Below the pieces are notes generated by a model. It ran no database searches. It was not told where the DNA came from and was given only the letters and a program-made list of their open reading frames with translations. A program made the position numbers and the translations under genes. A stretch of DNA of 44,243 nucleotides from Aporhodopirellula sallentina SM41 (GTDB lineage Bacteria > Planctomycetota > Planctomycetia > Pirellulales > Pirellulaceae): positions 1 through 44,243 of the forward strand of contig NZ_ANOH01000067.1 of the NCBI RefSeq assembly GCF_000346505.1, in the 5' to 3' direction. Shown here piece by piece: positions 1 through 44,243 of this stretch (within the stretch, counting starts at the first letter, position 1; each line of letters opens with the position of its first letter).

Positions 1-1
1 A

Positions 2-433
2 CACGCCGATTGGTTTCTGCTGGCCGGCGACCTGTCCGCGTTGCCCGCCATCAGTGTCAACCTAAGCAAGTTGCCACAGAACTCAGTTGGCTACGCGGTT
101 ATCGAGGTCCCGAGCGCCGCAGATATTCAATCCCTTGAACATCCAGACAATGTCAATGTGCAGTGGGAGATCAATCCGTCGCCAAACCATGACGGAAACT
201 TCCTTGCCTCGAAGATCAATGCGTTGACGTGGCTCGACGGAAAACCATCTGTTTGGGCGGCCTGCGAATTCAACAGCATGCGGAACCTGCGAAAGCTCTT
301 TCAACAAAAACACGAGATCGAGAAAGACAACCTCTACCTGTCAAGCTACTGGAAGATGGGGCAGAGCGAAGAGGAACACAAAACAGCCAAACGCATCGAC
401 AACGAACAGAATCATTCCGTCAAACAATCCTGA
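2..433 (+). CDS. Siderophore-interacting protein (SIP/ViuB-like FAD reductase), 3' part
   Basis: The reading frame is open from base 2 into the window, so the N-terminal FAD-binding domain lies upstream and only about 143 C-terminal residues are visible. They begin HADWFLLAGDLSALPAIS, the typical SIP core where the NAD(P)H-binding region starts, and include SVWAACEFNSMRNLRKLF and LSSYWKMGQSEEEH, conserved in the SIP C-terminal domain. Family members are cytoplasmic flavoproteins that use NAD(P)H to reduce ferric siderophores and release iron. The TTG at 41 encodes the Leu of SALPA and is not a start. The gene ends 19 bp before the QOR2-like gene on the same strand, so the two redox genes may be co-transcribed. 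Family assignment is firm; the siderophore substrate cannot be told. Confidence 0.85.
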   Translation, partial: HADWFLLAGDLSALPAISVNLSKLPQNSVGYAVIEVPSAADIQSLEHPDNVNVQWEINPSPNHDGNFLASKINALTWLDGKPSVWAACEFNSMRNLRKLFQQKHEIEKDNLYLSSYWKMGQSEEEHKTAKRIDNEQNHSVKQS

Positions 434-452
434 AATCCCCAAAGAGAATAGG

Positions 453-1298
453 ATGAACAAAATCGCCATCACATCAGCCAGCGGGCAATTGGGAACCGCA
501 ATTGTCAAAGCAGCAAAAGATCTAGTAGGGCCATCCAATGTGATCGGATTGGCTCGCACGCCCAGCAAAGCCAGCGACCTCGGTATCGAGATCCGTCCAG
601 GCGACTACAACTCGCCGAGCGATCTCGAAGCATCGCTCGAGAGTGTCTCTGCGGTTCTGCTGGTTTCCGGGATGGATGCACCTGAAAAACGCATCGAGCA
701 ACATCGCAACGTCATCAATGCCGCGAAACGCGCCAACGTTCAAAAGATCGTCTACACCAGCATCCAAGGCACACAGGAAGGAACCGCATTCTCTCCCGTC
801 GTCGCGAGCAATCGGCAGACGGAAGACGACGTCCGCAACAGCGGTCTACAGTGGGTGATCGGACGCAACGGCATCTACATCGAACCGGACATCGACTACA
901 TCGACACTTACAAGAAACACGGAGAAATCGCGAACTGTGCTGGCGACGGGATGTGTGGCTACACGACGCGCCCCGAATTGGGATATGCCTACGCACGCAT
1001 GCTGACGGAATCCAAACACGACGGGCAAACATACAACCTGCATGGTGATGCGATCACGCAACAGGAGTTGACCGACTACATCAACGAGGCATTTGGATTG
1101 GATCTGAAATTTCGCTCAATGTCGGTCGACGAATATCGAGAAGACCGAACTTCCGAGCTCGGCGACTTTTTGGGCACGATCATCGCCGGGATCTACCAAG
1201 GCATCCGCGAAGGAGCCAACGACAACGAAAGCCACTTTGCACTCGCGGCGGGTCGGCCTCACCAAACCTGGCCGGCCTATTTTGCAGGACTGCAATAG
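453..1298 (+). CDS. NmrA-like / QOR2-type NAD(P)H:quinone oxidoreductase
   Basis: A 281-residue protein of the atypical short-chain dehydrogenase class. The N-terminus MNKIAITSASGQLGTAIVKA carries the glycine-rich nucleotide-binding turn (about residues 8-15), and VQKIVYTSIQGTQ matches the NmrA/YtfG core. There is no YxxxK catalytic pair of classical SDRs, as usual for NmrA/QOR2 proteins, which reduce quinones or act as redox sensors in the cytoplasm. Its length fits the QOR2 family (about 280 residues). The ATG at 453 follows a purine-rich stretch and a 19-bp gap after the SIP gene. Azobenzene-reductase or sensor roles are possible alternatives. Confidence 0.85.
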   Translation: MNKIAITSASGQLGTAIVKAAKDLVGPSNVIGLARTPSKASDLGIEIRPGDYNSPSDLEASLESVSAVLLVSGMDAPEKRIEQHRNVINAAKRANVQKIVYTSIQGTQEGTAFSPVVASNRQTEDDVRNSGLQWVIGRNGIYIEPDIDYIDTYKKHGEIANCAGDGMCGYTTRPELGYAYARMLTESKHDGQTYNLHGDAITQQELTDYINEAFGLDLKFRSMSVDEYREDRTSELGDFLGTIIAGIYQGIREGANDNESHFALAAGRPHQTWPAYFAGLQ

Positions 1299-1377
1299 CA
1301 GCATGCAGCACCGCCTGATCTCTCTTGAATCTCCTGGCACCATGCCTCACCCCATCACTCAAATTACCGCCGAAAAG

Positions 1378-2754
1378 ATGTTTGCTATTCAACGATTGTT
1401 CATTGCCACTTCATTGGTCACGACGTTCATTTCCGGGACCGTCCTGGCTGACACACAGGTCGATCCCAAGACCGCCTTGAAGATGCTCAACGCACAGCAA
1501 CAACAGTTTGAACGTCAGATCGTTAAAGTCACCGATAACGTCTTCACCGCGGTTGGCTATCACGGTGCGAATACGTCGATGATCGTGGGGACCGATGGCG
1601 TGATCATCATCGACACCCTTTTCGGGCCGAGCAGTGCGACCGAAGCCTATGAAGACCTTCGAAAACACAGCAGCAAACCCGTCAAAGCCATCGTGTATAC
1701 GCACAGCCATGGCGACCACATCGGAGGCGCGCAAGCATTCGTCGGCGAAGAGCCCCCGGAGATCTACGCGACCGATAACTTTGGGATCGCCGAGGGAATC
1801 AACGAAGTCGCCGATCCCGTCAAAATGAAACGAAATATTCGGCAGTTTGGTCGGAAGCTATCGCCCGTCTATCAAACCAATCGCGGTGTAGCTCCCGCCG
1901 TGACGAAAGACGGTGACCGTGGCAAAGGTTTCTTGCCTCCGACAGTCAAAATTTCTAGCGAAGGCCTCCAAACCGTAATCGCAGGAGTACCGATCGAATT
2001 CCATGTTGGTCCTGGTGAAACTAACGACGCGATGTATATCTGGCTGCCCAACGAAAAGGTGCTCTTCGCGGGCGATAACTTCTACAGTTCGTTCCCGAAC
2101 CTGTATGCCATCCGGGGAACCGCTTACCGCGACGTACTGAAGTGGTCCGAGAGCGTTGGAAAGATGGCTGAGTTGAACCCCGAGTATCTCGTTCCCGGAC
2201 ACACGATGCCCATTCGGGATGCCTCCACCGCAGTGGCTGCGCTGAGTAACTACAGCGAAGCGATACGAAGCGTTTACGACCAAACGGTTCGAGGAATCAA
2301 CGCGGGCAAAGGCCCTGACCAATTGGCCCACGAGGTCAAACTGCCCGAACATTTGAGCAACGAGCCTTATCTGATCGAATTTTACGGGTCCGTCCCTCAC
2401 GCCGTTCGAGCGATCTACGCCGGGCTGCTGGGATGGTTCGATGGAAATCCTACCACGCTGAGCCCGTTGGCCCCTAAGATCAAAGCTCGCAAAATGGCGG
2501 ACTTGGCCGGCGGAACACAAAAGCTGACGCAGCAAATGCAAACCGCGCTCGCAACCGAAGACTATCAATGGGCGTTGGAGTTATCGGACCATGTCAAATG
2601 GCTGGACGATGCCGACCGAGAGTTAGCTCGCAAGGTAAAAATTGCGGCGTTGCGTGGACTGGCCGCACGAGAATACAACGCTCCCAACCGTAACTACTAT
2701 CTCAGCTATGCCAACGAACTCGAGTCAGACCAACTGAGCGAGATTTGGTTCTAA
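1378..2754 (+). CDS. Exported alkylsulfatase-like metallo-beta-lactamase fold hydrolase
   Basis: The ATG at 1378 gives a 458-residue protein beginning with a clear signal peptide (MFAIQRLFIATSLVTTFISG, cleavage near VLA-DT); longer in-frame starts overlap the preceding gene and bury this signal. The zinc site THSHGDHIGGA (near 1699-1731), then ETNDAMYIWLP, FAGDNFYSSFPN and LVPGHTMPI, follow the BDS1/SdsA class of alkylsulfatases, which cleave primary alkyl sulfates. A helical dimerisation region follows (KARKMADLAGG onward). The usual C-terminal SCP2-like lipid-binding domain is absent, because the protein stops soon after the dimerisation region (ESDQLSEIWF). Substrate specificity may therefore differ from SDS hydrolases. 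It may follow the upstream reductase in one transcript (79-bp gap). Confidence 0.8.
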   Translation: MFAIQRLFIATSLVTTFISGTVLADTQVDPKTALKMLNAQQQQFERQIVKVTDNVFTAVGYHGANTSMIVGTDGVIIIDTLFGPSSATEAYEDLRKHSSKPVKAIVYTHSHGDHIGGAQAFVGEEPPEIYATDNFGIAEGINEVADPVKMKRNIRQFGRKLSPVYQTNRGVAPAVTKDGDRGKGFLPPTVKISSEGLQTVIAGVPIEFHVGPGETNDAMYIWLPNEKVLFAGDNFYSSFPNLYAIRGTAYRDVLKWSESVGKMAELNPEYLVPGHTMPIRDASTAVAALSNYSEAIRSVYDQTVRGINAGKGPDQLAHEVKLPEHLSNEPYLIEFYGSVPHAVRAIYAGLLGWFDGNPTTLSPLAPKIKARKMADLAGGTQKLTQQMQTALATEDYQWALELSDHVKWLDDADRELARKVKIAALRGLAAREYNAPNRNYYLSYANELESDQLSEIWF

Positions 2755-2830
2755 AGCGCATTGAAGAATGATGTCGCCCGACTTCGAGGGTCTGGCGATC
2801 GCGTTGTCTGGTAGCAACCCAATCTGACAC

Positions 2831-3583
2831 CTATTCGACCTCGCACCTCGATAGAGCCCATGCTCGCGCCTCGACCGGTTTTGCGACGAGCACGTGTGGG
2901 TCTCCTTCGAACTCAAACCCGAAAGGGCAGCCCATGGTGTTTCGGGTTTCACGGTAGCTCGCCTCAGCAAGTTGCCAGGGCGGATGATCGATTTCACCAC
3001 GGTAAATCTTTCCGTGACGGTTAACGCTGTAGAGACAGTACCGTGCCGTTAACCAGTGCTCGAGAGTTCCTGGCGTGGCATAAAAAGTTTCGCCCGATGC
3101 TGAATAGCAGGCAGCGTACTGAGCCGTTGGTTCGCCTCGATGAGTTCGACGACTTTCGTACTCAATCTCGCCATGTGTGGATCGCTGCATCGACATCACC
3201 GCATCCTTATACGGCAAATTGAATGTCGCCCGCGCCGCTCGCACCGCGAAAGGACTTTCCGCGTCCAGCGATAAGAACCAAACTCCCGGCTTGCCGTCGA
3301 TACTCACGTAAGTCCGTAAATTGAGTTCGAGAAACCGGCTCATTCTCGGCAGCGGTGGGCATAGGCGCGGAGTGACCTTCGACATCAAAAACGGCACAAC
3401 GCCCACCCAAGCTTTGCCCTCCCGGGTGTCGAGTTGCAAGCCTTCGGGAAGCCACCGGCGAACCACATCAGGATCCAACGCCCAGTGCGCAAACAGCAAC
3501 TCCGACCAAGTCATCCGCATCACCCAAGGTGTTTTCGGCAACGGCCAAGTTCGATCTGTTTTTTCTACCATGAGCTCAATCAA
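2831..3583 (-). CDS. DUF2071 (YqjF-like) family protein
   Basis: A 250-residue protein with the hallmarks of the DUF2071/YqjF family: WVMRMTWSELLFAHW near the start, the LPEGLQLDTREGKAWVGVVPF strand pair, and ELNLRTYVSIDGKPGVWF with LDAESPFAVRAARATFNLPY in the middle. Members are about 230-250 residues, soluble, and structurally resemble acetoacetate decarboxylase-like barrels; no activity is established. An internal ATG at 3568 is an equally plausible start because the first five residues are not family-like. The gene converges on the alkylsulfatase gene (76 bp apart) and stands alone on its strand. Confidence 0.85.
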   Translation of the reverse strand: MIELMVEKTDRTWPLPKTPWVMRMTWSELLFAHWALDPDVVRRWLPEGLQLDTREGKAWVGVVPFLMSKVTPRLCPPLPRMSRFLELNLRTYVSIDGKPGVWFLSLDAESPFAVRAARATFNLPYKDAVMSMQRSTHGEIEYESRRTHRGEPTAQYAACYSASGETFYATPGTLEHWLTARYCLYSVNRHGKIYRGEIDHPPWQLAEASYRETRNTMGCPFGFEFEGDPHVLVAKPVEARAWALSRCEVE

Positions 3584-3684
3584 ATCAGTGCACGACGCGA
3601 GGAATCGCTCGCATTATAGACATATTTCGCTGAGGCTCGTCGCGTCGTCCACTACCGTGGGATTACACAAACGCGGTAGAATTC

Positions 3685-4056
3685 ATGGCAACATTCGAAA
3701 CCGAAGCAGAACGCGGCACGAAGCAGAGGCACGATTTGACGAAGCGAGAGATTGACCAGAAGGCGGCGATCATGATCGTCATTGAACACTTCGGAAACAT
3801 CGCGCCCGGCACGAAATGCTCCGCGGTCTTTTTTGATTCCGAACGAATCCGAAAAGAGAAGGAATTTCACGCTCAACTCTACAGCGAGAATGGCGTGCAG
3901 GATCCAGACGTCCTCGCGGCGATGATCGCGGCAAACGTTCCCGATGATCCCTATTGGTTGGTCTCGTTAAAATCGGGAGATGGCGCCGTTCGGGAAGTGA
4001 CACACCTGCACCGCGTTGATGCACGAACGGGGAAGGTGCTCGCCGAACCGTCCTAG
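3685..4056 (+). CDS. Hypothetical small protein
   Basis: An unrecognised 123-residue soluble protein with no signal peptide or membrane segment. The N-terminal third is highly charged and probably helical (ETEAERGTKQRHDLTKREID). The C-terminal part, DDPYWLVSLKSGDGAVREV to VDARTGKVLAEPS, resembles the end of a PepSY-like or nuclear-transport-factor-like beta sheet in which a residue before TGKVL turns back, but this is only a pattern resemblance. It sits 42 bp before the macro-domain-like gene on the same strand, so co-expression is likely. Reality of the gene is supported by plausible composition and spacing; function is unknown. Confidence 0.6.
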   Translation: MATFETEAERGTKQRHDLTKREIDQKAAIMIVIEHFGNIAPGTKCSAVFFDSERIRKEKEFHAQLYSENGVQDPDVLAAMIAANVPDDPYWLVSLKSGDGAVREVTHLHRVDARTGKVLAEPS

Positions 4057-4098
4057 CCGCGCTGGCCGTTCCCATATTCCTCCATACCTGGCGATACG

Positions 4099-5109
4099 AT
4101 GACGTGGTTTACGAAGCTTACCGGTATCAACGAAGGCTCACCGGATCAAATTCGCGAGACATTGTCCGTTGATGGTGATTGTTTGATCTGCCCCAACGGA
4201 AGGCAATTGGCGTTCGGTCGATTCGAGACACCGAAACTATCGCAGCTCCGCGTTTCCGCTGCGAACTGCACAATCGAACCAAGCGAATCCACGATCCGCG
4301 AGGTGGTCGGCAACGTCACGCACCTTCATGCGGATCGATCCAACGCCGACGCCCTCTTCCAGGTCGCGTCGCAATTCAATCTGCTGGAGATGACCAGTCC
4401 TGGTGTTACCCCAGAACAAGGCGTCGGTATTTACGAGAACGATTACACGCAAGGGCCGGCCTGCGCGATCGCATGCGGAGCCGGGACGATCTACCGTAAC
4501 TATTTCGCCCACGTCGATGGTCAAATCGGACAAACGGCCAAGAAACAAATCGATTGCTCCGCCGATCTCGGGCGTTCCCTGGGCAATCGCAATGGCCGGC
4601 TATGGGGCATGCAGAACGGATACCTGCTGCCAACCGATGAAGGGTTAAGAGAAATCTCGTCGACGCTACAATCGATGTCCGAGGACGAACTCGATCAACT
4701 GCGCGGAGAACTGCGGATCGGCTGTCAGTGGCACGCCGATGTGACAATCGATGATGCCAATCACAAAGTCAGCCAAGCCTACTGTTCGGCACTTCCGGTC
4801 GCATACGGAGAACAACCGAAACCGCACTGGGTCGACTTCGCGCGATTCATACTCGACGCCGCCTACGAAGCAACGTTCTGCGCGGCAGCGATCAACGCAT
4901 CCCGAACGGGAGTCAACACAGTCTTTCTCACGCTACTCGGCGGAGGCGTCTTCGGAAACGATGACGACTGGATTGTCGGCGCGATCGAACGGGCGTATGC
5001 GAAGTTTCACCAACATGGTCTCGACATCCGAATCGTATCCTACGGCAGTTCGAACCCGGTCGTTGCCAACCTGGCCAAACGACTTACAGACCAACGACTC
5101 ACAAATTGA
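4099..5109 (+). CDS. Unknown protein with macro-domain-like C-terminal region
   Basis: A 336-residue cytoplasmic-looking protein. I recognise no named family, but the sequence has strongly constrained blocks: QFNLLEMTSPGVTPEQGVGI, YTQGPACAIACGAGTIYRNY, and a final NTVFLTLLGGGVFGNDDDWI followed by AIERAYAKFHQHGLDIRIVSYG. The last block has the hydrophobic strand - GGGVFGN loop - helix - strand order of the C-terminal half of macro domains, which bind ADP-ribose. The central AIACGAGTIYRNYF, with Cys and Asn residues, could line the pocket. The small gene upstream is probably co-transcribed. An ADP-ribose-related role is an inference only; it could be a different Rossmann-like fold. Confidence 0.6.
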   Translation: MTWFTKLTGINEGSPDQIRETLSVDGDCLICPNGRQLAFGRFETPKLSQLRVSAANCTIEPSESTIREVVGNVTHLHADRSNADALFQVASQFNLLEMTSPGVTPEQGVGIYENDYTQGPACAIACGAGTIYRNYFAHVDGQIGQTAKKQIDCSADLGRSLGNRNGRLWGMQNGYLLPTDEGLREISSTLQSMSEDELDQLRGELRIGCQWHADVTIDDANHKVSQAYCSALPVAYGEQPKPHWVDFARFILDAAYEATFCAAAINASRTGVNTVFLTLLGGGVFGNDDDWIVGAIERAYAKFHQHGLDIRIVSYGSSNPVVANLAKRLTDQRLTN

Positions 5110-5181
5110 TGATCACAGCACAGATAACGCTGAACATCCGGCTTGCTTCACGCGTCTGCAAGAACGAACTGAGTGAATGAA

Positions 5182-5209
5182 ACAAATCGACGGATCGTCG
5201 TAAATTTGT
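5182..5209. terminator. Weak hairpin between convergent genes
   Basis: ACAAAT pairs with ATTTGT (5204-5209) and GACG with CGTC around a GAT loop, with an asymmetric internal loop. It lies at the 3' end of the fucosidase gene and 73 bp after the macro-like gene, facing both. No long T tract follows, so terminator activity is uncertain. Confidence 0.3.
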
Positions 5210-6771
5210 TATTTGTCTACGTTGGAGCGTTCCGCTGACGACGTTAAGTCAATTCTCAGCACGACAGCATTTTCGAACGGCGGGTCCACGATCGATTCGA
5301 TCCAAAGCCCTTCGACGGTCATTTGCCATTGAAGAGCCTGATCCGACCCGAGCACCGAAACCGACGCAATCTGTTCAAGCTCAGGATGCTCTGATGCATC
5401 AAGCGATCGAATCAGGACTTCCCCTGCCGGAGCCTGCAAGATCGTTGCGTAGATCACTTCGGGCTTGGCGGTGAAGCGGACATCGGTGGCGGTGAAGTCG
5501 GTGTTTTTACCCTCGCTGAGGTGACCGGTCGCGACTTTCGTTGGACCTTCGCCAAAGACTTTCCAAGGCCGCGAGCCATAGATAGCCTCGCCGTTGACTG
5601 CGAGCCAACGTCCTATCTCTCGCAGCACGTCGGCTTGTTCCTCCGGGATGCGACCGCTGCTATCGGGGCCAATGTTCAGTAGCAGGCAACCGTTCTTGCT
5701 GACGATGTCGACCAAATCGTCAATCAACGAGTTCGCAGACTTGGACTTCCAATCGTCGCAGTAAAACCATGAATTGCTGCCCACCGATGTGTCGGTCTGC
5801 CAAAGCTCGTCCAGCATTTCATCGGACTTGCTGCGTTCCAAATCCAACATGTGTGTTCCCTTGGGATACGAAGGGAATCGCAGGTTCTTGGTTTGCAAGA
5901 CAGTGGTCACACCGCGTTTGCGACCGTGATTGTAGTAGTAGGCGGCGAGCTTCGGGTGATAGGGGGCAAACTCGGGGAAATCGAGCCCAAAGTCGAACCA
6001 TAGAATGTCGGGTTGATAATTGTCGATGACCTCTTTGGTGCGAACCCACCACATCTCCAGGAACTCTTCGCTTGCCGGACTGCCCGGTTCGTGTAGCGGC
6101 GCATAAAGGTCAGCGAACTCGGGATTGCCCGTGTCGTACGCGGGGTCCTGTGGATAGTATCGCCAATTGAACGCGTAGTGCGACGACGCGCCAAAGATCA
6201 ATCCTTGTCGCCGAATTTCATCACGCAGTTCGGCCAACAGATCACGTTTGGGACCAATCTCAACCGAGTTCCAGCGAGTGTGCGATGAGTCATACATCGC
6301 GTAACCGTCATGGTGTTCGGCGACCGGAATGACATACTTCGCACCGGCTTCGACAAACAGGTCCACCCATTGTTTTGCGTCGAAGTTCTCTGCCTTGAAC
6401 AATGGGATCAAGTCTTTGTACCCAACGTCGGCAGGATCGCCATAGGTCTTTACGTGGTGCAGATATGCCGGGTGAGGCTCATTGCCCTTAATCTCGCCGG
6501 TGACATGATGCCGCTGAATCTGATCCTCATACATCCAACGCGGATACCAATCCGTGTCATGCTCCGAAACACACGACGGCCCCCAGTGAATGAAGATGCC
6601 GAACTTGGCATCCGCCATCCAGTCGGGAATCTGATACTTCTGAAGCGATTCCCAGTTGGGCTCGTAGTGCGATTCTTCCTGGGCCGTCGCCTGCACAGCC
6701 GACATCAGGAAAACGGCGAGCATTGCCAATGCGGGTGAGAACGTGGACACGGTCTTGCTGAGTTGAGACAT
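5209..6771 (-). CDS. Alpha-L-fucosidase, GH29, secreted
   Basis: A 520-residue protein with an N-terminal signal peptide (about residues 1-30, cleavage near ATA-QEE). The GH29 barrel is clear: WMADAKFGIFIHWGPSCVSE near residue 51, the substrate-binding AEHHDGYAMYDSSHTRWN (His153, His154), and DILWFDFG with Asp260 at the position of the GH29 nucleophile. KNGCLLLNIGPDSSGRIP and the C-terminal beta sandwich also fit. The second residue after the nucleophile is Phe-Gly rather than the common Gly, so specificity may be shifted. GH29 enzymes release alpha-L-fucose from glycans with retention. It follows the L-fuconate dehydratase gene by 26 bp, which supports fucose (or the isosteric L-galactose) as product. 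The general acid is not assignable by eye. Confidence 0.92.
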   Translation of the reverse strand: MSQLSKTVSTFSPALAMLAVFLMSAVQATAQEESHYEPNWESLQKYQIPDWMADAKFGIFIHWGPSCVSEHDTDWYPRWMYEDQIQRHHVTGEIKGNEPHPAYLHHVKTYGDPADVGYKDLIPLFKAENFDAKQWVDLFVEAGAKYVIPVAEHHDGYAMYDSSHTRWNSVEIGPKRDLLAELRDEIRRQGLIFGASSHYAFNWRYYPQDPAYDTGNPEFADLYAPLHEPGSPASEEFLEMWWVRTKEVIDNYQPDILWFDFGLDFPEFAPYHPKLAAYYYNHGRKRGVTTVLQTKNLRFPSYPKGTHMLDLERSKSDEMLDELWQTDTSVGSNSWFYCDDWKSKSANSLIDDLVDIVSKNGCLLLNIGPDSSGRIPEEQADVLREIGRWLAVNGEAIYGSRPWKVFGEGPTKVATGHLSEGKNTDFTATDVRFTAKPEVIYATILQAPAGEVLIRSLDASEHPELEQIASVSVLGSDQALQWQMTVEGLWIESIVDPPFENAVVLRIDLTSSAERSNVDK

Positions 6772-6797
6772 GGGTAAATGGACGCGTAGGCGTCTCC

Positions 6798-8045
6798 TTA
6801 GGTGTTTTCGATCTCTTTCAGATCACAGGTTGCCCCGGGAACGTCTGGCGTGCGGTAGATGCCTGCTTCGACATGCGCCGGGTGAACAAAATGGTCGCGG
6901 AGGTGTGGGATGTATTCCAGGAAAACACGCTCATGCCCCAAGGAAATATGGTTAAACAAAACCAAATGCTGGTGCAGTTGCCCCATGTCGCCGACGTGCG
7001 GAACGACCTTCAAGCCTTTTTGCCGAGCAAGCATGCTGATCGCAATGAATTCACTAACTCCCGCGACACGGACCGCGTCAACTTGCACAAACTGCATCGC
7101 GTTGGCCTGGATGAAGTTCTTGAACATGACGCGATTGGGAACGTGTTCACCCAACGCGATCGCCGATGGGGCGATGGCTTTCGCAAGCTTTTGATGGCCC
7201 AAAACGTCGTCCGGGTGAGTCGGCTCTTCGATCCAAAACGCATTCAAGTCCGCCAGGTTCTGACACATGTCCATCGCTCGCGGAAGATTCCACGCTTGGT
7301 TGGCGTCGAACATCAGACGTGCGGAATCGCCGACCACGTCTCGGACGAGTTCGGCGCGACGAAGATCACGTGCACTGTCCGCCGACCCTACTTTTAGCTT
7401 CATCGCGGTGAATCCTGCGTCGAGTGCCTTTTTCGCGTTGGCGACGATCAGATCATCAGCGTACGCAAACCACCCGACTGATGTGTCGTATCCGGGGTAT
7501 CCGTCCCGAACAACTTCCATTCGATCTTCACGTCCGGGACGATTGGAATTGAACAACTCGATCGCTTGTTCACGCGACAGCACGTCCTCCAAATAGGTTA
7601 GGTCCAATGTGTCGACGATGGCTTCGGGGGACAAATCGATCAACAACTTCCACAGGGGCACTTGTCGAGCCTTCGCCCACAAGTCAAAGCATGCATTGGT
7701 GATCGACGAAAGGGCCAGATGCACGACGCCTTTATGCGGCCCGAGCCAACGCAATTGCGGATGATCGGCCATTTCACGTGACACGGTCCCCCAGCGGCTC
7801 ATCAGGTCCTCAATCTCCTGGCCAACCAATCGATCCGTAAGTAACTCGATCGCCTCACAGACCAATTGATTTCCGCCACCCAGAGTGAACGCGATACCCG
7901 TAGCGGCGTCGTTCGTGTCAGTCAGTAGACGCGTGACGGCGTATGAGTAAATCGGCTCGCTGTGAACTGCATCGACTCCTTCGCCGGGTTTCAGTGGAAA
8001 GCGAGCGTCGCGTGTTTCAACCTTCTTGATGGTTGTCATTTTCAT
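6798..8045 (-). CDS. L-fuconate dehydratase, enolase superfamily
   Basis: A 415-residue cytoplasmic enzyme that fits the FucD/ENOSF1 subgroup over its full length (ARFPLKPGEGVDAVHSEP, LRWLGPHKGVVHLALSSITN). The enolase-superfamily active site is complete: base pair Lys216/Lys218 in MKLKVG, metal ligands Asp247 (DANQAW), Glu273 (IEEPTHPDD) and Glu300 (GEHVPNR), and the His350 base in VVPHVGDMGQ. The reaction is dehydration of L-fuconate to 2-keto-3-deoxy-L-fuconate, step three of the non-phosphorylating fucose route. Known FucD enzymes also accept related acid sugars such as L-galactonate (family knowledge). The fucose dehydrogenase, lactonase and the later steps are not in the window. An ATG two codons later (8039) is an alternative start. 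Confidence 0.9.
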   Translation of the reverse strand: MKMTTIKKVETRDARFPLKPGEGVDAVHSEPIYSYAVTRLLTDTNDAATGIAFTLGGGNQLVCEAIELLTDRLVGQEIEDLMSRWGTVSREMADHPQLRWLGPHKGVVHLALSSITNACFDLWAKARQVPLWKLLIDLSPEAIVDTLDLTYLEDVLSREQAIELFNSNRPGREDRMEVVRDGYPGYDTSVGWFAYADDLIVANAKKALDAGFTAMKLKVGSADSARDLRRAELVRDVVGDSARLMFDANQAWNLPRAMDMCQNLADLNAFWIEEPTHPDDVLGHQKLAKAIAPSAIALGEHVPNRVMFKNFIQANAMQFVQVDAVRVAGVSEFIAISMLARQKGLKVVPHVGDMGQLHQHLVLFNHISLGHERVFLEYIPHLRDHFVHPAHVEAGIYRTPDVPGATCDLKEIENT

Positions 8046-8426
8046 CCGATTTTATCTGCAGTAGTTGTTGATCGCATGTGGGGATAGTCACGACACAAAT
8101 CGTGAGGTTTCGTGGTGAACGGCGGTATGTTGACTCGGGCGAGTGATAAAGGATTCGGTCGTGTTTGCACAGTTGCAGACATTCGCATCGAACATTTGAT
8201 CCATCAACGGTTCGGTGAGCGTCCTTAATCTTGTGTTGATCATATCGCGTTGTTTTGAGTTCACATCCCGCTGCGTCAAAGCGCTTCGGATAGGTTGGTC
8301 ATCGAGGCGATGTCTGTTGATTTGATCACGTGATGTTTGCTTACAACGCTGCCCAACGTGTCATCGTGTCAAGGTAGAAAGAGCCTTTCCAATATTGCAC
8401 ACAACGATCTCGAAGTCGATTGGACA
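8046..8426 (-). promoter_or_regulatory. Intergenic region upstream of the fuconate dehydratase gene
   Basis: No convincing gene was found in these 381 bp; a 63-codon minus-strand frame (8088-8279) lacks any recognisable feature. The gap between the binding-protein gene and the dehydratase gene is long for an operon, so it may hold a second promoter or an mRNA processing site. A perfect 10-bp palindrome, ATCACGTGAT (8325-8334), lies here and is a candidate operator. Confidence 0.35.
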
Positions 8427-9389
8427 TCACCGATAGCCTTCTTGCGTTAGACGTTCGACTTGCTCCACGTCAGATGATTCGATGATTGCCGCGCCGGCAT
8501 CAACGTCTGTCGGAACAACGCCGAATCGTTTCAGCAGAGTCAACTGCACGACCGGATAGAAGCCCTGAACGTACGGCTGTTGATCGACAGTGCAGCGGAT
8601 GTGTCCCTCTCGGATCAGTTGTAGGGTCTTCGGTGACAGATCAAACCCAGCAGCCCAATAGTTGCCGTCTGCAAACGATTGCTTGATCGCGCGACCGGAC
8701 GCCTCGGTATCGGACTGACCGGTTGCTACGACAACACGGATATCGGGGTGGTTTCCCATCGCGTCGGCAATAACCGCGGCACCTTTTACCGAATCGTTCC
8801 CCGTGATCACGACCGTCCAGCGAATACCTTTCCGACGAAGCACATCCTGTACCCCGCGCAATCGATCTTCCAATGCACTAACTCCTTCGTCGTGCATGGT
8901 CATTAGGATGTGACTTCCCGCGTGAATGTGGGGTGACAGATATTCGCCGAGCGATTGACCGGCGGCATAAAGACGCTGGTTCACGCTAGCGATCCGTGCA
9001 TTGGGCGAATCGTGGTCGTCCACGTTAAACGCGACCACTGGCACACCGGCATCAATCGCCTTCTGAACTACGTCGTCAAATGCATTCGGGTCGACCAAGT
9101 TCAATGCGATGCCGTCATAGCCATCCGCGATCGCTTTACGAACCAACTCTGCCTGCTTCTTTACATCAATGCCTTCGGTGCCGACAAATTCGCACGAAAC
9201 TTTCATTGCTTCCGCGGCATCTCGCATCCCCTTCTTCACCGGTTCAAAGAATTTGCCCTCGACCGAACAAGTGATGAAAATGAATTTCAACTGATCCCGG
9301 TCCGGTTCGGTCGCGAACGTGTTCCTTGTCCAACAAGCGAACAGGCATACCATCAACATGATGGTGAGTTTTGTCGATCGATCGGTCAT
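8427..9389 (-). CDS. Periplasmic sugar-binding protein (type 1, ribose/AI-2 class)
   Basis: The ATG at 9389 gives 320 residues and lies 8 bp after the symporter stop; longer frames run into the symporter gene. A signal sequence (LTIMLMVCLFACWTRNTFA) ends either at a lipobox-like LFAC or after TFA. The mature part has the type 1 periplasmic-binding fold: KFIFITCSVEGKFFEPVKKG, YDGIALNLVDPNAFDDVVQKA, GVPVVAFNVDDHDSPNARIA, VVVATGQSDTEASGRAIKQ and AAGFDLSPKTLQLI. Such proteins bind aldoses outside the membrane and normally serve ABC importers. No permease or ATPase gene is near; its partner by position is a sodium symporter. It could deliver sugar to that symporter or act in sensing. Ligand unknown, L-fucose or a relative by context. 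Confidence 0.87.
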   Translation of the reverse strand: MTDRSTKLTIMLMVCLFACWTRNTFATEPDRDQLKFIFITCSVEGKFFEPVKKGMRDAAEAMKVSCEFVGTEGIDVKKQAELVRKAIADGYDGIALNLVDPNAFDDVVQKAIDAGVPVVAFNVDDHDSPNARIASVNQRLYAAGQSLGEYLSPHIHAGSHILMTMHDEGVSALEDRLRGVQDVLRRKGIRWTVVITGNDSVKGAAVIADAMGNHPDIRVVVATGQSDTEASGRAIKQSFADGNYWAAGFDLSPKTLQLIREGHIRCTVDQQPYVQGFYPVVQLTLLKRFGVVPTDVDAGAAIIESSDVEQVERLTQEGYR

Positions 9390-9397
9390 CAAACGCC

Positions 9398-11035
9398 TCA
9401 CGCAAAGATCCAGTAACATGTCGCCATCAACAGTATGAGAGTTCCCGAAAGGACTCGCGGATCCCACGGGCCTTCGATGCGTTTTTCCGCAATGACCGCG
9501 AACGGATGCCGCCAGCAATATCGGTCCAACTGCGCAGCGTCCGGTGGCTTGGTCAGATAACTCGTAATCACGAACAACACGCTGCAGATGACGAATAACC
9601 ACCACGCCTGCAACATGAAAGGGATCCCCCATTGTTTGGTGACCAATTGAATGGGTTCACCAGATGAATCCACCCCCAACAACAACCCCGACATCGCTGG
9701 AAAGTCCACTGCAAAGACAATCGCCCCAAGAATGAATCCAACCAGCATCGTGGTCAACGAAGCGGCCGCGGTACCGCGTCGCCAAAAGATGCCCCAAACG
9801 AACACGGTGCTGATGGGCGGTGCTAACACCGCGATCATCGCATTAATTCCCTTGAAGATCCCGCCAAACCGCTCGCCTTGCGTCGACCATGCAATCGCAA
9901 GAATCATGACGACGACCGTGGTGATTTGACCGATCCGCACCAACGCATGGTCACTGGTCTCAGGGCGAATTCGCTTGACAATGTCGATGCTGACCAGCGT
10001 CGACGTCGAATTCAATGCACCGGCAACGGTACTCATCAACGCGGCTAGCAATCCGGCGACGACAAATCCCTGCAGTCCGACAGGCAACAACTCTTGGATC
10101 AGTGTGATCAGCGTTGCATCTGGGTTTTCACCAATCTTATCAGCGAACAGGACGTACCCGATCACTCCCGGCAGCACCATCAAGAACACCGGCAGGACTT
10201 TGATGAAACCAGCAAAGATCGGACCGATCTGTGCATCACGCTCCGTCTTCGCTCCCAACACACGCTGAACGATTGTTTGATCGCTACACCAGTACCAAAC
10301 CCCCAACACCGGATAGCCCAATAACATGATCCACCATGCGTATTCTCCCTCCGTGCGAATCATACTCATCTGCCCGGGTTTTGCCGCCTCGGTCAATGCC
10401 TCCAACGACGTGATACCGCGATCGTGAAGCGCAACCAATCCGAATGCGGTTACCGCGGTGGCACCGACCAGCAGCAGAACGGTTTGAATCGATTCGGTGA
10501 TCACCACCGCTTTGAGTCCACCGGCAACGGTATAGATGACGGTTAAGAAGGACACGATCAAGATCGACCACAGGATGTCCATGTCGACGAAGTTCTGAAA
10601 CATCACCGCGCCGGCGTATAGAGTGACACCGATGTGAATAAAGAGCGCGCCGACGACTGCCATGAAGGCAAGGAAGGTGCGCGAAGCGGGGCCATAACGG
10701 CCCTCCAGGTACTCCGGCAACGTTGAGATCTTGGATCCAAAGTAGAACGGTGCGAACACCAAACCCAACATGATCAACAAAAAAGGTGCCAACCATTCGA
10801 AATTTCCGACCACCATGCCGTCGCTGTATCCGCTAGACGCTAAACCGATCAGGTGCACCGTTGAGATATTCGTGGCAAACAATGCCAACCCTACCGTGAC
10901 CCAGCCAAGCGAACGCCCCGCCAGGAAGTAACGGGCACTCGATTCGGTCTGTCGTCGCGACATTACCACTCCGATCAACGTAATACCCAGCAGGTAAACG
11001 ATGATGATGGTCAAATCGATCCAGTGTATTTTCAT
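9398..11035 (-). CDS. Sodium:solute symporter (SSS/SGLT family)
   Basis: About 545 residues with 13-14 hydrophobic spans, beginning MKIHWIDLTIIIVYLLGITL (an ATG three codons upstream at 11044 is an alternative). Family marks are ARYFLAGRSLGWVTVGLALF with TNISTVHLIG in TM1-2, YTVAGGLKAVVITE, YWCSDQTIVQRVLGAKTERD and AALMSTVAGALNSTSTL, the last holding the Na+-site serines and threonines of the vSGLT fold. The family couples inward Na+ to sugar uptake. It heads the minus-strand fucose-type unit and faces the XylR-type regulator across 290 bp; the binding-protein gene starts 8 bp after its stop. The substrate is probably L-fucose or a similar aldose (inference). Confidence 0.92.
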   Translation of the reverse strand: MKIHWIDLTIIIVYLLGITLIGVVMSRRQTESSARYFLAGRSLGWVTVGLALFATNISTVHLIGLASSGYSDGMVVGNFEWLAPFLLIMLGLVFAPFYFGSKISTLPEYLEGRYGPASRTFLAFMAVVGALFIHIGVTLYAGAVMFQNFVDMDILWSILIVSFLTVIYTVAGGLKAVVITESIQTVLLLVGATAVTAFGLVALHDRGITSLEALTEAAKPGQMSMIRTEGEYAWWIMLLGYPVLGVWYWCSDQTIVQRVLGAKTERDAQIGPIFAGFIKVLPVFLMVLPGVIGYVLFADKIGENPDATLITLIQELLPVGLQGFVVAGLLAALMSTVAGALNSTSTLVSIDIVKRIRPETSDHALVRIGQITTVVVMILAIAWSTQGERFGGIFKGINAMIAVLAPPISTVFVWGIFWRRGTAAASLTTMLVGFILGAIVFAVDFPAMSGLLLGVDSSGEPIQLVTKQWGIPFMLQAWWLFVICSVLFVITSYLTKPPDAAQLDRYCWRHPFAVIAEKRIEGPWDPRVLSGTLILLMATCYWIFA

Positions 11036-11325
11036 ATCCGCCAATCTGCGTGCTGACTCCCCGGTCCATGCGTATTCCGATCAACTGAACACCTGCGATT
11101 GGTAACAGATCGAGGGCGTTGCTGACGCCTTAAACAGGAAATTTCCGTGGATCTGGCTCCATTGTAACCGACAAGCAGTGTTGTTGAATTTCAGAGCTCG
11201 TCAGCATACATTCGTTTTTGCCGCAACCGAGAAGCGCAGCAGAAATCGCTCGCGTTCCCTGATCGGTGGTGGCCCTCGATTAGGTTGATAGCGACGATCG
11301 ACTACAACCGCATAGGCGGTTTTTG
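11036..11325. promoter_or_regulatory. Divergent promoter region, symporter / XylR-type regulator
   Basis: A 290-bp region between divergently read genes and hence the likely control point of the fucose-type unit. It contains a perfect 10-bp palindrome, GGAAATTTCC (11137-11146), about 100 bp upstream of the symporter start. No clean -35/-10 pair was identified by eye. Confidence 0.45.
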
Positions 11326-12501
11326 ATGCCCAATGATTCACAAGTCATGACGCGCGTTCCACGTATCTTGCTGCTGATCGAAACTTCCAAAGCCTATGGA
11401 CGTAGGCTTCTCGAGGGCATCGGTCGCTACGCCGAAACGCATGGTCGCTGGTCGATGTACGTCGAAGAACGTGGGCTTCATGATCGCCAACCCGCCTGGC
11501 TGAAATCGTGGCAAGGCGATGGGATCATCTTCCGCAGCATGGCCCCGTCGATGATCAATGCGATTCGTACCAGTAACGTTCCAGCGGTGGATACGAATTC
11601 CAAGATCACTGATCACGGGTTCCCACTGGTGTACGCCGACGAACAGGCGATCGCTAGGGTCGCCGTGGAGCATTTTCGCGGACGCGGTTTTGTGAACGTT
11701 GGCTTTTGTGCGATTGAAAACGATCCGTGGGTGACGCTGCGGCACGACGCATACCAGGCGGAAACGACGCGGCATGGTTTTCACTGCCATTGTTGGTTGG
11801 CGCCCAAGGCGAATGCCGGTCATGGTTGGGAACGGCAGTCGCGTCAATTATCGAGTTGGGTAGACGGTTTGCCCAAACCGATCGCGATCTTTGCCGCCAA
11901 CGATGTGGCCGGCATGCGATTGGTTGATGCGTGTAACCGTGCCGACGTCGCCGTTCCCGAACAAGTTGCCGTCCTGGGAGCGGACAACGACGAAGTCTTG
12001 GACATGCTGACATCGCCGCCACTTTCCAGCATTGATCCGGATGCTGCCCGAATCGGATTCGAAGCGGCTCGGTTGCTGGACCGGATGATCAGAGGCGAAC
12101 CATGGCCCGCTGAGCCGTTGCTGATTGTTCCCGCCGGGGTGGTGTCACGTCAGTCGACTGACATCACGGCGGTAGATGACCCTCAGCTGGCGGTCGCATT
12201 GACCTTCATCCGACATCACGCCTGCGATGGCATCTCTGTTGATGACGTAACACGCGTGGTCGATGTATCCCGAGCGACGTTGGAGCGTCGTTTCGCCAGC
12301 CATTTGAATCGCACCCCCAAGGAAGAGATATTCCGTGTCCGAATGGAACACGTCGAGCGTTTTGTGACACGGACCGACGACTCTCTAGCCGAAATCGCGG
12401 GCCGAACGGGCTTCGCCACCGCCTCACATCTCAGCACAGCGTTCAAGCGCACCTTCGGAAAGCCACCCAACGATTACCGGAAAGATGCCAATCGCGGTTG
12501 A
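11326..12501 (+). CDS. XylR-type transcription regulator (sugar-sensing domain + AraC HTH)
   Basis: 391 residues from the ATG at 11326 (a TTG lies directly before it). Residues ~10-270 form a LacI-like periplasmic-binding sensor: PRILLLIETSKAYGRRLLEGIGRYA, VAVEHFRGRGFVNVGFCA, KPIAIFAANDVAGMRLVDAC and VPEQVAVLGADNDEV. Residues ~285-388 form an AraC double helix-turn-helix (ISVDDVTRVVDVSRATLERRF and LAEIAGRTGFATASHLSTAFKR). This is the architecture of XylR, an activator that binds xylose. Planctomycetes carry many copies with varied sugar ligands. Its divergent position makes the symporter - binding protein - fuconate dehydratase - fucosidase unit its likely target and L-fucose or a product the likely inducer (inference). 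Confidence 0.9.
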   Translation: MPNDSQVMTRVPRILLLIETSKAYGRRLLEGIGRYAETHGRWSMYVEERGLHDRQPAWLKSWQGDGIIFRSMAPSMINAIRTSNVPAVDTNSKITDHGFPLVYADEQAIARVAVEHFRGRGFVNVGFCAIENDPWVTLRHDAYQAETTRHGFHCHCWLAPKANAGHGWERQSRQLSSWVDGLPKPIAIFAANDVAGMRLVDACNRADVAVPEQVAVLGADNDEVLDMLTSPPLSSIDPDAARIGFEAARLLDRMIRGEPWPAEPLLIVPAGVVSRQSTDITAVDDPQLAVALTFIRHHACDGISVDDVTRVVDVSRATLERRFASHLNRTPKEEIFRVRMEHVERFVTRTDDSLAEIAGRTGFATASHLSTAFKRTFGKPPNDYRKDANRG

Positions 12502-12511
12502 AACAGAGATC

Positions 12512-12530
12512 AAAACGTTACGGCGTTTTT
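12512..12530 (+). terminator. Small hairpin after the XylR-type gene
   Basis: AAAACG pairs with CGTTTT around a six-base loop, followed by one further T, 10 bp after the regulator stop and between convergent genes. The stem is short, so activity is uncertain. Confidence 0.35.
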
Positions 12531-12614
12531 CGGAAACATCGGGTGATGCTCCCCGCCTTAAGGAAGCAAGCGTACGTGCGGTTGCTCCGCTCGATCTGTT
12601 GGTCAGTGCCAAAC

Positions 12615-14102
12615 CTATTCAAACGGCAGGGTCAGTGTTTGGTCATAGCCAACGCGTTTGCGTTTTTGCACGTAGTCGCGAGTTCTGCGGAAGATGTCTT
12701 GATCGTCCGTGATGCGTGGGTCGCCCGTTTGACGTTGGTATTGTTCCAGTTGGCTGGAAAGCGATGCGATGTCGTCGGTGTATTGCGGATCATCGATCAG
12801 GTTGTGTTGTTCCCACGGATCATTCGCGACGTCATAAAACTCTTTGGCAATCGGAGTCGCCCACTGAGATCCGCCGATGTTGCCGTAGCGAACGATGTAA
12901 GAAAATCGATCATTGCGGATACTGCGGCTGGATCGTGAAGCAGGATCGAATTCGCCGTGCCATTCCAATCCGGTGACCACGCTGCTTCGGCTCGGATCGA
13001 TTCGGCCGGACTGTTCGGACCGCAGAATCGGAACCAGACTTTTCCCCGACATACCATCGGGAACGGGAATCCCGGCCAACTGTAGGAACGTGGGTGCCAG
13101 ATCGATCAGGCTAACGAAGTCGGTCACGGTTCGGCCGCCAGGCATCTTTGCCGGCCAGCGGATCGCCAGCGGAACATGGACACCGTTGTCATAGGGTGAA
13201 GCCTTGGCCCGCAGGGATTCGCCGTCCAGAACCACGCTGCCGTTGTCCGATGTCACCACGACCAGCGTATTGTCGTCTTGTCCGGTTCGTTCCAATAAAT
13301 CCAACATCCGCGACAGTTGCTGGTCGGCGTAGGCGATTTCATACAACGTGTTGCCGCGTTCGATCCGATTGGCTTCGGAATCGTCCATCACCGGCGGCAT
13401 CGGTACGGTGTCGGGCGACATGCCGAACTGGTCGGCCAAGCGTTGATGGTTTTGATCGCCGTAGGGGCCATGCGGTTCGTGAATGCCGGCCCAGAAGAAA
13501 AACGGTTGGTCCTGATCTCGGTCGTCCAAGAATTGCCGGAAGTTTTCGGCGTAGTCGATCGGGCTAATCCCCGGGATCGGTTCAGGTAACTCAATCGCGT
13601 CGTACGTCTTGCCGATCATCTGATCGTGACTTTCGTCGATCGTCACCCCGGGGCCCCATCCTTTGCCGGTATTGCCGACGTGGTAACCGTGCCGAGCCAA
13701 CACATGGGTAAACAACGGAATTTGCTGTGGCACGTACGCTTGAATGAAAGCACCTTGACGCAGTTCCCAGAAGTTGCGACCGGACAAGATCGACGCACGC
13801 GACGGGGCACAGGACGGCGCGGACGTGAATCCGTGCGTGAACAACGCCCCTTCTTTTGCAACACGATCAAACGCCGGCGTGGGCAAGTCCGACCAGCCAT
13901 GGATGCTGCGTTCCAACCAGCTTTCGTCGTCCGTGATGAACAGCAAGATGTTCGGCCGGTCGCTATCGTCCGCTCTGGCCGTCCCCGTCAACAAGCCGAC
14001 AAACATCAAGCTGACAAACATCAAGCTGACAAACATTACGCCGGCACAGTAAGCCCGGCGACGAATCATCCATCGACGGTACATGATTTCAATCGCATGC
14101 AT
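12615..14102 (-). CDS. Exported type I sulfatase (S1 family)
   Basis: A 495-residue sulfatase. After a signal sequence ending near ARA-DDS, the metal-binding RPNILLFITDDESW is followed by SAPSCAPSRASILSGRN, whose Cys98 in C-A-P-S-R is the residue converted to formylglycine. VVTSDNGSVVLDG supplies the second metal motif. S1 sulfatases remove sulfate esters from polysaccharides in the periplasm or outside. It is the last gene of the galactan-type operon, 18 bp after the BNR gene, so its substrate is probably a galactan sulfate (inference). The signal peptide contains a 15-bp DNA tandem repeat that lengthens its hydrophobic core. The ATG six codons later (14084) is an alternative start. The maturation enzyme is not in the window. 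Confidence 0.9.
   Translation of the reverse strand: MHAIEIMYRRWMIRRRAYCAGVMFVSLMFVSLMFVGLLTGTARADDSDRPNILLFITDDESWLERSIHGWSDLPTPAFDRVAKEGALFTHGFTSAPSCAPSRASILSGRNFWELRQGAFIQAYVPQQIPLFTHVLARHGYHVGNTGKGWGPGVTIDESHDQMIGKTYDAIELPEPIPGISPIDYAENFRQFLDDRDQDQPFFFWAGIHEPHGPYGDQNHQRLADQFGMSPDTVPMPPVMDDSEANRIERGNTLYEIAYADQQLSRMLDLLERTGQDDNTLVVVTSDNGSVVLDGESLRAKASPYDNGVHVPLAIRWPAKMPGGRTVTDFVSLIDLAPTFLQLAGIPVPDGMSGKSLVPILRSEQSGRIDPSRSSVVTGLEWHGEFDPASRSSRSIRNDRFSYIVRYGNIGGSQWATPIAKEFYDVANDPWEQHNLIDDPQYTDDIASLSSQLEQYQRQTGDPRITDDQDIFRRTRDYVQKRKRVGYDQTLTLPFE
13998..14036 (-). repeat. 15-bp tandem repeat inside a signal-peptide coding region
   Basis: GACAAACATCAAGCT occurs at 13998-14012 and 14013-14027, followed by a 9-base partial copy (14028-14036). 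On the coding strand it repeats the block MFVSL in the signal peptide of the sulfatase (VMFVSLMFVSLMFVGLL). The frame is kept because the unit is five codons. Slipped-strand copy change would alter the hydrophobic length of the signal peptide. Confidence 0.85.
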
Positions 14103-14120
14103 GGTATTTTCCGCGGAACG

Positions 14121-16862
14121 TTACCGCCGGTTCTGTGGGGAGGATTCGGATCGGTCGGGACGAAGGTCCAGGCAATAACTGCCCGACGCGGCGGCAGAGC
14201 ACCAGATGCGATCGGGTTTGCCGCTGTCGAATGCGATATCGCTTAACGGCATCGGACCGCGACCGAGATTGATTTTGAACCAATCCGATCCGTCCCCCGC
14301 TGCTCCGCCGGTGGCCGTGATGTAGGTGCCTTGGTTCAAGTTATTGATGCTGCTAGTTTCTCGCGTCGCCACCAAGACCCATTGGACGCTCCGCGGGCTG
14401 GTCGCGACTTGCGCACAGAACGGATGGTCAAAGATCATCGTCCAGTCGTCAGGGCGGTATCCACCGTTGGGTTTATAGTCAGCGATCCAAACGCCGCCTT
14501 CGCCCCAGTCCGCCACGTCGCCGTCTCCACCACCGGCGATCAAGATCTTCGTCGCCCGGTCGTCTTCGACGTGCAGATAGACGTCCCACAGCGAACGAAT
14601 GCCCGGCGGGATGGCTTCGGTCGTCCACGACGATGCACCGTCGGACGTGCGGTAAAGTCCACCGTCGGTGAATCCCTTGCCCGGGGCTTGGTAACGTTTG
14701 GCGGCGGCGTACAGAACACGGTCGTCGTCCGGTGCGACCACCAAGCCTTTGACACACACGCTGTCGTTGCCGACCGCTTTGCCATTGATCCGACCGGCGG
14801 CAGTGACGGGCAACCCGCGATTCACACAAGTCCACGAAACGCCGTCGTCGGTTGACTTGTAGATGCCTTTGCGAGCCGTTTGGCTGTAGATGCGTGTCTG
14901 TCCCATCGGAAAGTTGTCTGCATCGACGACCTCGGCCACGGCATAGATCGCGTCTTTGGTGACACGCAGGTTTCGCCAATAGACCATGTCTCGCAGCGCC
15001 GTTTCGTCCGGAACGACGATCGGTTCGCCATTGATCGCGAACGACTGGCCGTGATCGGTCGACTTGCAAAAGTTGCCACGACGCGGCGAGAAGAAATAGA
15101 AGACGTCCGGATCGCTGGGGTGCTGGGCCAGCGTGGTTGGGGCGATGTAGGGCATGCCGGGGGCCCATGACGGACCGTGATCGACCAAGCCGGGCAGTTC
15201 ACGAACGCCGGGGACGCCGGGGAAGTCTGGATGTGTTTGGTCGGTGGTTTTCCAAACGGATTCTTCTTGTTGTAACAAGAACATTTGACCGCGGCGATGA
15301 ATGTCGGGCACCACGGCATAGGCCCCCAAGTCACCATTGCCGTGACCAAAGTAGACTTCGCCGACTTGGGTGTTATCCACGCTGATCCATTGGTCGGCAT
15401 CAAAGTCATACTTCACGGTGTAGTAGCCCTTGTCGACGCTGGCAAACACGGTCCCATCGGCGGCGATGGCCGCCGTACGGCATCCGCGTATGTCGTACTT
15501 GTACGAATCCGGATACTTGTTGTCGTGAACTTGCGGGTCGATGTTCCGATTCAAACGATCGGGTTGTCGCTGGGCCCAATACGCGTCCTTTTGGAATCCT
15601 GTTCCCAAACGTGACGCGGCGAACCAAGAATCACCGCCGTTGTTCGATGCCCAGATGGCTCCGGTCACGATGCTGACAAAGTTCGGACGTGTCCCGTTGG
15701 CCAAGAACAAGCGATCCGGGTTGGTCGGGTCGCACAGGATCTCGTTGAAGTTGGGGAAATAAGATTTGGGCAGCTGAATCTTGGCTTCTTCTCCGTTTTC
15801 GAAGTCGAACCAAAACTTGACGAAAGATCGAAAGCGGTTGATCGGGATCTGCAAAGCTTTCAAGTCCACTCGCAAGTCCGATGTCTTGTCGATCCATCCG
15901 GTTTGTGTCGTCGCGGTTTGCGGTGATGGGGTGACGAACACGCCGCCGGACGATGCGATCGTTTGTCCGGCGACGGCATAGGTGGCTTGCTGCAACACAC
16001 ACAGCCGAAACGTTGAACCGTCCCAATTGGCGTCCATCTTGCAACAGCCCGACAAGATTCGTGTCCATGGCGATGTGGCATCATCACGCCGGTAGACGCC
16101 CGTCGATGTCGCTGCGAACAACATGTCGGGATAGCGGTCGACATCGGGATGACACAACAGATCAAACACCGACGTCGCGTTATTCATCCCATCGTTCGGA
16201 ATCGCCGTGATGGTTCGATCGTCGCTGGTGATCTGCGTGATCTTCCAAACCTTCGCCGCCGACGCGTCGATACGTTCGATCGGATTGGGGTTCGCGGCGG
16301 TACGAATTTCCGCGACGTCGATCCCGTTGGCGACGTACCAGGTGCCACGTTCCGCGGGATGCGCGACCGCGGTGTACCAGGGCGAATCGGGTTCGCGACC
16401 TGATGCGTACTTGGTGATCGGATGAAAACGTCGGCCGCCGTCGGTGCTGACTTCGATCCGTTGACTTGGACGAGCCCATTGGCCGACGTATCGCAAGCTG
16501 ACCACAACAGATGGATCCTTCGGATCGCTGGCCACACACACGTCGCTCAACTCTTGGCGGCGTCCCCAAACGCCATCGGGCGGGATGACTGATTCCCAGT
16601 GCAAACCACCGTCGGTGGTCAGATAATCGTTGCCCATGTCGGGTGTCACCCAGACTTTGTCGGGATCGACCGAATCGGTGTGAATGCGGCGATTGCTGCC
16701 CGCCATTCCCGGCGCGACTTGTTTCCAAACGAACCGAGGGTCCGAATCAATTTGCCGCGTCTTCAATTCGGCAAAGGTCCATCCGTCGGCCCGCAGGGAA
16801 GAGCCCAAGACTAACCCAATCAGTAAAAGGATCTGCAACGGCAGTAATCGACGTGTGTTCAT
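14121..16862 (-). CDS. Large exported BNR/Asp-box beta-propeller protein
   Basis: The ATG at 16862 gives 913 residues starting with a clean signal peptide (MNTRRLLPLQILLLIGLVLG, cleavage near LRA-DG); an upstream ATG at 16916 adds 18 non-signal residues. The mature protein is full of Asp-box turns: TTDGGLHWE, STDGGRRFHP, SNNGGDSWFA, STDHGQSFAI, STDDGVSWTC and TSDGASSWTT, spread over nearly the whole length as in two consecutive seven-bladed propellers (GH74/VPS10/sialidase-like). No accepted catalytic signature (sialidase RIP, GH74 Asp pair) is obvious. It sits between GH117 and the sulfatase in the galactan operon, so a glycan-cleaving or glycan-binding role is likely, but family and chemistry are unknown. 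Confidence 0.82.
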   Translation of the reverse strand: MNTRRLLPLQILLLIGLVLGSSLRADGWTFAELKTRQIDSDPRFVWKQVAPGMAGSNRRIHTDSVDPDKVWVTPDMGNDYLTTDGGLHWESVIPPDGVWGRRQELSDVCVASDPKDPSVVVSLRYVGQWARPSQRIEVSTDGGRRFHPITKYASGREPDSPWYTAVAHPAERGTWYVANGIDVAEIRTAANPNPIERIDASAAKVWKITQITSDDRTITAIPNDGMNNATSVFDLLCHPDVDRYPDMLFAATSTGVYRRDDATSPWTRILSGCCKMDANWDGSTFRLCVLQQATYAVAGQTIASSGGVFVTPSPQTATTQTGWIDKTSDLRVDLKALQIPINRFRSFVKFWFDFENGEEAKIQLPKSYFPNFNEILCDPTNPDRLFLANGTRPNFVSIVTGAIWASNNGGDSWFAASRLGTGFQKDAYWAQRQPDRLNRNIDPQVHDNKYPDSYKYDIRGCRTAAIAADGTVFASVDKGYYTVKYDFDADQWISVDNTQVGEVYFGHGNGDLGAYAVVPDIHRRGQMFLLQQEESVWKTTDQTHPDFPGVPGVRELPGLVDHGPSWAPGMPYIAPTTLAQHPSDPDVFYFFSPRRGNFCKSTDHGQSFAINGEPIVVPDETALRDMVYWRNLRVTKDAIYAVAEVVDADNFPMGQTRIYSQTARKGIYKSTDDGVSWTCVNRGLPVTAAGRINGKAVGNDSVCVKGLVVAPDDDRVLYAAAKRYQAPGKGFTDGGLYRTSDGASSWTTEAIPPGIRSLWDVYLHVEDDRATKILIAGGGDGDVADWGEGGVWIADYKPNGGYRPDDWTMIFDHPFCAQVATSPRSVQWVLVATRETSSINNLNQGTYITATGGAAGDGSDWFKINLGRGPMPLSDIAFDSGKPDRIWCSAAASGSYCLDLRPDRSESSPQNRR

Positions 16863-16950
16863 CGCGAAGATTTGCATCGGTTGTGGCAGGATGGTGCGAT
16901 CGGTCATGACCGGCATTGCCGGCGACGGTTAGGTGACGGACGGCGGCGGC

Positions 16951-18207
16951 TTATCGGCCTTCGGGGTGTTCTTCCAAGGTGTGCATGCCTTGTTCAAAGT
17001 AGACGTCGGGTTTGTGCCAGACCCCGGTCTTTTTAAAACCTGGCTGGTCGACGTCCAGGCTGAAGTCACAGTCGAAACGTGCCAAGATCGAATAGCTCTT
17101 CTGTGGCGTGCCCGCGTTGACGAAGTGGCACAGTCCCCAGGTGAATCCGCGTCCGTCTTTGGTGTCGGTAAACATGTCCGGCGCAAAAGGGGCGGCCGCC
17201 GTGGGTGTCAGCGACAAACACGACGCGATTTCAAAGTTCACGCCATCGGGCGAATACTGCATCGTGTCACGTTCATTGCCGTCTTTGATCGCCAGCGCGG
17301 CCACGCCACCACGGAAAGGAAAATAGGTGGTTTCGTGTCCGGAATTCAGAACCGGATTCAACGGATGTTTGTGAAAGGGCCCCAGCGGGTCATCGGCGGT
17401 GGCCAGGCCATGAGCGACCGCGTACACGTCACGTTTGTCGGGCCATTTGTTGTACGCCGCTTTGTAATAAAGATAGATCTTGCCTTGATAAACAATCGGG
17501 TGCGGATCGTGCGTGGCGTTTTGGTCCCACTGGCCGGGTTTGCCGAACGGAATGATCGCGTCGCCGCCGTGAGTCCAAGGGCCGTCGGGTGAATCCGCAT
17601 AAGAAACGGAAACCGGGCAAAGGTCCCCGCGAAGACCACTGGGTTCGTTGAACGCTTGATAGTAAAGGTAATATTTGCCCTTCCAAACCAAGATGTCGGG
17701 CGTGCAAACCGAACGCCAACCGGGGGCGGGTTTGGGCGGGCGCGCGACGGCAATACCCTGTTCCTGCCAAGTGATTCCGTCTTTGCTGGTCGCGTGCCAG
17801 ATGTCAGAAAGATCCCAATCGGTGGACGGGATCGCATCGGTGGCTTCATCAGCACGATTCCATCCGATGGGCGGGACCGGTGATTGGCGGCGGGTGTACC
17901 AGATGTGATAAGTATCACCGACGCGGATCGGACGCGACGGATCACGCCGTGAAATCGTTCCGTCCCCGTTGTGGTAGTCGAATCCTTGCAAACGCGTGTA
18001 TTTGAACTGTGAAAACAATTCATTGTCTTGGACGCGAGGTGCCGGATAGTCGAACATCCGGTGCATCGCGGAACTGAGCGGAATGTCGGGCCGTTGCTCG
18101 GGCATTTTATGCGGGAACACGGAATCCTGGCCTTGGCAACGTCCGACCGCTGGCAAGGTCAGGGTCAACACAATCAATGACCGAATCGAAAGGGACATCG
18201 CATTCAT
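16951..18207 (-). CDS. GH117 family enzyme (alpha-1,3-anhydro-L-galactosidase-like), copy 1
   Basis: A 418-residue five-bladed propeller enzyme with signal peptide (to about residue 26). Its GH117 nature is strong: NELFSQFKYTRLQGFDYHNG, GDGTISRRDPSRP, AIPSTDWDLSDIWHATSKDG, PGWRSVCTPDILVWKGKYYLYY and NSGHETTYFPF. By position Asp82, Asp234 and the His291-Glu292 pair correspond to the catalytic set described for agar-acting GH117 enzymes (from memory of that family). GH117 clade A removes 3,6-anhydro-L-galactose from neoagaro-oligosaccharide ends; other clades have uncertain substrates. The start codon overlaps the GH16 stop by 4 bp (ATGA), implying translational coupling. A paralogue lies at 29607-30893. 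Confidence 0.9.
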   Translation of the reverse strand: MNAMSLSIRSLIVLTLTLPAVGRCQGQDSVFPHKMPEQRPDIPLSSAMHRMFDYPAPRVQDNELFSQFKYTRLQGFDYHNGDGTISRRDPSRPIRVGDTYHIWYTRRQSPVPPIGWNRADEATDAIPSTDWDLSDIWHATSKDGITWQEQGIAVARPPKPAPGWRSVCTPDILVWKGKYYLYYQAFNEPSGLRGDLCPVSVSYADSPDGPWTHGGDAIIPFGKPGQWDQNATHDPHPIVYQGKIYLYYKAAYNKWPDKRDVYAVAHGLATADDPLGPFHKHPLNPVLNSGHETTYFPFRGGVAALAIKDGNERDTMQYSPDGVNFEIASCLSLTPTAAAPFAPDMFTDTKDGRGFTWGLCHFVNAGTPQKSYSILARFDCDFSLDVDQPGFKKTGVWHKPDVYFEQGMHTLEEHPEGR

Positions 18208-19502
18208 CGTTCATTTTCCTTTTGGTAATAGCGAACCCAATCGACCTTCATGCTGGTCCCGTCGATTTGGTCGGAAACGGTGCCGGCCCAATGGATGATG
18301 GCTTCACTGAGCCAGATCGGGCATTCACTTTTGCAAAACTCGTTGGGCGTGCGACGAAGTTCTTTGCGGTCCTGGTAAAAGACCAATTCGTCTTCGGTCC
18401 ACAGCAAACCATAGGTGTGATAGTTGGCACCAAAGTCAGCTTCGTCCTTGGAATTCATGGTGGCCACATCCTGCCAAGTTTTGCCATCGTGGGCTTGGAT
18501 CGTGTAGTCGCTGACTTGGCCCCATCCGGTCCAGTGTCCATCCTTTTGCCAGCCATTGATGAACTGGACGCAGCCGATGGTGATCGGATCAGGCCATTGC
18601 AGTTCGATCCATTTTTCGCCATCGTCGGGCGATGTCCAACTGGTGCTTATCGTTCCGTCGACCGCATGCTCGGGACGAGTGTTTGGGTTGTACACGCCAC
18701 TGGCGGTGACTCGGGCGGATGCGTCGGCGGCATGATTGACCAGACCGTCGATGTCTTGGTCGGCGGATTCCGAAAGTGGATCTGGGTACCGGTCGCTGAC
18801 ACCAAAGACGCGGAGTTCGCGGATATGAAAATGCGGGCTGGTGTTGGAGGCTAATCGCAGACGCGTGGTTGTGATGGGAATTTCCAGCGGCAACGAATAG
18901 TCCGGACGCATGCCAAAGGCGAAACCTTTGTGAGCCGACGGATGAGACTTCTTTCCATCATCGCCGACCACGACGTCGGACCAATTGTGAATGTTTGTGT
19001 TCACTTCATTGGGATAGTGACCTTCGTTGATATCGATTTCAAATCGCTTGCCTTCGGTCGGGTCGTCGCCTCGTGTCATTAGCCAGAATGAATTGTTCGT
19101 TCCGGTGGCTTCGGCATAGCGATAGCGACATTCGAAATAGCCGTACTTGAATTTCTTTCGCGTCCAGATGCTGCCCGACGTCCAGTCTTGGCCACCGCGT
19201 TGCTGTTTCCGATTGACCAAGTGCAGAATGCCATCTTTGACCACCACGTTTTCACGCCATCGGCTGCACAAGATGTGATGGCTGGGGGCATTTTGGGATT
19301 CCCAGTGCTTGTCCAGGTCTTCGTTCGGATAGTCAAACTCGTCCTGCCAGACGAGTTTCCAACCAGACAGATCCATCTGCGGTTGTGAGACGGTCGGCGA
19401 CGGATCGGCGGGATTTTCCGCAAAAGACGGTGCGACGACGCCCAAAACGACCGCCAACAAGCCGATCGTTAAAGGGCGAAGATAAACGTGAAGGCGTGAC
19501 AT
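18204..19502 (-). CDS. GH16 galactan hydrolase with an inserted, permuted discoidin-like domain
   Basis: 432 residues with signal peptide (to about residue 28). GH16 marks are LSGWKLVWQDEFDYPNEDLD, WTSGSIWTRKKFKYGYFECR and the catalytic FEIDINEGHYPNEVNTNIH, with Glu155 as nucleophile, Asp157 and Glu160 as acid/base in the ExDxxE form of agarases and carrageenases. The fold resumes at HTYGLLWTEDELVFY (361 on) and ends TSMKVDWVRYYQ. Residues ~198-358 are foreign to GH16 and resemble an F5/8C (discoidin, CBM32-like) domain in swapped order: TTTRLRL...FHIRELRVFG first, then VYNPNTRPEHAVDG...WIELQWPD...SDYTIQAHDGKTW. Joining residue 197 to 359 restores a normal GH16 sequence. Expected role is endo-cleavage of red-algal galactan; exact substrate is open. 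Confidence 0.9.
   Translation of the reverse strand: MSRLHVYLRPLTIGLLAVVLGVVAPSFAENPADPSPTVSQPQMDLSGWKLVWQDEFDYPNEDLDKHWESQNAPSHHILCSRWRENVVVKDGILHLVNRKQQRGGQDWTSGSIWTRKKFKYGYFECRYRYAEATGTNNSFWLMTRGDDPTEGKRFEIDINEGHYPNEVNTNIHNWSDVVVGDDGKKSHPSAHKGFAFGMRPDYSLPLEIPITTTRLRLASNTSPHFHIRELRVFGVSDRYPDPLSESADQDIDGLVNHAADASARVTASGVYNPNTRPEHAVDGTISTSWTSPDDGEKWIELQWPDPITIGCVQFINGWQKDGHWTGWGQVSDYTIQAHDGKTWQDVATMNSKDEADFGANYHTYGLLWTEDELVFYQDRKELRRTPNEFCKSECPIWLSEAIIHWAGTVSDQIDGTSMKVDWVRYYQKENER
18429..18911 (-). other. Inserted circularly permuted F5/8C-like domain within GH16
   Basis: Codons for residues ~198-358 of the GH16 protein. The C-terminal strand motif of a discoidin domain (RLRLASNTSPHFHIRELRVFG, in part residues 214-234) comes before a linker with DPLSESADQDIDG and then the N-terminal motifs (TASGVYNPNTRPEHAVDG near 266-283, WIELQWPDPITIGCVQF near 298-314). 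The total of about 161 residues is one domain in size, not two. Confidence 0.7.
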
Positions 19503-19557
19503 TGTGGGATGGTGGGAGTGAAGGAGAAAGGGAAAGTGGTTGGGATTGCCATGCCGA

Positions 19558-20676
19558 TCACTTTGCGTCGGGCGGCGTCAGCGGGATGTGGACGTTAAAG
19601 GAATGCACTTGCTGGGCGGTTTCTTCGGCGGCGCAGAACAGCACCGCAGGCTTGCCGTTTTCCATCCACAATTGAGGACGTTCCAAACGGTTCAACTTTT
19701 GATAAGTCCCGTCGGCCCACGTCAGTTCGCGGGCGGTGACCAGCGGGTTGGCGGCGATTTCCCAATCCAGTCCGTTCTTGGAAGTGAACAGCGACAGTGA
19801 ATCGGTATTCAAACCGTTGAACGCGCCGTGATGGTCGTTAACGATCGCCAAGCAAGTGTCGCCCTGCGACCAAATGAAGGGATCTTCGGCGGAGAAGTTC
19901 TCGCCTGGGACGGTGAACAGCGGCTTCATGTGCTTTTCAAACGGACCGGTCGGCGAATCGCTTGTCGCGGCCAAGTGAACGACGGGACCTCCGAAGGGAC
20001 GTTCGCGTTTCAATCCCACGGCTTTGTAAATCAACACGAACGTTCCATCGGAACGCCGCAGGATCGACGGGTTGCTGGTCATCAACGCATCGTGGGCTGA
20101 TTCATCCGGTGTGATGTCGATCAGCGGTTGATCAAAACGCTTCCACGGACCGGCCGGATGATCGGCAACGGCGACGCCGATCCGCTGGTTGTTTCGGTGC
20201 GTCCAATTCAGCCGCTCGGTGGGCTTCCGATCGCCCGTATTGCCCATGTAGTACAGGTAATACTTTCCATCAAACTCGTGCACCGTCGGGTTGTGAGTGC
20301 AAAGCCCGTCCCAGTATTCGCCTCCACGTTCGGGCAACGCGATATCGACATGCGTGTACGGCCCCAACGGATGATCGGCGACGGCGTGCGCGATTTCCGA
20401 ATGAGTCACCCAGGCACCGTGTTTCAAGTCACGGGGCCAGCGACTGTACAGCAGATGACATTTGCCGTCGGCGTCACGTACCATGCTGCCGCCCCAAATG
20501 TAATAGCCTTCGTCGATGAACTTCGCCGATGCGGGAACGGGCGACAGCATCGCGTGAAGGTTCAACTGGGCCGGATCATCGGTATGTGGGCTTTCGGCGC
20601 GAGCGGGACTCGTGAGGCCGATCGAAGCGATGCAGCACAGGACCAGCGAACAAGCAATGGACTGGATGACTTTCAT
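19558..20676 (-). CDS. Exported GH43-like five-bladed propeller protein
   Basis: The ATG at 20676 gives 372 residues with a signal peptide ([20 protein letters not shown], cleavage near ARA-ESP); the longer frame runs into the GH2 gene. Blade-type repeats are visible: [86 protein letters not shown] and [21 protein letters not shown]. This is the GH43/GH117 type of fold, yet the usual GH43 Asp of blade 1 is replaced (YIWGGSMV) and that of blade 2 is Asn (HNPTV). It may belong to a separate family or use other residues. Located between GH2 and GH16 with gaps of about 55 bp, so it probably trims galactan oligosaccharides. Confidence 0.8.
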
Positions 20677-20728
20677 GGGGTGGGCTCGTGGGGTGGGGTT
20701 TGGAAAAACAGGGCAGGTTGGCGGGAAA

Positions 20729-23700
20729 TCATTCGGCAAAGACGTCTTCGGTGGCGTTCACGATGTTCGACCACCCGCTTTCTTTACCCGATGCGATTCG
20801 TTTCATCCGAAGCGATACTGATTTGGCATCGTTCACATCGACTGACAGCATGCCTCGCAGATCGGTTTGCAGTTCACTGGAAAGATCTGATTCGTCCTCG
20901 CCGTACTGAACGACGTAGGTCGCATCATCCGGCTGGGCGGAGTATCCAACGACCAGCCGGCCATCGTGAACGAAAGCGTGCCAGATGACTGGCGGCAAGA
21001 TCGTGCCGTCGGTGGTCACATCGATCGGTTGCGACGGAACACTGTCGCCTTTCGCGTTGGACGTGATGACGCGGACTTGGTAATCGCCGCCGGCGGTTAG
21101 TTCACTCAGATCCACGTAGGGATCGATCGTCCGCTTGCTTTCGGTGGTCGTTCCGTCGGGACCGATGCAGCGAACGAACCACTCGTCGGCTGACGCGGGC
21201 CGATCAAAGAAGACGCGAATCGAATCGTGGCTTGCGATCGCCGTTGCGCCGGTCGGCTTTTGCGGAACCGCAAACCGCTGGACCGTTTCGTAGCGTGTGA
21301 ATCCGTTGGGTGTCACCAAGCGTGCAACTAAGTCAAACGCGTCGGTGGGGAACGTTTGCCAGTGGATCGTTCCGGTCCAAGGCGAATCCCCGGGCTGAAG
21401 CGTCGGCAAATCGATCGACTCGGTCAGCAGCGTGTTGCCATCGGAATCGCGAAACTGCCATACCAGGTCGTAATCTTGCATGGTGAAGCAAGGATAGTCA
21501 TCGCGACCGCGGATCGGGATCTTCACCGACGCATTGTTTTGATTGGGATTGACCGCGTCGATTTGGATGTCCAAAACGGGGCTGTTTTCCGATCGGCACT
21601 GCGCGAACAATCGTCGTTTCTGTCGCCAAACATTGACCAAGCCCCATGCACGGTTTTCGTCTTCCAACGTTTGTGCGTACCCGCTGCGGTAATCGTTGTA
21701 GGTCCACAGTGACGCGCCGATGACAAACGGAAAATGGCCGCGGATGCACGCGTTCCACTGATCCAGTTCGGGCAGCGATCCGTCCAAACTGGCTTCGGTG
21801 AATTTGCCCATGCCAAACTCGGAAAAGAAGATCGGCTTGTTCGGCCACTTCCGATGCAGGGCTTCGATCATCGTCGTCGGCCGCTGCATATAGCAGTTCT
21901 GCAGCATGACATCGGATTCGCCCAGCGGATCGGTTTCCGGGGTTTCGTGATCGCGATAGCCCGTGTTGCTGACACAACTGACCAAGCGATGCGGGTCCAA
22001 TTCACGACGCACGTAATCGATCATCTTGGCGACGTACGTGTAGTGGTTGCTCAGTTCATTACCAACGCTCCATCCGATGATCGACGGATGATTCACATCA
22101 CGCTCGATCATCTCCCGCAACCATTGACGTGTCAATGGATAATCGGGCGGTGTGAGTTCTGGGTTGGTCAGTTCGCGAACGTTGACCTCTTCGAACAACA
22201 GGATGCCGTTTTCGTCGCACAGTTCGATCAGCCGTTTGTTTTGCGTGCCGTGCATGATCCGCATGAAGTTCGCGTTGGCATTCTTCATCAGTCGGACATC
22301 GTGCCGCAGCACATGCTCGGGTTCCGAACTGCCCCAGTAACGATGGTCGCTGACGCGGTTGTATCCCGCCAAGCGGACCTTTTCGCCGTTCAGCCATAAG
22401 CCTTCGGGTTTGATCTGAACCTTGCGAATGCCGAATCGATCGCTGCGTGAATGCTGTGACGAACCGTTTTCACGAAGCGTTGTTTTGGCGTGATACATAT
22501 GCGGTCGGTCGAAGTGCCAAAGGTGCACGTCGGCGGGCTTCAAGTCGATGTTGATGGTGGCTTCGCGGTCATTCTTCGCCGGCACCGTGATGGTGGCCGT
22601 GCCGGAGCCCAACAACCGATCACCGTCGTAAAGTTCAGTTTGCAGATCGACCGTGCGTTGTCGCGTGCTGTCGTTGGTCGCGCGGACTTTTGTTTGGATC
22701 GCCGCAGTGCCGGCGTTCAAATCTGGTTCCGCGTGAACGTACTGATAAGACACGCGGACGTCGCTGGTTTGAATCAGCGACACGTCACGGATGATGCCGC
22801 CCCAATTCCAAGTCGCGCCGACCAAGAAGTCATTGTCGGCTTCGACCGCCAACACATTTGTTCCGTCGAAATTCAGCTGGTCCGTGACGTCAAACTCGAA
22901 CGGTGTCAGCCCGCCTTGATGACGTCCGACGTACCGACCGTTCAGAAAGACGCGAGCCACGTGATAGACGGCTTCGAAACGCAAGCGGATGCGTCGACTT
23001 TCATCGCGTTGCCAGGTTTGGGGCAAGGTGAAAGATCGTCGATACCAACCCTTTCCGTTGTAATTGCTGTACTCGTTCCGCATGCCCCAGTGACCCGGCA
23101 CAGGGATCGCATCCCAATCGGAATCATCCAATTCGGGGGATGGTGCATTGCGGATGTCGGCACGTGATGCCAACCACTGTGCATCGGAAACCGGACGTAA
23201 CATCACTGCGTCAGCGGCAACACCACCGGGCGTAATGGCGGACATTTCAAGGAAATGATCGCCGCCGGGATCCAATCGATAAACGCCCAGGCTGACCCAT
23301 TGTGCGCATCGCACACGCTGGCTGATATGTTGTGTGTCGGTTCCGTCGGCGTGAGCAATCCGCACTCGCGTTGTCAGGTGATGACCAAAGGGATAATAGA
23401 TGAAGTGTTCGAACAGGCCGGCACGCGGTGGCGTGGTGTCGAATCGGACGGCCGGCAATGATTCTCCGGGAACGAAGTCTGCGTCAGTGTAGAACCGGGT
23501 CCGATAGTCGTCGCCCCAAAGTTTCGTGTCGCGATCGCCTTCGGTTTTGCGTCCCCAATTTCCAACAACCTCGACAAGATCGTCGTTAGCATTGTCAATC
23601 ACGATGTCATCCGGACCGGCCTGAATGCGGTGCGGATCAGAACCTTCGCCGAAGAACGTATTGAATTTCCACTCGCTGCCAAGCGAGACGACTTGTTCGT

Positions 23701-23809
23701 CCTCGCCAGATGGCTGTTGTGTATACGCTGACGGTGACGAAAGCATGCACCCGAGAACGAAACAGATTCGAACCAGGGGGAAATGCGGCGAATCGAATAG
23801 GTGGGACAT
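20729..23809 (-). CDS. GH2 family beta-galactosidase-like enzyme with N-terminal golvesin-like domain
   Basis: From the ATG at 23809, 1026 residues with a signal peptide ([20 protein letters not shown]). An ATG at 23872 overlaps the upstream stop as ATGA and is a real alternative; it would put 21 extra residues before the signal. Domains: ~67-207 golvesin/xanthan-lyase-type binding domain ([38 protein letters not shown]); ~222-347 GH2 sugar-binding; ~352-452 GH2 immunoglobulin; ~457-732 TIM barrel with acid/base Glu585 ([10 protein letters not shown]) and nucleophile Glu664 ([10 protein letters not shown]); then fibronectin-III-like sandwiches. GH2 enzymes in agar and porphyran loci remove beta-D-galactose from oligosaccharide ends. 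The context with GH117 and GH16 fits that role. Confidence 0.9.
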
Positions 23810-23868
23810 CGGAGGGAATTGATGGGGGTGGGATTGCTGGATTCGGTTGGCTGAGGGCTCGTTCACGG

Positions 23869-26148
23869 TCATTCGAAGACGCGGACGCGGAACACACTGA
23901 CGGGGATGCTGTTGTCCGTGCCGCTGACTTCGATCTTCAGCCCGCTGGTTTGCGTCGCGGGGAACGACAGATCGCAACGTGTTTGGTGGTTGTCGGAAAC
24001 CTCGGCCAAGCAAAGCCCCGTATCATCCGTCACGCGAATGTTCGCCGCACAAAACGGCATGCGTGATTCGGGATGCCCCATCAGCACGGTTTCCATCGGG
24101 TGATCCAGGTCCGTGTCCAACGCGACGACGACGCGCCGAATCGTGACCGGTTGTTCCCAATTCAGATCCAACGTCGGTGACGCATCATCGGGCGACGCGA
24201 CCCAAGCGTTGATGCCCGACGTCGGACGTTCGGGCCCGGTGATGACATTGGCTGGACCGAACCCGGACAGCGGCGGTGTGATCTGCATCGCCAAGTTCTT
24301 GCCGGCGGGCCTTCGTTGAGGCAGCCAAAATTCAAAGCGTTCGACGCCGATACCGTCCGGCGGATCTTGAACCGCCGAATTGCTGACTTTGCGTTCCAGC
24401 GTGTGGTGCACCGACAAGACACCGGTCATGCGCTGGTCGCTGAGTGATACCGTGACGTCAGGGTTGGCCATCAAGCAGACAAACAGATAACGCGGTGTAT
24501 CGATCGTGACGTCAAAATCGACTTCCACCGATTGGCGTCCAGCGTCCACCGCCACGTTGCGACTTGCCAGGACTTCGTCGGGCGTGAAGGAGTCTTCGCG
24601 AGTGCAGCCGCGCAGTTCAAACTGGATCTCGGTGGTCGACTTGGCATCCAATTGAAACTGGAATCGCGGAAGCTTGCCCGGAACGATTGGCAGCAGCATT
24701 CCGACGGGACTTTCCAATGGGATCGAGTCGTCGCCCGCCGGCAGACATTGCAATTGCAGTTCACTGCTGGCCGACACCGTCGCCTTGGTCGCCAAGTCGG
24801 CTTCGTCATCGGTCAAGACGTGTGGGATGTGTTGACCGGTCCGCAGCAGTTCTTTCTGCAGCCCCCGCATCCGAACCTCATCCAACAAATCCTTGGGGAC
24901 CAAGTTGTCTCGATGACAGATCGCCGCCGCCATGCCGACGGCTTGAGCGTTGTGGGCACACGTGGCCATGACGCGAGTCGATCCGAATGCCAAGTGGCTG
25001 GCACTGATGATCCGACCGGCCAAGAACAGGTTGCGAATGTTGCGGCTGTACATCGCACGGAAGGGAATCGGATAGACGCCTTTGCTGTGCCACTGATTGC
25101 AACCGGGCAGATCGCTGTAAACGCCATCGGACGGGTGCAGGTCGACGGCCCATCCGCCAAAGCTGACCGCGTCGTTGCATCGTCGTTGTTCGATGACGTC
25201 TTGCTGGATCATCATCGTGTCCCCTTCGAAACGACGACTTTCGCGTTTGCCGGGGATCTGGCCGACCCATTCCAACGTCAACGTTTCAGCCTCGGGAAAT
25301 TTCCCCGAGTTTTTCATGTAGTCCCAGACGCCGTAAACGATTTTCCACAATTCCCACTTGATCGTTTCGGTTTCGTGGACGGTATCCAGACGACCGCCGT
25401 ATTCGATCCACCACAGTCGGCAACCGTCTTGGCCGACCGCAAAGTTTCGCCAACGCGGAATGGCTTTGATGTCTTTGATCGCAAAGCTGGGCGGCACGAA
25501 TCGAACCGGTCGCCCTGTGTCTTTGGTGTAGAAGTAAATCGAATGGCCCAGCAGTTGGCCGTAACTTTCATCGGGTGCGAACTGTTCACCGAACTCTTCT
25601 TTCGTTTCCGCGCCCATGCGGAACGCGGCACCCGACATGAAACCGATGATGCCGTCGCCCGACGCGTCACAGAACAACCGCGAAGACACATCGTACATCG
25701 TGCTGTTCTGGCTACAGAACGCTCGCACTGACTGAATCGTGTCCGGGTCGCTCTTGGTGACTTCGAATGCGGCCGTGTTCAACAGCAACGTGATGTTGGG
25801 TTCTTCGACGACCTTTTCCAACAGGATCGTGTCCAAGATCAGCGGGTTTCCGTCGCTGTTGCGATACGTGTTTTCGACAAAGATCTCGTCGATCACGCCA
25901 CCTTCGCGGGCCCAGCGGTTGTTGTTGCCCATGTGCGACGTCGCGCCCAACGCCCACAAGCGGACTTCGCTTGATGCGTTGCCGCCCAGCACCGGTCGGT
26001 CTTGGATCAAGACCACGCGGATGCCGGCACGAGCCGCAGTGATGGCGGCGCACACACCGGCCAATCCGCCGCCGACGACGACAAGGTCAGTTTGAATTTG
26101 TTTGACCAGAGGCGATCTGGTTTCGGCGACGGGTCCGTCGTTGATCAT
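23869..26148 (-). CDS. FAD-dependent oxidoreductase (FAD_oxidored family)
   Basis: A 759-residue protein with a Rossmann FAD site near the start (TDLVVVGGGLAGVCAAITAA; Gly26, Gly28, Gly31) and RPVLGGNASSEVRLW typical of the PF12831 class. FCDASGDGIIGFMSGAAFRMG and NLFLAGRIISASHLAFGSTRV continue the fold. The last ~280 residues form beta-rich sandwich regions, one resembling a discoidin-type domain (FGPANVITGPERPTSGINAW). There is no signal peptide or Tat motif, so it is predicted cytoplasmic, unlike the hydrolases around it. Its start overlaps the symporter stop by 4 bp. Substrate unknown; oxidation of an imported galactan-derived sugar is inferred. Such proteins are common in planctomycete sugar loci. 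Confidence 0.85.
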   Translation of the reverse strand: MINDGPVAETRSPLVKQIQTDLVVVGGGLAGVCAAITAARAGIRVVLIQDRPVLGGNASSEVRLWALGATSHMGNNNRWAREGGVIDEIFVENTYRNSDGNPLILDTILLEKVVEEPNITLLLNTAAFEVTKSDPDTIQSVRAFCSQNSTMYDVSSRLFCDASGDGIIGFMSGAAFRMGAETKEEFGEQFAPDESYGQLLGHSIYFYTKDTGRPVRFVPPSFAIKDIKAIPRWRNFAVGQDGCRLWWIEYGGRLDTVHETETIKWELWKIVYGVWDYMKNSGKFPEAETLTLEWVGQIPGKRESRRFEGDTMMIQQDVIEQRRCNDAVSFGGWAVDLHPSDGVYSDLPGCNQWHSKGVYPIPFRAMYSRNIRNLFLAGRIISASHLAFGSTRVMATCAHNAQAVGMAAAICHRDNLVPKDLLDEVRMRGLQKELLRTGQHIPHVLTDDEADLATKATVSASSELQLQCLPAGDDSIPLESPVGMLLPIVPGKLPRFQFQLDAKSTTEIQFELRGCTREDSFTPDEVLASRNVAVDAGRQSVEVDFDVTIDTPRYLFVCLMANPDVTVSLSDQRMTGVLSVHHTLERKVSNSAVQDPPDGIGVERFEFWLPQRRPAGKNLAMQITPPLSGFGPANVITGPERPTSGINAWVASPDDASPTLDLNWEQPVTIRRVVVALDTDLDHPMETVLMGHPESRMPFCAANIRVTDDTGLCLAEVSDNHQTRCDLSFPATQTSGLKIEVSGTDNSIPVSVFRVRVFE

Positions 26149-27860
26149 GATGGTGTCGAAATTTGTGAAAGGTTTGTGCGAGATTTGCGATGGGCGGCGT
26201 AACCGATTCCGGCAGACAGCAGGATCAGTGCGCTGGCAAAGTAGCCGATCGTTGCCAGGCTCTGCGTGTTGACAAACAACAACGCGAACATCATCAAGCC
26301 ACAGACCATCAACGCGCCCGACACGATGAAGCCGGGCGTGGGATCAAAGGTCGTTGCAACGGGGCTCGATGCGTTGTTCGCGACTTGGCCAGCCTGTGCC
26401 GTGTGGTGAAGACGTGACCAACCGGGCGACGTGCCCTTGGATAGCAATTGCACGACGGTCAAAACCGCGACGGGCAAGACCACGCCGACGACAACGTCGG
26501 GGTACTTGCCATAGGCGGCAAAAAAGTCGGGCCAGCCGAACTTCACCGCCGCACCGGCTAAGAAACAAACGCCCGCGGTGCACCAAACGGCCGTCTGTGA
26601 AATGCGTCGACTGAACAGCCCCCATATCGTCGGCGCTAACAGCGGTCCGACCATCAAACTGGTGATCGTCACAATCACGTCTTCGGCACCGCCCATTGCG
26701 GGAACGGCAATCGCCAACGCAATCAGGATCGCTCCCAGAACGAAGCTCATCCCGCGGCCGACACGCAACAAGTGCCGTTGATCGGATTGCGGACGCACGC
26801 GTTTGTAGATGTCTTCGGTCAACACGCCGGCGAAGACGTTCAACTGCGAACTGACCATGCTGGCCGTCGCCGAAAACATGGCCGCGATCATCAAGCCCAA
26901 CATGCCGATCGGCAAAACATGTTGGCACGACAGAACGTACGCTTGTTCCGGATCCGCGTCGGGATTGATCACGCGATAGGCCAGCGGCGGTAACAACCAC
27001 AACATCGGGCTGACCAAGTACAGGATGCCGAACAGGTAGGCACTCTTCTTTGCGTCGCGCGCACTGGGCACGCATAAGAACCGCTGGACGAACGCCCATT
27101 CCGCGCCGACCATGAAGAAGTGGATCGCCACCCAACCGGCCAAGAAGAACCACGTGTAGTCGCCCGAGACAGGATTGAAGAATCCTGGCGGTGCACGATC
27201 GATCAGCGAGCTGATTCCGCCCGCGTCCGCCACGATCAGCGGGATCATGAACAGCACGGCCAAGTTCAAAACGATGAACTGCAACACGTCAGTCATCAGC
27301 ACCGCCCACAGCCCGCCGACCATCGTGTACAGCACGACGATGCCGCCGAACACCAGGATCGCCCAAGTGATCGACAGATTGCCGGTCGCCGGATCACGCA
27401 GCGGGTTTCCTTCGGCCAACGGCATCAGCGCGACCAACAACACCGACAATGAATACAACGCCACCGCCACGCCGACCATGCGATAGATCATCATCGACCA
27501 GGTGTAAAAGTGCAGCGGACCGACGCCGTAACGCTTTTCGATAAACTCCGCCGGCGTGCGAATCCCGATCCGCTGCCAGTGACCGGCGACGAAGTATCCG
27601 ACCAACACCGCGGCGACGCCGTAGCAAAGGTTGATCATCACCGCGACGATCCCAAGCCGATACGCGATGCCACCCCAGACAACAAACGTCCCGGCGGAGA
27701 ACATCGTCATGAACGCGCTAAGCCCCGACGCCCACCACGGCGATTGACCGCCCGCGGAAAACAGGTCACCGGTGTTCTTCACCTTCGCACTTAACCCAAC
27801 ACCCACGGCAAAGATGCCCAGCAGGTACGTCAGCAAGACGACATAATCGGTCAGGGTCAT
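26145..27860 (-). CDS. Sodium:solute symporter (SSS family), galactan operon
   Basis: 571 residues from the ATG at 27860 (MTLTDYVVLLTYLLGIFAVG). The open frame extends 67 codons further upstream but that part is not membrane-like and covers a repeat array, so the later start is preferred. SSS marks are FSAGGQSPWWASGLSAFMTMF with FSAGTFVVWGGIAYR, YTMVGGLWAVLMTDVLQF, EWAFVQRFLCVPSARDAKKSA and AAMFSATASMVSSQLNVFAG (Na+ site region); about 13 membrane spans. It imports sugars or oligosaccharides with Na+. First gene of the minus-strand galactan operon; its stop overlaps the start of the FAD oxidoreductase gene (ATGA, 26145-26148), implying coupled expression. Confidence 0.92.
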   Translation of the reverse strand: MTLTDYVVLLTYLLGIFAVGVGLSAKVKNTGDLFSAGGQSPWWASGLSAFMTMFSAGTFVVWGGIAYRLGIVAVMINLCYGVAAVLVGYFVAGHWQRIGIRTPAEFIEKRYGVGPLHFYTWSMMIYRMVGVAVALYSLSVLLVALMPLAEGNPLRDPATGNLSITWAILVFGGIVVLYTMVGGLWAVLMTDVLQFIVLNLAVLFMIPLIVADAGGISSLIDRAPPGFFNPVSGDYTWFFLAGWVAIHFFMVGAEWAFVQRFLCVPSARDAKKSAYLFGILYLVSPMLWLLPPLAYRVINPDADPEQAYVLSCQHVLPIGMLGLMIAAMFSATASMVSSQLNVFAGVLTEDIYKRVRPQSDQRHLLRVGRGMSFVLGAILIALAIAVPAMGGAEDVIVTITSLMVGPLLAPTIWGLFSRRISQTAVWCTAGVCFLAGAAVKFGWPDFFAAYGKYPDVVVGVVLPVAVLTVVQLLSKGTSPGWSRLHHTAQAGQVANNASSPVATTFDPTPGFIVSGALMVCGLMMFALLFVNTQSLATIGYFASALILLSAGIGYAAHRKSRTNLSQISTPS

Positions 27861-28309
27861 TCGAATGCAATTACGTGGTAAGTCATTTGCCGGGCAGTCA
27901 ATTGCCGGGCGTACAGTTGCCTGGATCGATCCAAGCGTTCGGCTCAAAGGAACCAGCCCGCCTTGGGCGTTCGATCTCACATCGCCAGCGGTTACTAAAC
28001 GATACTCCGCCCCAGAGCCTCTTGTCCACGAAAAGAAAGCGCAGAAAATCTTAGCATTCACGCCAGGCGTCGATTAACTTGATTCGGCAAACGAACGGTG
28101 CGAAAGAACGTTCCGACGCCGCCAAATAGCCGTCTGATTTCAGTTGACTGCTTAACGCGTCGGTTGCCTTGAGCCTGGCCGTGCGATGCGTTTTGAAAGT
28201 CTTATTCGATCACCCTTCGTTACTCATTTGGCCCCATTCAGGTTGAAAAAGATGCGTCACGTCCTTCCATTGCTTCGCGGACGAGCCAGCCACTAACGAG
28301 CCGAAAACG
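27861..28309. promoter_or_regulatory. Divergent control region, galactan operon / XylR-type regulator 2
   Basis: About 450 bp without a convincing gene between divergently read units. It holds three imperfect 15-bp repeats close to the symporter start (separate entry) and a short palindrome GAACGTTC (28106-28113). Probably carries promoters for both directions; no consensus promoter boxes could be fixed by eye. Confidence 0.45.
27881..27924. repeat. Three direct 15-bp repeats upstream of the symporter gene
   Basis: AGTCATTTGCCGGGC (27881-27895), AGTCAATTGCCGGGC (27896-27910) and a weaker GTACAGTTGCCTGG (27911-27924) are head to tail, starting 20 bp upstream of the chosen symporter ATG. The arrangement suggests binding by a regulator of direct half-sites, as AraC/XylR-type proteins do, and the divergent XylR-type regulator is the obvious candidate. 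Confidence 0.6.
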
Positions 28310-29467
28310 TTGTCAAACAATCGCGAAAAACAGATCGCCGTCCTTGTCGATACCGCAACAGGATGGGGACGACGGATGGTTCGAGGCATCATTCGCTACG
28401 CCAATCAACGCTCGCACTGGCATCTATGGATTGAGGCCCGTGGTCAAGATGAACCGTTGCACCTGCCGCCTGGTTGGTCGGGTGATGGAATTCTGGCTCG
28501 AGTGGCCACGCGCCCGATCGCTCGTGAAGTTGAGGCTGCTTCAGTACCGACGGTAAACGTTTCAGCTATCGAGTTGGGTGACGTTCAACTTCCTCGTGTT
28601 ACGAGCGACGTGGTCGGCTCGGCTGAAATGGCCGTCCAACATTTCACCGACCGCGGCCTCAAACACTTTGCATATTGCGGGCCCAATCGAATCGCGTGGG
28701 TTGGACTGCACTGCGATACCTTCGTCGACAGCGTTAACCAATCCGGCTTTGAATGCAGCGTTTATCGTCCACGACGAGGCGCAGGCAAGGGTTGGAAAAA
28801 CCGCAGGGCAGACATGGCTCGTTGGCTCGCAAACCTTCCCAAACCAGTGGGAATTCTTACCTGGGCCAATCGTGTCGGACGTGAACTCATCGAGGTGTGT
28901 CGCGAAAACAGCATCCTCGTTCCCGAACAAGTCGCGATCCTGGCCGGCGATGACGACGACTTGCTATGTGAAACGTGCAGTCCACCGCTATCCGGCATTC
29001 AAGTCGACTCGGAACAGATCGGGTATCGCGCCGCTGAACTGCTCGATCGCATGATTGATGGACGCAAAACACCCAAACAATCCATTCGTGTTCCGCCACT
29101 GGGCATTTGTGCTCGACGATCGACGGAGGTCCTCGCGATCGACCAACCCGAACTCGCACTGGCGGTGCGTTTCATTCGTGAACACGCGTCCGAACCGATC
29201 TGTGTTGCTGATGTTTTGAAAGCAGTACCGATGTCGCGGCGTGAATTGGAACGACAATTCCAACGGGTTCTCGCCCGATCTCCCGCGGCCGAAATTCGCC
29301 GTGTGCACTTGGAACGCGCCAAGGACCTGCTAACCAACACTGATCAACCGATCCCCGAGGTTGCCCGTCGTTCGGGATTTGGTTCACCGGAATATCTAGC
29401 ACAAGTCTTCCGTCGCGAGTTCAATATTTCACCGCTAAAGTACCGCATTCAAATTCGTGGAGGATAG
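28310..29467 (+). CDS. XylR-type transcription regulator (sugar-sensing domain + AraC HTH), copy 2
   Basis: 385 residues; the only suitable start is a TTG at 28310, as no in-frame ATG or GTG precedes the conserved KQIAVLVDTATGWGRRMVRGI. The sensor domain (to about 275) shows AEMAVQHFTDRGLKHFAYCG, KPVGILTWANRVGRELIEVC and VPEQVAILAGDDDDLLCE. The AraC domain (~280-382) shows ICVADVLKAVPMSRRELERQF and IPEVARRSGFGSPEYLAQVFRR. It is a distant paralogue of the regulator at 11326-12501. It faces the galactan operon and lies upstream of the second GH117 gene on its own strand, so it probably senses a galactan-derived sugar and controls both (inference). Confidence 0.88.
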   Translation: MSNNREKQIAVLVDTATGWGRRMVRGIIRYANQRSHWHLWIEARGQDEPLHLPPGWSGDGILARVATRPIAREVEAASVPTVNVSAIELGDVQLPRVTSDVVGSAEMAVQHFTDRGLKHFAYCGPNRIAWVGLHCDTFVDSVNQSGFECSVYRPRRGAGKGWKNRRADMARWLANLPKPVGILTWANRVGRELIEVCRENSILVPEQVAILAGDDDDLLCETCSPPLSGIQVDSEQIGYRAAELLDRMIDGRKTPKQSIRVPPLGICARRSTEVLAIDQPELALAVRFIREHASEPICVADVLKAVPMSRRELERQFQRVLARSPAAEIRRVHLERAKDLLTNTDQPIPEVARRSGFGSPEYLAQVFRREFNISPLKYRIQIRGG

Positions 29468-29606
29468 ACAAAGCCTCCGCGGCTCCTATGCTGTTGAACA
29501 GAAATGGAAACCTCGCTTTCGATGTTCGCCATCGTGATCGTAGTACTTCCAAACATCCTTTCGCCAAACACATATGGCAGCTTGGTCCCCACGTTTCGGC
29601 ACTACG

Positions 29607-30893
29607 ATGATGCATAGAACACCGCTTCATTGGTTCTATCTACTTCCCGCATTGGTTCTCGCGACGCTCGCGAAAGTTCCCGCGGACGAACCCACGACCG
29701 CGTTTCCCTACACAGTTACCGATGAGACAAAGGATCGAGAACTCAGCGCCGCAATGCGCCGGAGTTTCGAGCACTATCCGGCACCACGTTTAGAAGACAA
29801 CGAGCTGTACTCGCAGTTCAAATACACGCCACTGAAAGGATTCGACTACCACGGTGGCGACGGAACCGTGTCCAGGCGCGATGCGACCAAAGTGGTTCGC
29901 GAAAACGGAAGGTACTACGTTTGGTACACGCACCGCAGCACTCCGACACCGCCGAAGGGTCCCGACAAGTGCACCGACACCATTCCGTCGACCGACTGGG
30001 ATTTAGCCGAGATTTGGTACGCGACCAGCGACGATGGATTCACGTGGACTGAACAAGGCGTCGCGGTCCCTCGTCCAACGAAGCCCAATCCGGGATGGCG
30101 TTCCGTCGCGACGCCGGGCGTTTTGAAGTTCAAAGACAAGTTCTATCTGTACTACCAAGCGTTCTCCGAACCCAGCATGACGCGAGGCGACTATTGTCCG
30201 ATTTCGGTGTCGTTTGCCGACTCGGTGGATGGACCATGGACGCCCGCCAATACCGAAACCGTTCCCACCGGCAAACCGGGCGAGTGGGATCAGTACGCTG
30301 TCCAAGACCCCAACCCACTGGTCCACAACGGTAAGGTTTATCTCTATTACAAGTCGGCGTTCAATCGTCCCCATGCTTTGTGGGTCGCACAAGGGTTAGC
30401 CATCGCGGATAACCCTCTCGGCCCGTTCATCAAACATTCGCTCAACCCGGTCATGAACTCCAGCCACGAGGTCGCATTGTTTCCGTTCAGAAAAGGTGTC
30501 GCCTGCCTATCGATTCGTGACGGGCAAGAACACTTTACCGTTCAATATGCCGAAGATTGGATCAACTTTGAAATCGCATCCATCACCGAACTGATGCCCG
30601 TCGCCGCCGGCCCGTATGTCCCCGATGCCTTCACCGATTCGGGCGACGGTCGTGGCATTACCTGGGGTATCTCGCACTTTAAAAATGCGACGAGAAACTG
30701 GTCACACCAACACTCGATATTGACTCGATTCGATTGTGATCTCAGTCTCGACGTGGACGATCCTGAAATGAAGAAAAGCCATATCGACTATCGTCCTGAA
30801 CACCACTACCAATTCGGGCTCAGCAACAAACAACGCGAACGAATCGAAAGAGAAAATCGCCAACTGCGGTCTGAGGACCAGAAAACTCCCTAA
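29607..30893 (+). CDS. GH117 family protein, copy 2 (divergent)
   Basis: From the ATG at 29607, 428 residues with a signal peptide (MMHRTPLHWFYLLPALVLAT, cleavage near VPA-DEP). It has the GH117 blocks NELYSQFKYTPLKGFDYHGG, GDGTVSRRDATK, DTIPSTDWDLAEIWYATSDDG and NSSHEVALFPF. The positions matched to the catalytic set are kept (Asp85, Asp234, His287-Glu288). However, the conserved CTPDILV segment of copy 1 is ATPGVLK here, so an Asp common in this clan is Gly171. The C-terminus has an extra charged helix (NKQRERIERENRQLRSEDQ). The protein may have changed specificity or reduced activity. It lies 139 bp after XylR-type regulator 2 and away from the main operon. Confidence 0.87.
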   Translation: MMHRTPLHWFYLLPALVLATLAKVPADEPTTAFPYTVTDETKDRELSAAMRRSFEHYPAPRLEDNELYSQFKYTPLKGFDYHGGDGTVSRRDATKVVRENGRYYVWYTHRSTPTPPKGPDKCTDTIPSTDWDLAEIWYATSDDGFTWTEQGVAVPRPTKPNPGWRSVATPGVLKFKDKFYLYYQAFSEPSMTRGDYCPISVSFADSVDGPWTPANTETVPTGKPGEWDQYAVQDPNPLVHNGKVYLYYKSAFNRPHALWVAQGLAIADNPLGPFIKHSLNPVMNSSHEVALFPFRKGVACLSIRDGQEHFTVQYAEDWINFEIASITELMPVAAGPYVPDAFTDSGDGRGITWGISHFKNATRNWSHQHSILTRFDCDLSLDVDDPEMKKSHIDYRPEHHYQFGLSNKQRERIERENRQLRSEDQKTP

Positions 30894-30922
30894 TGCCCCT
30901 AGTGTGCATCACGATCGAGAAT

Positions 30923-31008
30923 GAGGGTTCAAGGGCGTAGCGAAAGTTGCCAAAACTTTCGGTGACTCACGAGCCCTCCCGAAACTCTTGGCGAGTTTCG
31001 CTACCCTC
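30923..31008. repeat. Palindromic repeat element / possible bidirectional terminator
   Basis: GTAGCGAAA (30937-30945) pairs with TTTCGCTAC (30996-31004), flanked by GAGGG and CCCTC. Inside are two smaller hairpins, CGAAAGTT-GCCAA-AACTTTCG and CGAAACTC-TTGGC-GAGTTTCG. The two arms are diverged copies of one another, so the element can fold in two ways. It lies between convergent genes (GH117 copy 2 and the AraC regulator), which fits a terminator or a dispersed REP-like repeat. Confidence 0.65.
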
Positions 31009-31177
31009 GAATTTGGCTTTGACGCACCACTAAAGCCATTTGTCCTTCATCGCGGTCAAAGAGACCCAAGCAAGACTTATCCGGACGATTCGCTGCCCGC
31101 CGTAGTTGCGACGACTTTGAACCAATCTTTCGTTTCCGCCATTGGCCGGGATTGATCGAGCGAGAGCCGATGTTCAG

Positions 31178-32203
31178 TCAGTCTTTATTCTCGAGACGAT
31201 GCTTCTGCGGCGAATAGCCGTAGTGACGCCGGAACACGGTGGCAAAGTACTGTGGCGAGCTAAAACCACACGCCCGTGCGACCTGCGCATTGCTGAGATC
31301 GGAGTGCTGCAGCAGCAACTTCGCGGCGGCTTCCAACCTCAACCGATTGAGGTGTTGCATCGGCGTGGTATTGGTCAACCGACGACAGTACTCCGTGAAC
31401 CGGGTCACCCCCAACCCGCAGGATTCCGCCATCATTTTTAGTGTCCACTCTTCCGCGAGATGGTGATGATCGTTGCGGAGATCATCGAGGAACAACTCGA
31501 CGGTTCGCTGTGTGTCCGCCAGGCTCGCATCTTTCTTGACATCGCGACTACGCAGAAGGTCGAGCAGCAAGAGCAACATTTCGTTGATCAACAGTTTCAA
31601 CCACGAGACATTCGCTACTTCAGTTGTGTGTCCCTGTTCTCCGAGAATCCGGGAGATGCGTTGAAAACACTGACTCACTTCGTTTGCCTGCGACCAAACC
31701 GGTTGCTCGTTCTGTCTCAGCAGGCTCGTTAACTCATCGAGGTCATCCCGCGTCAGCACGATCCACGGCGGCCAACGCCAATGCTGGTGCGGCCTTCGCA
31801 CGCCGAGGTCAATGATTATCCAGTGCAATCGACCGGGACCGATCGAAGGAGAGCCGAGACGATGTCTTTGCCACGGTCGCGTGATCGTGAGGTCATTCGG
31901 TTGCAGTTGGTGAACTTCGTCTTCGACCGCGAATTCGAGATGCCCTCGCTCCAACAAACAGATCTCGAGCCCTTCGTTCTGATGCCAATCCAATCCCCAG
32001 TGTTGCTGCTTCTCCGCGTTCCAGTAACCGAGCGTTTTCAGCCCGGGCATTGCCGAACCCGGCAGTGGCTTTCCTGGATAATGACCATGCACCACCGCAT
32101 CGAAAGTCAGATCGCCGTCCCGAGCGGCACCCAACAATGGCTGGCACGAATCCGCCCGGTAGGTCTCGTCCTGGTATTTGTAGATGGGTATGCGTTGGCT
32201 CAT
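31178..32203 (-). CDS. AraC family transcription regulator with N-terminal cupin
   Basis: 341 residues. The N-terminal half looks like an AraC-type sensor cupin: HQNEGLEICLLERGHLEFAV, LQPNDLTITRPWQRHRLG, RLHWIIIDLGVRRPHQHW. The C-terminal ~100 residues hold the two helix-turn-helix units (LKMMAESCGLGVTRFTEYCR and NAQVARACGFSSPQYFATVF), followed by RRHYGYSPQKHR. AraC regulators of this form usually activate sugar operons on binding a sugar. It is divergent from the ThuA operon across 123 bp containing an inverted repeat, so it probably controls that operon and itself. Ligand unknown. Confidence 0.9.
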   Translation of the reverse strand: MSQRIPIYKYQDETYRADSCQPLLGAARDGDLTFDAVVHGHYPGKPLPGSAMPGLKTLGYWNAEKQQHWGLDWHQNEGLEICLLERGHLEFAVEDEVHQLQPNDLTITRPWQRHRLGSPSIGPGRLHWIIIDLGVRRPHQHWRWPPWIVLTRDDLDELTSLLRQNEQPVWSQANEVSQCFQRISRILGEQGHTTEVANVSWLKLLINEMLLLLLDLLRSRDVKKDASLADTQRTVELFLDDLRNDHHHLAEEWTLKMMAESCGLGVTRFTEYCRRLTNTTPMQHLNRLRLEAAAKLLLQHSDLSNAQVARACGFSSPQYFATVFRRHYGYSPQKHRLENKD

Positions 32204-32224
32204 GGGACCATCCGGCCGAGTTCA

Positions 32225-32253
32225 AAATTTCGCAGTGAAGCATAACGAAATTT
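32225..32253. promoter_or_regulatory. Inverted repeat in the AraC / ThuA divergent promoter region
   Basis: AAATTTCG (32225-32232) and CGAAATTT (32246-32253) are perfect 8-bp arms separated by 13 bp, starting 22 bp from the AraC start codon in the only space between the two divergent genes. Likely operator, probably for the AraC regulator. Confidence 0.55.
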
Positions 32254-32326
32254 ACCCGCAATGCCGGAACTGTAAAATAGTCATCGCGAAACCCTGAGAA
32301 TACCCTTCCTCTCTTCAGCATACCAC

Positions 32327-33211
32327 GTGTTCACTTTATCCCACCCCTCGAAATCGCGATTGGTCGCGCAGACGTGTATTGGCCTCGCATTCGTTGTTCT
32401 CGGAGGTTGGGTCAGTGGGGATGAGAGTGGCGATCCCAACTCCGGCGTTTCGCCAGAAAATCGCCAACGCGGTGCGGATCCCATCCGAGTATTGCTGCTA
32501 ACCGGCCAGAACAATCACAACTGGCGAGCCACCACCCCGCAACTTCAATCCATCCTCGAAGAAGGCGGCTTCTCCGTCGACATCGAGTATCACCCCGAGC
32601 GACTCACTAGTCGGCGGTTGCAGAATGTTGATGTGATTCTGAGTAATTGGAATACCTACGGAGGGTCTCGTCCCCCAAACGCCGCATGGTCGGAAACGCT
32701 CAAGCACACTTACCTCAGTTTTGTTCGGCAAGGCGGAGGTCACGTCGTCGTGCATGCGGGATCGTCATCGTTCCCGGATTGGACGCCGTATCACGAAATG
32801 ACATTGGCAACGTGGAAAGTCGGACAAACCGGTCACGGCCCACAGCACGATTTTCGGGTTCGGATCGATGCAAGCGATCACCCGATCACACGCGGCATGA
32901 AAGACTTCACGATTCATGATGAGTTGTGGCACCGCACGGCGGTTCAAAAGGACAGCACAATCCTGGCGTCAGCCTTCTCTAGCCCTGAACACCGTGGAAC
33001 GGGTCAGATCGAACCGATTGCCCTCGCGCACAACTACGGCGAAGGCCGCAGCTTCACATTGCTGCTCGGTCACGCGGCCGAGCAAATGAGTACTCCCGGA
33101 TTCAAAACATTCCTGATTCGCGGCACCGCCTGGGCCGCGGGTGAGAATCATGCGGACACCCAAACGAGCGATTCACAACCAATGCCTGTCCCTAATCGAG
33201 AACAACAATGA
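32327..33211 (+). CDS. ThuA domain protein, exported
   Basis: 294 residues from a GTG start at 32327. A hydrophobic stretch (TCIGLAFVVLGGWVSG, about 16-31) is a signal sequence. The ThuA/class-I-glutamine-amidotransferase-like fold follows: PIRVLLLTGQNNHNWRATTP (~52-71), NVDVILSNWNTYGG, GGGHVVVHAGSSSFPDW, HPITRGMKDFTIHDELWHRT and RSFTLLLGHAAEQM. ThuA proteins act with Gfo/Idh/MocA oxidoreductases on 3-keto sugars in trehalose/sucrose-type catabolism; in planctomycetes the substrate is usually unknown. It overlaps the next gene by 4 bp (ATGA) and heads a five-gene operon with a Gfo/Idh/MocA gene two places downstream. Confidence 0.88.
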   Translation: MFTLSHPSKSRLVAQTCIGLAFVVLGGWVSGDESGDPNSGVSPENRQRGADPIRVLLLTGQNNHNWRATTPQLQSILEEGGFSVDIEYHPERLTSRRLQNVDVILSNWNTYGGSRPPNAAWSETLKHTYLSFVRQGGGHVVVHAGSSSFPDWTPYHEMTLATWKVGQTGHGPQHDFRVRIDASDHPITRGMKDFTIHDELWHRTAVQKDSTILASAFSSPEHRGTGQIEPIALAHNYGEGRSFTLLLGHAAEQMSTPGFKTFLIRGTAWAAGENHADTQTSDSQPMPVPNREQQ

Positions 33212-34080
33212 AGATTGGTGTATTCCTGCTGATCGAACCCTTTGCGAGCGTGGAAGTGCAGCTCCAACGCGCCAAGAGCATGGGATTCGACTGTGCCGAC
33301 ATCACCGACACAAACTCCGGTGGCAGCATGTTGGCAACCGCGGGTTTCTCGCCGACCGTTAGCCTCGATGACAATCCCTTCGAGGTCAAACGGCTCTTCG
33401 AACAATACGGCATTCAACCATCGACCGTTTGCGCCCATGCAGGCTTGCTCGAACCGAGTAATCCCGCGACCTATGCAACCGCCGAAATCATGAAAGCGAT
33501 TCGATTTGCCGCTGCCATCGGAATTCGAGACGTCGTCACGACCGACATGGACCCGAAATCGACGTGGGCCAAAAACCTGTCCTACGCTGAACAGGTTTTT
33601 GTCGTTGCCGAGAAACTGGTCGCACCGGTTGCCATGGCGGCTGACTACGGGGTACGCGTCCTACTCGAACCACACGGGCCGGTCACGGGCAGCATTCGCG
33701 GTTTGCAAGACGTGATGGACCGCTTGGGCAGCCCGGAATCTCTCGGCATCAACCTCGACACCGGCAACGCTTGGCTCGGTGGTGCCGACCCGGTCGAAAT
33801 GGCCACTGTATTGAAGGACAAAATCCATCACGTGCATTGGAAAGACCTGGACGAGCAGTGGGAATCGAAACGCGGAACCGTTTTCGGATGCGGCTTCTCA
33901 ACCATCGCCCTTGGAGACGGTGTGATTGACATTAAGGGCGTTTGTGATGTGCTGAAAAACCGCGACATCAAGTCTTCCACATTGGAAATCATTGGCGACG
34001 AAGACATGCTACGACGCAGCGTCGAATACCTGCACGAATGTGGAGTGAAATCCAGTGCAACGGCACCTGCCCCCGTTTGA
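33208..34080 (+). CDS. Sugar phosphate isomerase/epimerase-like TIM barrel protein
   Basis: 290 residues of the xylose-isomerase-like (AP endonuclease 2) family. MKIGVFLLIEPFASVEVQLQ starts strand 1. Metal-ligand positions are visible as VLLEPHGP (Glu), LGINLDTGNAWL (Asp), HHVHWKDLDEQW (His, Asp) and STLEIIGDE (Glu). No signal peptide, so cytoplasmic. Members isomerise or epimerise sugars, and several recently described ones process 3-keto sugars or keto-acids; the neighbouring ThuA and Gfo/Idh/MocA genes make a keto-sugar substrate likely (inference). The 4-bp overlap with the ThuA gene implies translational coupling. Confidence 0.87.
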   Translation: MKIGVFLLIEPFASVEVQLQRAKSMGFDCADITDTNSGGSMLATAGFSPTVSLDDNPFEVKRLFEQYGIQPSTVCAHAGLLEPSNPATYATAEIMKAIRFAAAIGIRDVVTTDMDPKSTWAKNLSYAEQVFVVAEKLVAPVAMAADYGVRVLLEPHGPVTGSIRGLQDVMDRLGSPESLGINLDTGNAWLGGADPVEMATVLKDKIHHVHWKDLDEQWESKRGTVFGCGFSTIALGDGVIDIKGVCDVLKNRDIKSSTLEIIGDEDMLRRSVEYLHECGVKSSATAPAPV

Positions 34081-34172
34081 CGGATCTCGCCGCACATGCC
34101 TAGGTTCCACGTCCCACATCACTCAAACCGATCCCTCTCCGAACTCCCCACGATCTCCCACGGAGCAACGAC

Positions 34173-35447
34173 ATGAAATCCAACACAACTCGGCGAGATT
34201 TTCTCAAAACCGGTTCCGCCCTCGCCGTCGGAGCATCGGCTCCCTACGTGATCACGAGCAGTGCTCTCGGCGACCGCCAAAAGCCACCCGCAAGTGATCG
34301 AATCACTGTCGGACACATCGGTGTTGGCTCGCGAGGACGCAGCATTCTTAACCAAGTCAGACGGGTTCAGGACGCACAGATCGTGGCCGTGTCGGACTGC
34401 TATCGCGACCGGCGCGAATCGATCGCGAAAGTAATTCGTGGCGAAGCCTATCAAGACTTTCGTGATCTGCTGGCCCGGGATGACATCGACGCAGTCGTTA
34501 TCGCCACTCCCGATCACTGGCATGTTCCCATTGCGATCATGGCTGCCCAGGCGGGAAAGAGTGCCTATGTTGAAAAGCCACTGGGGCTGTCACTCGAACA
34601 AACCCTGGCGTGCGAAAAAACGTTTGCCGAGCACGGTGTCGTCTTTCAATACGGTACCCAGCAACGCAGCACCGCACACTGTCATCACGGATGCGAACTG
34701 GTTCGACGAGGGGCCATCGGGAAGGTACACACGATCGAAGTGGACTGCCCCAACGGAGGCGAAGGCGGCACGCCCACTCCATCGCCGATACCAGACGGAC
34801 TGGACTACGACATGTGGCTCGGCCCGGCCCCGCAGACCCCATACACCGTCGATCGATGCAAACCACCAGGAAGCTACTGGATCTACGATCAATCGATCGG
34901 GTATCTCGGTGGATGGGGTGCCCATCCGTTGGACATCATGGTGTGGGGCAGTGACGCCGATCTGAGTGGATTAATCGAGGTGGAAGGCAATGGGGAAATC
35001 CCAACCGATGGGCTTTACGACTGTGTGTTCAACTGGGACATGAAGATCAAACTAGGTGACGTGAAAATGACATTCCGCCCCGGAGCCGATCGCACCAAAT
35101 TCATCGGCGAAGAAGGATGGATCGAAGTTTGCCGCAGCAAAGATCGCACGGCGGCGAGCGATCCAGTTCTGCTCGCAACGAAACTCGATACCGAAGACAC
35201 ACAATTGCTCGTCAGCAATCATCACCAAGGAAACTTCATCCAAGCAGTCAAGGAAAAAGATCCTACGGCGGCGGTATCCAATATGAGTGACGCCGCACGA
35301 AGCGACACGATTAGCCACCTCTGCGATATCGCGGTCCGCACGGGTGAGAAGATTGTCTGGGACCCGACGAAGAAACAGTTGGTGGCCCCGAGTGAGCGTG
35401 CCAAAGCGATGCTTTCACGCGAAATGCGCGGACCATGGACATTATGA
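34173..35447 (+). CDS. Gfo/Idh/MocA family oxidoreductase, Tat-exported
   Basis: 424 residues with a twin-arginine signal at the start (TRRDFLKTGSALAVGASAPY), so it is secreted folded with its cofactor. The NAD(P)-binding Rossmann part shows ITVGHIGVGSRGRSILNQV, RDDIDAVVIATPDHWHVPIA and KSAYVEKPLGLSLEQTLACE, with the EKP lysine catalytic in this family. The planctomycete-type C-terminal domain shows IYDQSIGYLGGWGAHPLDIM. Substrate unknown; oxidation of a sugar ring hydroxyl to a keto sugar is the family activity. It follows the isomerase gene by 92 bp and its stop overlaps the LRR gene start (ATGA at 35444-35447). Confidence 0.92.
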   Translation: MKSNTTRRDFLKTGSALAVGASAPYVITSSALGDRQKPPASDRITVGHIGVGSRGRSILNQVRRVQDAQIVAVSDCYRDRRESIAKVIRGEAYQDFRDLLARDDIDAVVIATPDHWHVPIAIMAAQAGKSAYVEKPLGLSLEQTLACEKTFAEHGVVFQYGTQQRSTAHCHHGCELVRRGAIGKVHTIEVDCPNGGEGGTPTPSPIPDGLDYDMWLGPAPQTPYTVDRCKPPGSYWIYDQSIGYLGGWGAHPLDIMVWGSDADLSGLIEVEGNGEIPTDGLYDCVFNWDMKIKLGDVKMTFRPGADRTKFIGEEGWIEVCRSKDRTAASDPVLLATKLDTEDTQLLVSNHHQGNFIQAVKEKDPTAAVSNMSDAARSDTISHLCDIAVRTGEKIVWDPTKKQLVAPSERAKAMLSREMRGPWTL

Positions 35448-36700
35448 TGCTCCCGTCGACTATGCCACGTAGCTCCGCATTTGCCTTATGCGTACTGATC
35501 ACGCTGATCGGAGGCTGCGTCAAAGTTGCCCCCAACGGCTCAACCGAAACGCCTCCCGCGGTCGAATCAATTTTGTTGACCGAGACGCAGGTTGCCTCTG
35601 TACGCCACGCGGTGGAAGCATGTGGTGGCACGCTACAGTTGGACGATCGGGGACAACCGACCCTCATTGACCTCGCCGTGGACCGGGGCTCCGCCGACGA
35701 GGCTGGATTGCGTGCGGCGTTGGAATGCACCAACCTCAAAACTCTCCGCATTCGTGCCGCCGGCGCTCCCGCGGGTTTGCTCGCTGAGATAGGAAAGCTG
35801 ACACAGCTCGAAGAACTGTATTTGCAGAACGTGTCGGTCGATAATAGTTTGCTCGCGCAAACCGTCGGTCGTCTTCCTCATCTCCGGCAATTAACGTTGC
35901 GGAACACGCCCGGACTCGATGACATCACACCGATCGCAACCCGACCGAAGCTGACTCACCTGGCGCTCATCGACCAGCCCATCGTCGGTGAGCATCTGTC
36001 GACGTTGCTCGAAGCATCTCAATTGGTTTCGCTCGATTTGCGGATGTGCAGTCAACTCGGAGGCAAGGACATTGCTTCATTGAGCCATTTCCCCAGGCTC
36101 AAATCACTGAAACTTGGGGAATATGGCATCGACAACGAAAGCATGGATGCAGTCGCGAAAATTAAAACTCTCGAGAACCTAACCATCGAAGACGCCGCTA
36201 TCGACGGCGGCGGCTTGACCGCGCTGACACCTATCGCGTCTCAAATCCGAACCCTTCGTTTGTCGCGCTGTGCTTCGCTCGATGATGATGCCATGCAGGT
36301 GACAAAGGCATTCACACAACTGCGAGTGTTGTTACTTCGTGACCTTCCGGTGACAGGCGAATTTCTGGCAAACGTCCACCATCCCGAACATCTAGACACG
36401 CTCACGCTTCGCCAACTCTTTCTCGGCGATGAAGCCTTCGACGCGATTGCAAATTGCAAAAACCTGAAACGTCTGAATCTGGCGGACAATTACCTCGATC
36501 CAACATGGATCGAAATCATCGCCACGCTTCCCAAACTCGAGACCCTCGATCTATCACGCTGCGGGCTCGACAAGGCATCCGTTCTGCTGCCACTGAAGCA
36601 ACTGCCACACTTGAGAACATTGAACCTGTCGGGCAATTCTGACATTAGCGAAGAAACGACGAGAGAAATCCTCGAGAGTTCCCAAACTGACGCATCGTAA
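35444..36700 (+). CDS. Leucine-rich-repeat lipoprotein
   Basis: The ATG at 35444 overlaps the preceding stop as ATGA and gives 418 residues; an ATG at 35435 is an alternative. The N-terminus ends in a lipobox (ALCVLITLIGGC), so the protein is probably lipid-anchored. The rest is a run of about 12 LRR units of roughly 23-25 residues, for example LTQLEELYLQNVSVDN, LPHLRQLTLRNTPGLDDI, FPRLKSLKLGEYGIDNES, CKNLKRLNLADNYLDPT and LPHLRTLNLSGNSDIS, with no enzymatic domain. LRR proteins of this kind are abundant in planctomycetes and serve protein-protein contacts; a role in this sugar operon is unknown. It may be a docking or structural partner of the exported enzymes. Confidence 0.88.
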   Translation: MMLPSTMPRSSAFALCVLITLIGGCVKVAPNGSTETPPAVESILLTETQVASVRHAVEACGGTLQLDDRGQPTLIDLAVDRGSADEAGLRAALECTNLKTLRIRAAGAPAGLLAEIGKLTQLEELYLQNVSVDNSLLAQTVGRLPHLRQLTLRNTPGLDDITPIATRPKLTHLALIDQPIVGEHLSTLLEASQLVSLDLRMCSQLGGKDIASLSHFPRLKSLKLGEYGIDNESMDAVAKIKTLENLTIEDAAIDGGGLTALTPIASQIRTLRLSRCASLDDDAMQVTKAFTQLRVLLLRDLPVTGEFLANVHHPEHLDTLTLRQLFLGDEAFDAIANCKNLKRLNLADNYLDPTWIEIIATLPKLETLDLSRCGLDKASVLLPLKQLPHLRTLNLSGNSDISEETTREILESSQTDAS

Positions 36701-36716
36701 GGCATCGGATCCGGCA

Positions 36717-37706
36717 ATGAAACCAATCTGCACCTTCCTACTCATCCTTCTGACGCCGTGCTGTTGCGATGCAGCTCGCCCGGGCAGCGTAATCGAAGAC
36801 GCCAAAAGTATCTCAGTCCAAACCGACGGAACGACACTGTGGAAACTGAATCATGATCCGGTCGAAGGCAAACCGTATTTTCATCCGGTTCGCCCGCCCG
36901 GTGGATCAGTCTTCACCGACCTACGTCCCCATGACCATCCTTGGCACCGCGGCATTTGGTTCTCATGGAAGTACATCAATGGCGTGAATTACTGGGAAGA
37001 AGATCGAGACACCGGATTATCTCACGGCCGTACGCGGCTGGAATCGAGCAAACGGGAGACCGCGTCAAACGGTGATGTCTCCATTGCGCAAGAACTCGAG
37101 TATGCTCCGGGTTCCGACGCGAAGGCTGTCCTGCATGAAAGCCGCACAATCAGAATCAGCACGGTTGAAGACTCGGGCAATTATGCAATCGATTGGGTGT
37201 CCCGTTTCCAGGCTCTCGACCAGGCGATCACCTTGGGCAGAACACCGATCCCTGGTGAAGTCGGAGGAAAATCATACGGAGGATACGCCGGTCTTTCCAT
37301 TCGGATGAGTGAACCGATGCGCCGGGGAACGTTTTACAACAGTCACGGGGACGAAAACGAAGACTGCCACGGAAGGCCATCACCCTGGGTCGCGTTCCGC
37401 AACGATTCCGGCCAAAGCCTGTTGTTCCTAGATCACCCGGACAATGATCCGTTCCCTTCAAAATGGTACGTCGCACCGGGAATGCCCTACTTCAGCCCTG
37501 CGGTTTTGTTTGACGAGAAACGAACAATCAGAGCGAATCAAACGCTTACACTGAAATATCGATTAGTGGTCTGCTCCGGCCCGATCTCTCGCGATGAAAG
37601 CGAGACGCAGTGGGAGAAATGGGTTGAAGAGGGTGATAGCGCAAGCGAACTCAAATTGGAAGCGGATAACAAAACAATCGTCGAGCCCGTCCGATCACTC
37701 GACTAG
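36717..37706 (+). CDS. PmoA / DUF6807 family exported protein
   Basis: 329 residues with a signal peptide (MKPICTFLLILLTPCCCDAA). The PmoA-like (DUF6807) core is clear: HPVRPPGGSVFTDLRPHDHPW, HRGIWFSWKYINGVNYWEED, GKSYGGYAGLSIRMSEPMR, and WVAFRNDSGQSLLFLDHPDN with PSKWYVAPGMPYF. Despite the name, the family is not a methane mono-oxygenase subunit in this setting; members are beta-rich proteins common in planctomycete carbohydrate loci, with no established reaction. Last gene of the operon, 16 bp after the LRR gene. Its 3' end overlaps a sulfatase remnant on the opposite strand. Confidence 0.85.
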   Translation: MKPICTFLLILLTPCCCDAARPGSVIEDAKSISVQTDGTTLWKLNHDPVEGKPYFHPVRPPGGSVFTDLRPHDHPWHRGIWFSWKYINGVNYWEEDRDTGLSHGRTRLESSKRETASNGDVSIAQELEYAPGSDAKAVLHESRTIRISTVEDSGNYAIDWVSRFQALDQAITLGRTPIPGEVGGKSYGGYAGLSIRMSEPMRRGTFYNSHGDENEDCHGRPSPWVAFRNDSGQSLLFLDHPDNDPFPSKWYVAPGMPYFSPAVLFDEKRTIRANQTLTLKYRLVVCSGPISRDESETQWEKWVEEGDSASELKLEADNKTIVEPVRSLD

Positions 37707-37880
37707 CTGACCGGTGTCAATGAGCTCTGGTTGATCGGCTGAGTTTCGCAGTTCATAAGGATTGACGGCCTTGTGATAAAGTTTTTCCGCAGGTCGAACC
37801 ATATCTCGTTTGGCCAATTCATAAAGATCCAGGCGGCGCTGAGAATCCGTGGCGAACCACGTGCGCGCGTACGGTGTTTT
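37695..37880 (-). pseudogene. Remnant of a sulfatase C-terminus
   Basis: A 61-codon minus-strand frame without start, ending at a TGA. It reads YARTWFATDSQRRLDLYELA and then RDMVRPAEKLYHKAVNPYEL followed by RNSADQPEL. Type I sulfatases often end with W-x-A, then RPAEELYDLxxDPYELNNLADxPE, so the match in order and spacing is good, while the substitutions and the in-frame TGA upstream (37881-37883) indicate decay. The rest of the gene was not found. Overlap with the end of the DUF6807 gene suggests that the operon arrived or shifted over an old sulfatase gene. Confidence 0.5.
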
Positions 37881-37883
37881 TCA

Positions 37884-38427
37884 GGTTCCTCCTCCGATGT
37901 TTATCAACGTACAACTCACCTGACCTGAGGTTGCGAATGTGCCATCATGTTCCAACGTGAATTGAGTCAACCTTTTACGGGCAGTGGTTATTGCTTCACT
38001 TTCGGCGACGGGTAGAGGCAATCGTCGGAGATTACCAAAAGGGACCATGCCATGGCTTCGGCATCGGTTCAAAAACTGAGCCATGCGTCAGTAGTCGCGT
38101 CTATTCGTCATCGGCCCAAACAAGGTCGTGCAGACAGACACGCAACGTGTTCATTCCCCAATGACACCGATAGCCGCGACCGCGCTCGGTCGCGACGATT
38201 AGGACGGTCCTATGGGTGAGCGAGTTTGATCGGCAGCAGAAACGGCCTCCGATTGCTTGATATGCGGACTTTGATAGGCAAAGAGAGGGGTGTTGTTACG
38301 CCCGTTCGGAACAAGTCGCGAAACAATTGCGATGATTGCGTGCGCTGACCTGCGGCCAACGTGCCGCGACTCAGCGATGCAGCGGACGGGTTGCCCTACA
38401 CTTCCTACTCTTTGCGAAGGACGTTCC
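37884..38427. other. Non-coding gap before the ParA-like gene
   Basis: No gene could be supported. A minus-strand frame (37881-38084) follows the sulfatase remnant but matches nothing I know. A perfect hairpin, CGCGACCG-CGCT-CGGTCGCG, lies at 38175-38194. The open frame that precedes the ParA gene (from 38290) lacks recognisable features and is taken as non-coding. Confidence 0.4.
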
Positions 38428-39324
38428 ATGCCCACTGTTCTCATGATCAACCTGAAAGGCGGCGTTGGAAAAACCGCTTCGACAATCGCGTTGGCCGAAA
38501 CACTTGCCGAACAGAACTATCGAACACTGGTCATCGATGCGGATCATCAAAGTATGGCGGGAGAACTGTTGGTGGGACAACCTCGCATGCTCGCTGCGGA
38601 GAAATCGCGAACGACGCTGCACGATTTGTTTCTGGCGATGGCGGACTGCAACTTTGAAGAGGCAAGTTTGCCTCGGTTCATCCTTCAAGCCGCGTCATCG
38701 GTGGAGTCGGCATTGGAAAACCTGGACGTGCTGCCATGCTCGTTTCGCATTGACGACTTCTTCAGCAACGTGGCACGTTCGCATCGCCTGTGCCGCTCCT
38801 ACAGCAGCGAGCGAGAACTGCAGATCCACCTCGGCAAGCAGATGAAAAAGATCGGACGTTGGTTCAATGCAAACTACGACTTTGTATTGGTCGATTGCCC
38901 GCCGAGCGTCGCGATGCAAGTGAAGATGATGATGCGGATCGCAGACGGCTATGTGATTCCAAGCGTCCCGGACCAACTTTCGATACGAGGATCTGAAAAC
39001 CTGGTCGAGCGAATTGGAAAGTACGGCTTCAAGCTCACCGCACTCGGAACGCTGTGGACGTTGTACCGCGAGCAAATCTCACTGCACCGCGAAATGATTC
39101 GTGACCCCTACTCGAAGATCCCACAACCATTCAAAACCGTCATTCCCAACTCGACGCGAATGGCGGCAGCAGCAGACCCGCGAAACGCCACGGAACGCAT
39201 CGCGCATTGCAATGCCAAATACGGGAGAGCGTTCGCGGACAAGTATCGCGACATTGTGGAGGAGATGCTGCAGCGTTGCGAACAACATGCGATTCCGGTC
39301 CGTGAGGTCATGCTCACAGTGTGA
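38428..39324 (+). CDS. ParA/MinD-family ATPase, orphan
   Basis: 298 residues from the ATG at 38428, where the family sequence begins at once (MPTVLMINLKGGVGKTAS). This deviant Walker A motif has both Lys10 and Lys15. LVIDADHQSMAGELL (switch I region, His replacing the usual Pro), FVLVDCPPSVAMQVKMM (Walker B) and YVIPSVPDQLSIRGSENLVE complete the ParA fold. ParA proteins form ATP-dependent dimers that position DNA or protein cargo. No parB-like gene or parS-like repeats are next to it. It may be an orphan ParA for a cellular cargo or a remnant of a mobile element. The gene stands alone between non-coding gaps. Confidence 0.88.
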   Translation: MPTVLMINLKGGVGKTASTIALAETLAEQNYRTLVIDADHQSMAGELLVGQPRMLAAEKSRTTLHDLFLAMADCNFEEASLPRFILQAASSVESALENLDVLPCSFRIDDFFSNVARSHRLCRSYSSERELQIHLGKQMKKIGRWFNANYDFVLVDCPPSVAMQVKMMMRIADGYVIPSVPDQLSIRGSENLVERIGKYGFKLTALGTLWTLYREQISLHREMIRDPYSKIPQPFKTVIPNSTRMAAAADPRNATERIAHCNAKYGRAFADKYRDIVEEMLQRCEQHAIPVREVMLTV

Positions 39325-39378
39325 CCGCGGGTCCAGCAGCGAGTCGGTTGTTTCGCTCGTTCAACTCACGCGAACGAC

Positions 39379-39414
39379 GCGCCGCCGTTTCACGGGTGGA
39401 ATACGGCGGCGCGG
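39379..39414. terminator. GC-rich hairpin between convergent genes
   Basis: CGCGCCGCCGT (39379-39389) pairs perfectly with ACGGCGGCGCG (39404-39414) around a 14-base loop. It lies between the ParA-like gene and the dehydrogenase gene, which converge. No T tract on either side, so it may slow rather than end transcription. Confidence 0.45.
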
Positions 39415-39439
39415 CAACGTTCGATGAATCAACCGCGTT

Positions 39440-40648
39440 CTAGGTTGCCGCGGCGAGGACGCCGTGAGGATCGAGAACAAACTTCTTGGCGGCGCCCTTG
39501 TCGAAGTCCGCGTAACCTTTGACAGCATCCTCGAGAGGAATAACGGTGGCGTTGACGGCCTTTGCGATTTGGCATCGCTCGTGCAAGATCGCCATCATCA
39601 GCCCTCGGTTGTACTTCATCACCGGACACTGACCGGTCGTAAAGTGCAAGGATTTTGCCCACCCCAATCCGATGCGGATCGATAGGTTACCGGTTCGCGC
39701 GGCCTCATCGACACCGCCCGGGTCGTCGGTCACATACAAACCTGGAATACCAACTCCGCCGGCTACGCGGGTAACCTCCATGACTTGGTTGAGCACGGTG
39801 GCAGGTTTTTCAACCCCGGCATCGCCTCCGTGGCCGCGGGCTTCGAATCCAACGCAATCCACCGCACAATCGACTTCGGGGACACCCAAGATTTGTTCGA
39901 TCATCTCCGGCAGTGACGCATCGGTCTTTAGGTCCACGGTCTCGCAACCGAACGAGCGAGCCTGCGCGAGCCGTTCATCGATCATATCCCCGACAATCAC
40001 CACCGCGGCACCCAGAAGCTGAGCCGCGTGGGCGCACGCCAAGCCAACCGGCCCCGCGCCGGCCACGTAGACGGTGCTGCCGGTCGTGACCCCGGCGGTG
40101 TACGCACCGTGGTATCCCGTCGGGAAGATATCCGAGAGCATGGTCAGGTCGCGAATTTTGGCGAGAGCTTGATCACGATCAGGGAAGGCGAGCAGATTCC
40201 AATCCGCGTAGGGCACCATCACGTATCGCGATTGACCGCCGATCCATCCTCCCATGTCCACATACCCGTAGGCTGCGCCGGGGCGGTCGGGGTTCACGTT
40301 TTCGCACACGCCGGTATCGCCTTCTTTGCAGCACCGGCAGCGACCACAAGCGATATTGAACGGCACGCTGCAGATGTCGCCCTGTTTGATGAACTCGACA
40401 TCGCGGCCCACCTCGACCACTTCCCCGGTGATCTCATGACCGAGCACGAGCCCGGTGGGAGCTGTCGTGCGACCACGAACCATGTGTTGGTCCGAACCAC
40501 AAATGTTTGTTGAAATGACTTTCAAAATGACACCGTGATGACACTGACGTGATTTGCCACGGTAATTCAGCTCTAACTTAGGATCGTCGATCGACTGAAC
40601 GTCAACGTTTCCGGCACCAAGGTATACAACACCTTTGTTATCTGACAT
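39440..40648 (-). CDS. fdhA: Glutathione-independent formaldehyde dehydrogenase (zinc-type)
   Basis: 402 residues from the ATG at 40648 (an ATG three codons upstream at 40657 is possible). It is a medium-chain zinc dehydrogenase. Catalytic zinc ligands are Cys50 in STNICGSDQHMVRGRT and His71-Glu72 in VLGHEITGEVVEVG; structural zinc cysteines are 101, 104, 107 and 115 (CGRCRCCKEGDTGVC). The NAD site is VYVAGAGPVGLACAHAAQLL. The long insertion ENVNPDRPGAAYGYVDMGGW and the DIFPTGYHGAYTAGV segment are typical of Pseudomonas-type FdhA, which oxidises formaldehyde to formate with NAD and no glutathione. Monocistronic, with a long upstream gap. Related members dismutate other aldehydes, so aldehyde range is open. 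Confidence 0.92.
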   Translation of the reverse strand: MSDNKGVVYLGAGNVDVQSIDDPKLELNYRGKSRQCHHGVILKVISTNICGSDQHMVRGRTTAPTGLVLGHEITGEVVEVGRDVEFIKQGDICSVPFNIACGRCRCCKEGDTGVCENVNPDRPGAAYGYVDMGGWIGGQSRYVMVPYADWNLLAFPDRDQALAKIRDLTMLSDIFPTGYHGAYTAGVTTGSTVYVAGAGPVGLACAHAAQLLGAAVVIVGDMIDERLAQARSFGCETVDLKTDASLPEMIEQILGVPEVDCAVDCVGFEARGHGGDAGVEKPATVLNQVMEVTRVAGGVGIPGLYVTDDPGGVDEAARTGNLSIRIGLGWAKSLHFTTGQCPVMKYNRGLMMAILHERCQIAKAVNATVIPLEDAVKGYADFDKGAAKKFVLDPHGVLAAAT

Positions 40649-40886
40649 CGAAATCACACCTCATGGACAATGTGGGGAAGGGAACAGTCCTATACATTAC
40701 GAGCCCTGACGGGTGCCCAAGCTCGCATCGGCGTGGCTCAGTCTATCAGATACGAATGCGACAATGGAGCGCAGCGAGCGCAATTAATTTCCACAAGCCC
40801 TTGCAGTCTATGGACTTACGGCCGGAGCTACCTAGCTCATTCGGTAACACCAAGCGAGATAGAAGAGCTTGACCAGAAAAAGCTTC

Positions 40887-40955
40887 CTCGCCGAAACGGT
40901 TCGACTCGTCTGCATCGAACCAATTGCTAACCGAACGAGCAGACGTCTCGGCGAG
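40887..40955. repeat. Two-part inverted repeat
   Basis: CTCGCCGA (40887-40894) pairs with TCGGCGAG (40948-40955), and inside it CGTCTGC (40907-40913) pairs with GCAGACG (40939-40945) around a 25-base loop. Could fold as a structured RNA or cruciform. Confidence 0.5.
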
Positions 40956-41023
40956 AAAGTCAGATGCTTCTTCGCTCGGAGTCTGTTAGAAAGAGTCGTC
41001 GTCCCCACGACCGGCTCGTCAAT

Positions 41024-41053
41024 CTACTGAGACGTCTGAATGACTCTCAGTAG
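41024..41053. repeat. Perfect 9-bp inverted repeat
   Basis: CTACTGAGA (41024-41032) pairs perfectly with TCTCAGTAG (41045-41053) around a 12-base loop. No T tract follows on either strand. Confidence 0.5.
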
Positions 41054-41189
41054 AGTTGAAACGTTCGAGCGTTTTGAAGAATGATGTAGGTGATGCATCG
41101 AGACGTTGGGGTTTGAGCCCTGGCGAATTTAGCTACGGGGATCAGGCGTCTCAAACATCGAAATACGATAGTCGTTTCAGTCAGCTCTC

Positions 41190-41266
41190 TTTTCGGGTAG
41201 TGGAACAGGTCAAAGCCCCTGCTGCATGAGAATCTTTCACGAGATCCACTACCGCCTACCCGAAAA
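41190..41266. repeat. Long imperfect palindrome
   Basis: TTTTCGGGTA (41190-41199) pairs with TACCCGAAAA (41257-41266). Next to these, GGTAGTGGA pairs with TCCACTACC in an alternative register, so two exclusive folds are possible. It lies about 100 bp downstream of the sulfatase stop. A terminator, a REP-like element or an RNA are all possible. Confidence 0.5.
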
Positions 41267-41362
41267 CTGAACTGCGTCGGGATACTGCGTGCCAACACGC
41301 GAATCAGTGCCAACGAGAGTCAAGCAGCCGGACGATTGCCCGGCTTGCTAGTGGCTCGCGTT

Positions 41363-43057
41363 CTATTCGCCTTTCCAAGTTTGGATATTCCGCTTGTTGG
41401 CTTCGAGTTCTTTCAAGCGGCGTTGGAGGTAGCGGTGCGAGACCTCCACCGCTTCGGCTCGATCGGCTTCGTCATAGTCCCAGAACTGTTGCACAATCTC
41501 TTCGCATTTCGGGTAGTGTGATCCATCGTCACCGACACGTTGTCGTGTTTCGGCGAGACGTTTTTTCAGCTCAGCGACTAAACCGGCATGCTCTGGGTTG
41601 TCGATCAAGTTCGTCGTTTCGTGTGGGTCATTCACCAAATCATACAACTCCCAACCGGCGGGAGTTTGATATCCGCCGTCGTAGTTGCAGCCGTAGTAGT
41701 AGATCAGTTTGTGTGTCTTGGTTCGGATGCCCATGTGAGCAGGATTGTCGTGATGCGCCATGTGCATCCAGTACCGGTAGTACGCTTCTTGCTTCCAGTC
41801 GCCTGGTTCGTTTCCAGTCTCCAGCAATGACTTGAACGACCGACCTTGCACAGAATCGGGGATCGTGGCGCCTGCGAAGTCGAGCATTGTCGGACCGTAG
41901 TCGACGTTTTCGATAATGGTGTCGAAGGTTTGGCCGGCGGGTACGGTTTCGGGGTAACGAACAAGAAACGGCATCCGCTGCGATTCCTCGAACATCCACC
42001 GTTTGTCTTGGTAGTCGTGTTCGCCGAGCATGAAGCCTTGGTCACCGGTGTAGATAATTACTGTGTTGTCGAGTTCGCCGGTGGACTCGAGATAAGCAAA
42101 CAGGCGACCAAGGTTATCATCGATTCCCTTGACGCAACGCAGGTACTTTTTGAGGTACGCGTTGTAGGCAAACCGGGTGTTCTCCTCGTCGGTGTAGTTT
42201 TTCGGATCGAAATTCTCAGGGAACTCGTTTGGATACAGTTTCGGCAGGTCCATCAAGTACGACCGCCGTGGATTGCGACTGCCGATGGAAGTGCCGATGT
42301 GCGGCAGCAACTCGTCGTTCGCGCCACGTGTCGCGATCGACCCGAATCGCGGATCACGCTTCCACAGCGTTTCTGGCTCGGGGATGTTGATGTCTGCCAA
42401 GTACGACTCGTAACGATGTGCGTTGTCGAAGTAGTCGTGAGGCGCCTTGTAGTGATGCATCAGGAAAAACGGCTTGTCTTCATCACGACCGTCTTTGAGC
42501 CAGTCGAGCGTGAGGTCGGTAATGGCATCGGTAGAATGCTTGCCATCGAATTTGATCGTGTTCTTTCCCCAAGGCTTGTCACCACGAACGCGGAAATCAG
42601 GGTTGTGGTAGTGCCCTTGGCCGGGCAGAACGCAGTAGTAGTCGAAATCTGCAGGCTCGACCTTGAGGTGCCACTTCCCGATCATCGCGGTTTGATAGCC
42701 GGCCTTTTTCATTTGAATCGGGAGCATTTGCTTGCCCGGTTTGACGGATCCCCCGAGATCGAATGCACCGTTGATATGGTTGTACTGTCCGGTCAGAACA
42801 CAAGCACGCGAGGGTGAGCAAATGGAGTTGGTACAAAACGCGTTGGTAAACATCGCACCTTCTTTTGCAAGTCGGTCAATGTTGGGTGTCGGTGCGACTT
42901 CAGCGAGTCGGCCCCCGTACGCGGAGATTGCGTGGGCAGCGTGATCATCCGACATGATATAGAGAACATTCGGACGATCGGCGGATACGCTCGAGACGGC
43001 AGCAAGCATCGCAGCCACAAACAGAGAGCTGCGGCAGAACAGCATTCGCAAATTCAT
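41363..43057 (-). CDS. Exported type I sulfatase (S1 family)
   Basis: The ATG at 43057 gives 564 residues, preceded by an AAAGGTG ribosome-binding-like sequence and starting with a signal peptide (LFVAAMLAAVSSVSA, cleavage before DRP); the frame extends 28 codons upstream without family-like sequence. Motifs: RPNVLYIMSDDHAAHAIS (metal), TNSICSPSRACVLTGQYNH with Cys80 of C-S-P-S-R as formylglycine site, IGKWHLKVEP, and VIIYTGDQGFMLGEHDYQDK. The C-terminus GWELYDLVNDPHETTNLIDN is typical. It resembles planctomycete sulfatases of the arylsulfatase A / N-acetylglucosamine-6-sulfatase type. It stands alone, outside the galactan operon, so the substrate cannot be told from context. Confidence 0.92.
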   Translation of the reverse strand: MNLRMLFCRSSLFVAAMLAAVSSVSADRPNVLYIMSDDHAAHAISAYGGRLAEVAPTPNIDRLAKEGAMFTNAFCTNSICSPSRACVLTGQYNHINGAFDLGGSVKPGKQMLPIQMKKAGYQTAMIGKWHLKVEPADFDYYCVLPGQGHYHNPDFRVRGDKPWGKNTIKFDGKHSTDAITDLTLDWLKDGRDEDKPFFLMHHYKAPHDYFDNAHRYESYLADINIPEPETLWKRDPRFGSIATRGANDELLPHIGTSIGSRNPRRSYLMDLPKLYPNEFPENFDPKNYTDEENTRFAYNAYLKKYLRCVKGIDDNLGRLFAYLESTGELDNTVIIYTGDQGFMLGEHDYQDKRWMFEESQRMPFLVRYPETVPAGQTFDTIIENVDYGPTMLDFAGATIPDSVQGRSFKSLLETGNEPGDWKQEAYYRYWMHMAHHDNPAHMGIRTKTHKLIYYYGCNYDGGYQTPAGWELYDLVNDPHETTNLIDNPEHAGLVAELKKRLAETRQRVGDDGSHYPKCEEIVQQFWDYDEADRAEAVEVSHRYLQRRLKELEANKRNIQTWKGE

Positions 43058-43707
43058 GTTTTGCACCTTTGGGGGTGGTGATAGGGTTTCGTGAACGAGA
43101 GGTTTGCGTGACAGCAGCGCGGGTTGCTGAAACGCACGCAAACGTTACGCAACAACATCCTTTCCGGTGGGCAATGGCTTCACCATCGGTCGCGGCAGCA
43201 ACGCCATGCAATGGCAACGACTTGAACAGTCTGACCGAGCCAACGAGTCCGCACCGCTTAGGCGAGTTTAACCGCCTGTCGATCGTGATTCATTACCCCG
43301 GCGTAGCAGATCGTCGAGATTGCAAGAGTTATTCGAATGACTCCGGCGCGGCGCACTGCATAGACTTCACAAAAGGGACACGCATGCTTTCGACCATTAT
43401 GAAGCGTTGGCCGAAAGGTCACACAGAGCATATGTCCCAGACGCTCGATCTGTGAACAAGAATCTTCGAAACCTGAGGCAGGTCTATACAGCAGGCGATC
43501 AGTCGCCTTGCTGACAATGCGAACTTTGGACCAATTCGAACGGGTTGGGAACGGAATCGTCGCTGCGGATCAGCGTGGGATGTCTCGTTTGCGCGGTATT
43601 ATCCGCGGCTAACGCCGATCGGCTGATGGGTGCTGAACCGACTGTCAACGCATCGATTGAGGTGAGGTGGTTCACGACCGGCGGAGCGGCTTGGCTGTGT
43701 TGAGGTG

Positions 43708-43738
43708 GTAGGTGCGAGTCTTGGAAAGACTCGCCTAC
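43708..43738. repeat. Short palindromic repeat, REP-like
   Basis: GTAGGTGCGAGTCTT folds back on AAGACTCGCCTAC with one mismatched or bulged base and a tiny loop. Its minus-strand frame reads VGESFQDSHLPP, a peptide string I recall from small spurious reading frames in Rhodopirellula genomes, so it is probably a dispersed repeat. Confidence 0.45.
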
Positions 43739-43756
43739 GTGGGCTGTGCGCGCATG

Positions 43757-43790
43757 AAAAAACCGCGTGAGCGGGAGGCTCACGCGGTTT
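43757..43790 (-). terminator. Rho-independent terminator of the YTV-repeat gene
   Basis: AAACCGCGTGAGC (43760-43772) pairs perfectly with GCTCACGCGGTTT (43778-43790) around the loop GGGAG. Read on the minus strand, the 13-bp stem is followed by a run of six T (43757-43762, the first three overlapping the stem base). It lies 60 bp after the stop of the gene at 43851. Confidence 0.88.
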
Positions 43791-43850
43791 CGTAGATTCA
43801 TGGTTTGGCGAGTCCTAGCGAGAGCTTGGATCGCCGGGGAGCGTCAAGAA

Positions 43851-44243
43851 CTAGCCGCCACAGCTGGTGCAACCGGCACCGGCTTCCATGACAGGAGCAG
43901 CTTGAACAGGAGCCGACTGATAGACAGGAGCCGATTCCATCACAGGAGCGCTCTCGTAGCTGACAGCAGCAGGTGCGCTGTAGACGGGAACTTGGACGGT
44001 AGTCGGAACTTGCTTGCAGACCTGAACTTGAACTTCCTTCATCGTGGTCACTGGGACGCACACGCTGTAGGTTTCTGGCACTTCTTCGGTGACAGTGTCA
44101 TAGACAGTCACGTTGTAAGTACGAGTACGAGTTTCAGGCACGCAGACGGTGTACGAAACTTCGCGGGTGCGTTGTTGCGTTTCCATGCGAGTCTTGTTGA
44201 CCGTACGAGTACGCTCTTCAGTCGTCATGGTCGTTTGTGGGAC
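43851..44243 (-). CDS. YTV-repeat protein, 3' part
   Basis: The frame is open to the window end (VPQTT precedes the first Met), so the N-terminus is missing and 130 residues are visible. It is a low-complexity protein of repeated Thr/Arg/Val strands, such as RTRTVNKTRMETQQRTREVS, YTVCVPETRTRTYNVTVYDT, EEVPETYSVCVPV, which match the YTV repeat family described from Rhodopirellula. The end is rich in Ala/Pro/Val/Ser (APVMESAPVYQSAPVQAAPV) and closes with a cysteine pair (GAGCTSCGG). Paired Cys in YTVCVP units suggest disulfide cross-linking, and such proteins are thought to belong to the planctomycete cell envelope; this is not proven. A strong terminator follows. Confidence 0.85.
   Translation of the reverse strand, partial: VPQTTMTTEERTRTVNKTRMETQQRTREVSYTVCVPETRTRTYNVTVYDTVTEEVPETYSVCVPVTTMKEVQVQVCKQVPTTVQVPVYSAPAAVSYESAPVMESAPVYQSAPVQAAPVMEAGAGCTSCGG

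Follow-up and report, generated by a model that had tools for sequence, protein, structure and literature searches.

A GH16 enzyme gene from a planctomycete polysaccharide cluster, interrupted by an F5/8C-type domain in apparently circularly permuted order

The window, a 44,243-nucleotide stretch of Aporhodopirellula sallentina SM41 DNA that was analysed as a whole, carries a gene for a 432-residue protein (18204..19502, minus strand, as are all parts of it described below) in which Pfam recognizes glycoside hydrolase family 16 (GH16). The GH16 profile PF00722 matched in two separate stretches (55.9 bits; cut-off 22) with the N-terminal half of an F5/8C domain (PF00754) between them, the split arrangement that the original prediction had anticipated. 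PDB sequence matches and insert-free relatives delimited the second GH16 part at aa 356-429 (18216..18437) and, together with Pfam, the first at aa 46-197 (18912..19367). A hydrophobic segment at the N-terminus (aa 1-28; 19419..19502) reads as a putative signal peptide. The alignment of relatives located the motif ExDxxE (E155, D157 and E160; 19023..19040), which we take to be the GH16 catalytic motif, and its three acidic residues were identical in 60 of 60 rows. With the whole protein as a single query, a PDB sequence search returned 31 sequences at E <=1, all named as GH16-type enzymes (glucanases, laminarinases, carrageenases and cellulases), 6xof, 5ocr and 7wwc being among the best matches. 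By sequence match, motif and a continuous fold, the protein is a member of GH16; it shares ExDxxE and the continuous jelly-roll with laminarinase- and kappa-carrageenase-like enzymes, and differs from PF00722 proteins in being interrupted by a permuted module. It is predicted from its sequence to be a secreted endo-glycosidase, probably one that targets seaweed polysaccharides.

The interruption consists of about 158 extra residues (aa 198-355; 18438..18911) that separate two GH16 strands. This protein has ...KGFAFG(insert)ADFGANYHTYG at the site where one insert-free relative (L095) shows ...KAFCMDTIDFSREYHLFG and another (L079) ...EAFTFENIDFSKEYHTFG. The insert had originally been drawn at aa 198-358 (18429-18911); the start at residue 198 stands, whereas alignment with the insert-free relatives has GH16 resuming at about D356 rather than A359, so that the end falls near residue 355 (18438), three residues earlier. 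The sequences of L095 and L079 agree with the claim that GH16 is continuous once the insert is skipped. The description of the insertion point as lying just after the catalytic strand was inexact, as DSSP on the structure model places two further strands (model residues 127-134 and 150-156, that is, aa 166-173 and 189-195) between ExDxxE (aa 155-160) and the insert. The proposed survey of GH16 homologues found both forms. Among 80 loci plus L010, L011, L012, L120 and L136, 62 ORFs carried the insert in full together with both GH16 parts, and another 25 had both GH16 parts but no insert; partial ORFs were placed in neither class. The same insert was present in 59 ORFs of a scan of contigs, and it is therefore neither a chance product nor an assembly artefact. 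The arrangement is real, well delimited and recurrent.

AlphaFold2 (AF2), run on aa 40-432 with 60 sequences, was confident for the whole protein (pLDDT 94.6, pTM 0.86, never under 50 for three or more consecutive residues) and modelled the isolated insert as a single unit (pLDDT 88.8, pTM 0.84). Foldseek matched the full model to 130 PDB entries at E <=0.001, with E values down to 1e-12, and the 50 best of these were GH16 enzymes by title, with TM scores by target of up to 0.77. Since these 50 alignments spanned 387-447 columns, the chains being 215-480 residues long, GH16 was aligned across the insert, and no break in the GH16 fold was seen there. A sequential Foldseek search of the isolated insert against the PDB gave no matches at E <=0.001; the first match was an unrelated dioxygenase (1zvf, E 0.023), followed by a CBM domain (7tok, E 0.063), and the matches to the CBM32 4lpl and the discoidin domain 5y4m were weak (E 0.26 and 0.29, respectively; TM 0.31-0.35). 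A permuted domain may evade a sequential aligner such as Foldseek, and the null result is no proof of the fold. We predict a discoidin-type jelly-roll on the basis of sequence profiles and the confidence of the model.

Within the insert, the halves of an F5/8C domain stand in swapped order. The C-terminal half, located by profile comparisons, comes first (aa 202-234; 18801..18899; YSLPLEIPITTTRLRLAS...HIRELRVFG) and ends in the motif HIRELRVFG (aa 226-234), which, as had been noticed from the sequence, lies upstream of the N-terminal motifs. An alignment of inserts defines the linker that bridges the original C- and N-termini (aa 235-258; 18729..18800), and the N-terminal half, found both by Pfam and by profile comparisons, follows (aa 259-353; 18444..18728). 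The linker, about 24 residues long, is conserved. In the alignment of 56 inserts, its P240 and N256 were nearly invariant, as were E36 and R38 of that alignment (the E and the second R of HIRELRVFG). W324, in the N-terminal half, is nearly invariant as well. Scanned alone, the insert matched PF00754 at 29.0 bits (cut-off 28.2) through its N-half only, covering just positions 2-87 of the 127 in the profile; within the whole protein the score was 25.7 bits, under the cut-off. The same profile matched 54 of the 56 inserts at E <=0.01.

A profile of the 56 inserts (four others with long inserts were excluded from 60) found CBM32 and discoidin chains among PDB sequences, 34 in all at E <=10. The best solved relative was YeCBM32 (2jd9, E 4e-6), followed by 4a42 (E 7.5e-6). 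The best-scoring relatives were mostly modules of carbohydrate enzymes, and 8 of the 34 sequences were neuropilin-1. Swapped-order matches appeared in three of the five PDB alignments listed, those to 7rga, 2w1q and 4a42, which we take to be CBM32s or proteins built on one. For 7rga, profile columns 75-158 aligned with chain residues 15-104 and columns 10-39, weakly (6.2 bits), with residues 114-145; for 2w1q, columns 78-158 aligned with the first part of the domain and columns 10-46 with its end (also weak, 5.5 bits); for 4a42 the swap was very weak, with a second match of 0.8 bits. The other two, 2jd9 and 7ji1, matched through the N-half only. The insert resembles F5/8C and CBM32 domains in its N-half, which lies just over the Pfam cut-off when the insert is scanned alone but under it in the whole protein, and in both halves when compared with 7rga and 2w1q; it differs in the swapped halves, in being nested in a catalytic domain rather than appended, and in its conserved linker.

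As an ordinary-order reference, we used a profile of 29 F5/8C domains from the same bacterial family (1 of 30 loci was excluded for its odd length). Against a single copy of this profile, the N-half of the insert scored 50.0, and the C-half, which is short and weak alone, scored separately at 25.1 (hhalign probability 17%). When the ordinary profile was doubled head to tail, a single alignment spanned the junction and scored 61.6. Fully column-shuffled doubled profiles scored at most 18.7 (20 of 20); when only the C-half was shuffled, none of 100 controls reached 61.6, with a mean of 51.1 and a maximum of 59.0, close to the real score. Comparing halves separately, insert against ordinary domains, gave 50.5 for N with N and 21.7 for C with C, against 11.7 and 13.7 for the crossed pairs. 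Half-domain HMMs run on 60 individual inserts detected both halves in 56, with C before N in 52 of the 56 and the reverse in one, an order that is partly forced by the little sequence left downstream; the ordinary C-half HMM reached i-E <=0.01 in just 1 of 60, so this agreement counts as weak evidence. The order that defines F5/8C domains, N-half then C-half, is not the order of the insert, and we therefore describe it as a circularly permuted variant rather than an ordinary member. These profile comparisons, along with the confident model, support the reading of the insert as a single F5/8C domain whose order is circularly permuted.

The same halves could instead be the remnants of two adjacent F5/8C domains, each degenerate and neither permuted. 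One usual way for a permutation to arise is that a domain is duplicated in tandem and the outer halves are then lost, and the history of the insert may have passed through such a state. Two broken half-domains are nonetheless rejected as an account of the present insert, and we regard them as highly improbable: its length in 60 sequences (154-210 residues including flanks) is that of one domain, as originally proposed, both halves are legible by eye in the aligned inserts, and AF2 gives a confident model of the insert by itself.

A module in the same order occurs in a second protein family. Planctomycete PSCyt2-PSD1 (DUF1549-DUF1553) proteins read ARFVRFTxxAT..EPCIDELEVF, then a short linker, then the N-half. 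We found 15 such cases among the loci examined (L029, L030, L032, L034, L036, L037, L123, L124, L127, L128, L132-L135 and L137), in ORFs 916-1025 residues long, many of them cut by the end of the locus; the module lies at aa 414-613. In all nine of the 15 that were scanned with Pfam, the F5/8C N-half was preceded by DUF1549 and followed by DUF1553; Pfam reported mainly that half, up to profile position 82-99 of 127, and in four of the nine it stayed under the cut-off. Doubling the ordinary profile raised the score of the PSD1-module profile from 53.8 to 75.3, a larger gain than for the GH16 insert, and none of 100 shuffles reached 75.3 (maximum 63.1). The best solved match of this profile was 2jd9 (E 0.002), again in swapped order, the two halves matching weakly (13.7 and 5.1 bits). 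The PSD1 module and the GH16 insert were co-linear (probability 97.6, score 76.3, columns 16-156 to 12-143), and differ in that the PSD1 module has a shorter linker, its own motifs (PCIDELEVF and NDG.YGN..SWIS) and another host protein. Of 199 genomes of the phylum, 25 carried the PSD1 module in its close form at E <=1e-12; at that threshold it was absent from the window's own genome.

This second occurrence bears on the reading in which an ordinary F5/8C domain was inserted whole, the upstream HIRELRVFG matching by accident, with the true C-half downstream. Pfam does report the N-half in place, and the match of the C-half is weak alone. After the N-half, however, just 2-3 residues are left before GH16 resumes, the HIRELRVFG-type motif is kept upstream in the aligned relatives with E36 and R38 nearly invariant, and the PSD1 module has the same order. 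We have rejected a whole ordinary insertion on these three grounds and give it hardly any credence.

On a possible common origin of the two permuted modules, their halves give different answers. The N-halves of the GH16 insert and the PSD1 module scored 60.5 with each other, against 50.5 (insert) and 52.9 (PSD1) with ordinary domains; the C-halves showed no such excess, scoring 21.1 with each other and 21.7 and 26.2, respectively, with ordinary domains. It is conceivable, though we lean against it, that one ancient permutation brought the ends of a discoidin/CBM32 domain together at one loop, making an insertion-ready plug-in that was planted in at least two unrelated protein families, GH16 enzymes of five phyla and PSCyt2-PSD1 proteins of planctomycetes; permutation would then be the general way in which evolution turns a terminal module into a nested one. 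A separate F5/8C match in the window's own genome (L007, G000:C280:29129-29365) also has, by eye, a C-half (RFVRIELSG...LAEVQVFS) before the N-half, and its sequence is perhaps that of a third permuted setting.

The inserted GH16 form spans five phyla and is patchy within the window's bacterial family. Of 98 genomes searched, the window's own included, 34 matched, three of them with close copies that carry the insert (the window's own, G023 and G003), while G091 had a GH16 without it, 54-65% identical. The contig scan yielded 139 relatives, and of the best 80 loci retained from these, 50 held the 59 inserted ORFs and 19 held insert-free ORFs only. Hosts of the inserted form fall in Planctomycetota, Bacteroidota, Verrucomicrobiota, Lentisphaerota and Pseudomonadota, the last represented by one Gayadomonas plasmid; some names of metagenome-assembled genomes (MAGs) may be wrong. 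Within the window's bacterial family, the insert was found in 4 of 149 genomes and 3 of 68 genera at E <=1e-20. A scan of the phylum with a three-row insert profile matched 17 of 392 genomes at E <=1e-4, mostly through the N-half only; nine of these matches were PSCyt2-PSD1 proteins, and the GH16 form appeared just in the window's genome and in G225. On a tree of the GH16 parts (63 inserted, 25 insert-free and 4 outgroup rows), built by a quick method and with several long branches, the insert changed state at least 6 times, 3 of these changes being forced by starred branches, compared with a mean of 24.7 for shuffled traits. The insert is mostly inherited, with some gains or losses, and the tree is compatible with one gain followed by losses or with several gains.

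The gene lies among others for polysaccharide breakdown. A GH117 gene adjoins it on one side (16951..18207, minus strand; 4u6b at E 3.2e-220 and 4ak5 at E 1.3e-65). Upstream are a GH43/GH117-like protein with weak, partial matches (19558..20739, minus strand) and, by Pfam, a GH2 (beta-galactosidase-like) protein with an N-terminal Golvesin_C match (20729..24013, minus strand). Golvesin_C was also present in the frames of two insert-free GH16s, L064 and L051, in the latter just under the cut-off. A sulfatase, a Sortilin/BNR-type protein and an FAD-dependent oxidoreductase also adjoin, and farther off are a sodium:solute symporter, a GH29-type alpha-L-fucosidase, AraC-type regulators, a second sulfatase and a second GH117 (29574-30893; 4u6d at E 1.7e-178). 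The two GH117 genes, about 11 kb apart in the cluster, are closest to 4u6b and 4u6d, respectively, which are presumably GH117 paralogues from Zobellia, their PDB names being 'conserved hypothetical'. Proteins of GH117 with 52-79% identity occurred in the flanks (at most 6 kb, often shorter) of 14 of 50 inserted loci, compared with 0 of 19 insert-free ones. According to an excerpt of one paper, GH117 enzymes release 3,6-anhydro-L-galactose from pieces of agar (PMC11574756). The neighbouring genes (two GH117, GH2, sulfatases and GH29) suggest that the substrate is a red-algal sulfated galactan.

DNA comparison placed the GH16 gene within a segment (12591..27860) shared with another genus. Over 15,273 bases this segment is 98.7% identical to a single-contig genome (G023). 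Other matching DNA in the same region is 66-83% identical, and for a stretch located further on in the window the two main matches show 73-76%. Given this disparity in sequence identity, the bulk of the polysaccharide cluster was most likely transferred between genera in the recent past.

Taking these observations together, we put a probability of roughly 0.8 on the reading that the gene encodes a probably secreted GH16 endo-glycosidase whose jelly-roll is interrupted by a complete permuted F5/8C (CBM32-type) domain, which would hold the enzyme on red-algal sulfated galactan. The conserved linker would bridge the original termini of the domain. The new ends of the domain would lie between the W..VA strand and the strands ending in aryVRL, in the stretch that normally connects them. 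As these two new end points adjoin along the ordinary chain, the permuted domain could plug into a single GH16 loop and leave the enzyme unbroken, perhaps with its binding site near the cleft, as first proposed. The module would most likely keep the enzyme on the galactan while the GH16 cleft cuts the polymer, and the GH117, GH2, sulfatase and fucosidase enzymes would then finish the oligosaccharides. Since dozens of related enzymes share the arrangement, it suggests that end-swapping is how the module came to fit inside another protein.

The insert might instead be structural or regulatory, serving as a lid, a dimer interface or a stability brace that shapes the cleft, and bind no sugar at all. 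Discoidin domains also bind proteins and lipids, and the share of neuropilin-1 among the PDB matches (8 of 34) is a reminder that not all of them bind sugar. Such a role would suit the defined orientation of the insert relative to GH16 that the AF2 pTM of 0.86 implies, the many conserved insert positions that look to us like fold positions, and the 25 GH16 relatives, 43-69% identical in their best GH16 segments, that do without the insert. The predominance of carbohydrate-enzyme modules among the best-scoring solved relatives, however, fits sugar binding better, as does the location of the gene amid polysaccharide-degrading genes, and we consider a purely structural or regulatory insert unlikely.

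Each element of the preferred reading, the permuted binding module nested in GH16, is known singly: the CBM32-like module, the GH16 enzyme, domain insertion and circular permutation. Carbohydrate enzymes normally carry their binding modules in a row at the ends of the chain. The Vibrio cholerae sialidase has a lectin domain nested inside its glycosidase domain, and in the engineered GluXyn-1 a xylanase is inserted in a GH16 lichenase, so the GH16 fold tolerates a nested domain; to our knowledge, neither the lectin domain nor the GluXyn-1 insert is permuted. Montanier et al. reportedly described in 2010, going by the title of that work, a natural circular permutation that links two families of carbohydrate-binding modules, presumably CBM36 and CBM60. 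That case is likewise a natural permutation among carbohydrate-binding modules, and it differs from ours in concerning calcium-dependent modules of other families. Among the 59 PDB sequences listed, none appears, over the best stretches compared, to hold GH16 and the insert together.

What appears new, set against the open-licence literature searched, is the combination as a stable family and the sharing of its module with another protein family. In that literature, among the matches listed and at the level of titles and abstract openings, no permuted F5/8C domain and no GH16 with a nested CBM was named. In the accessible part of the GH16 subfamily paper, CBM32 is mentioned once, linked to about 75% of GH16_8, and the words 'insertion', 'inserted', 'nested' and 'circular' do not occur (PMC6827312). 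A carrageenan paper, in the portion available, mentions a probable new GH16 subfamily in polysaccharide utilization loci (PULs) of Bacteroidetes (PMC5698469). A family that is permuted and nested, and that has insert-free relatives, is a natural experiment on a module coupled to a catalytic fold, and it offers a concrete case of permutation as a way to make a domain insertable. Permutation would also explain why Pfam sees half a domain here and in the nine PSCyt2-PSD1 proteins scanned.

Two loci with insert-free GH16s have features of their own. In Marinoscillum furvescens (L079, 5731-7956), inserted and insert-free GH16 copies lie in adjacent ORFs, a natural pair for experiments. In a Tannerella MAG (L096, 3146-5680), one frame combines matches to GH43 and IU_nuc_hydro (nucleoside hydrolase) with an insert-free GH16.
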